From contig OW121743.1 of assembly GCA_933228675.1 (NCBI GenBank), positions 91,983,998 to 92,047,997 of the forward strand: a DNA stretch of 64,000 nucleotides, written 5' to 3'. Within the stretch, counting starts at the first letter, position 1. Each line of letters opens with the position of its first letter. This document shows positions 1 through 64,000 of this stretch, in pieces. The notes under the pieces are model-generated. The model was not told where the DNA came from, ran no database searches, and saw only the letters and a program-made list of their open reading frames with translations. This DNA comes from Stomorhina lunata (Eukaryota; Arthropoda; Insecta; Diptera; Rhiniidae). Both the position numbers and the translations under genes were made by a program.

Positions 1-1170
1 GAAAAATTAACTATAAAAATAAGAAAATTTTGAAGTTTCATACAAAAAAAATAAGAAATTTTTGTATGAAACATTTTTGAAAAATTAACTATCAAAATAA
101 GAAAATTTTGAAAAGTTTCATATAAAAAAAAAATAAGAAATTTTTGAAAAACTTCCTATAAAAAAACAATTTTTTGAGAAGTTTCTTACAAAAATTAGAA
201 AGTTTTGAACAATTTCTTATAAAAATAAGAAATTTTTAAAAAATTTCCTACAAAAATAAGAAATTTTTGAAAAATATCCAATAAAAATGTAAAATTTTTG
301 AAAAATTTCCTATAAAAATAAGAAATTTTTAAAAAATTTCCATAATAAAAAGAAATTTTTAAAAAATTTCTACAAAAAAATGTTTAACAAAATTTAGAAA
401 CTTTAAAAAATTTCCTATAAAAATAAGAAATTTTTGAAAAATTTCGTATAAAAATAAGAAGTTTTTGAAAAATTTTCTATAAAAATAAGAAATTTTTGAA
501 AAATTTTCTATAAAACTAAGAAATTTTTGAAAAATTTCTTATAAAAATAAGAAATTTTTGAAAAATTTCCTAAAAAAAATAAGTAATTTTTGTGAATTTT
601 CCTATAAAAATAAGAAATATTTAAAAAATGTCCTATAAAAATAAGAAATTTTTGAAAAATTTCCTATTGAAATATGAAATTTATGAAAAATTTTCTATTA
701 AATAAAAAAAATCGTATAAAAATAAAAAAGTTTTGTAAAATATCCTATCAAAATAAGAAATTTTTGAAAAATTTCCTTTAAAAATAAGAAATTTTCGAAA
801 AATTTTCTATTAAAATAAGAATTTTTTGTGAAATTTTCTATAAAAATATGAAAATTTTCAAAAATGTTATACAAAAATAAGAAATTTTTGAAAAACATAA
901 GAAATTTTTGTTAAATTTTATATAAAAATAAGAAATTTTTGAACTATTTTTGAAAAATTTTTGAGAAATTAACAAAAAAGAATCCTATGAAATTAAGAAA
1001 TTTTTGATAAATAAAAAATTTTTAAAAGTTTCCTTTAAAAATATAAAATGTTTGAAAATTTTAATATAAAAGTAAGAAATTTTTAAAAAATTTATTAAAA
1101 AATAGGAAATTTTGAAAAATGTTCCTATAGAATTATAAATAATACAAAAAATGTCTAACAAATACATATA
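1..1170. repeat. Degenerate ~30-bp AT-rich minisatellite array
   Basis: Tandem copies of a roughly 28-31-bp unit built from AAATTTTTGAAAAATTTCC followed by TATAAAAATAAG. Copies differ by substitutions and small indels. The unit is the reverse complement of the one in the 37.2-40.2 kb array. The array probably continues past the left edge. Apparent short ORFs here only read through the repeat. Confidence 0.9.
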
Positions 1171-2270
1171 TTTACACTCATACAAACAAACAAACATTGA
1201 AACTGTTTATATATGTGTACGTATAGATTAAACCTCTTGTGTCGATTTCAAGTTGATATGTCTACTGGCAGAACATGGGCATCCGTTTTGGCAACATAAA
1301 GAGTAAATACTTTAACGCTCTTGAGCTTATTAAGTTTTTTTAAATAATGCTGATATTTGACTTCCTGTAGATCACAACATTTGGACTACTAAAAAATAGA
1401 AAAGTAGTTGCAGGTATTAAGAGCAAAGGGGCCTTTTACACATGATTATATTTTAAAATCCTATTAACATTTAAGATCTTCCAAATAGGCTATAACTAGT
1501 TCCTATCTATAGCCTGATAATTTTAAACTATTGTATGCATATACTAAGACTAGGTTTAAAATAATAGAAGTAAATATCTTCAAAAGCGGCTTTTTGTAAC
1601 TGGCCCTGTTTATATCCCTTAAAACGCTAACCAAAAACTTTGATTTTAATCAAATATTTTTTGCAAATGTCTTTTATATTTTATGCAAATATTATGCTTT
1701 AAAGCATCTCCCTCGGCTTTTTTTAACATAAAATTTGCTTAAGACAAAGGGTAACATAAAAGACCTCTAGCAAAGCACAATTTAATCCGTCCTTCCTAAA
1801 ACATAAACTCTTTAAATTAATGTGACAAATTTTCACCCACATTCGTTTATTTTACTGCTACCTCAGCAGCGTCTGGAGTTGTGGGAAAAAATGAACATGT
1901 TTTTGCAAAATACTCGTATTTAATCTGGTTTAAGGAGCTTGTTAGCATTTCCTTTTATTAGCAAAATACATTTATATTGATCATAAAATACTTTAAAGTT
2001 GTTATAGGTTAATTGTATGAGTTGAAGGAATAGTTTTGTCTTGAATTTATTTTCAATTTATTGTTCATAAAATTTGTCTCGAAAAGTTTAGCTGTTAATA
2101 TAAATAACATTAGGTTTCAAAGAATGTGACACATGAAAGTGATTTTTTTGGTAAAAAGTTGGAAAAGGAATTGCCGGTTCTTTAAGAAAAATATTAAAGG
2201 TTTTTTTTTTTTTTTTTTTTTGACAACATACTTAAGAGTTTTATTTATATAAAAACATGATTTTTTTTCA
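1171..2270. other. Non-coding spacer, nothing recognised
   Basis: No open frame with coding character, RNA gene or transposon that I can recognise. It contains a run of about 20 T at 2201-2221. It lies on the 3' side of achaete, so it may hold enhancer or spacer sequence of a proneural locus, but no specific site could be supported. Confidence 0.4.
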
Positions 2271-2354
2271 ATTTCGACTACCCCTCCAGATCCATATTGG
2301 AAGTTCGTTTATATCACAATCTACATTTACATTCCTACTACAATAAGATCTTCT

Positions 2355-2546
2355 TTGTTGCGGAATAAATACTGTCACCTTCGGCCAATGATCAGTCCAA
2401 CAACATCTGTATTCATCGAAAATATTTTCCACGATATTAGTCAAGTAGTATTACAACAACATTATTCTTTTCAAAGAGCAATACTAAGGTTGCAATCGGA
2501 AACCATACAGACAAGATCATCAGAAATTAATGTAGGGTTCATATAA
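2355..2546 (+). CDS. Unrecognised coding-like exon, faint H2B-like resemblance
   Basis: An open frame of about 63 codons with balanced, non-repeat amino-acid composition in otherwise AT-rich DNA. It has no ATG at its left end (the first codon is TTG), so it would be an internal or last exon, or a remnant. The order of the segments FIENIFHDIS, HYSFQRAI and ETIQT loosely resembles the histone H2B fold (FVNDIFERIA, HYNKRSTI, REIQT). That resemblance is by eye only and could be chance. The last codons are supplied by the foldback element beginning at 2530. Without that insertion the frame would stop at a TGA almost at once. No splice partner is evident. Confidence 0.2.
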   Translation: MLRNKYCHLRPMISPTTSVFIENIFHDISQVVLQQHYSFQRAILRLQSETIQTRSSEINVGFI

Positions 2547-2660
2547 CTCAAGCGTCTGACGATTGAGTGAAATTTACATGTGTTTTGTTATTGTAACAAA
2601 AAGAAAATTCATGTAAATTTCACTCAATCGTCACACGCTTGAGTTATATGAACCCTACAT
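2530..2660. mobile_element. Short foldback/MITE-like element
   Basis: Two 51-bp arms (2530-2580 and 2610-2660) are inverted repeats of each other with one mismatch, around a 29-bp loop. The ends read ATGTAGGGTTCATATAAC inwards from each side. There is TA-rich sequence at both borders, so a TA target duplication is possible. The arms are almost identical, which points to recent insertion or gene conversion. It has no coding capacity. Confidence 0.8.
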
Positions 2661-2744
2661 AATTGAATTTTAATTTCTTTAAAAATGAAATTAATGACTT
2701 TTATTAAAGTATTTATCCTATAAAATAACAAAAATTCAAACAAC

Positions 2745-3400
2745 TCAACGACTCCTTGGGGTACTTGCCTTGGAGCCATATTTTTCACCTATTTTTCCTC
2801 TCAAGGTGCCAATCGCAGTTCTAAACAGAATTTGATGAAATTTAACGCACTTCTATTGATTATTTCAAAAAGGAAGTCCACTAATTTTGGTTTTAGTTCG
2901 TCGCCTTCTTTTCAATGTACAAGTCGCAATTCTCAACAGAATTTGATTAAATTAATTAATTCAGAAAATATCTCTACAATTTTAGTTAAAATTAGACCCC
3001 TTGGTGGACCTGTCTTGGACCCCCATTTCTCACTTATTTTTCTCCTTAATGTACAATCCGCAATTTTCTACAGAATTCGATTAAATTCAACACACGTCTA
3101 TTAGTTGATCTTAATTTTGGTTTAAATCAATTGACTTCTTGGGTACCTGCCATGGACTCCAATTTTTCATCTTTTTTGTATATATAAGCCGCAAACTTCT
3201 ACTAATTTTTGTTGAAATCCATCCACTTCTTGGGGTGCCTGCTTTAGACCTCAATTTTTTAAACCGCAGTTCTCAACAGAATTTGATGAAATTCGGCACA
3301 CGTCTATTAGATGATCCAAAACAGAGCTCTACCCATTTTGGTTGAAATCCCTCGACTCCTAGGGATACCTGCCTAGGACTTACACTTAAATTCAATTTAA
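2745..3400. repeat. Degenerate tandem repeat with TTGGGGTACCTGCCTTGGA core
   Basis: At least four to five diverged copies (cores near 2750, 2998, 3133, 3225 and 3355) of a unit. The unit contains a CTTGGG.TACCTGCC..GGA core, a T-rich run, CGCAATTCTCAACAGAATTT and ACACGTCTATTAG. Spacing is irregular (about 90-245 bp) because of internal deletions. No protein is recognised. Small open frames across it are by-products. Confidence 0.6.
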
Positions 3401-3749
3401 TTAAAAAGTTACGCCTAAACGACTGCAACACTTTTTGCTTAAATTGCACATAACAATTTATGTGACTTTTTTCATAAAATTTTGAACTTTGTTCTACGAT
3501 CGTTAAATTTCGGTGAATTTTTTTCGCTCAACCTTAAGAAGAGACTTTCGCCTTTCAAGTGGTTATGGTGGGAGTACCTAGCAATGCCGAGCCAACATAG
3601 CTTTTGTCAAAAGAAAAATGAAAACACTGAATTTTGTAGAGCTTTTTTCTTCTAAACTATAAACGAGATTATGTCAATTTCTTCTGCAGACTAAAACCAA
3701 GGTTCTGTGTCTTAATTCAATCGACACGAAGATTTTTTTTTTGTATTAG

Positions 3750-4131
3750 ACCAACATTCAGGGGATGAACCCTACATATGCATTGCAATGGAACTAGGAA
3801 AACAGGTTTTGGAAAGGAGGATAGAGAGAGTATTTGTGGATATTCGACTTGAACCTTTGGATAACATCATTAGAGGGTAAGACAGATGCAGAAAGTTTAT
3901 TTCACGTTCGTGCTGTGTGGCTAAATAACGAATTTTCTCTATAGTGCGTCATGCGATCCACTGGAAAATCTACTACAAAGGGATGAGCCCTTGTTGAATC
4001 GCGTGTGCTATGAAGAAATGTATGGGTTTCAGAAACAAGATCCCTTTTTTCGTTGGATCACATGCCATTATAGTAGCGATAGAAGAGTGAAACGCAACCC
4101 ATATTACGACGATGTTCCAATGAGGCAATAG
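3750..4131 (+). CDS. Unrecognised gene 3' end, two exons (3750-3876, 3945-4131)
   Basis: Two open exons are joined by a 68-nt intron with GTAAGA donor and TTTCTCTATAG acceptor. The phase agrees (phase 2), and the frame runs to a TAG at 4129-4131. Exon 1 is preceded by a strong acceptor: ten T followed by GTATTAG. It therefore probably continues an upstream exon that I could not find. If translation began at the in-frame ATG at 3788 the product would be 91 residues. The peptide is basic and mixed, not low-complexity: MELGKQVLERRIERVFVD near the start and VKRNPYYDDVPMRQ at the end, with cysteines in the middle. I do not recognise the family, and no signal peptide or membrane segment is visible. 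A LINE remnant on the opposite strand starts just after the stop. It may be a real gene end or a recently dead one. Confidence 0.45.
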
Positions 4132-4133
4132 AG

Positions 4134-4435
4134 TTGCCTACCCTACTGTCACCGACAAGCACCTTCGCCCCCTCTTGTACACGGTCGAGAAGCTCCAAAA
4201 TAGACATTGAAGCACCGGCCCATACATGAGAGTTTTATTCCATTTTCGGTCGGATATAAGTGGTATAGATATTAAGGAGATCAGTTGGAGTCTAACACCG
4301 CTTTAGAAAGCCGAGACACTTGAATGATTTTTTCGAAACTTGAAAAACGTCTTTAGTCCCAAGAACAGCACAATAAATTTTCATGCCTAGAACATTAAGA
4401 GTTTCTGATTCCTCAATATATCTGTTATCCTTGAC
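4134..4435 (-). pseudogene. Jockey-like LINE reverse-transcriptase remnant
   Basis: Read on the minus strand, the segment gives the C-terminal part of a Jockey-type reverse transcriptase. It shows [11 protein letters not shown], then KCLGFLKRC, then IRPKME, then NSHVWAGAS and LELLDRVQEGAKVL. Two in-frame stops interrupt it (after the KRC motif and after KME), so it is dead. Only this fragment of ORF2 is present; no endonuclease or poly(A) tail is seen. Confidence 0.7.
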
Positions 4436-4453
4436 CCCCGGGGGAGCATAGGG

Positions 4454-4456
<3 letters not shown>

Positions 4457-4544
<88 letters not shown>

Positions 4545-4549
4545 GTATG

Positions 4550-4604
<55 letters not shown>

Positions 4605-4630
4605 CTACATATATATATATATATATATAG
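4457..4630. repeat. (TA)n microsatellite with ATGT interruptions
   Basis: An almost pure alternating AT tract of about 170 bp, interrupted by a few ATGTATGT and CTACAT units. It is self-complementary and prone to cruciform formation and to length error in assembly. Confidence 0.95.
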
Positions 4631-4895
4631 AATGGCTATCTCGAAAACGGCTCTAACGATTTTGATAAAATTTCGTCATTGGGTACCTTTTTTGATGTAT
4701 AGGTCGAATAAGAAGGGACTTTTGGAACCTTTGCCTCTAAGAGGGTAAAAAAGGGGAAAAATCGAATCGAATATGCTATATCTACTAAAGTAATAGGCAT
4801 AGAAACAAAATTTAAATTATACTTTGAAGAGCTGTTTAAATAAGCGGACAGGTGTTTGGTACTTTTTTCAATCTATGCCCGATAGGGGTAAAAAA

Positions 4896-4981
4896 GGGTG
4901 AAAATAGTTTTTTTGGTACCATTTTTGAGCCACTCTTAGGGTGAAAATAGTTTTTTTGGTACCATTTTTGAGCCACTCTTA
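4896..4981. repeat. Exact 43-bp tandem duplication
   Basis: A 43-bp segment starting GGGTGAAAATAG and ending GCCACTCTTA occurs twice head to tail (4896-4938 and 4939-4981). It lies in a stretch (4640-5260) of GGTACC-containing, GGGTAAAAAAGGG-rich repeat sequence with no recognisable gene. Confidence 0.85.
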
Positions 4982-5339
4982 TCTTTTGAACCAAACAATA
5001 TAGAAAATAATTTTGTAATGCAATCAACAAATGTCAGAAAAACATTGAACACGTATTTGGTACTCTTTAGATTTCGGGGGCCAAAATGGGTAAAAAAGGG
5101 ATAAAGTGATAATTTAACACCTCATGAAGTAATATCAATAGGAACAATATGTTAACTGCGTTTTTATAAAAAGCACCGAATTCAATTGGTACCAAGTACC
5201 AAATATGATATGTAACTTTTTAGAAATTGGGGATAAAAGGGGAAAAAATTGGTAATGTTATAACTTTTAAATAAAATAATGTTTTTCTGTCATGCATGTC
5301 ATTTATAGAATAGTAAACTATGCATATAACCATGTTATG

Positions 5340-6070
5340 CTCATGCAATAATCTTTAGCTAAGATTATTGCGCATGAGACGACAAAGGTTTTTAAATTGG
5401 TATCACTAATTTCCGACAGGTGGCGCCACTGAAAATGACTCAAATTAAATTAAATCGTAATCGCAAATGAGCCGGCGAAGGTTTTTAAATTTGTATGAAC
5501 AATTTTTATGAACAATTTCCGACAGGTGGCGCCACTGAAAATTACTAAAAATGAATGAAATCGTAAACTGTGCATTTGATCAGGCTATGATCTTTAGCAA
5601 AGTGGTTGCACATGAGCCGACGAAGGTTTCTTAGTTGGTATGATTAATTTTCGATAGGTGGCGCCACTGAAAATTACACAAAGTGAATTAAATCGTAAGC
5701 TGTGCTTTTGATCATAAAATGATATTTAACAAAGTTGTTGCACATGAGGTTTTTTCGTTGATATGAACAATTCTCGACAGGTGGCGCTACTGAAAATTAC
5801 TAAAAATTAATTAAATCGTAAGCTGTGCATTTGATCATGCTACGATCTTTTGTAAAGTTGTTACGCATAAGCCGACAAAGGTTTCTTAGCTCGTATGACT
5901 AATTTCGGACAGGTGGCTCCACTGAAAATTACTCAAAATTAAATTAATCGTAAACTGCGCATTTGATCAGGCTATGCTCTTTAGCAAAGTTCTTGCGCAT
6001 GAGTCGACGGAGGTTTCTAAGTCGGTATGACCAATTTCCAAAATTATTCATATTAAACTATGCATTTGAT
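5340..6070. repeat. ~125-bp tandem repeat with GGTGGCGCCACTGAAAAT core
   Basis: Five copies of a unit with cores near 5417, 5523, 5655, 5778 and 5910, so spacings are 106-132 bp. Each has GACAGGTGGCGCCACTGAAA, a TTAAATCGTAA segment, TTTGATCA and GCACATGAGCCGACGAAGG. Copies are diverged but collinear. It is unrelated to the 28-34-bp arrays, and no coding capacity is seen. Confidence 0.85.
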
Positions 6071-6366
6071 CATGTGTTGATAGGACAAAATTAATAAAAT
6101 GATTAAAAATTAATTGGATATTTGTGTGCCGTCTTTTCTCAAAATTTATTTTAATTGGTTAGTACTTTATAAAATAAAATATATGAAAACTTTAAAATTT
6201 GCCTCTAAATGCTTATCATAAAGCTCCGAACAAGGTTCGGTCTCGCAGGTATGTTAAGCTAAAAAATTAGCCTGGAACAGAAGAAAATCAAAACTTAACG
6301 AAAAATATCGTTAGAAAAATATTTAAATGAAAAAGCCAATTGAAATTTCTGTGTAATAAATATTGT

Positions 6367-6372
6367 TTTATT
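6367..6372 (-). terminator. Poly(A) signal of achaete
   Basis: AATAAA on the minus strand, about 400 nt after the achaete stop codon, is the first canonical signal downstream. It would place cleavage near 6340-6355 and give a 3'UTR of roughly 420-430 nt. Confidence 0.5.
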
Positions 6373-6461
6373 CAACATAAAATAATTATTGTCTTTTAAG
6401 TTTAGAGTCTTCCAATTTTTAATACTAAAAAAATTCATATAAAACTAAAATATTTTAAATC

Positions 6462-6474
6462 ATTGTCTTCCACT
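6462..6474 (-). promoter_or_regulatory. Proneural-box-like 3'UTR motif
   Basis: The minus strand (mRNA sense) reads AGTGGAAGACAAT. This shares GGAAGACAAT with the proneural box AATGGAAGACAAT described in 3'UTRs of Drosophila proneural genes, which is complementary to GY-box sites. A second GGAAGAC lies at 6407-6413. Both fall inside the predicted achaete 3'UTR. Confidence 0.55.
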
Positions 6475-6774
6475 TAAAATATAAACTTAAAATTATGCAA
6501 TAAAATAACAGGCACAGCAATTAAAACTTAAACTAAATTAAAACTAATTTGTACATTTTCGTTTTAACAATAAAAATCGTTCATGAGGTAGAAACAAATT
6601 CTGAATCACTCAATTTCACACTTCATTAGTTACTCCTCGCAAAAGTTGTAATAAAATGAATAATACTTTTAAAAGTGACCAATCAATGGCTTTTCTTAGG
6701 CAGGACTAGATTATCAAAATCTTGGCTTGTTGACAATACAGATGATGATGAGGACAATGTTGTTTATTTCTTAT

Positions 6775-7659
6775 TTACTGATCTTGCCACAAGGAGATGT
6801 AGTCCAAAAGTTCTTCATCATCTGTGGATGAGCCAGAACTGGTATTGTTGGGCTGATAGTCATCGAAACTAAATGATGACGATGAGTTGGGCTCCTCCAT
6901 CTTAATGGGTGTAGTATTTGGTGTATTCAAGGCAAATGTCGATTCGTTGTTTGATTGATAATGATTTGGTGAATGATGATATTGATAGGATTCTTGTGAG
7001 CCACAAGAATTGGCTGGAGATATTAAATTGTGCTGTTGAAAGCTGCCGGCATAGCTTAGAGGAGCACAGTAAGGCAGCGATGTTTGTTGGAGAGGAGCTT
7101 GTTGATAGTAGTTATGGCTGGCAGAGGAGTTGTGTTGATATAGAGAAGGTGGTGGTGAGCTACTGGTTGAGGAGGCATATGAAACGGGAGAATTGGCTAT
7201 GGTGCCATATGATGAAACACTGGAGGCATCACTGTTGTCAACTTCATCAATCAAATTCTTAAGACGACGTATATATTCAGCCGCCATACGCAAAGTGTCA
7301 ACTTTGCTTAGCTTCTTGTCGGCGCCGGGACCAATACCACGTCTGCCATTACTAATTTCAGCCACTATCGCTGTAGGTATATGTTTTCTCAATGTGGAAA
7401 AACCATCATTGACTTGCTTAACACGACAGCGTTCGCGAGCATTACGTCTCACTACAGCTGGATTATTAGAATCCAAAGTTGTGCCAGCAGCCATTAGGCT
7501 ATTGTTAGTCATGGGCTTTGTATACGGTGCAGGTGCTATAGATCTTTGGTGATTGACATTACGCGTTCTGAGAACTTGCTGCTGTGGAACATGTTGCATT
7601 AGCATTTGATATTGTGTGGGTTGTTGATGATAAACCATATTTTCGGAACCCAAAGCCAT
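6775..7659 (-). CDS. ac: Achaete, proneural bHLH transcription factor
   Basis: A single-exon 294-residue protein, as expected for achaete-scute complex genes. Residues 71-135 form the bHLH: basic region [14 protein letters not shown], then helix 1, the loop with [18 protein letters not shown], and helix 2 ending YIRRLKNL. The loop, the start MALGSEN and the end DYISLWQD are specific to achaete rather than scute, lethal of scute or asense. The remainder is Q-, N-, S- and P-rich. An acidic C-terminal tail ([13 protein letters not shown]) is the usual activation motif and the region shared across the complex. The protein should dimerise with Daughterless on E-boxes to specify sensory and neural precursors. 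It is longer than the roughly 200-residue Drosophila protein because of extended N-terminal and linker regions. Oddity: the position that is Asn in the usual RERNRV is Cys here. The start is chosen from the MALGSEN match. Confidence 0.95.
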
Positions 7660-7757
7660 TTTTGTGAATTTGTAATTTTTTTGGTATATATATTTTGGTT
7701 GAATTTATAAAATTTTTTTATTAAATTTTGATGTTTACTCTTTGGATGCTTAAGATG

Positions 7758-7794
7758 TAATGATGCCCTTCTCTGCGCCGGCCGGCTATTTAAA
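7758..7794 (-). promoter_or_regulatory. Achaete core promoter (TATA-like box and initiator)
   Basis: On the minus strand TTTAAATA (7794-7787) is followed by a GC-rich stretch. An initiator-like ATCATTA puts +1 at about 7761, 33 nt after the first T of the box. The resulting 5'UTR is about 100 nt. The position is inferred from sequence alone. Confidence 0.5.
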
Positions 7795-7799
7795 TGATT

Positions 7800-8700
7800 T
7801 CCTCTTGTATCCTCAAATTAAAGGAATTTCATTCAACACTAAACATTTTTTTACCTGCTATTCATTTTTACTCTTTACAGGTAAATCCAAAATCTGAGAT
7901 CAACCTTAAACTCCTCTGCTCACTAACAAAAAAGATCTCTGCTTTAGCCGAAAACTCTCAACAGGATATCTTAAACTAAACTTAAACTCTCACAAAATAA
8001 GCATCCCTTTAAAAAACTCTCAACAAAATGTTACCTTTTCTACTCTTTTGTCTCTGCTAGTGAGTTTTATGGCTAAGAAATCTTGGTAGATGTGAGATTT
8101 TTACTTCGACAAACTCAACTTACTCAGATTTTAGTCGTACGTGCACTCTAAATAAATATGTTAAACTCTGAGATTACTTAAGTTAAGTTATCTACTTTTC
8201 TTGTTTACCTTTGCAGGCAATTTTGTGAGGGGAACTTCAATTCTTGATTAAAAGATGGGAACAGTTTTCAAGTCTTACTATTTCCCCTTATTATCTGGAG
8301 TTTGCAGAATTTGACTTCATTGTTAAATTTTGTTTAACACAAGTAACTTGACTTCATTTATTTTTGTTTCTTCTTTCCTGTCTTTTGCAGCAGTCGCGTG
8401 CCGTCTACTTAGCAGGTTTTGGTTTTCGTTTCTTGAAATTAGGCTTAGGTAGACTTGGGTGGAAAATTATTTAATTTAAGCTCTTTGTAAGAAGGAACAA
8501 AAGGTTTTCGTAGTGATTTGAATGAAAATCTTTCAGAACATTAATAGATGCCATACTTTTACATTCAGAAAAAAAGCAAAGCTTTCACTGGTTCTTTGTA
8601 CCGAAGCGATAATCAGTTAAATATAATCTCTATTAGTCTCTTTATTAAAATAATTATTATGGTTTGAGCAAGTCATCAGCATACGATCACTGATAACGAT
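7800..8700. other. Upstream region of achaete
   Basis: Non-coding. By eye I found no canonical CAGCTG, CAGGTG or CACCTG E-box in this stretch. That is unusual for an autoregulated proneural promoter and should be rechecked computationally. The only clear factor site is the Hairy-type C-box at 8392-8402. Confidence 0.4.
8392..8402 (-). promoter_or_regulatory. Hairy-type C-box upstream of achaete
   Basis: The minus strand reads GGCACGCGACT. This matches ten of eleven bases of the Hairy binding site (GGCACGCGACA) known upstream of Drosophila achaete, where Hairy represses the gene to pattern sensory bristles. It sits about 630 nt before the predicted start site. Confidence 0.6.
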
Positions 8701-8704
8701 TTGT

Positions 8705-9015
8705 ATAATCACCATCAAAATGAATAGGGGGTATATTGAGATTGTCATTCCTTAAAATTTACTCAAAAACCAAAAGGGATATATAACCTGAATCCTCATG
8801 AAATTCTAAGACGATTGAGTCCGTCTGTATGTCTGTTGTCGGCACGAAAGGGCCTGAACGAAAGGAGGTAGGTTACTGATAATCATTTCTTGGAAAAATT
8901 TAATATTGAAATTGGGTGAAATCGGTTTACATTTGAAAATAGCTCCCTTATAAAACAATGAGTAGCCAGCCCATACCACCAGAAGCCGAAGACTTTTTGT
9001 AATTTTCATAAATAT
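8705..9015 (+). mobile_element. Remnant of a GTCY-microsatellite dispersed element
   Basis: Starts CACCATCAAAATGAATAGGG and continues with GGTATATTGAGATTGTCATTCC, a short GTCCGTCTGT tract and CTGAACGAAAGGAG. The same order occurs at 63474-64000, so it is a dispersed, non-coding repeat. It resembles the mini-me/DINE-like elements of flies. Confidence 0.7.
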
Positions 9016-9344
9016 CACGATTATTAATGAAACTCGTGAAAATGAGTATTAAAAGCATTCAGTTGGAATTTGTGTGTTAGCAAATTCGTTTGGTGCCGCA
9101 TTGTTAAAGAAAAAACAAAGTATACAAGAAACAAAATCAAAATCCAATTTATAGCAACAAAATACATAGTTCGAGAGAAAAAAAGAAATATAATCTTGAA
9201 CATTGTTGACACGACCATATTATTTTTGTAAACATTGTTTGAAATAAATGTAACCGAATTGGGACTATTTTTACGAAACAGAAATAAATTCCAATACTAA
9301 CAATTTCAGATTTTTATATTTTTTAGAATAAAACAAATCTAAGA

Positions 9345-10095
9345 TATTTTCGATACAACATTTGTTTTATAGAAAAATTTTTGATAAAAATATTTTTCTT
9401 TGAAAAATTTTTCGATAAAAATTATTTTTCATAGATAATTTTGAATAAAAATATTTTTCTGTGAAAATTTTTGAATAAAAATATTTTTCTGTGGAAATTT
9501 TCCATAAAAATATTTTTCTAAACGAATTTTTCTATAGAAAAATTTTCGATAGAAATATTTTTCTGTAAAAAAATTTGTGTACAAAAATTTTTGAAAAAAA
9601 AATTTTTGTTAAAAAAATTTCTATAGAAAATTTTTGATAAAAAAAAATTTTTCTATACAAAAATTTTTGTCAAAAATATTTTCAATAGAAAAATTTTTGA
9701 TAAAAAAATTGCCTATAGAAAAATTTTTGATAAAAAATTGTTAAAAAAAATTTTTATTGAAAAATTTTTAATAAAAAAATTTTCTATAGAAAAATTTTTG
9801 ATAAAAGAATTTTCTATAGAAAAATATTTGTTAAAAAAATGTTCTATAGAAAAATTTTTTAAAGGAAAATTTTCCATAGAAAAATTTTTTTAAGGAAAAT
9901 TTTTTTAAAAAAATGTTTTATTGAAAAATTTTTAATAAAAAAATTTTCTATAGAAAAATTTTTGATAAAAGAATTTTCTATAGAAAAATATTTGTTAAAA
10001 AAATTTTCTATAGAAAAATTTTTGTTAAAAAAATTTTCCATAGAAAAATTTTTGATAAAAAAAAATTCTAAAGAAAAAGTTTTGATATGGAAACA
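9345..10095. repeat. ~29-30-bp minisatellite array
   Basis: Units read CTATAGAAAAATTTTTGATA followed by AAAAAATTTT, with many variants. This is the reverse complement of the 33.2-34.7 kb array unit. The first ~250 bp are most diverged and the middle is most regular. The open frame on the minus strand across 9859-10119 is repeat read-through. Confidence 0.9.
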
Positions 10096-10514
10096 ACCAA
10101 AATTCCACCTAAACAACACTTAAATGCCAATTAACGATAAAGTTAAAATTCAAAAAATTTTTAAAATAGACCTGAGGAAAAAAATATAATTTTTTAATAT
10201 GAAAAAGTCTAAGTAAATTTCATAATATTTTGACAAAACTCAGACATTTGGTACTTACAGACCACAGAATTGTAAATCATATCTTACCTTGGAATTTCTT
10301 AATTATAAAGTATTAATGAAATTATTAACAATCAAAGTAAAAAATCAGGTAGCTTAAAAACTCTGGACGGGTCATGGGCACGCTTTCCCCTTATCCGGTT
10401 GATCTTAAATTTTCAAGGGACTATTTTTTAGCATTTGGAACAAATCTTTTGTTTAGTCTCATACAAATTCCAACTTTGAAAAATAACTGGCACCCTAGTC
10501 ACTTATATTCACTA

Positions 10515-11315
10515 GACAAGTAAGAAAGTGCTATAGTCGGTCAAGCCCGAATATACGGTACCCTTTACCACTAAGATCAAAGGTGTTCTTTTTCCTGTAT
10601 AAAGACAAATATTTGCTAAAGCTTGCCTTCATACAAACATTTTCTCAAAACTTATATATTTAAGCTGTTTCCGTCATTTGGACTTATATGTGAGCTAGGG
10701 TCAAATGTGGACCGATTATCTCGAAATTTGGAAAATTAACTACAGTTATTACAAAAATTATATATTCAAAATATAAACTCAAATTTCTCATTATCTTCAG
10801 ATTAACGAGCTTTTAACAGTTTTTTGTCTCATTAAGTGCGTTTTGACAGAAGAGTTTGTATGGGAGCTATGGTCAAATGTGGATCAATTTCAACGAAATT
10901 TGGTACAGTGATTTTGGTTTACTTTAGCAGTATTTGTTTCAAATTTCATGAAAAATATTGATATTTGTGCCCAATATATCAATTCCGGGAAGTGGGACCT
11001 ATGGGAGGTACCATAAATTATTCACTGATTTTGACGAATTTCAATAGCTATGGTCCCACTATCAAATAAATGATCTGTCCTAAATTTCATCAAATTATCT
11101 TTAGAATTGCGACCTGTACTTTAATTACATGGTTTACTTGGTCCAGCCAGCCGTCCCGACGGACGGACGGACTGACATCGATAAATCGACTCAGAAAGTA
11201 ATTCTAAGCCTGCTAGTATGCTAATAGGTGGGCCTAAGACAAATATTTCTATACGTTACATACATCAGCACAAACTTTTAATACCCTTTCTACTTATGGT
11301 GGTGAAGGGTATAAT
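10515..11315 (+). mobile_element. GTCY-containing dispersed element, copy 1
   Basis: Begins AACAAGTAAGAAAGTGCTATAG then GTCGGTCAAGCCCGA. It has an internal GACGGACGGACGGA microsatellite and a GACTCAGAAAGT block, and ends with GGTGGTGAAGGGTATAA. Full-length relatives lie at 23069-23816 (same strand) and 42137-42875 (opposite strand). There is no ORF. The structure resembles fly mini-me/DINE-1-type non-autonomous elements carrying (GTCY)n. Confidence 0.8.
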
Positions 11316-11879
11316 AAACTTCAAAGTACGAAATGATTTACAATTTTACGGCATGTATGTAACTACTAAATAGTTGAATTGTTTACAAAATATATATAAA
11401 TATATTTCATATAAAATTTTATACCCATTTCACATGTCGGTTTTAAAAGAAATTTTTTGAAAATTTTGTTTAACAAATTTGAAAAATTATAGATTTTCTT
11501 TTCAGTATCATTAAATGAACTAAGGGAAAAATAAAAATCAAAAAAATTGAGGTCAATATTTTGAACCATTTTGCCGTATTTGTGATTTGAAATCGTAGAT
11601 TTTCGCAAAAATGTAAATTTTTAGTAATAAAAACTGAAAAAATATTCAAAGCATTCTATTATTTTTATAATTTTTAATTTAATGATAACAAGTAAGAGTG
11701 TTATATTCGGCTGTTCTTAATCTTATATACCCACCATCAAGAAACATATCACATAAATTCGGGTGCAGTAGCTTTAAAGTTCAACATTTAAAAGTATCTA
11801 AATAAGTAGTTTCAATAGTATTTACTTTGCACAAAATTTAGTCCCATAACCGGGTATAGTTTTAAGCTGTTAATACCTT

Positions 11880-12125
11880 TTGTCCCAAGTTCGATCCCTA
11901 GAAAAAACTAAAATTTTAAAAAGAAAGGGGTACTTCTCTCAGACAATGAGCTGCATCCGATTTTGTTTTTAGACTCATTGAAAGGAACCGGCTCCGAACA
12001 TCAAATGAATTAGTTAGATAAGTTTTACATAGCCTAATACTCAATAACCAGTGGCTAGCTGAGTTATGAGTTGAACCGCCGCATTTTTGAAAATATATTT
12101 TTTTCAAGTGGTCTGGCCGGGGATC
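11880..12125 (-). mobile_element. tRNA-derived SINE-like copy, rearranged
   Basis: Shares GGGTACTTCTCTCAGACAAT, GAGCTGCATC, TTAGACTCATTGAAAGG and the final TGGTCTGGCCG with 43570-43790. In that copy the right-hand end is a tRNA-like head. Here the head is degenerate and about 45 bp of extra sequence is inserted in the body. Confidence 0.55.
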
Positions 12126-12129
12126 TTTA

Positions 12130-12395
12130 CGTGCGTTTTAGTGATTTTAGTCTCATTTAGTGCGTTTTGACAGAAGAGTTTGTATGGAAGCTATGGTAAA
12201 ATGTGAAGCGATTGATATTGATGGCCAAAATATAAATTTCGGTTAGTGGGACCTATGGGAGGTATGGTATGAGGTAATGGACCGATTTTGACAAATTTCA
12301 ATAGCCATGGTCCCACTGTCAAAAATAATGTGTGCCAAATTTCATCAAATTATCTTTACAATTGCGACCTATGGTGGTGAAGGATATAATTAAGC
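12130..12395 (+). mobile_element. Internal fragment of the GTCY element family
   Basis: Contains GTGCGTTTTGACAGAAGAG, GGGACCTATGGGAGGTA, ATTTCATCAAATTATCTTTA and a terminal TATGGTGGTGAAGG. These occur in the same order as in the 10.5, 23.1 and 42.1 kb copies. The first third and the microsatellite are missing. Confidence 0.65.
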
Positions 12396-13350
12396 AACGG
12401 CCAAAATTTTATATGCAATTTTTAATATCAAAAATTTTATTTTTAATTTTAGTTATAATATTTGATTCTTGTTTTACTATTGTTTTACTATTTTACATAT
12501 TTTCTTTCAATATATTTTTTTAAACAAGAATTTTTACTTTTATTACTGTTAATACTCATAAACATATTTCCTGTTTCTTTAGAAATTTCTGAAAACCGTC
12601 AATTAGGTGTGAAAGAGCTATTTTTCGTTAATAATAGACTATTAGAAGTAAATTATTCACTCACTCGTATTTCTAATTTTCAGGCCTCACAATTTTATTT
12701 AAAACTTAGAATGAAACCAATTAGTCAACTTTAATTCAAACTTATATTTTAGGCATGTGTTAAAATCTAAATATCCTTTTTATTTTTTTTAAAAACAGCG
12801 GCATTTGTGTATATTTATATCAAAATATTTATGTTCTATGTACAAATTAACCGCCATAAATCTCTTGCCATTTACAATAATTTTAACATGAAATTTTCTA
12901 TCTCCTTTAACCACAAATTAAATTCAACAAGAATCATGTAAAAGTAACACCCATATACTCGTACATACATATGTTATGGCTATGATGAAAGGCTTAACAA
13001 ATGCTTATTAGCAGTTAGAACTTAACAAAAACTAGAGAGAATATTTTATAAAAATAGATTTAAATTGTAACAAATTAAATCAAAGTGGACGGGTGATATT
13101 TTAAATTATAAATGGACGGGTGATATTTTAAATTTTAAAGCATAATAGCAGGATAATTGTAGGCTATAGGTAAAAAGTGTTGTAGACTCTATATGGTAAT
13201 TAGTGTTAAACAAATTACTAAAACACCTTTTAGTAAAAGAAGAAAATAAATTCTTTAGTAAATTATAGAGAAATTGTGTAAATGATAGAGCTTTTAATAA
13301 GGAATAATGATACTACTAAACATTAAAAGTAAAATAATTTTGCAAATTAA
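12396..13350. other. Spacer downstream of Ly6 cassette A
   Basis: AT-rich and non-coding. A 25-bp unit beginning GTGGACGGGTGATATTTTAA is duplicated in tandem at 13085-13134. Nothing else was recognised. Confidence 0.5.
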
Positions 13351-13352
13351 GT

Positions 13353-13814
13353 TTAAATGCTAATTTGACTCCATGTTGTATAAAGAACAAAAATCACAAA
13401 GGCAAAGACAAGTATTACATCTAAATAAAGACGATCCGCGGGATTACAACCATCACGATCACTGCATTGATCACAGTCTTGTTTGTACGCTTGTTCCAAA
13501 ACATAACCAGTCAAGGGAGCCTTGCAGCCGTCTACATTGGCATAGACACAGCTACGGTGATAATATTCGACAATATCTGAAAATTTGATGTATTAAATGA
13601 ATTGTAGATTTTAAAAATAGTTTTTTGAACTTACCCACTTTCAAATATTCTCGAAAACATTCATAGTTCGGTGATGTGGCATTTATATTAATGCCACTGT
13701 GATAGTGATGCAAATAGGCTCTGGTTTGATTAGCCAACGTTGAGGAGCATTCTTCAAGTTTTGGACTTTTACAGGAATATTTGCTATCGCAGACATAACA
13801 ACGAAGGGACTGAG
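13353..13814 (-). CDS. Ly6/three-finger cassette A (exons 13635-13814, 13353-13576)
   Basis: Two exons are separated by a 58-nt intron (GTAAGT donor, TTTTCAG acceptor). Exon 2 is 180 nt and begins and ends in phase 1. It encodes SLRCYVCDSKYSC, then NATSPNYECFREYLK. Exon 3 encodes YYHRSCVYANVDGC, then CDQCSDRDGCNPAD and a hydrophobic tail ending in Ile. The ten cysteines and the final CN match the Ly6/uPAR fold of fly GPI-anchored surface proteins; the hydrophobic tail would be the GPI-attachment signal. There are several N-glycosylation sequons. No signal-peptide exon lies between here and cassette B, so expression would need a remote first exon (25245-25305) or a lost one. It is the most diverged cassette. 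Its exon 3 is 6 nt longer than in B-E. Confidence 0.75.
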
Positions 13815-13864
13815 CTGAAATTGAGTAAGATAAAATATGTTAACCTAAAATTATATTAATGGTA

Positions 13865-14199
13865 AGGTACTAGGAAAATTTTATATCGAAAATTCTTCTT
13901 ATAAGAAAAATTTATATTGAAAATTTTTCTAGAAGAAAAATTTAAATCGAAAATTTTTCTAGAAGAAAAATTTATTCCGAAAATTTTGTTAAAAAAATTT
14001 ATATCGAAAATTTTTTCTATAAGAAAAATTTTAGATCGAAAATTTTTTCTATAAGAAAAATTTTGTATCGAAAATTTTTTCTATAAGAAAAATTTTATTT
14101 TAAAAAAGTTTTCTATAAGAAAAATTTTATATCGAAAATTGTATATCGAAAATTTTTCTATAAGAAGATCTTATATCAAAAATTTATATCGAAAATGTT
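13865..14199. repeat. ~30-bp minisatellite, TATATCG type (left part)
   Basis: Units of TATATCGAAAATTTTTCTAT followed by AAGAAAAATT, many with deletions. It is interrupted at 14200 by the ribozyme-element copy and resumes at 14336. Confidence 0.85.
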
Positions 14200-14335
14200 T
14201 CTGAAGGAAACCATCGAAACGCGTCGAGAAAAGGTTTCCCCACCAACATTTTTTGGTTTTATTAAAAAACTATTTATTACAATAATAAATAATTGTAGTA
14301 AATTAGGATCTTAGTGTAATACACTACAGTAAAAT
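14200..14335 (+). mobile_element. Ribozyme-element copy 2, hammerhead core deleted
   Basis: Aligns to the minus strand of 26941-27090. It has CTGAAG (14201-14206), then CCATCGAAAC and GCGTCGAG (14211-14228), a CAACATTTTTTGG segment and a stem-loop at 14274-14301, ending TTAGGATC. Relative to the other copy about 13 nt of the 5' side of helix II are gone and the CUGANGA box is broken. The RNA from this copy should therefore not self-cleave. The stem-loop is kept with compensatory changes. Both borders abut minisatellite. Confidence 0.7.
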
Positions 14336-15480
14336 CTGGAAAAATTTTATATAGAAAATTTGTCTAAAGGAAAAATTTATATTGAAAATTTTCTATCAGA
14401 AAAATTTATATCGAAACATTTTTCTATCAGAAAAAGAAAAAATTTATGTCGAAATTTTTTTTTAAGGTAAATTTTTCTATAGGAAAAATTTTATATCGAA
14501 ATTTTTTTATAAGAAAAATTTTATATCGAAATTTTTTTTTAAGAAAAATTTTGTCTCGAAAATTTGATATCGAAAATTGTTCTATAAGAAAAATTTTGTA
14601 TCGAAATTTTTACAAAAAGAAAAATTTGAATTGGAAATTTTTTCTAAAAGAATAAAATTATTCTTTTAAAAAAATTTTCCAATTCAAATTTTTCTTTATT
14701 GAAAATTTTTCTATAATTAAAATTTGATATCGATAATTTTTCTATAGGAAAAACGTTATATAGAAAATTTTCCTATGAGAAAAATTTTATATCCTAAATT
14801 TTTCTATAAGAAAAAAATTGTATTGAAAATCTTCCTATAAGAAAAAGTTTATATTGAAAATCTTCCTATAAGAAAAAGTTTATATCGAAAATTTTTCTAT
14901 AAGAAAAATTTTATATCGAAAAATTTCATAACAAAATTATTTCAAAAATTTTGCTATAAGAATAATTTTATATCGAAAATTTTTTTATAAGAAAAATTTC
15001 AATTAAAATATGTTCTATAAGAAAAATTTCTATCGAAAATTTTTCAATAAGAAAAAATTCTATTTTTTTCTATCAAAAATATTTGATATCAAAAATTTTT
15101 CTATAAGAAAAACTTCTATAGAAAATTTTTTAATAGGAAAAATTTCTATCGAAAATTTTTTAATAAGAATAATTTCTATCAAAAATTTTTTATAAAAAAA
15201 TTTTTATCGAAAATGTTTTTTTAAGGAAAATTTATGGAATTTTTTATACGAAAAATTTATATCGAAAAATTTTCTATAAGAAAAATTGTATATCGGAAAT
15301 TTTTCTATAAAAGAAATTGTTTATCAAAAATTTTTCTATAAAAAATATGAAATCGAAAATTTTTCTTTGAGAAAAATTTTGTATCGAATTTTTAAAAAAA
15401 AGAATTAAATTGAATATTTTTACAGCAAATTTTATATAGACATTTTTTTAAAAGCAAAATTTCTATAAAAATTTGCTGAA
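14336..15480. repeat. ~30-bp minisatellite, TATATCG type (right part)
   Basis: Continuation of the TATATCGAAAATTTTTCTAT plus AAGAAAAATT array. It grades into the GTTACCG subtype near 15480. It contains the inversion junction at 14618-14695. Confidence 0.85.
14618..14695. repeat. 37-bp-arm palindrome inside the array
   Basis: Arms 14618-14654 and 14659-14695 are near-perfect inverted repeats (AGAAAAATTTGAATTGG inward from both ends) around a 4-nt loop. This marks a local inversion or template-switch within the minisatellite. Confidence 0.75.
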
Positions 15481-16365
15481 GTAAATTTTTCTTTAAAAAT
15501 TTGTTATCGAAAATTTTTCTATAAAAATTTATTACCGAAAATTTTCTTAAAAAAATTTGTTACCGAAAATTTTTCTATAAAAATTTGTTACCGAAAATTT
15601 TTCTATTAAAATTTGTTACCGAAAATTTTTCTATAAAAATTTGTTACCGAAAATTTTTCTATAAAAATTTGTTACCGAAAATTTTTCTATAAAAATTTGT
15701 TACCGAAAATTTTTCTATAAAAATTTGTTACCGAAAATTTTTCTATAAAAATTTGTTACCGAAAAGTTTTCTATAAAAATTTGTTACCGAAAATTTTTCT
15801 ATAAAAATTTGTTACCGAAAATTTTTCTATTAAAATTTGTTACCGAAAATTTTTCTATAAAAATTTGTTACCGAAAATTTTTCTATAAAAATTTGTTACC
15901 GAAAATTTTTCTATAAAAATTTATTACCGAAAATTTTTCTATAAAAATTTGTTACCGAAAATTTTTCTATAAAAATTTGTTACCGAAAATTTTTCTATAA
16001 AAATTTGTTACCGAAAATTTTTCTATAAAAATTTGTTACCGAAAATTTTTCTATAAAAATTTGTTACCGAAAATTTTTCTATAAAAATTTGTTACCGAAA
16101 ATTTTTCTATAAAAATTTGTTACCGAAAATTTTTTTATAAAAATTTGTTACCGAAAATTTTTCTATAAAAATTTGTTACCGATAATTTTTGTATACAAAT
16201 TTGTTACCAAAAATTTTTGTATAAAAATTTGTTACCGAAAATTTTTCTATAAAAATTTGTTACCGAAAATTTTTCTATAAAAATTAGTTACCGAAAATTT
16301 TTCTATAAAAATTTGATAACAAAAATTTTTCTATAAAAATTTAATACAGAAAAATTTTCTTAAAA
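15481..16365. repeat. 28-bp minisatellite, GTTACCG type
   Basis: About 31 highly regular copies of GTTACCGAAAATTTTTCT followed by ATAAAAATTT. Many neighbours are identical, indicating recent homogenisation. The reverse-complement family is at 29340-29935. Confidence 0.95.
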
Positions 16366-16551
16366 TAAATTAGAATAATATAATAACATATTTCCGAAAA
16401 TGTTTGCATAAAAAAAATTTTAGATGGGAATTTAATTAAAATAAACCAAATTTGGGAGTTACATTTATTTTTTTTATTTAAAAAAGAAAAATTTATTGTA
16501 AAGTTTTTAAAAAATACCACTTAACATAAAAAGTCTTTATAGATCAATCAA

Positions 16552-17011
16552 TTAATTCCACAAATGACGCAAAATAGCGGCAACGCTAATTGTGGCAATT
16601 ACTGTTGTAACATCAACACTGACACGTCCTGCTGGATTGCAACCATTTTTGTTGTTACATTGATTGCATTCATGCTTTTTCGCAGAGTTTGCAAGAGAAG
16701 GTCTCAAAGATAAGCTGCAGCCGGAAATATTGGAATAGATACAACTTCTGTAATAGTATTCAGTATCGGCTAGAAATAGACGAAAACAAGTTAAGAACGG
16801 GTTTAATAGAATATGATATTAGAAAACTTACAAGTTTTTATATATTCTCGGAAACAATCGTAGCTACGAGAAGTGGCATTTGGATTGACACCAACGTGAA
16901 ACTGTTGCAAATAGAGACGGGTAGCATTAGCTACTATTGGATTACATGTTTCTAGATACGGTTTTTTGCATGATTCCTTATTGCTGCAGGTAAAGCACTG
17001 GAGAGCTTGGT
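16552..17011 (-). CDS. Ly6/three-finger cassette B (exons 16832-17011, 16552-16769)
   Basis: Intron 62 nt (GTAAGT/CTAG). Exon 2 (180 nt, phase 1-1) encodes QALQCFTCSNKESC, then NATSRSYDCFREYIK. Exon 3 (218 nt with stop) encodes YYYRSCIYSNISGC, then CNQCNNKNGCNPAGR and a hydrophobic GPI-type tail ending RHLWN. All ten Ly6 cysteines and the final CN are present and the frame is intact. AATAAA-type signals lie just beyond the stop (near 16467-16480), so the cassette has its own 3' end. No signal-peptide exon lies in the 316 nt separating it from cassette C. It is a duplicate of cassette D, with few amino-acid changes. The likely product is a GPI-anchored extracellular protein of the fly Ly6 family; the exact member is not identified. 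Confidence 0.8.
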
Positions 17012-17327
17012 CTGAAAAAAATTATTTGTAATTAGTCTTTTTTAAATGTTAATCCAAGTTTTAGTCATTAGGTAGTTTCATTCTTACTGATATTTATAGT
17101 TTAATTCTGAACTGTTTAAAATTATTCACAAAAATCGAATATAAATTTTACACAAATACAAAAATTGTTATGTGGACCCAGAGTTTGAGGATCACATTTG
17201 CTTTCGTTGGATGAAATCATTGCAATTAAATAAGACATCACAATTTTATTCGCTTTTAGCCGTTTTTATTCATTTATTAAAATAAATTGTACAAAAATTT
17301 TCAACAACAATTACAACTTTTTTTAAT
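17012..17327. other. B-C spacer, conserved with the D-E spacer
   Basis: Alignable along its length with 19602-19925. It holds the 3'UTR and poly(A) signals of cassette C, then intronic or 5' sequence of B. I searched the minus strand for a signal-peptide exon with a phase-1 donor and found none conserved between the two copies. One candidate ATG frame in this spacer is broken in the D-E copy. Confidence 0.6.
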
Positions 17328-17792
17328 TCAATTACACCCCATTCTTGCAATTAAACCCACAATCAATGTTGTCAACACAGTCATCAATTCAATGCTAGCA
17401 CGTCCAGCTGGATTGCAGCCATTTTTGTTGCTACATTGATCACATACCTGCTTATAATTTAGTGATGTTATATAGTTATCTAAAGGTAGATCACATCCCT
17501 GGATGTTTGCATAAGTGCAGCCTTTGTAGTAGTAATTATTTGCAGCTGCAATTAAGAAATAGCAACACATTTAGTTTTTCTTGTAAGGAGAACTTGAAAC
17601 TTAAGCACTTACGTGTGTCGATGTATTCATGAAAACATTCGTAAAAAGGTGAAGTAGCATTAATACTGGCGTTCTTATGGAAGGCTGCTACATAAGTTCG
17701 GGTTCTATTGGCTAGAGCAGGGTTGCATTCTGACAGTTTTGGGCTTCTACAACTTTTTTTGTCATCACAAACATAGCACTTGAGTGAATAAC
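17328..17792 (-). CDS. Ly6/three-finger cassette C (exons 17613-17792, 17328-17545)
   Basis: Intron 67 nt (GTAAGT/TTGCAG). Exon 2 (180 nt, phase 1-1) encodes YSLKCYVCDDKKSC, then NATSPFYECFHEYID. Exon 3 (218 nt) encodes NYYYKGCTYANIQGC, then CDQCSNKNGCNPAGR and a hydrophobic tail ending ARMGCN. Ten Ly6 cysteines are conserved. AATAAA signals follow at about 17272-17287. No first exon lies between here and the array that starts at about 17845. It is paralogous to cassette E. The B-C pair and the D-E pair form a tandem duplication in which flanks and the spacer between cassettes are also alike. Confidence 0.8.
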
Positions 17793-17844
17793 CTGACAGG
17801 TAAATAGGTTAAACTTTGTTTATATATTTTGCAATGAAAAGTCA

Positions 17845-19000
17845 AAAATTTGTTACTGAAAATTTTTCCATAAAAATTTGTTACCAAAAATTTTCCTATA
17901 AAAATTTGTCACTAAAAATTTGCATGTATAGAAAAAATTAAAAAAAAAAATCTATAAAAATTGGATGCCGAAAATGTTTCTTTAAAAATATGTTACCGAA
18001 AATTTCTCTTTCACTGTTTGTTACCGAAAGTTTTTCTTTAAAAATTTGTTGCCGAAAAATTTTTTATACAAATTTTTTACCGAAAATTTTTCTATAAAAA
18101 TTTTTTACCGAAAATTTTTCTATAAACATTTTTTACCGAAAATTTTTCTATAAACATTTTTTACCGAAAATTTTTCTATAAAAATTTTTTACCGAAAATT
18201 TTTTTATGAAATTTTTTTACCGAAAATTTTTCTTTAAATATTTTTTACCAAAAATTTTTCTATAAAAATTTTTAACCGAAAATTTTTCTATAAAAATTTT
18301 TAACCGAAAATTTTTCTATAAAAATTTTTAACCGAAAATTTTTCTATAAAAATTTTTCTATCAAAATTTCTTACCTAAAATTTTTCTATAAAAATTTCTT
18401 ACCTAAAATTTTTCTATAAAAATTTCTTACCTAAAATTTTTCTATAAAAATTTTTTACCGAAAATTTTTCTATGAAAATTTTTTACCGAAAATTTTTATA
18501 TGAAAATTTTTTACCGAAAATTTTTCTATGAAAATTTTTTACCGAAAATTTTTCTATGAAAATTTTTTACCGAAAATTTTTCTATAAAAATTTTTTACCG
18601 AAAATTTTTCTATAAAAATTTTTTACCGAAAATTTTTCTATAAAAATTTTTTACCGAAAATTTTTATATGAAAATTTTTTACCGAAAATTTTTCTATGAA
18701 AATTTTTTACCGAAAATTTTTCTATAAAAATTTTTTACCGAAAATGTTTCTATAAAAATTTTTTACCGAAAATTTTTCTATAAAAATTTTTTACCGAAAA
18801 TTTTTCTATAAAAATTTTTTACCGAAAATTTTTCTATAAAAATTTTTTACCGAAAATTTTTCTATAAAAATTTTTTACCGAAAATTTTTCTATAAAAATT
18901 TTTTACCGAAAATTTTTCTATAAAAATTTTTTACCGAAAATTTTTCTATAAAAATTTTTTACCGAAAATTTTTCTATACAAATTTTCTAAATTTTTTTTA
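17845..19000. repeat. 28-bp minisatellite, TTTACCG type
   Basis: About 41 copies of TTTACCGAAAATTTTTCTAT plus AAAAATTT. This is a sister subtype of the 15.5 kb array with TTT for TTG. It separates cassettes C and D, so it lies in the duplicated block boundary. Confidence 0.95.
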
Positions 19001-19141
19001 TAGAAATTTGCATAAATTAAAATAAATCAAATTTGGGAGTTACGTTTATTTGTTTTTATTCAAAAAAGAAAAATTTTAAATATTTTTGTAAAGTTTCTAA
19101 AAAATACCACATAAAATAAAAAGTCTTAATACATCAATCAA

Positions 19142-19601
19142 TTAATTCCACAAATAACGCAAAATAGCGGCAACGCTAATTGTGGCAAATACTGTCATAA
19201 CATCAACACTGACACGTCCTGCTGGATTGCAACCATTTTTGTTGTTACATTGATTGCATTCATGCTTTTTCACAGAGTTATAAATAGAAGGACTCAAAGA
19301 TAAGCTGCAGCCGTAAATATTGGAATAGGTACAACTTCTATAATAGTATTCAGTATTGGCTAGAAATAGACGCAAATACTTTAAGAACGGGTTTAATAGA
19401 AAATGATATTAGAAAACTTACAAGTTTTTATATATTCTCGGAAACAATCGTAGCTACGAGAAGTGGCATTTGGATTGACACCAACGTGAAACTGTTGCAA
19501 ATAGAGACGGGTAGCATTAGCTATTATTGGATTACATGTTTCTAGATATGGTTTTTTGCACGATTCCTTACTGTTGCAGGTAAAGCATTGGAGAGCTTGG
19601 T
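19142..19601 (-). CDS. Ly6/three-finger cassette D (exons 19422-19601, 19142-19359)
   Basis: Intron 62 nt. Exon 2 (180 nt, phase 1-1) encodes QALQCFTCNSKESC, then NATSRSYDCFREYIK. Exon 3 (218 nt) encodes YYYRSCTYSNIYGC, then CNQCNNKNGCNPAGR and a GPI-type hydrophobic tail ending RYLWN. All ten Ly6 cysteines are intact. It is the duplicate of cassette B, differing at scattered sites, and both are open, which argues for selection after duplication. No local first exon is seen in the 324 nt before cassette E. With the exon at 25245-25305 the junction codon would be AAC, giving VSLNQALQC. Confidence 0.8.
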
Positions 19602-19925
19602 CTGAAAGAAATAATTTCTTATTAGTCTTTTTTAAATTTTGTTGCAAGTTCAAGTCATTAAGTAGTTTCGTTCTTACTGATATTTATAGTTTAATTCTAA
19701 ACTGTTTAAAATTATTCACAAAAATAGAATTTTAATTTTACACAAATACAAAAAATTGTTATGTAGACCCAAAGTTTGAGGACCACATTGGCTTACACTT
19801 GATGAAATCATTGCAATTTAATAAAACATCACAATTTTATTCGCTTTTAGCCATTTGTAATCATTTATTAAAATAAATTGTACAAAAATTTTCTACAACA
19901 ATTACAACTTATAATTTTTTTTAAT

Positions 19926-22900
19926 TCAATTACACCCCATTCTCGCAATTAAACCCACAATGAATGTTGTCAACACAGTCATCATTTCAATGCTAACACG
20001 TCCAGCTGGATTGCAGCCATTTTTGTGATTACACTGATTACATTCCTGCTTATACTTTTGTGATGTTATATAATTATCTAAAGGTAGCTTACATCCCTGA
20101 ACATTTGCATAGGTACAACCTTTGTAGTAGTAATTATTTGCAGCTGCAATTAAGGAATAGCAAAAAACTAAGTTGTTCTTGTAAGGAGAACTTTAAACTT
20201 AAGCACTTACGTGTGTCGATATATTCATGAAAACATTCGTAAAAAGGTGAAGTGGCATTAATACTGGCGTCCTTATGGAAGGCTGCTACATAAGTTCGGG
20301 TTCTGTTGGCTAGCGCAGGATTGCATTCTGACAGTTTTGGGCTTCTACAACTTTTTTTTTCATCACAAACATAGCACTTGATTGAATAACCTGGTGTGTT
20401 ATGTAATAGGTTAAATACTGTCTATATAATTTGTAATGAAAAGTATAGCCAACACCAAAACAGAAAGATGTAATTTTAATGGGGAAACGGTACCTTTTTA
20501 TGCTGTTTTAGTTGTGAATTCAAGTTTAAAACGATATCTTACAAACGTCTGAGATTTCTTAATGCTTTTTTTTATATCGAAAATTTTGAAAATTTTCTAT
20601 AGAAAAATTTTATATCGAAAATTTTTTATAGAAAAATTTTATATCGAAAATTTTCTATAGAAAAATTATATATCGAAAATTTTCTATAGAAAAATTATAT
20701 ATCGAAAATTTTCTATAGAAAAATTTTATATCGAAAATTTTCCATAGAAAAATTTTATATAGAAAATTTTCTATAGAAAAATTTTATATCAAAAATTTTC
20801 AATAGAAAAATTTTATAGCGGAGGTTTTCTATAGAAAAATTTTGTATCGAAAATTTTCTATAGAAAACATGTATATCAAAAATTTTCTATAGAAAACTTA
20901 TATATCGAAAATTTTCTACAGAAAAATTTTAAATAAAAAATTTTCTTTAGAAAAATTTTACATCGAAAATATTCTATCGAAAAATTTTATATCGAAAATT
21001 TTCTATAGAAAAATTTTATATCGAAAACTTTCAATAGAAAAATTTTATATCGAAAATTTTGTATAAAAAAATGTTATATCGAAAATTTTATTTATTTAAT
21101 TTTTATAGAAAATTTTCGATATAAAATTTTTCTTAGGAGGTTGTGGGTTCGAGTCCGGGCTCAGGTTTATATCAAATAGTTTTTTCAGTATTCCTATAAA
21201 TTATTAATCTAATTTAAAAAATCCTAAAAATTTTTAAAATAAAAAATATAAATTTATGATATGAACCTGAGCCCGGACTCGAACCCACAACCAAGAAAAA
21301 TTGTATATCGAAAATTTTCTATAAAAAATAAATAAATAAAATTTTCTAATGAACAATTTTATATCGAAAATTTTCTATAGAATAATTTTATATCGAAAAA
21401 TTTTATATCGAAAATTTTTTAGAGAAGACTTGTATATTAAAAATTTTCTATAAAAAAATTTTATATTGAAAATTTTCTATAGAAAAATTTTATATCGAAA
21501 ATTTTCTATAAAAACATTTTATATCGAAAATTTTCTATAGAAAAATTTTATATTAAAAATTTTCTGTGGAAAAATTGCATATCAAAAATTTTCTATAGAA
21601 AAATTTTATATCAAAAATTTTTTAGAGAAAACTTGTATATCAAAAATTTTCTATAAAAAAATTTTATATCGAAAATTTTCTAATGAACAATTTTATTTGA
21701 AAATTTTCTATAGAAAAATTTTATATTAAAAATTTTCTATAGAAAAATTTTATATTGAAAATTTTTTATAGGAAACTTTTATATCGAAAATTTTCTATAG
21801 AAAAATTTTATATCGAAAATTTTTTAGAGAAAAATTTTATATTGAAAATTTTCTATAGAAAAATTTGATATTGAAAATTTTCTATGGAAAATTTTTAAAT
21901 CGAAAATTTTCTGAAGAAAAATTTTATATCGAAAATTTTCAATAGAAAAATTTTATATAGAAAATTTTCTATAGAAAAATTTTATATTAAAAATTTTCTA
22001 TAGAAAAATTTTATATTGAAAATTTTTTATAGGAAACTTTTATATCGAAAATTTTCTATAGAAAAATTTTATATCGAAAATTTTCTATAGAAAAATTTTA
22101 CATCTAAAATTTTTTATAGAAAAATTTTATATCAAAAATTTTCTATAGAAAAATTTTATATCAAAAATTTTCTATAGAAAAATTTGGTATCAAAAATTTT
22201 CTATAAAAAAAATTTTTATCGAAAATTTTCTAAAGAAAAATTTTATATCGAAATCTTATATCGAAAATTTTCTATAGAAAAATTTTATATCAAAAATTTT
22301 CTATAGAAAAATTTTATATCGAAAATTTTCTTTAAAAAAATTTATATCGAAAATTTGACTAACCTGCTATACCACTTCGGTATAGCTAATTAAAGGGACA
22401 AAATAAACGCGAATTATAGTGTCTATGCAAAATATGAAAAAAAATTCGATTTCACCCAATAAATTCTGCGCAATATTTAAAAGAGAATTCAGTCAAATCA
22501 TGTTATAAATAAATATATATATAGATTAAAATCAGTGGAAACTTTTTCTACCACAATATTACTTATTAGTGTATATAGTTCCCTTAAATGCCAAAGATCG
22601 TAACTGACATTTAAATTAATAATATATTTTTTTTCATAATTTCAATCAAAAAGTTTTAATGACACAGACTTCGTCATTACCGGTAACGATATACGAGTCC
22701 ATTAAAATTTCATAATATTTTTCAATAATCTTGTTTATGAAAACTACATTGTGAAACCAATTGGAATTTAGTCAATTGTTGATTTAAACGCCCGTGCTAA
22801 AAGATAACGTTTTTTTTTTGAAATTCTTATCATTAATGGTGTTCACTGTTTATTTAGTTAGAATTAAAGTATCATATTGTCAATGCAAAGCGAATGTGTC

Positions 22901-25305
22901 ACATAGATTATTAATGTGACAGATAAACAATATAAATATGACTCAATGGATACTGTTTTGTGATTATGATTTATTATTGGAATTTAATGAAATTTAATAT
23001 TAAATTTATAGAATAATTTTGGGAGGAACAAGAAAAATTGTTTGCAAAAAAATAACGATTAAAGGAAGAACAAGTAAGAAAGTGTCAAAGAATAGTCGGT
23101 CAAGCCCGACCATACGATACCCTTCACCACTAAGGTCAAAGGTGTTCTTTTTCCTGTATAAGGACAAATATTTGCTTAATTTTATCATCATACAAACATA
23201 TTCTCAAAACTAGGGTCAAATGTGGACCGATTATTATGAAATTTTTCAAACTGATTTTAGTTGCTCCAAAAATTGTTATGCAAAAAATAAACTTAAAATT
23301 GTCATTATCTTAGGATTTACGAGCGTTTTAGTGAATTTTGTCTCATTTAGTGCGTTTTGAGAAAAGAGTTTGTATGGGAGCTATGATCAAATGTGGACCG
23401 ATTTCAACGAAATTTGGTACAGTGATTTAAGTTTACATAAGCAGTATTTGTTTTAAATTTCATGAAAAAATTTTGATTTTTGTGCCCAATATATCAATTC
23501 CGGGAAGTGGGACCTATGGGAGGTACCATAAATAATGGACGAATTTCAATAGCCATGGTTCTGTTATCAAAAAAATGATCTGTATTAAATTTCATCAGAT
23601 TATCTTTAGAATTACGACCTGTAGTTTGATTACAAGGTTTACATGGGGGTCCAGCCAGCCAGACGGACGGACGGACATCGCTAAATCGACTCAGAAAGTG
23701 AGTCTAAGCCTATTGGTATACTAAAAGATGGGTCTAAGACAAATATTTTTATGCCTTACATACATCAGCACAAACTTATAATACCCTTTCCACCTATGGT
23801 GGTGAAGGGTATAAAAATACGTTATTTTTTCCCTCTTTCAACTAAAAAAAAAAAAACTTGAAAAAAAAACAGCGACAGGGACAGCAGATGACGCCGTATG
23901 GCTTGCCTTTTTTATAAGTCGAAATTATTAAAATTTACTACCGAAATTCGGAGTCAGGGGCCTCTACTTTAGGAGCGCAAATTATCTTCAGCAATGAGTT
24001 CATTTCTGGCTGAATGGCTTCGTCAATAAACATAATATGCGTTATTGATCAAAGTAGCAATCCACATTCATTGAACCGTACTTCTTCCATGAATGAGAAT
24101 GATAACCGAATATTTTTGGCATCAATTCGATGATATGGACTCGGAGGATATGTGGTTCCAATAGAACGGCGCCACTAGCCACTCACCGAATGTCACAATC
24201 AATTTATTAAAAACCAAGTTTGGAGAACTTGTTATCTCACGAAATGGTCCAGCCGATTGGCCGCCACGGTCGTGCGATTTGACGCCGTTAGACAATTTCC
24301 TGTCGGGCTACGTCAAGTCTATGGTTTATGGACATGCAATTACAGTATTGAATAATATAAAAAGGCTTTATATCTTCTTTTCACCATCTTCCACAACTCT
24401 TCTATCCACTTTCCAAAGAAAATAACACAATTCGTGTATACGATTGTATAGGTAGTATTTGCATTTTACACTAAATGACACTATATTTCATCATACCGGG
24501 CAATCTATTTATGAGATTGAAACTTTGTGTTACCTAAAAAGTATAATCTCGACAACCAAATCCAAAGTTTCACACGCACTCGAAAACGTGATCGGATTGG
24601 ACACACATTTAGATAGACAGCTAGTGATATAAATCGTCAAGCTTATGAATAAAATCCTCGAGGTCAAATGAACACATCGAAGCGCCAAACTAAAAACGTG
24701 TTAAGAAAGTTTCGTGTATCATAAAAAGAGATTTAAGTGATGATTTCCAAAAAACTAATACGGCAAATATTTACAGAGGCTCTATGTTTCACCAGGAATT
24801 AAAGGACTTATAAAAGCTCCTTGTAAAAAAACAATTCAAACATCGAATTCGATATCCATCGAAATGTAAGATATTTTAGAAACATTTGTGTAGCATACTT
24901 TTAGGATAATCTTAATATTTTTTAACATATTAGGTTCACTACATTGTAACTTATTTGCCAAAAGGAGCCTGATAGTAAAAAAAAAATTATTTAAATTAAA
25001 TGTTTTGACAAACAAACGGATATGTTTAGATTTCACATTTTATTAATCTTTTTGCATTTTTTTATTTTGAAAATTCCTAAGGTATATTACACAACATTTG
25101 CCCAATAGTCCGAGTTTTCGATCGATATCGAATTTGTCGATTTGGTGCCTTTTTCATTTCTTTTTTAATTTTAAAACTTATTTTAATTTTGACACTTTAT
25201 ACATTTATATATATAAAATATTTAATTAACTTTTTTTTACGTACTTAGTGAAACGCAACAGAATGCTATTAAAGCAACACCAAAAATAATTTTTGTCGAT
25301 TTCAT
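19926..25305 (-). CDS. Ly6/three-finger gene E (exons 25245-25305, 20211-20390, 19926-20143)
   Basis: The three-exon model gives about 152 residues. Exon 1 encodes a signal peptide: MKSTKIIFG then VALIAFCCVSL. Its donor is GTACGT in phase 1. Exon 2 (180 nt) encodes YSIKCYVCDEKKSC, then NATSPFYECFHEYID. Exon 3 encodes NYYYKGCTYANVQGC, then CNQCNHKNGCNPAGR and a hydrophobic GPI signal ending ARMGCN. Order: signal, ten-cysteine Ly6 domain, GPI tail. The secreted, lipid-anchored location is inferred from family knowledge. Intron 1 is about 4.85 kb and contains a 29-bp minisatellite, a GTCY element, a mariner remnant and a TIR element. Intron 2 is 67 nt. Cassette E is the nearest acceptor for this first exon, but the same donor is phase-compatible with cassettes A-D. 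Confidence 0.75.
20575..22360. repeat. 29-bp minisatellite, TATATCG/CTATAG type
   Basis: Around 60 copies of TATATCGAAAATTTTCTATA plus GAAAAATTT, diverged. It lies in intron 1 of the Ly6 transcription unit. It is the reverse complement of the unit at 26.4-28.7 kb and is interrupted by the inverted repeat at 21081-21346. Confidence 0.9.
21081..21346. repeat. ~90-bp-arm inverted repeat with tRNA-like B box
   Basis: Left arm 21081-21173, right arm 21258-21346, loop about 84 bp. The inner 35 bp of each arm (21139-21173 and 21258-21292) differ at one base and carry GTGGGTTCGAGTCCGGGCTC, which includes a tRNA B-box-like GGTTCGAGTCC. The outer part of the arms is minisatellite in opposite orientation. 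A transcript would fold into a long hairpin. Confidence 0.8.
22361..23060. other. Spacer with a tRNA-like A-box scrap
   Basis: At 22366-22395 the minus strand reads GGTATAGCAGGTTAGTCA, matching the tRNA-like head of the SINE at 43.7 kb. A companion GCTATACCGAAGTGGTATAG makes a small hairpin. The rest is non-coding AT-rich sequence with no recognised feature. Confidence 0.45.
23069..23816 (+). mobile_element. GTCY-containing dispersed element, copy 2
   Basis: Complete by comparison with the other copies: starts ACAAGTAAGAAAGTG, GGTCAAGCCCGA; internal GACGGACGGACGGACATCG; ends CACCTATGGTGGTGAAGGGT. Non-coding. Same orientation as the 10.5 kb copy. Inside intron 1 of the Ly6 unit. Confidence 0.8.
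23990..24410 (+). pseudogene. Mariner/Tc1-superfamily transposase remnant
   Basis: The plus-strand frame from 24132 gives DMDSEDMWFQ, a TAG stop, NGAT, TINLLKTKFGELVISRNGP and WPPRSCDLTPLDNFL. This is the catalytic-domain end of a Tc1/mariner-type DDE transposase, with the second catalytic Asp in the region of the RSCDLTPLD motif. Upstream (about 24000-24110) the homologous region continues with a further stop. It is dead, with only the C-terminal half left. Confidence 0.75.
24840..25137 (-). mobile_element. ~300-bp terminal-inverted-repeat element, copy 1
   Basis: The ends carry related inverted sequences of about 60-65 bp: CGAATTCGATATCCATCGAA at one end and the complement of TTCGATCGATATCGAATTTG at the other, each followed inward by ..TGTGTA..ATACTTTTAGGA or its counterpart. 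An inverted second copy is at 35818-36097. Non-coding, MITE-like. It lies just 3' of the signal-peptide exon of the Ly6 unit. Confidence 0.65.
25245..25305 (-). CDS. Signal-peptide first exon of the Ly6 cluster (A-E side)
   Basis: A 61-nt exon: ATG at 25305, 20 codons plus one base, then a GTACGT donor. It encodes MKSTKIIFG then VALIAFCCVSL, a typical signal peptide with a basic n-region and a 15-residue hydrophobic core. It is the same length and phase as the exon at 32363-32423, and 13 of the 20 codons specify the same residues or close substitutes. It is the only such exon found upstream of cassettes A-E. Confidence 0.75.
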
Positions 25306-25319
25306 ATTTTTTTTTATCG

Positions 25320-25385
25320 TTTTGTTTATTAAAATTGAATTGTTCTTCACTTGTCGATTGTGGTTCGTTAACTAAACTAAATATT
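25320..25385 (-). promoter_or_regulatory. Predicted core promoter of the Ly6 A-E unit
   Basis: The minus strand has TTTAGTTAAC with a candidate +1 at 25373, 68 nt before the ATG. An AGAACA lies at +28, the DPE position. The stretch aligns with the corresponding region of gene F (TCAGTT at 32487-32482, AGTACA at +28). This is inference from comparing the two copies. Confidence 0.35.
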
Positions 25386-25389
25386 GCCA

Positions 25390-26440
25390 AAACAGCTATA
25401 AAATATTGAATATAAATTTTAGTTAATATATAATAACTTGACTAAAATCAATGGCTAAGGAAGAATTATATAGAATTTTGTACATTTAAGATAAGATTTG
25501 TAAAACAAAATAACTTATCGCACATTGAGTATTTCAGAGTAAAATAGTTAAAAAATGGGGTTCCCTTTTTATAAGAAGAAGAGAATAGTCCATTGAGACC
25601 GACTAAATGGTTCCCTATATGTTTTTATATAGTTAGTGGGGTAAAAATCCATAACGCAGCTAATTTGGGATCATCTAAAATTTTTACATCGAAAAACTCT
25701 AATCGGCTCTTAATCCTCAGAAATGCCTCCCACTGAATAAAAAGTTTAAGAACAATAGTTTTAGGTCTTAAACATTACAACAGACGAAAAAAGCTTTCCA
25801 CTTAAAGTGGTGTGAGGTTTATAAAAAACCAAAGCAAATAAAATGGACATAATCGTCCAATCGTTTGAACAGATTTAAGGGTGAATGTTTAGATTCGCTA
25901 TAGCCGATTCTATCACCTCCTTGCGAAAAATTTTTAATAAATATGCCAGTTATTATGTATAAGGTAGGTAATAACTTTATCTGAAGATAATTCATGAAGA
26001 AATAAATAAAACTCTTAGATTAATAATATTTATAATCTTATCTCGCAATTGGTCTCGTAAAGTGTTTTAACAAAGACTATGACTAATTTGCCCATATCCG
26101 AAATTAATAAATGTATTTTTTTATTTTCAAAAATATGTATAAACAAAATGATTAATTTTATTTCATATAAAAATTCGATAGCATAATTTGATTGCTTTTA
26201 TTTCACAAAAATTATTATTAGGTAATATTTTGTAATATTGGACTTAAAATTTAGTTAACTGTGATTATTTTTCTCAAATATTATTTTTCTGATTACAGGG
26301 ACAATTTACTTAACTGCAAAATAATTTCTAAGAAAAAAGTCGACTATAGATTATTGCTTTCAAACCCAAATTTATCACAGTATTCAACTATAGGGTGGGC
26401 CATTTAAAACTATAAATTTAGAACATTTTCGCATAAAATT
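25390..26440. other. Upstream spacer of the Ly6 A-E unit
   Basis: Non-coding, AT-rich, without recognised repeats or genes. It probably contains the regulatory region of the 25.3 kb first exon, but no site can be named. Confidence 0.4.
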
Positions 26441-26940
26441 TACCTATAGAAAATTTTTGATATCAAATTTTTCTAAAGAAAATTTTCGATAAAAAATTTT
26501 TCTATAGAAAATTTTCGATATAAAATATTTTTATAGAAAATTTTCGATATAAAATTTTTCTATAGAAAATTTTCGATATAAAATTTTTCTATGGAAAATT
26601 TTCGATATAAAATTTTTCTATAGAAAATTTTCGATATAAAATTTTTCTATAGAAAATTTTCGATATAAAATTTTTCTATAGAAAATTTTCGATATAAAAT
26701 TTTTCTATAGAAAATTTTCGATATAAAATTTTTCTATAGAAAATTTTCGATATAAAATTTTTCTATAGAAAATTTTCCATATAAAATATTTCTATAGAAA
26801 ATTTTCGATATAAAATTTTTCTATAGAAAATTTTCGATATAAAATTTTTCTATAGAAAATTTTCGATATAAAATTTTTCTATAGAAAATTTTCGATATAA
26901 AATTTTTCTATAGAAAATTTTCGATATAAAATTTTTCTTC
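26440..26940. repeat. 29-bp minisatellite, CGATATA type (left part)
   Basis: About 17 very regular copies of CGATATAAAATTTTTCTATA plus GAAAATTTT. The array is interrupted by the ribozyme element and continues from 27261 in the same orientation. Confidence 0.95.
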
Positions 26941-27260
26941 AAAAAGAATTGTATTTGCATTTGATCCCAAATCTGTTACATTTATTTATTAATGTAACAG
27001 ACCAATTTATTGATAAAAAGCCAAAAAATGTTTGCGGAGAAACCAAAGTCCTCGACGCGTTTCGATGGTTGGTTAAGCCATCTCTTCAGGAGGATTATCC
27101 CCAATTTAGACAGATCGAAAACCTCGCATTATTACTAAATTTACAAACATAACTATTAAGAATTATGTTCATAAACCAAAAGTAAAAGCGTACATTATCG
27201 ACTGAACAAAAATAAACATTTTTCAGTTTTCATCTACCTTCACTTCCCACTTCCCACTTC
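26941..27260 (-). mobile_element. Hammerhead-ribozyme-bearing element within a minisatellite
   Basis: A unique 320-bp block between two stretches of the same 29-bp array. In the minus-strand sense it has a ~150-nt leader, the hammerhead motif (27102-27036), a CAAACATTTTTTGGC segment, a 10-bp stem-loop (27000-26973) with loop AATAAATA, and ends near TTGGGATC. The 14200-14335 copy shares the part from the ribozyme core to GATC. There is no long ORF. Hammerheads with a tiny helix III of this type are known from Penelope-like retroelements and small circular-RNA retrozymes in animals. Which class this belongs to cannot be told from one window. Confidence 0.7.
27036..27102 (-). ncRNA. Predicted type I hammerhead self-cleaving ribozyme
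   Basis: Minus strand, 5' to 3'. Helix I 5' strand is TCCTC (27094-27090). The box CTGAAGA (27089-27083) fits CUGANGA. Helix II is GATGG/CCATC (27082-27078 with 27068-27064) closed by a 9-nt loop and has the usual first G-C pair. GAAA follows (27063-27060), then a minimal helix III CGCG, then the cleavage triplet GTC (27056-27054). Helix I 3' strand is GAGGA (27053-27049), fully complementary to TCCTC. Distal helix I can extend by GGGGA (27102-27098) with TCTCC (27040-27036) across an internal loop. All conserved core bases are present. Predicted cleavage is between 27054 and 27053. Confidence 0.75.
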
Positions 27261-28720
27261 TATAGAAAATTTTCAATATAAAATTTTTCTATAGAAAATT
27301 TTCGATATAAAATTTTTCTATAGAAAGCTTTCGATATAAAATTTTTCTACAGAAAATTTTCGATATAAAATTTTTCTATAGAAAATTTTCGATATAAAAT
27401 TCTTCTATAGAAAATTTTCGATATAAAATTTTTCTATAGAAAATTTTCGATATAAAATTTTTCTGTAGAAAATTTATGATATAAAATTTTTTTATAGAAA
27501 ATTTACGATATAAAATTTTTCTATAGAAAATTTTCGATATAAAATTTTTCTATATAAAATTTTCGATATAAAATTTTTCTATATAAAATTTTCGATATAA
27601 AATTTTTCTATAGAAAATTTTCGATATAAAATTTTTCTATAGAAAATTTTCGATATAAAATTTTTCTATAGAAAATTTTCGATATAAAATTTTTCTATAG
27701 AAAATTTTCGATATAAAATTTTTCTATAGAAAATTTTCGATATAAAATTTTTCTATAGAAAATTTTCGATATAAAATTTTTCTATAGAAAATTTTCGATA
27801 TAAAATTTTTCTATAGAAAATTTTCGATATAAAATTTTTCTATAGAAAATTTTCGATATAAAATTTTTCTATAGAAAATTTTCGATATAAAATTCTTCTA
27901 TAGAAAATTTTCGATATAAAATTTTTCTATAGAAAGCTTTCGATATAAAATTTTTCTACAGAAAATTTTCGATATAAAATTTTTCTATAGAAAATTTTCG
28001 ATATAAAATTCTCTATAGAAAATTTTCGATATAAAATTTTTCTATAGAAAATTTTCGATATAAAATTTTTCTGTAGAAAATTTATGATATAAAATTTTTT
28101 TATAGAAAATTTACGATATAAAATTTTTCTATAGAAAATTTTCGATATAAAATTTTTCTATATAAAATTTTCGATATAAAATTTTTCTATATAAAATTTT
28201 CGATATAAAATTTTTCTATAGAAAATTTTCGATATAAAATTCTTCTATAGAAAATTTTCGATATAAAATTTTTCTATAGAAAATTTTCGATATAAAATTT
28301 TTCTGTAGAAAATTTATGATATAAAATTTTTTTATAGAAAATTTACGATATAAAATTTTTCTATAGAAAATTTTCGATATAAAATTTTTCTATATAAAAT
28401 TTTCGATATAAAATTTTTCTATATAAAATTTTCGATATAAAATTTTTCTATAGAAAATTTTCGATATAAAATTTTTCTATAGAAAATTTTCGATATAAAA
28501 TTTTTCTATAGAAAATTTTCGATATAAAATTTTTCTATAGAAAATTTTCGATATAAAATTTTTCTATAGAAAATTTTCGATATAAAATTTTTCTATAGAA
28601 AATTTTCGATATAAAATTTTTCTATAGAAAATTTTCGATATAAAATTTTTCTATAGACAATTTTCGATATATAATTTTTCTATAAAAAATTCTCGATAAA
28701 AAAATTTTTTATAGAAAATT
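27261..28720. repeat. 29-bp minisatellite, CGATATA type (right part)
   Basis: About 50 copies of CGATATAAAATTTTTCTATA plus GAAAATTTT. Higher-order copies are visible. A block with CTGTAGAAAATTTATGATAT, TTACGATATA and two CTATATAAAATTTTCG units recurs starting near 27463, 28070 and 28305. Confidence 0.95.
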
Positions 28721-29340
28721 TTCGACATAAAATTATCCTATAGAAAATTTTCAATATAAAATTTTAAGAGAAAAATTTTCGATATTAAATTTTTAGAAAC
28801 AAAATGTTTAATGAAAAAATTTAGATATGAAATTTTTAAAAATAAAATTTTCACTTAAAATTTTATAGAAAAATTTTTCATATGAAATTTTTATAGAAAA
28901 ATTCTTGATGTCAAAATTGTATAAATAAATTTTTAATATATAATTTTATAGACAAATTTTCGATGTAAAATATTTAAAGGAAAATTTTGTGATGCAAAAC
29001 TTTTATCGAAAAATTTTCGGTATAAAATTTTTTCGATAGACAAATTTTCAGTATAAAAATTTTTCTATAAAAAAATTTTGATATGAAATTTTTGTAGAAA
29101 AATTTTTGACATAAAATTTAATATTAAAAATTTAGACATGAAATTTTTATATCAAAATTTTAGACATAAAAAAATTTCTACATAAAATTTTTATAGAAAA
29201 ATTTTCTACATTACATTTTTATAGAAAAATCTTCTACATCACATTTTAAAAGAAAATTTTATGATATAAAATTTGTATAGGAAAATTTTCTATACAATTT
29301 TTTCATAGACAAGTTATCATTAAAAATGTTTTGTAGAAAA
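28721..29340. repeat. Decayed edge of the 29-bp array
   Basis: Units are still recognisable (GAAAAATTTTCGATATAAAA-like) but carry many substitutions and length changes. It grades into the CGGTAAC subtype. This is the typical older flank of an array homogenised in its centre. Confidence 0.75.
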
Positions 29341-29935
29341 ATTTTCGATAACAAACTTTTATAGAAAAATTTTCTTTAGCAAACTTTTATAGAAAAATTT
29401 TCGTTATCAAATTTTTATAAAAAAAATTTTCGGTAGCAAACTTTTATAAAGAAAAATTTCGGTAACAAAATTTTTATAGAAAAATTTTCGGTAAAAATTT
29501 TTATAGAAAAATTTTCGGTAACAAATTTTTATAGAAAAATTTTCGGTAACAAATTTTTATAGAAAAATTTTCGGTAACAAATTTTTATAGAAAAATTTTC
29601 GGTAACAAATTTTTTTAGAAAAATTTTCGGTAACAAATTTTTATAGAAAAATTGTCGGTAACAAATTTTTTTAGAAAAATTTTCAGTAACAAATTTTTAT
29701 AGAAAAATTTTCAGTAACAAATTTTTATAGAAAAATTTTCAGTAACAAATTTTTATACAAAAATTTTTGGTAAAAAATTTATATAGAAAAATTTTTGGTA
29801 AAAAATTTATATAGAAAAATTTTTGGTAAAAAATTTATATAGAAAAGTTTTCGGTAACAAATTTTTATAGAAAAACTTTTGGTAACAAATTTTTATAGAA
29901 AAATTTTCGGTAACAAATTTTTATAGAAAAAAATT
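29341..29935. repeat. 28-bp minisatellite, CGGTAAC type
   Basis: About 20 copies of CGGTAACAAATTTTTATAGA plus AAAATTTT, the reverse complement of the 15.5 kb GTTACCG unit. Confidence 0.95.
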
Positions 29936-30049
29936 CGACATGACATAAAGATGTTAAGAAAATTTTTTAAGTTATTAAATTTATTTTATTGTCGAGAAAA
30001 ATAATATTTATTTACAATCGATGAACTTCTTTATAAATAGTTCACCATT

Positions 30050-32423
30050 CTATAAATAGGACACAAAACGCAAAATAGCTGCAACAATGATTGTAGCAAA
30101 AACAGTCATAACATTAATGCTGACACGTCCTGCGGGATTACAGCCATCTCTATCGTAGCATTCCTGGCACTCACGCATTTTTAAGCCCAAGAGTACATCA
30201 GAATTAATTGATAAGGTACAAACGTCAATATTGTTATAAGTACATCCCTTGTAATAGTATGTAACTCCTTCTACAAATAGATCAAAATAGTTCAATGGTC
30301 GGTTTTAATTGATATAATCTTTTGAAAAACTTACCGCCTTTTACATTTTCTCTGAAGCACTCGTAAGACTGTGAAGAAGCATTGGCATCAACGTTGTTGT
30401 GGAACTTTTGCAAATAGTTACGAGAGGCGTCAGCCAAAGTTGGAGTGCACTCTTGCAGCGTTGGCTTCTTGCAGCTATCCTGACTGTCACAAACGTAGCA
30501 TTTAAGAGAGTAGCCTGTAAAAACAATTTGGATTTATTTGTAATAATTTTCTCTAGAATAGTTTAAATTTTCTACAGAAAATTTAGTTTGTACAAAAATT
30601 GGGCCAAAATTTTCTATAGAAAATTTAGTTTTTTGTACAAAATTTTCTATAGAAAAAATTGTTTTTGGGACAAAATTTTCTATAGAAAAATTTTTGGAAC
30701 AAAATTTTCAATAGAAAAATTTTTGGGACAAAATTTTCTATAGAAAAATTTTTGGGATAAAATTTTCTATAGAAGAATTTGTTTTTGGTACAAAATTTTC
30801 TATAGAAAAATTTGTTTTTGGTACAAAATTTTCTATAGAAAAATTTGTTTTTGGGACAAAATTTTCTATAGAAAAATTTGTTTTTGGGAAAAAGTTTTCT
30901 ATAGAAAAATTTGTTTTTGGGACAAAATTTTCTATAGAAAAATTTGTTTTTGGGACAAAATTTTCTATGGAAAAATTTGTTTTTGGGACAAAATTTTCTA
31001 TAGAAAAATTTGTTTTTGGGACAAAATTTTCTATAGAAAAATTTGTTTTTGGGACAAAATTTTCTATAGAAAAATTTGTTTTTGGGACAAAATTTTCTAT
31101 AGAAAAATTTGTTTTTGGGACAAAATTTTCTATAGAAAAATTTGTTTTTGGGACAAAATTTTCTATAGAAAAATTTGTTTTTGGGACAAAATTTTCTATA
31201 GAAAAATTTGTTTTTGGGACAAAATTTTCTATAGAAAAATTTGTTTTTGGGACAAAATTTTCTATAGAAAAATTTGTTTTTGGGACAAAATTTTCTATAG
31301 AAAAATTTGTTTTTTGGACAAAATTTTCTATAGAAAAATTTGTTTTTGGGAAAAAGTTTTCTATAGACAAATTTGTTTTTGGGACAAAATTTTCTATTGA
31401 AAAATTTGTTTTTGGGACAAAATTTTCTATAGAAAAATTTGTTTTTGGGACAAAATTTTCTATAGAAAAATTTGTTTTTGGGACAAAATTTTCTATAGAA
31501 AAATTTGTTTTCGGGACAAAATTTTCTATAGAAAAATTTGTTTTTGGGACAAAATTTTCTATAGAAAAATTTGTTTTTGGGACAAAATTTTCTATAGAAA
31601 AATTTGTTTTTGGGACAAAATTTTCTATAGAAAAATTTGTTTTTGGGACAAAATTTTCTATAGAAAAATTTGTTTTTGGGACAAAATTTTCTATAGAAAA
31701 ATTTGTTTTTGGGACAAAATTTTCTATAGAAAAATTTGTTTTTGGGACAAAATTTTCTATAGAAAAATTTGTTTTTGGGACAAAATTTTCTATAGAAAAA
31801 TTTGTTTTTGGAACAAAATTTTCTACAGAAAAATTTGTCCCAAATGCATTTTTCGGGACAAAATTTTTTATACAAAAAATTAGTTTTTGGGACAAAATTT
31901 TCTATAGAAAAATTAGTTTGAGACAAAACTTTCTGTAGAAAATTTTGTTTGGGACAAAACAAAACTATTGTGATAACAAAATGTCCCATCTAAGATTGAA
32001 ATAAAATTTTCTATACCAAATCTTCATAAATTCTAAATTTGGTCAAGTTTTTTTAAATAAAAGTTTTTAAAGCTTGAATGTATTTGTATACATGTATTTA
32101 TATAAATGTATTTGTTTACACGTATTTGTTTACACGTATTTGTGTGCTCGTGTGTGTATATATGAAATATCTAGCAGTCATATGACATATGAACATCGTG
32201 TGTTCAAACTTATGCTAAGAATTGTTCGTTTGTACTTAAAGTACACTTTCAAAAACAAACCGAACTTATATTTTGATCAATATTTTTTCTTCGTTATTTT
32301 ATAGTCTAATATTTGACCACAATGTAAAAATTTACTACAAAATTTTTGCACTTTTTACATACTTTGTGAAATACAACAGAAAGCTAATAAAGCTACACCA
32401 AAAATAATTTTTGTTTTGTTCAT
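30050..32423 (-). CDS. Ly6/three-finger gene F (exons 32363-32423, 30335-30514, 30050-30270)
   Basis: A complete three-exon model, about 153 residues. Exon 1 (61 nt) encodes the signal peptide MNKTKIIFGVALLAFCCISQ with a phase-1 GTATGT donor. Exon 2 (180 nt) encodes YSLKCYVCDSQDSC, then NASSQSYECFRENVK. Exon 3 (221 nt with stop) encodes YYYKGCTYNNIDVC, then CQECYDRDGCNPAGR and a hydrophobic GPI-type tail ending RFVSYL. Ten cysteines and the terminal CN fit the Ly6 fold. Intron 1 (1.85 kb) carries the whole 33-bp array. Intron 2 is 64 nt. AATAAA signals follow at about 29991-30016. It is the only cassette with an unambiguous first exon of its own. The likely product is a GPI-anchored surface protein; the specific role is unknown. 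Confidence 0.85.
30545..31960. repeat. 33-bp minisatellite in intron 1 of gene F
   Basis: About 42 copies of ACAAAATTTTCTATAGAAAA plus ATTTGTTTTTGGG. The 33-bp period is a multiple of three, so several frames stay open for hundreds of codons on both strands (for example 30625-31989 minus). These are repeat artefacts with an 11-residue period, not genes. Confidence 0.95.
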
Positions 32424-32469
32424 GTTGAGAATTTCGATCCTATTAACTTAAATGTACTTAACCCGACAA

Positions 32470-32492
32470 TTGATCGTAAATAACTGAGTCAA
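32470..32492 (-). promoter_or_regulatory. Predicted initiator of Ly6 gene F
   Basis: Minus-strand GACTCAGTTAT fits the arthropod initiator TCAGTY with +1 at 32485, 62 nt before the ATG. AGTACA at +28 resembles a downstream promoter element. The parallel arrangement upstream of the 25.3 kb first exon supports it. Confidence 0.45.
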
Positions 32493-32499
32493 ATAATGC

Positions 32500-33210
32500 T
32501 AAAATAAGTAGGTATTAAATATTATACATACATATAGAATTTGTATTGAATTGTACATGAAACCAATGTTTATCTAAAAATTTATACAAACAAATTTACG
32601 ATAAGAGCTTATCACTAAAGGGAAATTTACACTGCCTGCATTTGTCATATGATCTGGTAGATATTCAACTTTAGATTTAGAAAAGCAAACACAAATTCAA
32701 TCTACCATTAGTTATTATGACTTTTTTTAATTAATTTGCATACATTATTAAAATTTGTACAATATGCTACTGTATGTAATTACTAAAATATTATGTATTT
32801 ATTACTTCAAATATCTAGATGGTGCATAATGTAGGGTACAGATAATATATAGAGTGTTATAGATTGCTAATCTTATCTTGTTGTCTCGTGATGTTTCAAT
32901 TGAGCCAATATTTTTTTGTTTCCCTTTTGGAAGAGAATAATTTTTATTTCTCGAATTTTAACGACATATTTTTAGAAAACAATAAAAATTGACAAGTCTG
33001 CAAACCAATTGTTTAGTATAAATTTAAAATATGGTAAACACGAGTCATTGAATTTTAGAGTATTTTAAAACATTATATAGGCATTGTAGACGTGAGAAAG
33101 TTTTTTCCACAATCGAAAAGAGCAGCTAAAAAATTAATTTTTTCTGTAATGCACAAATGCACCCATTACGAGTGACTTTTTGGTTCAAGTTATAGAGTGA
33201 AGGCATCATT
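32500..33210. other. Spacer upstream of gene F
   Basis: Non-coding and AT-rich; no recognisable gene, repeat or RNA. Confidence 0.4.
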
Positions 33211-33214
33211 TTCC

Positions 33215-34735
33215 CATATATTTTATCAAAAATTTTTCTATCGAAAATTTTTTTATCAAAAATTTTTCTATCGAAATTTTTTTATCAAAAATTTTTCTAT
33301 CGAAAATTTTTTTTATCAAAAATTTTTCTATCGAAAATTTTTTTATCACAAATTTTTCTATCAAAAATTTTGTATCGAAAATTTTTTATCAAAAATTTTT
33401 CTTTCAAAAATTTTTTTATCAAAAATTTTTCTGCAGAAAATTTTTTTATCAAAAATTTTTTATCAAAAATTTTTCTATAGAAACTTTTTTTTATAAAAAA
33501 TTTTTCTGTAGAAAATATTTTTATCAAAATGTTTTCTATAGAAAATTTTTTCTCAAAAAGTTTTCTATAGAAAATTTTTTATCAAAAATTTTTCTATAGA
33601 AATTTTTTTTATCAAAAATTTTTCTATAGAAAATTTTTTATAGAAAATTTTTTTATAGAAAATTTGTTTATCAAAAATTTTTCTATAGAAACTTTTTTTT
33701 ATCAACAATTTTTCTATATGAAATTTTTTTATCAAAAATTTTTCTATAGAATATTTTTTTATCAAAAATTTTTCTATAGAAAATTTTTTTATCAAAAATT
33801 TTTCTATAGCAAATTTTTTTATCAAACATTTTTCTATAGAAAATTTTTTTTATCAAAAATTTTTCTATATGAAATTTTTTTATCAAATTTTTTATAGAAA
33901 CTTTTTTTATTAAAAATTTTTTATAGAAACTTTTTTTTATCAAATTTTTTATTTAAACTTTTTTTTTATCAAAAATTTTTTTATCAAAAATTTTTCTATA
34001 GAAAATATTTTTATCAAAATTTTTTCTATAGTTTTTTTTTTATCGAAAATGTTTCTATAGAAAATTTTTATATCAAAAATTTTTCTATAGCAATTTTTTT
34101 TTATCAAATTTTTTATAGAAACTTTTTTTATCAAAAATTTTTCTGTAGAAAATTTTTTTATCAACAATTTTTCTATAGAAAATTTTTTTATCAAAAATTT
34201 TTCTATAGAAAATTTTTTATCATAATTTTCTTTATAGAAACTTTTTTTATCGAAAATGTTTTTTTATCAAAATTTTTTCTATAGAATTTTTGTTTCATCG
34301 AAAATGTTTTTTTTATCAAAATGTTTTAATAGATTTTTTTTTTTCAAAAATTTTATATAACAAATTTTTCCATGGAAAATTTTTTATAAAAAATTTTTGT
34401 ATAGTAAATTTTTTATCAAAAATTTTTATCAAAGTTTTTATCAAAAATTTTTATCAAAGTTTTTATCAAAAATTTTTCTGCAGAAAATTTTTTCTATAGA
34501 GAAATTTTTCTATAGAAAATTTTTTTCTCAAGAATATTTCTACAGAAATTTTTTTTATCAAAAATTTTTCTATAGAAATTTTTTTTATCAAAATTTTTTC
34601 TATAGAAAATTTTTTTTATCGAAAATGTTTCTGTAGAAAATTTTGTTATCGAAATGTTTCAATTGAAAATTTTTTTATCAAAAATTTTACATCAAAAATT
34701 TTTCTATGGAAAATTTTTTGCCAAACATTTTTTTG
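33215..34735. repeat. ~28-31-bp minisatellite, TTATC type
   Basis: Diverged units of TTATCAAAAATTTTTCTATAG plus AAAATTTTT, the reverse complement of the 9.3-10.1 kb unit. Short F-, K- and I-rich open frames on both strands are read-through. Confidence 0.9.
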
Positions 34736-34802
34736 GAATCGAAAATATCTAAAAAGTATAAAAATTTAAAATTTTTAATACTAGAATTTTTTTTTGTTTT
34801 GA

Positions 34803-34892
34803 AAAATATTCCCAATATTTACAAAAATATTTCCAATATTTACAAAAATATTCCCAATATTTACAAAAATATTCCCAATATTTACAAAAATA
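34803..34892. repeat. 21-bp tandem repeat
   Basis: About four copies of ATTCCCAATATTTACAAAAA plus T, nearly identical, directly after the preceding array. Confidence 0.9.
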
Positions 34893-34984
34893 AAAGTGAC
34901 GTGGCAACAATGTTCGAGATTATATTTCTTTTAATACCCACTTTCACGAGTTTTATTAAAGATCGTGGTATTTACCAAAATTAA

Positions 34985-35700
34985 AAAAATGCATCGGCTG
35001 CTGGTGGTATGGGCTGCCTACTCTTGCTCATGAGCCCTTAAAATAGACTTACGCAAATTGTTTCATCCTTCGTCTCCGCAGGTAGTGAAGTAGCGTGGAT
35101 TTCTGCAATCTTGAGTCTCATGAGACCTCAAAATAGACTTACGTTACCTTTAGGCAACAACGTGAATTTTTTTCATCCATCCATCTGATTGCCGTTTCCG
35201 TTATCTCGGTAGTCGAATATTTCTATGATCGTCGGTCTTATGAGCCCTCAAATTAGACTGGCGTACATTTTGAGCAATACGTCGTAAATTGTTTCACACT
35301 CCGTCAAACCGTTTGGTGTTACCGTTTTCCCGATAGTAGAATAATTCTATGATCTTTGATCTCATGAGCCCTCAAAGTAGACTGGCGTACTCTTTGGGCA
35401 ATTCTTCTTGAGTTGCTAGTAAAGCTGTCAGGTGTTGCAGTTCTATCGGCAATCTAATATTTCTATGATCTTCAGTCTCATGAGCCCTTAAACTAGACTG
35501 GCGTTTAGACTTTGGGCATTATTTTATGAATTGGTATTATCCTCCGTCTCCGCGGCTATTAAAACTTTCTGGTTTTGCTGTTCGCCCGATAGTGATCTTC
35601 GGTCTCATGAGCCCTAAAGGAAGATTGGCGTTCTCTTTTTCCTGAATAACGTATGTTTGCTTTATCTTTCACTTCTACTGCTCTCAAGGTAGTTTGCAGT
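34985..35700. repeat. ~120-bp tandem repeat with CTCATGAGCCCTCAAA core
   Basis: Six diverged copies, each with TCATGAGCCCT.AAA.TAGACT, a GG.CA..C.T segment, TTTCATCC..CGTC and TTTCTATGATCTT. Cores lie near 35028, 35118, 35239, 35363, 35479 and 35606. It is relatively GC rich for this window and unrelated to the short arrays or to the 5.3-6.1 kb repeat. Confidence 0.8.
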
Positions 35701-35817
35701 TGACTTTGATGTTAACGTCGTAAATTGGATTTGTCCACTTTTTCTGCTATTCCCCGTATTTAGAACTGCCAATGCATGATTTCTCGTTCATATAAACTGG
35801 GACCAAATCGCCTCATT

Positions 35818-36097
35818 TGATATCAATCGAAAATTGATATCAATCGAAAAGCAAATATTGTGTAACATATGTACCTTAGGGAATTTCAAAATAATTTATT
35901 TTGTAAAAAGTTTAATAAAACTTATCCGTTTCTTTGTCGAAACATTTACATTAGATGAAACTCTTTTACTATCAGGAATTTTTGAGAAATTAGTTGAACC
36001 TTATATATTTTATATAACATTTAGATTATCCTAAAAGTATACTACACAAATTTTTCTGAAATATTTTTTATTTCGATCGATATCGAATTCGGCAATT
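35818..36097 (+). mobile_element. ~280-bp terminal-inverted-repeat element, copy 2
   Basis: An inverted relative of 24840-25137. It shares TATCCGTTT.TTTGTC, TTTACTATCAGG, GATTATCCTAAAAGTAT and the end TTTCGATCGATATCGAATTC. The left end has a tandemly duplicated TTGATATCAATCGAAAA. Non-coding. Confidence 0.65.
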
Positions 36098-36099
36098 TT

Positions 36100-37190
36100 G
36101 AAAAAGGTGTGTCAAAACCTGAATGTTATTAAAAAAATTTCAAATCTGTCGGGATTTATATTTTGAATCATATCAGTTCTCAAAAAAATTTTAAAAATAT
36201 CATGTATATTTTGACGACGTTGCCCTCCTCTGTCATCATTACAAATTATTTTTGATATGTTTTTTTTTTACTCGCAAAGTAAAAATTAACAAAAGTTAGC
36301 GTTTTTAAAAACAAATTTGCATGCGCCTCGATCACAAATCATTTTTAAACAATTATTATGTCCCCAAGTCATATAGCGCCCCAATTTACATGTTAAAAGC
36401 CTAAACGCACTCTCACACATTCTTTCAAACAAAATACCCAGAAAAACAGAACCAAGTTCTGAGGATCATAAACAAATTGAATAATTTCTTATTCCTTGGC
36501 TTTTTGGGAAACTTCGAAATGTTAAACAAATAAAACATTAAAAATACAATTAATGGAACAGGGAATGATGATGTTCCCATAAAAAAGTAAATTTCATCTT
36601 AATTATAAAAAAATAACCAAAAGTAATAAAGAAGACAAGTGTTTATTTTTGCTTGAAAGAATGTTAGTGGTTTGAAAGGGAAGACTATGTATCAATATTT
36701 TTGGGTCACACTTGGATGTTAATTGATCGTGAAAGATGGTAATAAATGGAGTTTTCACAAACTAACAGAGCTGATGACGTCTTGTATGCTCAGATATAGC
36801 AATGACCAAGTGTAGAATTTAACACCAAACTTGTCAAAGTTACAAAAATTTGATGAAATTTGATACAAAGACTTTAGCATAAAAGTTTATGTTATAAAAA
36901 CTTATTAGCATAAATCAATGATATATTTTTTGAGCAAATTCTATACAATGTTGTTGTTTTTTTTTTTAATTCAAAATATTTTGATGGTACAAGTGCACTT
37001 GGGATCAATTGACTTTCTTGTTTATTCTTTATATATTTTAAATGATATATGCATTTAATGCCTAAGGCTTTATATAAAATCATTATTTGTTAAAATGTTC
37101 ATATGATGAAAATATTCGTTTTCTTAATTGCAAATTTGTTTTTTTACAAAGTATTAAATAACCTTACACCAATTTTGGTGGTACACCTGA
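36100..37190. other. Spacer, nothing recognised
   Basis: AT-rich non-coding sequence. Short frames lack coding character. Confidence 0.4.
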
Positions 37191-37194
37191 TTTC

Positions 37195-40100
37195 TTATTT
37201 TTATAGGAAATTTTTTAAAATATTCGTTTTTTTTTTAACAAAATATTCAAATTTATATAAGAAATTTTTCAAAAATTTCTAATTTTTATAGGAACATTTT
37301 TTCAGATATCTTTTTTATAGAAATTTTTTTTTAATTTCTTATTTTAAAGGAAATTTCTCAAAAATTTCTTATTTTTTAATGAAATTTTTCCAAAATTTCA
37401 TATGAATATAAATTTTTCAAAAATTTCTTATCTTTAAAGGAAATTTTTCAAAAATTTCTTTTCTTTTATAGGAATTTTTTCAAAAATTTCTTATTTTTAT
37501 AGGAAAATTTTCAAAAATTTCTTATTTTTATAGGAAATTTTTCAAAAATTTCTTTTTTTTATAGGAAATTTTTCAAAAATTTCTTATTTTATAGGAAAAT
37601 TTTCAAAAATTTCTTATTTTTATAGGAAATTTTTCAAAAATTTATTTTTTTTATAGGAAATTTTTCAAAAATTTCTTATTTTTATAGGAAATTTTTCAAA
37701 AATTTCTTATTTTTATAGGAAATTTTTCAAAAGTTTCTTATTTTTATACGAAATTTTTTAAAAATTTCGTATTTTTATAGGAAATTTTTCAAAAATTTCG
37801 TATTTTTATAGGAAATTTTTCAAAAATTTCATATTTTTATGGAAATTTTCCAAAAATTTCTTATTTTTATAGGAAATTTTTCAAAAATTTCTTATTTTTA
37901 TAGGAAATTTTTCAGAAATTTCTTATTTTTATGGGAAATTTTCCAAAAATTTCTTATTTTTATAAGAAATTTTTCAAAAATGTCTAATTTTTATAGGAAA
38001 TTTTTCAAAAATTTCTTATTTTTATAGGATATTTTTAAAAATTTCTTATTTTTATCGGAAATTTTTGCAAAAATTTCTTATTTTTATAGGAAATTTTTGC
38101 AAAAATTTCTTATTTTTATAGGAAATTTTTGCAAAAATTTCTTATTTTTATAGGAAATTTTTGCAAAAATTTCTTATTTTTATAGGAAATTTTTGCAAAA
38201 ATTTCTTATTTTTATAGGAAATTTTTGCAAAAATTTCTTATTTTTATAGGAAATTTTTGCAAAAATTTCTTATTTTTATAGGAAATTTTTGCAAAAATTT
38301 CTTATTTTTATAGGAAATTTTTGCAAAAATTTCTTATTTTTATAGGAAATTTTTGCAAAAATTTCTTATTTTTATAGGAAATTTTTGCAAAAATTTCTTA
38401 TTTTTATAGGAAATTTTTGCAAAAATTTCTTATTTTTATAGGAAATTTTTGCAAAAATTTCTTATTTTTATAGGAAATTTTTGCAAAAATTTCTTATTTT
38501 TATAGGAAATTTTTGCAAAAATTTCTTATTTTTATAGGAAATTTTTGCAAAAATTTCTTATTTTTATAGGAAATTTTTGCAAAAATTTCTTATTTTTATA
38601 GGAAATTTTTGCAAAAATTTCTTATTTTTATAGGAAATTTTTCAAAAATTTCTTATTTTTATAGGAATTTTTCAAAAATTTCTTATTTTTATAGGAATTT
38701 TTCAAAAATTTCTTATTTTTATAGGAAATTTTTAAAAAATTTCTTATTTTTATAGGAAATTTTTGCAAAAATTTCTTATTTTTATAGGAAATTTTTGCAA
38801 AAATTTCTTATTTTTATAGGAAATTTTTGCAAAAATTTCTTATTTTTATAGGAAATTTTTCAAAAATTTCTTATTTTTATAGGAATTTTTCAAAAATTTC
38901 TTATTTTTATAGGAATTTTTCAAAAATTTCTTATTTTTATAGGAAATTTTTAAAAAATTTCTTATTTTTATAGGAAATTTTTCAAAAATATCTTATTTTT
39001 ATAGGAAATTTTTCAAAAATATCTTATTTTTATAGGAAATTTTTCAAAAATATCTTATCTTTATCGAAAATTTTAAAAAAATTTAGTATTTTTATAGGAA
39101 TTTTTTCAAAAATTTCTTATTTTTATAGGAAATTTTTGCAAAAACATTTAATTCTTACAGAAAATTTTTTAAGAATTTCTTATATTTATAGGAAATTTTT
39201 CAAAACTTTCTTATTTTAAAGCAAATTTTTCAGAAATTTCTTATTTTTATAGGAAGTTTTTCAAAAAGTTCTTATTATTATAGGAAATTATTGTAAAAAT
39301 TTCTTATTTTTACAGGAAATTTTTCAATAATTTCTTATTTTTAAAGGAAATTTTTCAAAAATTTCTTTTTTTTTATAGGAAATTTTTCAAAAGTTTCTTA
39401 TTTTATACGAAATTTTTCAAAAATTTCATATTTTTTTTAGCCAAATGTTCAAAAATTTCTTATTTTTATAGGAAATTTTTCAAAATGTTGTTAGTTTTAT
39501 AGGAAATTTTTTAAAAATTTTTTATTATTTTTTTTTTGTAATTTTTTTAAAAATTTCTTATTTTTTCGGAAATTTTTCAAAAATTTCTCATTTCTATAGA
39601 ATATTTTTCCGAAAATTCTTATATTTATAGAAAATTTTTCAAAAATTTCTTATTTCTATAGGAAATTTTAAAAAAATGTTTCATTTTTGTAGGAAATTGT
39701 CTTAAAATATGCTTTTTATGCTTTTTTAGGAAAATTTTCGAAAAGTTCAAATTATTCAAAAACTTTTTAATTTAATACGAAATTTTTCAAATTTTTGAAT
39801 AAAAATTTTTAGTTTTTTTTATTGTGGGAAATCAAAAAGAAATAGAAAATTTTCACTTATTTTTATAGGAAATTTATTAAAAATTTCTGATTTTATAGGA
39901 AATTTTTTTAAAAATTCTTAGTTTCTTGTTTTTAAAAAAATTTTGCAGGAAAATTTTATAGGAAGTTTTTAAATTTTTTTAAAAATTCTTAGTTTCTTGT
40001 TTTTCAAAAAATTTTGCAGGAAAATTTCCAAAAAATTTTTATAGGAAGTTTTTCAATTTTTTTATAGCAAATTTTTCAAAAATTATTTTATTTTATTAAA

Positions 40101-40240
40101 TTTGTTCAAAAATCTTCTTTTTACAGGAATTTTTCTTATAAAGTTTTTATAGGAAATTTTTTTTTTAATTTTTTATAGAAAAATTTAAAAAATTTTTTTA
40201 GCAAATTTTTTAAAAATCTCTTTTTTTATATAGAAACTTT
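37195..40240. repeat. 31/32-bp minisatellite, TAGGAAATTTTT type
   Basis: About 95 copies of TATAGGAAATTTTTCAAAAA plus TTTCTTATTTT. Two subtypes occur. Most of 38045-38630 and 38756-38840 carry an extra G (TTTTTGCAAAAA, 32 bp), while the flanks are 31 bp with TTTTTCAAAAA. The centre is nearly identical between copies and the outer 1 kb is decayed. It is the reverse complement of the 1-1170 unit. Confidence 0.95.
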
Positions 40241-41770
40241 TCATTATTCGACCATTTCAATTTATATCAAGATAGAAGTTTAAATAATGTTAAATTATCG
40301 AATATTTGCTCAATACCCAGCGTTGTAGGCTATCATATTGTCGACTATTACCAGCTATTATCCTTTTTTGCTTAATTTGTACTAGTAATATTGTATTTCT
40401 TTCTGCATAATTATCATATAAAAATAAATTGGATTTTAAGTACGTAACTTCTCAACAAAAAAATATCTTTTTAAAAAATAACATATGAATTCTTATATAA
40501 TAAAAAATCATGATCGAACATTTTGTTCCTCATAAAAAACAAATTGGATTTGATGACCGGAAAAATTAAGATGTTTAAAAAATTATTAAAATTAAAAAAG
40601 AATAAAAATTTGTTTAGGGCCAAAAAAAAAACAAATTTTTTGTATTTTTAGTTAAATAAATAAAACATACTTAGGTATAAAAATTAAAAAGTAAAATAAA
40701 TATTTAAAAAATTTAAAGTTAAAATCTTAAAAATTTTCTTTCTATTATCTTATACAAATTCCACAAAAAATTTGCAAAATTTAAGTAACAACCAGATGTT
40801 GTAAACTCAACATTTCAAAGAACATCACGAAATTCCTTATGCTTTGTTTTAACATAATAAGCATTAAATCACCTCACCATGGGTGTATAGCACTAAATTG
40901 ATTTGTTGTATTTCATCAACAAAAGAAAATTTTATTTAAGGTTATATGGTCAATGACCATAGAAAAATTTCTAACACTTGAGCTGACACAATTTTCTTTA
41001 ATTCTTTCATTTACAACCTCTAAGATAAAACGTGCTGTTAGTTAATACATAATGCCTTGACATTTAAAATCAAATTGCATTAAAATGAAATTCAAATATT
41101 TATTGAATGACTTCATATCAGCAGGATTATGAAGTCCTGCTGCCTATGAATTTATGCAGAGAGAAAGAAGTATTGCAAAAAAAAATATATAAATTTGCTT
41201 TAGGGATTTAAAGGAAATCCTTGAATTTATTTTATTTTCTATATTTGAATAGTAGAGTAATAAAAATTCGACAACTCATTAGTAGATGTCAAAAGATTAA
41301 CTAATGAGATATTGCCTCCTAAAGTTTAACACCTAATAAACATTTTAATTCTTCTTAGAGTTTTTTTAAAATTAAAATATTTAAACAATAAAGCAATAAA
41401 ATTGATATTTTGAATGCAAACACGTTTAGCGATAATCTTAAAATAAATTATGGATACAAATATAACAGAAGAAATTCTAAAATCTTAAGAATAGAATAGA
41501 AATTTCGTCTATCGTCTACATTTTCAACATCAGAAAATGACCCGGTTCTGAAGACATTAGCTCTAGTTTTCAACAAAATAAAAATTACTTTGTTTTTAAA
41601 ATTTTCAAATGTTTTTTAAAGTTATTAAACATTTTAAACTACTCGTAAAACAAAAAATCCACTAATTTTACAAACGAATTTCAGTATTTTTAATGTTAAT
41701 GTTAAAAGTCTCTTGTTAATTTCTTATAAAAAAAACATATCACTTAGTCCAGGGTAGGACTATACAAAAA
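40241..41770. other. Spacer, nothing recognised
   Basis: Non-coding AT-rich sequence with no gene, RNA or transposon that I can support. Confidence 0.4.
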
Positions 41771-41776
41771 GTATTC

Positions 41777-42000
41777 AGGTATTTGATTGGAATCGATCAG
41801 TTTTAAATTGTTTGTTTTGAGATATATTTTTGAGACAATTTTCAGTTATTTCCCTAAAAATTTAAACCAAATGAAAGATATGATATCAGTCAAAAGGACA
41901 AGAGCCCAATTTTTTTTTTTTTGGGAAATAACCGAAAATTGTCTGAAAAATATATGTGAAATCGATCGATTTGGAAATAATCGATTTCCATCACATACCT
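41777..42000. mobile_element. Foldback element with ~78-bp arms
   Basis: Arms 41777-41853 and 41923-42000 are inverted repeats (AGGTAT.TGAT.GGAATCGAT inward, then ATATATTTTT.AGACAATTTTC.GTTATTTCCC) at roughly 80% identity by eye, around a ~70-bp centre with a 14-T run. Non-coding, MITE-like. Confidence 0.65.
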
Positions 42001-42136
42001 TATAGTCTCATTTTTTTCCACTTTTTAAGGCACACAGTAAATGTGAATTATATACCTTGAATCACGAAACAGTAGACATGACTTTATTTGCTAACAAACC
42101 CTCCTTCGCCTTCTTTGGTGCCGACAAACCAAATTT

Positions 42137-42875
42137 TTATACCCTTCACCACCGTAGGTGGAAAGGGTATTATAAGTTTGTGCTGATGTTTGTAACGCAT
42201 AGAAATATTTGTCTTAGACCCACCTTTTAGTATACCAATAGACTTAGAATCACTTTCTGAGTCGATTTAGCGATGTCCGTCCGTCCGTCCGTCCGTCTGG
42301 CTGGCTGGCTGGCTGGACTCCCATGTAAACCTTGTAATCAAACTACAGGTCGCAATTCTAAAGATAATTTCATGAAATTTGACATAGATCATTTTTTTAA
42401 TAATGGAACCATGGCTATTGAAATTGGTCAAAATCGGTCCATTATTTATGGTACCTCCCATAGGTCCCACTTCCAGGAATTGCTATATTGGCCACAAATA
42501 TCAATATTTTTTCATGAAATTTAAAACAAATACTGCTTATGTAAACTTAAATCACTGTACGAAATTTCGTTGAAATCGGTCTACATTTGACCATAGCTCC
42601 CATACAAACTCTTCTTTAAAAACGACCTAAATGAGACAAAAAATCACTAAAACGCTCGTAAATCTAAAGATAATGAAAATAATCGGCCCTCATTCGATCC
42701 TAGCTCTCATATAAGTCCAAATGGCGGAAACAGCTTAAATATATAAGTTTTGAGGAAATGATGGCAAAATTTAGCAAATATTTGTCTTTATACAGGAAAA
42801 AGAACACCTTTGACCATAATGGTGAAGGGTATCATATAGTCGGCTTGACCGACTATAGCGCTTTCTTACTTGTTT
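42137..42875 (-). mobile_element. GTCY-containing dispersed element, copy 3 (inverted)
   Basis: The reverse complement of the 10.5 and 23.1 kb copies: starts ATACCCTTCACCACC, has GTCCGTCCGTCCGTCCGTCT then CTGGCTGGCTGG, and ends GTCGGCTTGACCGACTATAG and TTTCTTACTTGTT. The microsatellite is longer here. Confidence 0.8.
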
Positions 42876-43402
42876 TCCTCCGGTTTATTGCGTTCATTGT
42901 TATAAAATGTTAAAAAACTCAAACATCTTGCTGCTGAAAAACGCCAAACTTTTAAGAGAAATTGTGAATTGTTCGATTACATAAGAGGCAACCATATTGT
43001 GGGAAGCTCTATCATACTCAAATCACTAAGCCATGTGGGATGATTATGATGTAAAAGTCAATCAAACCAAAGTCAAAAACTTGGACGTGCAAACATGAGT
43101 CAGATGACGTGAGGCAGCTTTAGCTACTGACGTTTAAATCAAAGTCTAGTTACAGGCGAAGCGTATGTGTTACAAAGTGCTAAGATGCGCAGATGTTCTT
43201 GGTGATCCTCGGGGCAGTAAGAGCTTTTGGATGGCCGGGTATTAAAAGAACCTGTGAATAAAAGTGACCTTCTAGTTGAGTTTTTTGCGATTGTCAGAAA
43301 TCATTCAACCTCTATCTGTGCTTGAAATAGTATCCGTAACTATGCTAAAGACATTCTTTCGCACCCGTGTTGTTAAAAGGGTTTATTTACATTACCTGTA
43401 TC
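42876..43402. other. Spacer, nothing recognised
   Basis: No open frame or repeat that I recognise, although base composition is less AT biased than the arrays. Confidence 0.35.
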
Positions 43403-43560
43403 CTACTGGGAATGAAATACAACTCTAATGTATGGGACCGCCACAACGTGGGTGTTACAATCTTCTATTGGTACTACTTTGGAAAGAGTTCTAACGAAAT
43501 CAGGGATCTAGTTCCCAAAATACTCCCATTCTTGAGTAATATATATAATTCCCCGACAAC
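43403..43560 (+). pseudogene. Jockey-like LINE RT fragment with internal deletion
   Basis: The plus-strand frame reads MKYNSNVW directly joined to RHNVGVTIFYWYYFGKSSNE then IRDLVPKI. In Jockey-type reverse transcriptases these two segments are separated by about 45 residues, so an internal deletion occurred. The first motif is the homologue of NSHVWAGAS in the 4.1-4.4 kb remnant. Confidence 0.65.
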
Positions 43561-43569
43561 ATTCCAATT

Positions 43570-43790
43570 GGAACAAGGGTTACTTCTCTCTGACAATGAG
43601 CTGCATCTGATTCTATTTTTAGACTCATTGAAAGGGACCTACGTTTTAACTCCGGCTCTGAACGGCAAATGCATTAGTTAGAGAAGTTTTTCATAGCCTA
43701 TTTTTTTTTGGGTCTGGCCGAGGATTGAACTTGGGACCTCTGGTATGCTAGACGGATGACTAACCTGCTATACCATGGCGGTTCACGGTG
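43570..43790 (-). mobile_element. tRNA-derived SINE
   Basis: In minus-strand sense it starts with a tRNA-like head: CCGCCATGGTATAGCAGGTTAG (A-box-like) then GGTCCCAAGTTCAATCCTCG (B-box-like). A ~140-bp body follows with AGGCTATGAAAAACTTCT and CATTGTCAGAGAGAAGT. It is shared with 11880-12125. It abuts the truncated 3' end of the RTE LINE. Confidence 0.65.
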
Positions 43791-46620
43791 TCCATTGGAT
43801 ACCGTGTCTAATATTTAGAGCCATATGCATTATGTTGTCGATTACGAGGATAATAGGTATAGTTGGCAAGATACATCCTTGCCTTACTCCAAAAATAACA
43901 CCTAACGGTTCTGATAATTTACCCTTGTGTAGGACTATACATTTAAAATCAACGTGCATTGCCCAGATTAAGGTCAGAATTTTCGTTGGCATGTTAAAAA
44001 ATTCTCCATATATAGCTTCTATTGACACTGTCGAAGGCCTTCATAAAGTCGATAAACGCTAGGTAAATGGGAGTTCGGAATTTATTACTTGCTTTAGAAC
44101 TATTCTTACTGTCTTGATTAAATCAATATAAGAACAGTTTTCTCTGAGCCCAAACTGTATTGGAAGAAGTGTTATACCCATGTAGTTATTGCAGTCTTTG
44201 GGTTCACCCTTTTTTTTGGTATTTTGACTAGTATACCCTCATTCCAGGAGGTTGGTAAAGCTTCTTCTTCCCATATTTTATGCACAAATGGGTGCCACAG
44301 TCTTCCTGATCCTTCAACATTACATAAAAGCATAAATAATAAAATGGCATCGTTGGTTTCATGTTACACTTCCGTCAGTACTTCTAACCCAGTAGGATTG
44401 TTTAATATTGACTAGAAGTGTTCCACCCATCTTAATAATTGTTCAGGATAGGATATATTGTACAATGTCCTCATGTCGCCTTTACTTGCATCTGACTCAG
44501 CTTGGCTCGCTTGTTCATCTATCCACACTCTCTTGCCCCTCCTTGCAGACCTTTTTATTCTATTGGATAGGTCTAGAGATGGGTTTAGACCTGGGTATTT
44601 ACCCAACGCTGGGTATTTATCAATTTATACCCATTTTCATACCCGGGTATTTATCTAATTTAGGGTAAATACTCATTTCAATAACAAACACTATTTGTTA
44701 CATTGAGTAACAGAAATGTGAACATTTTCGAATTTATTTTAAACATAAAAACAATGTCACAGGTGCTAAACAAAAATGTAATGTCAGATTTTGTCAATTA
44801 CAAGGTCAGAAATGATTTCCGGTCAAAAACTTTTGTCTGGAGCTGTTTGGATGAAATTTCTCCAGTAACTTGATGAAAAGGAATTTGTGGAAGAACGCAA
44901 TTAGGCTGTTGGAATTTTAACAGCTTCCTGTACTTCAGCTGCTACTGAACATTCCTTTAGCACCCACAGCTTCATTCACTTCAAAAAAGGAACCGTTTCA
45001 CAACACAAAGAGCAGTTAAAATAACATATATATCGTGCAACTGGAACTAGCTTTTTAAAATAGTCTACCACCTTCAGTAGAAAGCACGCGGTCCATTCAA
45101 TTTTAAAATGAAGGCACTCAAAACGATATAAATATCTTCAACTTTATTAGGAATCACGCACTCTATTCGATGAGTTTAATTGAATACGGACAGTGAGAGC
45201 GATTAAGTTAAAATATTATTGCATTTGTTATTAAAAAATCGAATTCATTCATCGAATGCTTTTAATTTAGTTATATTTTTCTTTATTCTAATTTATACCC
45301 ACATTTTGGGTAAATACCCAGGTGCTTGAGTAAATATCTGGGTATTTACATTTAAATACCCATTTTACCATTTGGGTATTTACCCTTGTCCCATCACTAG
45401 ATAGGTCACAGTATGCCATTCTCAACATCCACGTTTACATTTAAAATTGTATTTTTTTAGGTTTTACGTTCTTCATACAGGTCCCATATTGCTTAGGTGA
45501 GCCAGACTTTCCCTTTATGGTCTTTGATACCTAACGTTTGTTGACCAACCTCGCTGTACGTTGGAGTGACACACCTTGCGATTTCGTTAATATTAACATA
45601 GTTGTTGTTAAAAACATCTGGAAGCCGATTCCTTATGGCATTTCGATGTCGTTCTGATTTTAGTTTACCAACATCAATTTTCCGATTGGCTTTTGCCGTT
45701 TCATACCTCAGAGCGGCTACTTTCAATCAAACTTTAGATATAACTAAATGATGGTCGCTGTTTATATCTCGAGCGTACATCAAGTAAAGATGATCGCCAC
45801 TTAGAGTTGATCAAAATGTGATCAATTTGATTCTTAGTGACGCCGTTCGGCGATACCCAAGTTATTTTAGCTTATGAGGAAAAATAGTACCATCTACAAC
45901 CAGTTTCCTTTCACAGCATAGTTCAAATAATCTTTTCCCGTTATCGTTTCTTACTCCGACACCGTGCTTACCAATGTAGTATTTCAAACCGGTATTGTTT
46001 GACCCTACTTTGGCGTTAAAGTCGCCCAGTATTATGATAATATCACAATTATTTACATTGCTGTTCATCCATCTGCTTAATACATCATTTAATTCGTCTT
46101 TGTCGTTTTCAGATTGGATTTCAGTAGGAGCGTAGACATTGATAATTATTAAATTACGAGCTCTAATCTTGAGTTTTATTGCCATTAGCCTCTCATTGAT
46201 GGGATACCATGCTATCATGGCTATAGCTATTCTTTTAGTCATCAGAAAGCCCACAGCCCTACTATGCTCATCACCCTCCGGGCGACCGGAGTAAAGAAAC
46301 ACAGGTTTTTCGTTCTAAACTTCCCCTTGTCCTGTCCATCTTGCTTCTTGAACCGACAGCAGATCAACTTTATAACCCGACATTTCACGCCTTAGTTATT
46401 CTAGTTTTCCAGTTTCGTGTAGCTTGAGTACATTCCATTTTGCAAACTTTAAACTTTCTTTTATGCCTATTTTAGGTTTTGAAGTCCGATTTCTTTGGGT
46501 ATAATAGTTTCATTCATCAGGATGTTCTTTTATAGATTAGGCCCCTCCAAAATTCTTGTGCCAGCTGCAGTAGCAGGGGGATTTCTCGCTTGATTACCCC
46601 TTGGAGTAGTATATTCTGTA
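43783..46620 (-). pseudogene. RTE-clade LINE remnant (endonuclease plus partial RT)
   Basis: Minus strand, in order. First an AP-endonuclease domain from about 46440 to 45740, with KFAKWNV, SVQEARW (catalytic Glu), IINVYAPTE, ILGDFNAKVG and KNQIDHILI. Then a linker region (45726-45493) with KSERHRNAIRNRL. Then, after the hAT insertion, reverse transcriptase from about 44566, with SNRIKRSARRGKRVW, EEALPTSWNEGILV, CNNYMGITLL and GVRQGCILP. The catalytic YADD end is missing; the element stops at the SINE at 43783. Several stops and frameshifts show it is dead. Similar proteins are often labelled craniofacial development protein 2-like in insect annotations. Sequence to about 46620 may be its 5' end. 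Confidence 0.8.
44574..45399 (+). mobile_element. hAT transposon inserted in the RTE LINE
   Basis: An 826-bp insertion flanked by an exact 8-bp target duplication GATAGGTC (44566-44573 and 45400-45407), diagnostic of hAT. Terminal inverted repeats are TAGAGATGGG and CCCATCACTA, with subterminal GGGTATTTACCC-rich repeats. The plus strand retains the hAT C-terminal dimerisation region, frameshifted: SAATEHSFSTHSFIH then RNRFTTQRAVKITYI. The transposase is otherwise deleted. Confidence 0.85.
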
Positions 46621-48040
46621 ATGTTGTTTCTTTCCAACATCGTAAATGCTAAGTCGATAGATAATGAGTTCAAAGACAAGAGTCACGTTTGTAAAGCGAG
46701 CCGCTCGATCCCGCTTGCAGCCGCAGCTAACATGTTGAACAGACGCTACATTTCGTACCTTTCGACCAAATACGTCGGAAGAGCTTGTTGTTTATCAGGC
46801 AACAACTGCATGCCATTTGCATCTAACTTTTATCTTAAATATTGCATAAATAGAAATCTATACACCAAGATAGGAGGACATCTTTCTATTAATTTAAGAA
46901 GTGATTCTATGGCACATATGTTTTATATGATAAATCTTATTATATAAAAGAAAATTATTAAGGGCAATGAATGTCCTTGATTAAAGAAAGGTGTAAGAAA
47001 GAATTTCTTTTGTTAGAAAACCGATTACTCCATAATAATCTTTTGTTAAGTTTTAACTGAAATTGATTTACTTTTATTGAAATTCTTACAAAATATTTAA
47101 ACAAGGTCAACAAAATTATTCTTAGGATTAAAATAATAATTTCTATAATCACCAACTTTCCTAAAGATCCCCTATTAAGTGTTAATTTTCAACAGATTCT
47201 ACTGTAAGGGATAACCAAATGGCAAAAATATAAGATAATAATATGGTGTTAACTTTAGGAGGCAAAATGTCGTTAGCAAATATTTAAAAACCTTATAATT
47301 GTACTACTACTACTTATGCGTATTTCTCCTTGGAGTTGCACAAATGTTGGAAGAACATTTGTACTTAAAACTAAAAAAGGGATTTCCCTTTAAGGCGGGA
47401 CTCTACAAGTGTCCTTTAAACTAATAGAATGATATTCATTTCTAGGACACTCAGCGGGCTTAGAAAAAAATAAATATAAAAAAAATCCTGCTGGTTTCCT
47501 AAGTCATTCAATAAAAATTTAAATTTCATTTAAAAGTCATTCGTTTTAGAATATTTGAAAACCTCGTAGTACCAAAAAGTGTTCAACTAAAATCAGTAGG
47601 TAAAAAATTTTAAAACAGCATCCTAGAGCCTCAAAATGAAGTCAAGCTGCTTGGAACAATTTTTATGACTTAGAAAAGAACATAGCAAAATTCAAGTGCT
47701 AAATTTTTAACATGGTTAAAGGCCACGTAACCGTATTGAATTTGTATTGTAAATAGTTAAGAATACAAAAACTAAAAATTTTGGCCAAAAGTTACCCCCA
47801 TTGAGAAGTCATTTAACGCTTGTTTTCAAAAGAATGTAATAAACAAAAATAAATTTATGTTTTTTCATATAATCCTTTTAAGAGCAAAAAAGAATAAGAA
47901 ATATTTAACATCTGTGTCATTTTATTACTTCCTTCAAAAAAAAAAAAAAAACTTGTTCATTTTTAACAAATTACAAGAAAATTTTAATTATTTACTTTTC
48001 CTTTCCTTGATAATTTCATAATTTCTTTAATATCATAATT
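46621..48040. other. Spacer, one unassigned open frame
   Basis: A 108-codon plus-strand frame at 46621-46947 (with KASRSIPLAAAANMLNRR near its middle) is not recognised. It may be the antisense of the 5' end of the RTE element. The rest (47160-48040) is AT-rich with nothing identified. Confidence 0.3.
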
Positions 48041-48042
48041 TG

Positions 48043-48420
48043 TTATTTTAAATTATCAGCAATAATTTCATAAAACAAATTCCTTGTTTTATTAATATGT
48101 TTATATTCCTCTTTTACAATAAAAAGATCTTTACTTATTACCGCCTTTAATAGTTTCCTTAATATTAATACCATTTTTTCTGTAGCTTCTTTAAAAAATG
48201 AAATTTCTCCTTTTTTGTAGTTTTTAATGAACACATTTTGTAATTTTTGAAATTTCTTTTAAAATGTCTTAAACAAATAAAATTTATTTGGCTTTTTCTG
48301 GCGAATGGTTCATCTTTAAAACTCATATCTTGGATTTTTGTAAGAGTCAAAATTGTATTTACTCGTTAACCTTTTTGTTTGTTGGTTTTTTTCGGAGGAT
48401 AATTGGCTTTTGTTGCCATA
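48043..48420 (-). pseudogene. Unrecognised coding-like remnant with frameshift
   Basis: Two overlapping minus-strand frames (48350-48165 and 48234-48043) read as one lysine-rich, helical-looking protein if a frameshift near 48200 is allowed. The first has MSFKDEPFARKSQINFICLR and the second VISKDLFIVKEEYKHINKTR. An upstream ATG near 48420 reads MATKANYPPKKTNKQKG before a stop. The family is unknown. It could equally be random AT-rich open sequence. Confidence 0.2.
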
Positions 48421-48499
48421 ATCCAGTTTTATTGAGATACATAACAAAATTTGTAAGTTTTTAATTTTTTAATTAAAATTTAAGTTGCTTTACATCAAA

Positions 48500-51400
48500 A
48501 ATATTAAACAATTTCCTTTTTTATAGGAAATATTTAAAAAATGTATTATTTTTATAGAAAATTTAAAAAAAATTCTTAATTTTATAGAAACTATTTAAAA
48601 AAAATTGTTATTTTAGAGGATGTTTTTTAGAAATTTCCTATTTTTATAGCATTTTTTTAAATATTTCTTATTTTTATAGGAAATTCCTAAAAATTTCTTA
48701 TTTTTATAGGAAATTCCTAAAAATTTCTTATTTTTATAGGAAATTTTTTGAAAATTTCTTGTTCTTATAGGCAATTTTTGTTTAAAAATTTCTTATTTTT
48801 ATAGCAATTTTATAAAAGCTTTCTAAAAATTCCTTAAAAAATTGGAAATTTTTGCAAACTTCCTAAAGAAAAAAAAATTTTTTTGAAAAATTTGCTAAAA
48901 AAATAAGAAATTTTTGAAAAATTTCCTACAAAAATCACAAATTTTTGAAAAATTTCCTATAAAAATCAGAAACTTTTGAAAAATTTCCAATAAAAATAAG
49001 AGATTTTCAAAAATTTCCTATAAAAATAAGCAATTTCTGAAAAATTTTGCTGTCAAAACAAGAAATTTTTTAAAAATTTCTTAATAATATAAGAAATTTT
49101 TTAAAAATTTTCTAGAAAAATAAGAAATTTTAAAATAATTTCTTATAAAATATAATTTTACAATTTTCTTTATCGAAATAAAAAAAATTTTGAACAATTT
49201 TTTTAAATTTTCTTATTTTTATAGGAAATTTTTTAAAAATTCAAATTTTCAAAAATTTCTTGTTTTTACAGCAAATTTTCCAAAAATGTATTACTTTTAT
49301 AGGAAATTTTTCCAAAATTTCTCAATTTTATAGGAATTTTTTAAATAATTTCTTATTTTTATAGGAAATTTTTCAAAAATATTTCCTATTTTCATAAGAA
49401 ATTTTTCAAAAAAATCTTTTTTTAGGAATTTTTTAAAAATTTTCTTATTTTTATAAGAAATTTAAAAAAAAGTTATGTATTTATAAGAAAATTTTTCAAA
49501 AATTTCCTAGTTTTATAGGAAATTTTTTGAATCAAATTTTTAAAAAATTTTCAATTTTTATAGGAAAGTTTTCCAATTTTTGTAGACATTTAAAAAAAAT
49601 TTTTTTTGAAAGGAAATTTTTGAAAAATTTCATATTTTCATAAAAAAATTTTCAAAAATTTTTTTAGGACATTTTTCAAAAATTTCTTAATTTTTTAAAA
49701 TATTCTATAAAAAGTTTTAAAAAAATTATTTATTTTCGTAGGAAATAAAAAAAAAAAAATCCTACATTTCCTATAAAATTGTTTTAAACTTTCCTAGCTT
49801 TATAGGAAATTTTTCAAAAATTTCCGACTTTGTAGGATCTTTTTAAAATATTTCCTATTTTTATAAGAATATTTTCAAAAATTTCCTTTTGTTATTAATT
49901 TTCAAAAATTTCTTATTTTTACAGGAAATTTTTCAAAAATTTATTACTTTTATAGGAAATTTTTTAAAAATTTAATTATTTTTGTAGAAAATTTAAAAAA
50001 AAATAAAATTGTTTTAAAATTTCCTATTTTTATAGGAAATTTTTCAAAATTTCCTATTTTTATAGGAAATTTTTCAAAAATTTCCTATTTTTATAGGAAA
50101 TTTTTCAAAAATTTCCTATTTTTATAGGAAATTTTTCAAAAATTTCCTATTTTTATAGGAAATTTTTCAAAAATTTCCTATTTTTATAGGAAATTTTTAA
50201 AAAATTTCCTATTTTTATAGGAAATTTTTCAAAAATTTCCTATTTTTATAGGAAATTTTTCAAAAATTTCCTATTTTTATAGGAAATTTTTAAAAAATTT
50301 CCTATTTTTATAGGAAATTTTTAAAAAAATTCCTATTTTTAAAGGAAATTTTACAAAAATTTCCTATTTTTATAGGAAATTTTTTCAAAAATTTCCTATT
50401 TTTATAGGAAATTTTTCAAAAATTTCCTATTTTTATAGGAAATTTTTCAAAAATTTCCTATTTTTATAGGAAATTTTTCAAAAATTTCCTATTTTTATAG
50501 GAAATTTTTCAAAAATTTCCTATTTTTATAGGAAATTTTTCAAAAATTTCCTATTTTTATAGGAAATTTTTCAAAAATTTCCTATTTTTATAGGAAATTT
50601 TTCAAAAATTTCCTATTTTTATAGGAAATTTTTAAAAAATTTCCTATTTTTATAGGAAATTTTTAAAAAACTTCCTATTTTTAAAGGAAATTTTTAAAAA
50701 ATTTCCTATTTTTAAAGGAAATTTTTAAAAAATTTCCTATTTTTATAGGAAATTTTTTCAAAAATTTCCTATTTTTATAGGAAATTTTTCAAAAATTTCC
50801 TATTTTTATAGGAAATTTTTCAAAAATTTCCTATTTTTATAGGAAATTTTTCAAAAATTTCCTATTTTTATAGGAAATTTTTCAAAAATTTCCTATTTTT
50901 ATAGGAAATTTTTCAAAAATTTCCTATTTTTATAGGAAATTTTTCAAAAATTTCCTATTTTTATAGGAAATTTTTCAAAAATTTTCAAAATTTGTCAAAA
51001 ATTTCCTATTTTTATAGGAAATTTTTCAAAAATTTCCTATTTTTATAGGAAATTTGTCAAAAATTTCCTATTTTTATAGGAAATTTTTCAAAATTTTCCT
51101 GTTTTTATAGGAAATTTTTCAAAAATTTCCTGTTTTTATAGGAAATTTTTCAAAAATTTTCTTATTTTTATAGGAAATTTTTCAAAAATTTCCTATTTTT
51201 ATAGGAAATTTTTCAAAAATTTCCTATTTTTATAGGAAATTTTTCAAAAATTTCCTATTTTTATAGGAAATTTTTCAAAAATTTCCTATTTTTATAGGAA
51301 ATTTTTCAAAATTTCCTATTTTTATAGGAAATTTTTCAAAAATTTCCTATTTTTATAGGAAATTTTTCAAAAATTTCCTATTTTTATAGGAAATTTTTCA

Positions 51401-52675
51401 AAAATTTCCTATTTTTATAGGAAATTTTTCAAAAAATTCCTATTTTTATAGGAAATTTTTTAAAAATTTCCTATTTTTATAGGAAATATTTCAAAAATTT
51501 CCTAGTTTTATAGAAAATTTTTCAAAAATTTCCTGTTTTTATAGGAAATTTTTCAAAAATTTCCTATTTTTATAGGAAATTTTTCAAAAATTTCCTATTT
51601 TTATAGGAAATTTTTCAAAAATTTCCTATTTTTATAGGAAATTTTTCAAAAATTTCCTATTTTGATAGGAAATTTTTCAAAAATTTCCTATTTTGATAGG
51701 AAATTTTTCAAAAATTTCCTATTTTTATAGGAAATTTTTTTAAAAATTTCCTATTTTTATAGGAAATTTTTCAAAAATTTCCTATTTTTATAGGAAATTT
51801 TTCAAAAATTTCCTATTTTTATAGGAAATTTTTCAAAAATTTCCTATTTTTATAGGAAATTTTTCAAAAATTTCCTATTTTTATAGGAAATTTTTCAAAA
51901 ATTTCCTATTTTTATAGGAAATTTTTCAAAAATTTCCTATTTTTATAGGAAATTTTTCAAAAATTTCCTATTTTTATAGGAAATTTTTCAAAAATTTCCT
52001 ATTTTTATAGGAAATTTTTCAAAAATTTCCTATTTTTATAGGAAATTTTTCAAAAATTTCCTATTTTTATAGGAAATTTTTCAAAAATTTCCTATTTTTA
52101 TAGGAAATTTTTCAAAAATTTCCTATTTTTATAGGAAATTTTTCAAAAATTTCCTATTTTTATAGGAAATTTTTCAAAAATTTAATATTTTTATAGGAAA
52201 TTTTTAAAAATTTAATATTTTTTTTAGGAAATTTTTCAAAAATTTCCTATTTTTATAGGAAATTTTTCAAAAATTTAATATTTTTAGGAAATTTTTCAAA
52301 AATTTAATATTTTTTTAGGAAATTTTTCGAAAATTTCCTATTTTTATAGGAAATTTTTCAAAAAGTTCATATTTTCATAGGAAATTTTAAAAAAAAATTC
52401 CTATTTTTATAGGAAGTTTTTCAAAAATTTCCTATTTTTATGGAAGTTTTTTAAAAATTGCCTATATAAAATTTTTTAAAAATTTATTACTTTTTTGAAA
52501 AATGTCCTATTTGTATAGGAAAATTTTCAAAAATTTTATAATTTTATAGGAATTGTTTCATAAATTTCTTGTTTTTATATGAAGTTTTTCAAAAATTTCT
52601 TGTATTTGTAGAAAATTCTTAAAAAGTTTCCTATTTTTATAGGAAATTTTTCAAAAATTTTTTGGTTTTTCCTTT
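48500..52675. repeat. 31-bp minisatellite, dyad-symmetric GGAAATTTTTC type
   Basis: The core (50020-52180) has about 70 almost identical copies of GGAAATTTTTCAAAAATTTCC plus TATTTTTATA. Each unit is two overlapping near-perfect dyads: GGAAATTTTT/AAAAATTTCC about one base, and CCTAT/ATAGG about four. The left third is decayed and contains a stretch (about 48850-49200) in the opposite orientation. Confidence 0.95.
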
Positions 52676-52679
52676 TTTT

Positions 52680-53598
52680 TCCTTTGAAACAAAATTGTCT
52701 TAATTAAATTTCAACACATATGTGGACTATTAAACTTCAAAAACTTATGCAATACATATTAAAAATATCAACAATATTTAAAAATATTTGCTTGTACCTT
52801 CACTTAATATTTTAGACGTGCGCTGAACACTTTTATTTTTTCTCATTATATTTTTAATGTTATTTTTATTATGGAAAACTGGACAAAACATATTAAGTTT
52901 ATGAAAAAAAACATCCTAAACATATATTAAGCAACTATCCACGCGTTCAGCTGCCAATCATAACAGAAAATGTTGTAATTTAATGCTTTTGTAGTGACAT
53001 TATATGGAGCAATGCCGCCGAACTCATTAAAGCAGTTCCGCGATCCTCTAGTTAAAAGTAGATACCAACATAATATTTTTTTTCTTTTATTTAATGTTAT
53101 GTATATTTTTTTAGACTTAATTTTTGACTTAATCAAAATAAGACTTGTTAAAAAACAATTTTAAAAAAATAATGTTGTTTTTTTTCGAAAAAAAGCTGAA
53201 ATATCCTACAACCAGAACGAACGATCATATGCAAATTGGGCATGACTTGACGAACTTAGTTTTTGTCAGAGCGGAAGGATGGATGGATGGATGAAACGTT
53301 GAATGGTTGGATGACAAGAAATATCTTGTTGACTATCTCAGCTAAAATTTATATCCGCGGTTCAGCCCTTTAATAATAGTAAACAACGAAAATTGTGGAT
53401 CTACTCAAGAAAAATTCTTGAAAATAGTAATTTCAATAATAACAACAACATAGTTGCCACCTCGTTGTCCTTTAATTATATATTGAGTAGAGAGTTAATT
53501 ATAGACTTTTTTTTGGCAAGATACAAAATTCACTTATGGTAGCAGATATTAGGTGGGTCATACTTACTATAGTGTACTCAGAAATGTTGGAATAGTAA
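52680..53598. other. Spacer with a short GGAT microsatellite
   Basis: Contains GGATGGATGGATGGATG at 53277-53293. No gene or transposon recognised. Confidence 0.4.
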
Positions 53599-53850
53599 AA
53601 TTTTGCAAAATTTTTCTATAGAAAAATAGTAAAATTTTGCAAAATTTTTCTATAGAAAAATAGTAAAATTTTGCAAAACTTTTCTATAGAAAAATAGTAA
53701 AATTTTGCAAAATTTTTCTATAGAAAAATAGTAAAATTTTGCAAAATTTTTCTATAGAAAAATAGTCAAATTTTGCAAAATTTTTCTATAGAAAAATAGT
53801 AAAATTTTGCAAAATTTTTCTATTGAAAAATAGCAGAACTTAAAAAATTT
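53599..53850. repeat. 34-bp tandem repeat, seven copies
   Basis: Units of TAGTAAAATTTTGCAAAATTT plus TTCTATAGAAAAA, almost identical. They share the TTTTTCTATAGAAAAA dyad with the neighbouring large array. Confidence 0.95.
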
Positions 53851-54690
53851 TCCTATGGAAAAAATTCCCTAAAAAAAATATTAAATTTTTTATAATTTGT
53901 TTTTTTGGTAAATTTTTTATATTGTAAATTAAAAGTGAATATTTCCACCAACAAAAAAATTTTAGGCACAATTTTTTGTCGGCTTTTTACACTTAAACAA
54001 CAATTCATAAATATTTATTCGAAATTGTTTATATGCAATTAATCTTTAAGAATAATTGTTATTTCTTTCGATTTTTGTCAAATCGTATTTTAAAATCAGA
54101 CCATTTTCATCAACTTCAACTCTTTTTTCTAAGAAATCTCAAGCAGAAATAAATTCAGTGCGACAATCAGTTTTTTATCATTTCGATTTTTATGACATTT
54201 AAGTCATAAATCATAATAACAAGCGTAAAATAATGTTTTTTCCCGAGTCTCTTTACTTTACAGAAATCGAAAGAAAAAATCAGAATTCTTAAGAATTACT
54301 AAACAGTAGCACTTAAACATCAACGAGTGTTTGTTCCCTGAATTTTTCTTGCAATATTTGTGACATATTTAAGGTATCAATGTTCAATGTTCAAGTGATT
54401 TGACCAAAATGACGCCTCCATTAAATTGATGTTTTCTGATTGCGGTTGAGGTGATGATGGATATCCGTCATAAAAACGATCACTTTCAAACACTTAAGGA
54501 TTCATTCAATGTGTTTTGAAATAAACGTTTTTATTTGTGAAATTTATGTGTTTCTCAAGGTCATAATTTATTTTGTTATAGAGATTGAAGCTTCTAAGGT
54601 CAAAATCCTTAAAATTAAATATTAGACTAAAATTAAGGAAAGAAATATTTTTAAGGAAAATGTTTAAATTTTTGATATTTTGTTTTAAAG
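53851..54690. other. Spacer between arrays
   Basis: No gene recognised. It includes ordinary mixed sequence such as TTCCCGAGTCTCTTTACTTT and no coding frame. Confidence 0.4.
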
Positions 54691-57600
54691 CAAAATTTTT
54701 CTCTAGAAAAATTTTCGACAGAAATATTTTTCTATAGAAAAATTTTCGATAGAAATATTTTTCTATAGAAAAATTTTCGATAGAAATATTTTTCTATAGA
54801 AGAATTTTCGATAGAAATATTTTTCTATAGAAAAATTTTCGATAGAAATATTTTTCTATAGCAAAATTTTCGATAGAAAAATTTTCGATAGAAATATTTT
54901 TCTATAGAAAAATTTTCGATAGAAATATTTTTCTATAAAAAAATTTTCGATAGAAATATTTTTCTATAGAAAAATTTTCGATAGAAATATTTTTCTATAG
55001 AAAAATTTTCGATAGAAATATTTTTCTATAGAAAAATTTTCGATAGAAATATTTTTCTATAGAAAAATTTTCGATAGAAATATTTTTCTATAGAAAAATT
55101 TTCGATAGAAATATTTTTCTATAGAAAAATTTTCGATAGAAATATTTTTCTATAGAAAAATTTTCGATAGAAATATTTTTCTATAGAAAAATTTTCGATA
55201 GAAATATTTTTGTATAGAAAAATTTTCGATAGAAACATTTTTGTATAGAAAAATTTTCGATAGAAATATTTTTCTATAGAAAAATTTTCGATAGAAATAT
55301 TTTTCTATAGAAAAATTTTCGATAGAAATATTTTTCTATAGAAAAATTTTCGATAGAAATATTTTTCTATAGAAAAATTTTCGATAGAAATATTTTTCTA
55401 TAGAAAAATTTTCGATAGAAATATTTTTCTATAGAAAAATTTTCGATAAAAATATTTTTCTATAGAAAAATTTTCGATAGAAATATTTTTCTATAGAAAA
55501 ATTTTCGATAGAAATATTTTTCTATAGAAAAATTTTCGATAGAAATATTTTTCTATAGAAAAATTTTCGATAGAAATACTTTTCTATAGAAAAATTTTCA
55601 AAGAAATATTTTTCTATAGAAAAATTATCAAAGAAATATTTTTCTATAGAAAAATTTTCGATAGAAATATTTTTCTATAGAAAAATTTTCGATAGAAATA
55701 TTTTCTATAGAAAAATTTTCGATAGAAATATTTTTGTATAGAAAAATTTTCGATAGAAATATTTTTCTATAGAAAAATTTTCGATAGAAATATTTTTCTA
55801 TAGAAAAATTTTCGATAGAAATATTTTTCTATAGAAAAATTTTCGATAGAAATATTTTTCTATAGAAAAATTTTCGATAGAAATATTTTTCTATAGAAAA
55901 ATTTTCGATAGAAATATTTTTCTATAGAAAAATTTTCGATAGAAATATTTTTCTATAGAAAAATTTTCGATAGAAATATTTTTCTATAGAAAAATTTTCG
56001 ATAGAAATATTTTTCTATAGAAAAATTTTCGATAGAAATATTTTTCTATAGAAAAATTTTCGATGGAAATAGTTTCTATCGAAAATTTTTCTATAGAAAA
56101 ATTTTCGATAGAAATATTTTTCTATAGAAAAATTTTCGGTAGAAATATTTTTCTATAGAAAAATTTTCGATAGAAATATTTTTCTATAGAAAAATTTTCG
56201 ATAGAAATATTTTTATATAGAAAAATTTTCGATAGAAATATTTTTCTATAGAAAAATTTTCGATAGAAATATTTTTCTATAGAAAAATTTTCGATAGAAA
56301 TATTTTTCTATAGAAACATTTTCGATAGAAATATTTTTCTATAGAAACATTTTCGTTAGAAATATTTTTCTATAGAAAAATTTTCGTTAGAAATATTTTT
56401 CTATAGAAAAATTTTCGTTAGAAATATTTTTCTATAGAAAAATTTTCGTTAGAAATATTTTTCTATAGAAAAATTTTCGTTAGAATTATTTTTCTATAGA
56501 AAAATTTTCGTTAGAAATATTTTTCTATAGAAAAATTTTCGTTAGAAATATTTTTCTATAGAAAAATTTTCGTTAGAAATATTTTTCTATAGAAAAATTT
56601 TCGTTAGAAATATTTTTCTATAGAAAAATTTTCGTTAGAAATATTTTTCTATAGAAAAATTTTCGTTAGAAATATTTTTCTATAGAAAAATTTTCGTTAG
56701 AAATATTTTTCTATAGAAAAATTTTCGTTAGAAATATTTTTCTATAGAAAAATTTTCGTTAGAAATATTTTTCTATAGAAAAATTTTCGTTAGAAATATT
56801 TTTCTATAGAAAAATTTTCGTTAGAAATATTTTTCTATAGAAAAATTTTCGTTAGAAATATTTTTCTATAGAAAACTTTTCGTTAGAAATATTTTTCCAT
56901 AGAAAAATTTTCGTTAGAAATATTTTTCTATAGAAAAATTTTCGTTAGAAATATTTTTCTATAGAAAAATTTTCGTTAGAAATATTTTTCTATAGAAAAA
57001 TTTTCGTTAGAAATATTTTTCTATAGAAAAATTTTCGTTAGAAATATTTTTCTATAGAAAAATTTTCGTTAGAAATATTTTTCTATAGAAAAATTTTCGT
57101 TAGAAATATTTTTCTATAGAAAAATTTTCGTTAGAAATATTTTTCTATAGAAAAATTTTCGTTAGAAATATTTTTCTATAGAAAAATTTTCGTTAGAAAT
57201 ATTTTTCTATAGAAAAATTTTCGTTAGAAATATTTTTCTATAGAAAAATTTTCGTTAGAAATATTTTTTTCGTTAGATATATTTTTCTATAGAAAAATTT
57301 TCGTTAGAAATATTTTTCTATAGAAAAATTTTCGTTAGAATCATTTTTCTATAGAAAAATTTTCGTTAGAATCATTTTTCTGTAGAAAAATTTTCGTTAG
57401 AATCATTTTTCTATAGAAAAATTTTCGTTAGAATTATTTTTCTATAGAAAAATTTTCGTTAAAATTATTTTTCTATAGAAAAATTTTCGTTAAAATTATT
57501 TTGCTATAGACAAATTTTCGTTAGAATTATTTTTCTATAGAAAAATTTTCGTTAGATATATTTTTCTATAGAAAAATTTTAGTTAGAATTATTTTTCTAT

Positions 57601-60600
57601 AGAAAATTTTCGTTAGAATTATTTTTCTATAGAAAAATTTTCGTTAGAATTATTTTTCTATAGAAAAATTTTCGTTAGAATTATTTTTCTATAGAAAGAT
57701 TTTCGATAGAATTATTTTTCATTTTTCTATAGAAAAATTTTCGATAGAAATATTTTTCTATAGAAAAATTTTCGATAGAAATATTTTTCTATAGAAACAT
57801 TTTCGTTAGAAATATTTTTCTATAGAAAAATTTTCGTTAGAAATATTTTTCTATAGAAAAATTTTCGTTAGAAATATTTTTCTATAGAAAAATTTTCGTT
57901 AGAAATATTTTTCTATAGAAAAATTTTCGTTAGAAATATTTTTCTATAGAAAAATTTTCGTTAGAAATATTTTTCTATAGAAAAATTTTCGTTAGAAATA
58001 TTTTTCTATAGAAAAATTTTCGTTAGAAATATTTTTCTATAGAAAAATTTTCGTTAGAAATATATTTCTATAGAAAAATTTTCGTTAGAAATATTTTTCT
58101 ATAGAAAAATTTTCGTTAGAAATATTTTTTCTGTAGAAAAATTTTCGTTAGAAATATTTTTCTATAGAAAAATTTTCGTTAGAAATATTTTTCTATAGAA
58201 AAATTTTCGTTAGAAATATTTTTCTATAGAAAAATTTTCGTTTGAAATATTTTTTTCGTTAGATATATTTTTCTATAGAAAAATTTTCGTTAGAAATATT
58301 TTTCTATAGAAAAATTTTCGTTAGAATCATTTTTCTATAGAAAAATTTTCGTTAGAAACATTTTTCTGTAGAAAAATTTTCGTTAGAATCATTTTTCTAT
58401 AGAAAAATTTTCGTTAGAATTATTTTTCTATAGAAAAATTTTCGTTAAAATTATTTTTCTATAGAAAAATTTTCGTTAAAATTATTTTGCTATAGAAAAA
58501 TTTTCGTTAGAATTATTTTTCTATAGAAAAATTTTCGTTAGAATTATTTTTCTATAGAAAAATTTTAGTTAGAATTATTTTTCTATAGAAAATTTTCGTT
58601 AGAATTATTTTTCTATAGAAAAATTTTCGTTAGAATTATTTTTCTATAGAAAAATTTTCGTTAGAATTATTTTTCTATAGAAAGATTTTCGATAGAATTA
58701 TTTTTTATTTTTCTATAGAAAAATTTTCGTTATAATTATTTTTCTATAGAAAAATTTTCGTTAAAATTATTTTTCTATAGAAAAATTTTCGTTAGAATTA
58801 TTTTTCTATAGAAAAATTTTCGTTAGAATTATTTTTCTATAGAAAGATTTTCGATAGAATTATTTTTCATTTTTCTATAGAAAAATTTTCGTTATAATTA
58901 TTTTTCTATAGAAAAATTTTCGTTAAAATTATTTTTCTATAGAAAAATTTTCGTTAGAATTATTTTTCTATAGAAAAATTTTCGTTAGAATTATTTTTCT
59001 ATAGAAAAATTTTCGTTAGAAGTATTTTTCTATAGAAAAATTTTCGTTAGAATTATTTTTCTATAGAAAAATTTTCGTTAGAATTATTTTTCTATAGAAA
59101 AATTTTCGTAAGAATTATTTTTCTATAGAAAAGTTTTTGTTAGAATTATTTTTCTATAGAAAAATGTTCGTTAGAATTATTTTTCTATAGAAAAATGTTC
59201 GTTAGAATTATTTTTCTATAGAAAAATTTTCGATAGAATTATTTTTCTATAGAAAAATTTTCGTTAAAATTATTTTTCTATAGAAAAATTTTAGTTAGAA
59301 TTATTTTTCTATAGAAAAATTTTCGTTAGAATTATTTTTCTATAGAAAAATTTTCGTTAGAATTATTTTTCTATAGAAAAATTTTCGTTAGAAGTATTTT
59401 TCTATAGAAAAATTTTCGTTAGAATTATTTTTCTATAGAAAAATTTTCGTTAGAATTATTTTTCTATAGAAAAATTTTCGTTAGAATTATTTTTCTATAG
59501 AAAAGTTTTCGTTAGAATTATTTTTCTATAGAAAAATTTTCGTTAGAATTATTTTTCTATAGAAAAATTTTCGTTAGAATTATTTTTCTATAGAAAAATT
59601 TTCGTTAGAAGTATTTTTCTATAGAAAAATTTTCGTTAGAATTATTTTTCTATAGAAAAATTTTCGTTAGAATTATTTTTCTATAGAAAAATTTTCGTTA
59701 GAATTATTTTTCTATAGAAAAGTTTTCGTTAGAATTATTTTTCTATAGAAAAATGTTCGTTATTTATTATTTTATTATTTTTCTATAGAAAGATTTTCGA
59801 TAGAATTATTTTTCATTTTTCTATAGAAAAATTGTCGTTATAATTATTTTTCTATAGAAAAATTTTCGTTAGAATTATTTTTCTATAGAAAGATTTTCGA
59901 TAGAATTATTTTTCATTTTTCTATAGCAAAAATTTTCGTTATAATTATTTTTCTATAGAAAAATTTTCGTTAAAATTATTTTTCTATAGAAAAATTTTCG
60001 TTAGAATTATTTTTCTATAGAAAAATTTTCGTTAGAATTATTTTTCTATAGAAAAATTTTCGTTAGAATTATTTTTCTATAGAAAAATTTTAGTTAGAAT
60101 TATTTTTCTATAGAAAAATTTTCGTTAGAATTATTTTTCTATAGAAAAATTTTCGTTAGAATTATTTTTCTATAGAAAAATTTTCGTTAGAATTATTTTT
60201 CTATAGAAAAATTTTCGTTAGAATTATTTTTCTATAGAGAAATTTTTGATAGAATTATTTTTCATTTTTCTATAGAAAAATTTTCGTTATAATTATTTTT
60301 CTATAGAAAAATTTTCGTTATAATTATTTTTCTATAGAAAAATTTTCGTTAGAATTATTTTTCTATAGAAAAATTTTCGTTAGAATTATTTTTCTATAGA
60401 AAAATTTTCGTTAGAAGTATTTTTCTATAGAAAAATTTTCGTTAGAATTATTTTTCTATAGAAAAATTTTCGTTAGAATTATTTTTCTATAGAAAAATTT
60501 TCGTAAGAATTATTTTTCTATAGAAAAGTTTTCGTTAGAATTATTTTTCTATAGAAAAATGTTCGTTAGAATTATTTTTCTATAGAAAAATTTTCGTTAG

Positions 60601-62465
60601 AATTATTTTTCTATAGAAAAATTTTCGTTAGAATTATTTTTCTATAGAAAAATTTTCGTTAGAATTATTTTTCTATAGAAAAATTTTTGTTAGAATTATT
60701 TTTCTATAGAAAAATTTTCGTTAGAATTATTTTTCTATAGAAAAATTTTCGATAGAATTATTTTTCATTTTTCTATAGAAAAATTTTCGTTAGAATTATT
60801 TTTCTATAGAAAAATTTTCGTTAGAATTATTTTTCTATAGAAAAATTTTCGTTAGAATTATTTTTCTATAGAAAAATTTTCGTTAGATTTATTTTTCTAT
60901 AGAAAAATTTTCGTTAGAATTATTTTTCTATAGAAAAATTTTCGTTAAAATTATTTTTCTATAGAAAAATTTTCGTTAGAATTATTTTTCTATAGAAAAA
61001 TTTTCGTTAGAATTATTTTTCTATAGAAAAATTTTCGTTAGAATTATTTTTCTATAGAAAAATTTTCGTTAAAATTATTTTTCTATAGAAAAATTTTCGT
61101 TAGAATTATTTTTCTATAGAAAAATTTTCGTTAGAATTATTTTTCTATAGAAAAATTTTCGTTAGAATTATTTTTCTATAGAAAAATTTTCGTTAGAATT
61201 ATTTTTCTATAGAAAAATTTTCGTTAGAATTATTTTTCTATAGAAAAATTTTCGTTAGAATTATTTTTCTATAGAAAAATTTTAGTTAGAATTATTTTTC
61301 TATAGAAAAATTTTCGTTAGAATTATTTTTCTATAGAAAAATTTTCGTTAGAATTATTTTTCTATAGAAAAATTTTCGTTAGAATTATTTTTCTATAGAA
61401 AAATTTTCGATAGAATTATTTTTCATTTTTCTATAGAAAAATTTTCGTTATAATTATTTTTCTATAGAAAAATTTTCGTTAAAATTATTTTTCTATAGAA
61501 AAATTTTCGTTAGAATTATTTTTCTATAGAAAAATTTTCGTTAGAATCATTTTTCTATAGAAAAATTTTCGTTAGAATCATTTTTCTATAGAAAAATTTT
61601 CGTTAGAATTATTTTTCTATAGAAAAATTTTCGTTAAAATTATTTTTCTATAGAAAAATTTTCGTTAGAATTATTTTTCTATAGAAAAATTTTCGTTAGA
61701 ATTATTTTTCTATAGAAAAATTTTCGTTAGAAGTATTTTTCTATAGAAAAATTTTCGTTAGAATTATTTTTCTATAGAAAAATTTTCGTTAGAATTATTT
61801 TTCTATAGAAAAATTTTCGTTAGAATTATTTTTCTATAGAAAAGTTTTCGTTAGAATTATTTTTCTATAGAAAAATGTTCGTTAGAATTATTTTTCTATA
61901 GAAAAATTTTGTTAGAATTATTTTTCTATAGAAAAATTTTCGTTAGAATTATTTTTCTATAGAAAAATTTTCGTTAGAATTATTTTTCTATAGAAAAATT
62001 TTCGTTAGAATTATTTTTCTATAGAAAAATTTTCGTTAGAATTATTTTTCTATAGAAAAATTTTCGTTAGAATTATTTTTCTATAGAAAAATTTTCGTTA
62101 GAATTATTTTTCTATAGAAAAATTTTCGTTAGAATTATTTTTCTATAGAAAAATTTTTGTTACAATTATTTTTCTATAGAAAAATTTTCGTTAGAATCAT
62201 TTTTCTATAGAAAAATTTTCGTTAGAATCATTTTTCTATAGAAAAATTTTCGTTAGAATCATTTTTCTATAGAAAAATTTTCGTTAGAATCATTTTTCTA
62301 TAGAAAAATTTTCGTAAGAATTATTTTTCTATAGAAAAATTTTCGTTAGAATTATTTTTCTATAGAAAAATTTTCGTTAGAATTATTTTTCTATTGAAAA
62401 ATTTTTGTTACGTTCTTCACAACACGAAATTTTTGTTACAATTATTTTTCTATAGAAAAATTTTC
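54691..62465. repeat. 7.8-kb 31-bp minisatellite, TCTATAGAAAAATTTTCG type
   Basis: About 250 copies of TTTTTCTATAGAAAAATTTTCG plus a nine-base variable part. The variable part defines zones: ATAGAAATA dominates 54.7-56.33 kb, TTAGAAATA dominates 56.34-57.3 and 57.8-58.25 kb, TTAGAATTA dominates from about 58.4 kb to the end. Longer blocks are duplicated (57240-57720 resembles 58235-58700). A variant with an extra TTTTTCATTTTTCTATAG recurs at about 57710, 58690, 58855, 59805, 59910, 60255, 60760 and 61410. Confidence 0.97.
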
Positions 62466-63470
62466 ATTAGAAGTATACTATGGCTTTTTTTGCTCTGCTT
62501 TTTTTGTGCTTATTTTAGGCTTGGAGTTCTTCGGCATTTTGGAGGTAGGATGTATGCGAGAGAATCTGTTACTATTTTGGAAGATTATTTTCTAAGTCTT
62601 TGTTGGTAGGAGTCTTGCGGTGTTTATTGCTTATAAGTAGGTGCTATTTTTTATATAATTTATTTGTATAGATTAAAAATCTAAAATCTATATTAAAAGT
62701 TTCCTAGTTGGTAAATCATAAAGTTTCTAGACTTTATAAAACATACATAAATAAATTTTAATTGCTATATTGAAGTTTTAATAAAAAACCTTGAATTTTA
62801 TAATAATTATTATTAAAGGAAAAGAACATGTTGTAGTCGGCGACAAAAATCGCCTGTTCTATGACACCCATTTTGCTGTAGCAATTTTCTACGTGATTAA
62901 TTTACACTCAGATCGCACAGTTATAAATTTGTATCAGCAACATTATAATTTATTTTATAAACATAACTACTAGAACTACATCAGAGTATGATCGCTCTAT
63001 CTTCCAAGAATTACAAAAAAAAAAAAATATTTTATCATTTAAAGAACAAAAAGAACTTCTTCATGTTCTAGAGTTTATAACCTAAAGTATTAAAATAAAA
63101 TTAAATATTAATTATGTTGACATATTGTTGCCGGCCATTAGCAACTGGACCGAAATAAACTACTCCTCTGTAGTCTCTTGCAATCTTTGTTTAGTTTCTG
63201 GTCTTTTAGTTTTTCTTTATAATTTTAAATTTTGTTTCTGAAATTCTACACTGGTTCCAGCGAAAATGCCAGCATCTAAGATAAGGAAATTATAAGTTAA
63301 TGAATTTTCGTTTCATTAATAACTGTTTGTTTTTAAATTATACAATATATTCTTTTTTTTATCATTTTTTCAATCAATATTTTACTTTGAATGAAAAATG
63401 AAGAAAAATATAGTAACCAATCGATGTAGGAGCAACAGACAATTTCAAAACATTGTATTTTGCTAAACAA
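62466..63470. other. Spacer with two unassigned open frames
   Basis: Plus-strand frames ending at 62609 (contains RHFGGRMYARESVTILEDYF) and at 62973 (contains KGKEHVVVGDKNRLFYDTHF) have mixed composition but are short and unrecognised. They may be transposon scraps. No splice or start context supports a gene. Confidence 0.3.
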
Positions 63471-63473
63471 TTT

Positions 63474-64000
63474 TTATACCCACCATCAAAAAGAATGGGG
63501 GGTATATTGAGATTGTCATTCCGTTTGTAATTGCCTTAATATTGGCTCAAAAATCAAAAGTGATATATATTCTGAATCCTTATGAAATTTTAAGATTGAG
63601 CGATGTCTGCTCGTCTGTCTGTTCGTCTGTCTGTCTGTCTGTCCGTCTGTCTGTTGAAATCTCGATAACGCCTAAACGAAAGGAGCTAGCTCACTGAAAC
63701 TTTGTAAAAACATACTTCATCTCTAAGAAAATTTTGGTATTGAAATTGGGCAAAATCGGTTAACACTTGACATTATGCTAATCGCTTATTTGGTAATAAA
63801 TAACAAACTATAATGGCTATGATGATAAAATTTGGTATATAGAAGTTTGGCACAAGCCCTAGGCAGCATATAAAATTTCATCAAAATCGCTTCACATTTA
63901 GTCATAGCTCCCATACAAAAAACTTACGGAAACAGCTTAAATTTCACATAAAATACACTTAAATGCCAATAAATCTAAAACTGTAATATATACAACCACT
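63474..64000 (+). mobile_element. GTCY-microsatellite element, second family, cut by window edge
   Basis: Starts TATACCCACCATCAAAAAGA then GGGGGGTATATTGAGATTGT, has a GTCTGTCTGTCTGTCCGTCT tract and AACGAAAGGAGCTAG, and runs off the window. It is a fuller relative of 8705-9015; an end fragment TATACCCACCATCAAGAAAC is at 11737-11756. Confidence 0.75.

Follow-up and report, generated by a model that had tools for sequence, protein, structure and literature searches.

The closest described systems are the hammerhead ribozymes of animal retroelements. According to the accessible excerpts of the reviews, hammerheads occur in all available Penelope-like elements, minimal type I motifs lacking helix III or loop contacts are conserved in these elements, and minimal type I motifs number in the thousands across animal genomes. 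The Penelope-like element PAc, from a lizard, has its cut site 26 bp into the open reading frame; copying begins within an AC-rich stem-loop 111-118 bp along the frame, which is where the genomic copies end, and the targets are AT-rich (PMC11167929). By subtraction, the start of copying falls 85-92 nt past the cut site, and because the two lie close together in the reading frame, the hammerhead is found near the 3' end of the copies. The PAc ribozyme required the element protein in order to cut, and insertion in vitro did not depend on that cutting (PMC11167929).

Retrozymes with type I hammerheads are known as well. HHR_Amex1 of axolotl retrozymes and the newt satellite hammerheads are described, in the available part of one paper, as weak alone and better as dimers; the same part states that retrozyme-like repeats occur in insects (PMC7229834). 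Type III hammerheads are known from flies: in the accessible text on hepatitis delta virus (HDV)-like agents and Drosophila pseudoobscura, helix I of these ribozymes consists of a 5-bp stem followed by an internal loop and then an outer hairpin, the internal loop pairs Watson-Crick with the helix II loop, and similar motifs are reported from housefly, Rhagoletis and Hermetia genomes (PMC7936874).

Here we analyse a stretch of 64,000 nucleotides from the fly Stomorhina lunata (contig OW121743.1), called the window throughout, with a G+C content of 24%.

The hammerhead motif

The minus strand of 27094-27049 reads UCCUC-CUGAAGA-GAUGG-CUUAACCAA-CCAUC-GAA-ACGCGU-C-GAGGA and contains what defines a type I hammerhead, namely the CUGANGA...GAA core, a UH cleavage dinucleotide and three helices, of which helix I is open. 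Judged against the hammerhead core consensus, as it also stands in the Rfam alignment, all fixed core bases are present; N7 is A. Helices I and II comprise 5 bp each, helix II opening with a G-C pair, and helix III is a single A-U pair around the palindrome CGCG; ACGCGU is self-complementary, and 6 bp could form between two molecules. Only one of the 17 CTGANGA sites in the window (7 on the plus and 10 on the minus strand) fulfils the whole descriptor, the one at 27094-27049. All parts of the complete type I hammerhead that the initial annotation had placed on the minus strand were located here, including its very short helix III, and the likeness to animal retroelement hammerheads that it had pointed out, with a probable (predicted) action as a dimer, was also borne out. 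As a sequence the hammerhead is real; its cleavage is a prediction. The features are as follows.

27049..27094, minus strand: type I hammerhead core with helices I and II (descriptor; Rfam Hammerhead_1, 23.5 bits over 27095-27048)
27053..27054, minus strand: predicted cleavage site, 3' of C17 (the scissile C17 being 27054) in GTC, from the descriptor position and the Rfam alignment
27055..27060, minus strand: minimal helix III, A[CGCG]U (sequence; zero-length loop in the Rfam alignment)
27036..27102, minus strand: ribozyme including outer helix I (GGGG/CUCC); the minimum-energy fold contains helices I and II only if the loop-loop strands are barred from pairing
27069..27074, minus strand: loop of helix II with AACCAA, proposed to contact the helix I internal loop (6 Watson-Crick bp with 27046-27041)
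27041..27046, minus strand: internal loop of helix I with UUGGUU, proposed to contact the helix II loop (the second copy, copy B, retains the GGUUUC stretch)

A descriptor similar to, not identical with, the one used on the window was run on random sequence. With helices I and II of at least 4 bp it matched 126 times in 4328 Mb of uniform base composition and 48 times in 402 Mb from a Markov model of the window; with both helices of at least 5 bp the counts were 16 and 6 in the same amounts of sequence. The expected number of chance matches per 64-kb window, both strands included, is about 0.004-0.015 (at least 4 bp) or 0.0005-0.002 (at least 5 bp). Context matters for a hammerhead match, because chance matches would arise over many windows.

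The Rfam scan of the whole window at gathering thresholds returned no match, and no hammerhead was reported from a 401-bp region at E<=10. The 67 bp of the ribozyme alone gave Hammerhead_1 (RF00163) with 23.5 bits and an E-value of 3.3e-4 over model positions 1-45 of 45, short of the gathering score of 34, so that the covariance-model check proposed in the initial annotation ended in an end-to-end alignment below the cut-off. The E-value for the 67-bp query counts all 4227 families, according to the description of the tool; by arithmetic, this score would have an E-value near 0.3 over the whole window if all families are counted and near 7e-5 if RF00163 alone is. The miss in the 401-bp region is probably a filter effect, because the filters relax for short inputs.

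Folding and a proposed loop-loop contact

The best fold of the 67-nt RNA is not the hammerhead: it reaches -16.1 kcal/mol, compared with -10.3 for the hammerhead secondary structure, and the pairing probabilities are about 0.03 for helix I and about 0.09 for helix II. The stability of this RNA does not exceed that of its shuffles (z -0.13). In the fold of the 321-nt RNA, helix II has a probability of 0.5 and helix I of 0.0. The competing 67-nt fold rests on the pairing of AACCAA in the helix II loop with UUGGUU in the internal loop of helix I, and because these loops face each other in a hammerhead, the six pairs could be a loop-loop contact, of a type that the folding program, which handles no pseudoknots, cannot show. 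When the two strands were kept single, helices I and II reached probabilities of 0.85 and 0.97 in a fold of -13.2 kcal/mol that also has two in-core pairs foreign to hammerheads. The six-pair loop duplex alone contributes -4.4 kcal/mol; added to the -10.3 of the hammerhead this gives -14.7, short of the competing -16.1. Six loop pairs arose by chance in 1327 of 200000 shuffled loops and in 683 of 200000 random loops, rates that apply to a match noticed after the fact. We propose, by analogy with the type III hammerheads, which offer a precedent, that AACCAA and UUGGUU may form a loop contact.

The insert and its array

The ribozyme lies in an insert, copy A, at which the array halts and restarts in phase on either side, with a 4-bp AGAA repeated at the junctions.

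26419..29931, no strand assigned: 29-bp AT-rich minisatellite hosting copy A (Tandem Repeats Finder)
26939..27257, minus strand (element strand): copy A, 319-bp insert with the ribozyme, 33% G+C, interrupting the array 26419-29931
26935..26938, minus strand: target duplication AGAA, 3' copy (sequence)
27258..27261, minus strand: target duplication AGAA, 5' copy (sequence)
26970..27003, minus strand: 3' hairpin of copy A, 13 bp with the 8-nt loop AAUAAAUA (comparison with copy B)
6775-7704, minus strand: achaete gene, its protein 83% identical to that of Calliphora vicina, 81% to Lucilia sericata and 80% to Cochliomyia hominivorax (best named matches), which marks the host as a blow fly or close kin

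Read in six frames, copy A contains no recognisable protein and no convincing reading frame, and the RNA of 26940-27260 pairs strongly with itself (z -3.0; its stability was reached by 1 shuffle in 100). The initial annotation had spoken of a ribozyme in a minisatellite; that the ribozyme is part of the minisatellite unit is ruled out, and it sits in an insert within the array, with a target duplication and a second, truncated copy elsewhere. The same annotation had also described a non-coding element of about 320 bp inside a 29-bp array near the achaete gene, and this description holds. As for its proneural/Ly6 region, the achaete gene is present, but Pfam finds no family in the two Ly6-labelled frames scanned.

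AT-rich minisatellites make up about 29 kb of the 64 kb, in 13 blocks at 73-62476 with units mostly of 28-34 bp, many of which share TTTTTCTATAGAAAAATTTT or a near variant. The 13 arrays contain 10 non-array runs of at least 30 nt: two are copy A, one is copy B, three belong to an inverted insert at 21132-21292, and the other four (30-47 nt) have the look of decayed units or of the margins of arrays. The inverted insert is a pair that interrupts the array 20588-22329, whose orientation reverses across it; it includes GGTTCGAGTCC, which we take to be B-box-like, and both halves start at the unit phase found after copies A and B (AGAAAAATTTTATATCG or nearly so). ARAGORN reported no tRNA or tmRNA in the window, this inverted pair included.

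Other repeats in the window are a dispersed repeat at 10516-11317, 23070-23817 and 42133-42879 (80-87% identical, the last copy inverted) and a duplication, 16438-17842 / 19019-20444, 91% identical, each half of which has a small cysteine-rich frame and lies beside 28-bp arrays; the initial annotation labelled these frames Ly6-like, and Pfam assigns no family to the one of the two that was scanned. Residual LINE-type endonuclease sequence is present at 45862-46314 (Pfam Exo_endo_phos_2 with E 1.7e-4, which falls short of the curated cut-off).

The second copy

Copy B was found by BLAST within the window, the match at 14209-14297 on the plus strand having 80% identity over 94 columns (E 4e-16).

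14211..14337, plus strand: copy B, 127 bp, 5'-truncated, starting in the 3' strand of helix II (BLAST)
14206..14210, plus strand: target duplication GGAAA, 5' copy (sequence)
14338..14342, plus strand: target duplication GGAAA, 3' copy (sequence)
14271..14304, plus strand: 3' hairpin of copy B (comparison with copy A)

Because the first bases of copy B belong to the 3' strand of helix II, it lacks the CUGANGA half; the CTGAAGG upstream fits the array and is taken as chance. From CCAUC (helix II) to GAGGA (helix I) copy B keeps 19 of 20 bases, and 19 nt around the core are identical between the copies. The excess of core conservation over the rest of the alignment is weak when the core is bounded by structure (19/20, p 0.046); bounding it by the identical run itself (20/20 columns against 55/74, p 0.006) was dropped for the structure-bounded comparison. 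The 3' hairpins of the copies differ at 9 positions in paired columns and at none in the loop; three pairs show double compensatory and two single changes, seven are unchanged and one is broken. A pattern as good was obtained in 187 of 200000 random placements, which is suggestive, from two sequences, of compensatory change.

Copies A and B have a common orientation and the same site in the array unit (the junctions in array phase were picked by eye, among those listed), and their target duplications measure 4 bp (A) and 5 bp (B). Their 3' ends lie 115 nt (A) and 112 nt (B) from the predicted cut site. A shared 3' end combined with differing 5' ends is a mark of target-primed retroelements. 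Tandem copies flanked by hammerheads were not found in the window, where A and B are both single.

Several other candidates were set aside. Weak BLAST matches that might have been further copies in the window (best E 0.001 at 9242; others at least 0.005, including those at 16458 and 22893) look AT-rich or palindromic, and so do the matches beyond the two copies (E at least 1.8) of a profile built from A and B, whose score for B is circular and was not counted as evidence. The hairpin at 22893-22923 (GTCACAT...ATGTGAC) resembles the 3' hairpin of copy A, the match being weak (BLAST E 0.058). As a tracer in viral contigs the 19-nt core gave 0 matches; a 17-nt version matched 37 bacterial and archaeal contigs, near the roughly 30 estimated by chance, and a looser pattern matched at least 120 stretches in viral contigs, again near chance by estimate.

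Comparison with known systems

Penelope-like elements and Terminons contain minimal type I hammerheads (Cervera and de la Pena 2014; Lunse et al. 2017) that, in the accessible descriptions, share with the fly motif the order of the core, a near-absent helix III and the expectation of dimers; they are described as lacking helix III or loop contacts, whereas the fly motif could form six Watson-Crick loop pairs. As in Penelope-like elements, the hammerhead lies near the 3' end, 5' truncation is variable and the target is AT-rich in A and B, a pattern that comes from two copies only. PAc and the fly copies are alike in that the latter end 112-115 nt past the cut site, with a hairpin some 30 nt before the end; they differ in that the PAc stem-loop is AC-rich and copying starts inside it, whereas the fly hairpin is AT-rich and the copies end beyond it. 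No element protein was found beside the fly insert: the 19 reading frames of the window that were scanned contain no reverse transcriptase or GIY-YIG domain, which a 3' fragment need not carry.

HHR_Amex1 and the newt satellite hammerheads likewise have, in the available part of the paper, a helix III of one base pair, a palindromic tetraloop and loop contacts (PMC7229834). The axolotl motif is described there as numbering over 100,000, in retrozymes of about 330-350 nt, whereas the fly window has two single copies (PMC7229834). The type III hammerheads of flies have the same helix I layout as the present type I motif and the loop pairing that is proposed for it, a likeness drawn from their description in the accessible text (PMC7936874), but they are open at helix III and closed at helix I, whereas the present motif is open at helix I. 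Another insect hammerhead from repeated DNA is that of the pDo500 satellite in Dolichopoda cave crickets, for which, according to the accessible text, a double form has been proposed; in the cricket the ribozyme belongs to the satellite unit, whereas in the fly it belongs to an insert, and stem III of the cricket double form folds within one molecule (PMC2837043). Against Rfam RF00163, all 45 model positions align with the fly motif, with a helix III loop of zero nucleotides and a score below gathering.

Origin of the insert

The sequence of the window itself shows that the core is complete, that the two copies agree in their 3' end but not in their 5' end, that the target duplications are short and that the 3' part is structured. 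The explanation that we consider likely is that a retroelement whose type I hammerhead has a weak helix III, as in amphibian and Penelope-like hammerheads, left its 3' end here on insertion by target-primed reverse transcription into an AT-rich array, and that this segment is probably immobile today. Copies A and B probably represent the dead 3' ends of either a Penelope-like element or a retrozyme that such an element mobilised, and a retroelement origin of the hammerhead is very likely. The full-length element, whether Penelope-like itself or a small retrozyme that relies on such an element for movement, would be transcribed in tandem; its hammerheads would cleave this RNA 3' of GUC, working best in pairs joined through the ACGCGU helix and possibly steadied by the AACCAA/UUGGUU loop contact; and the machinery would begin copying near the 3' hairpin and take its primer at a nick within the array sequence TTTTTCT^AT. 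By itself, copy A could cut its own transcript weakly at most.

A retrozyme proper, that is, a non-coding RNA of about 320 nt cut by tandem hammerheads, circularised and copied by the reverse transcriptase of another element, is a rival reading: copy A agrees in length and base composition (319 bp, 33% G+C) with the low-GC animal retrozymes of 150-450 bp, non-LTR forms whose strong pairing it also has (321-nt RNA, z -3.0), and a weak helix III with a palindromic tetraloop is the form of the axolotl HHR_Amex1. Animal retrozymes are, however, described in the available part of the paper as tandem copies (PMC7229834), whereas A and B are single, their ends do not fall at the cleavage site and B is 5'-truncated, and we regard this origin as rather unlikely. 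That the hammerhead is a chance match in a structured, non-catalytic repeat is very improbable. Descriptor hits of about 0.0005-0.015 per window mean that some are expected over thousands of windows, the Rfam score is below the cut-off, and the pairing of helix I is unfavoured in the folds of both the 67-nt and the 321-nt RNA; yet the motif is exactly the retroelement kind of hammerhead and lies within a retroelement-like insert, the part of the core kept in copy B is nearly unchanged, and a loop-loop match of this quality has a chance of 0.3-0.7%, as a match found after the fact.

The two copies might also go back to one ancestral insertion that was duplicated with the array, B having later lost its 5' part, and the equal orientation and equal phase of the 3' junction in the array unit are what such a history would leave. 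We think this rather unlikely, as the deletion would have had to stop at the same left array phase by accident (about 1 in 29, by estimate), and B has its own 5-bp duplication. A preferred insertion site is favoured by the unrelated inverted insert (21132-21292), whose two halves also meet their array at this phase. A still bolder proposal goes beyond the retroelement 3' end that we favour, to a fly retroelement family in whose type I hammerhead a helix III of one pair, able to form dimers, would occur together with a loop-loop helix made wholly of Watson-Crick pairs, and which would insert at one fixed site, TTTTTCT^AT, of an AT-rich minisatellite unit, the arrays serving as landing pads; this we hold to be distinctly unlikely.

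Significance

The kind of ribozyme is already known, because the reviews and the retrozyme literature report type I hammerheads, including those with a one-pair helix III. The initial annotation had called the locus undescribed, which applies at most to this locus and type, as minimal type I motifs in animals and type III hammerheads in flies are known from the accessible parts of the reviews and of PMC7936874. A limited survey of titles and abstract openings on fly hammerheads contained no type I hammerhead locus in a blow fly, a result that speaks for those titles and openings and not for print as a whole. If activity were absent, the copies would be ordinary fossils. The available excerpts of the reviews call the role of hammerheads in Penelope-like elements unknown, and a family in blow flies that combined an undamaged core with a well-defined 3' end and a repeatedly used target would make that role convenient to study in an insect.
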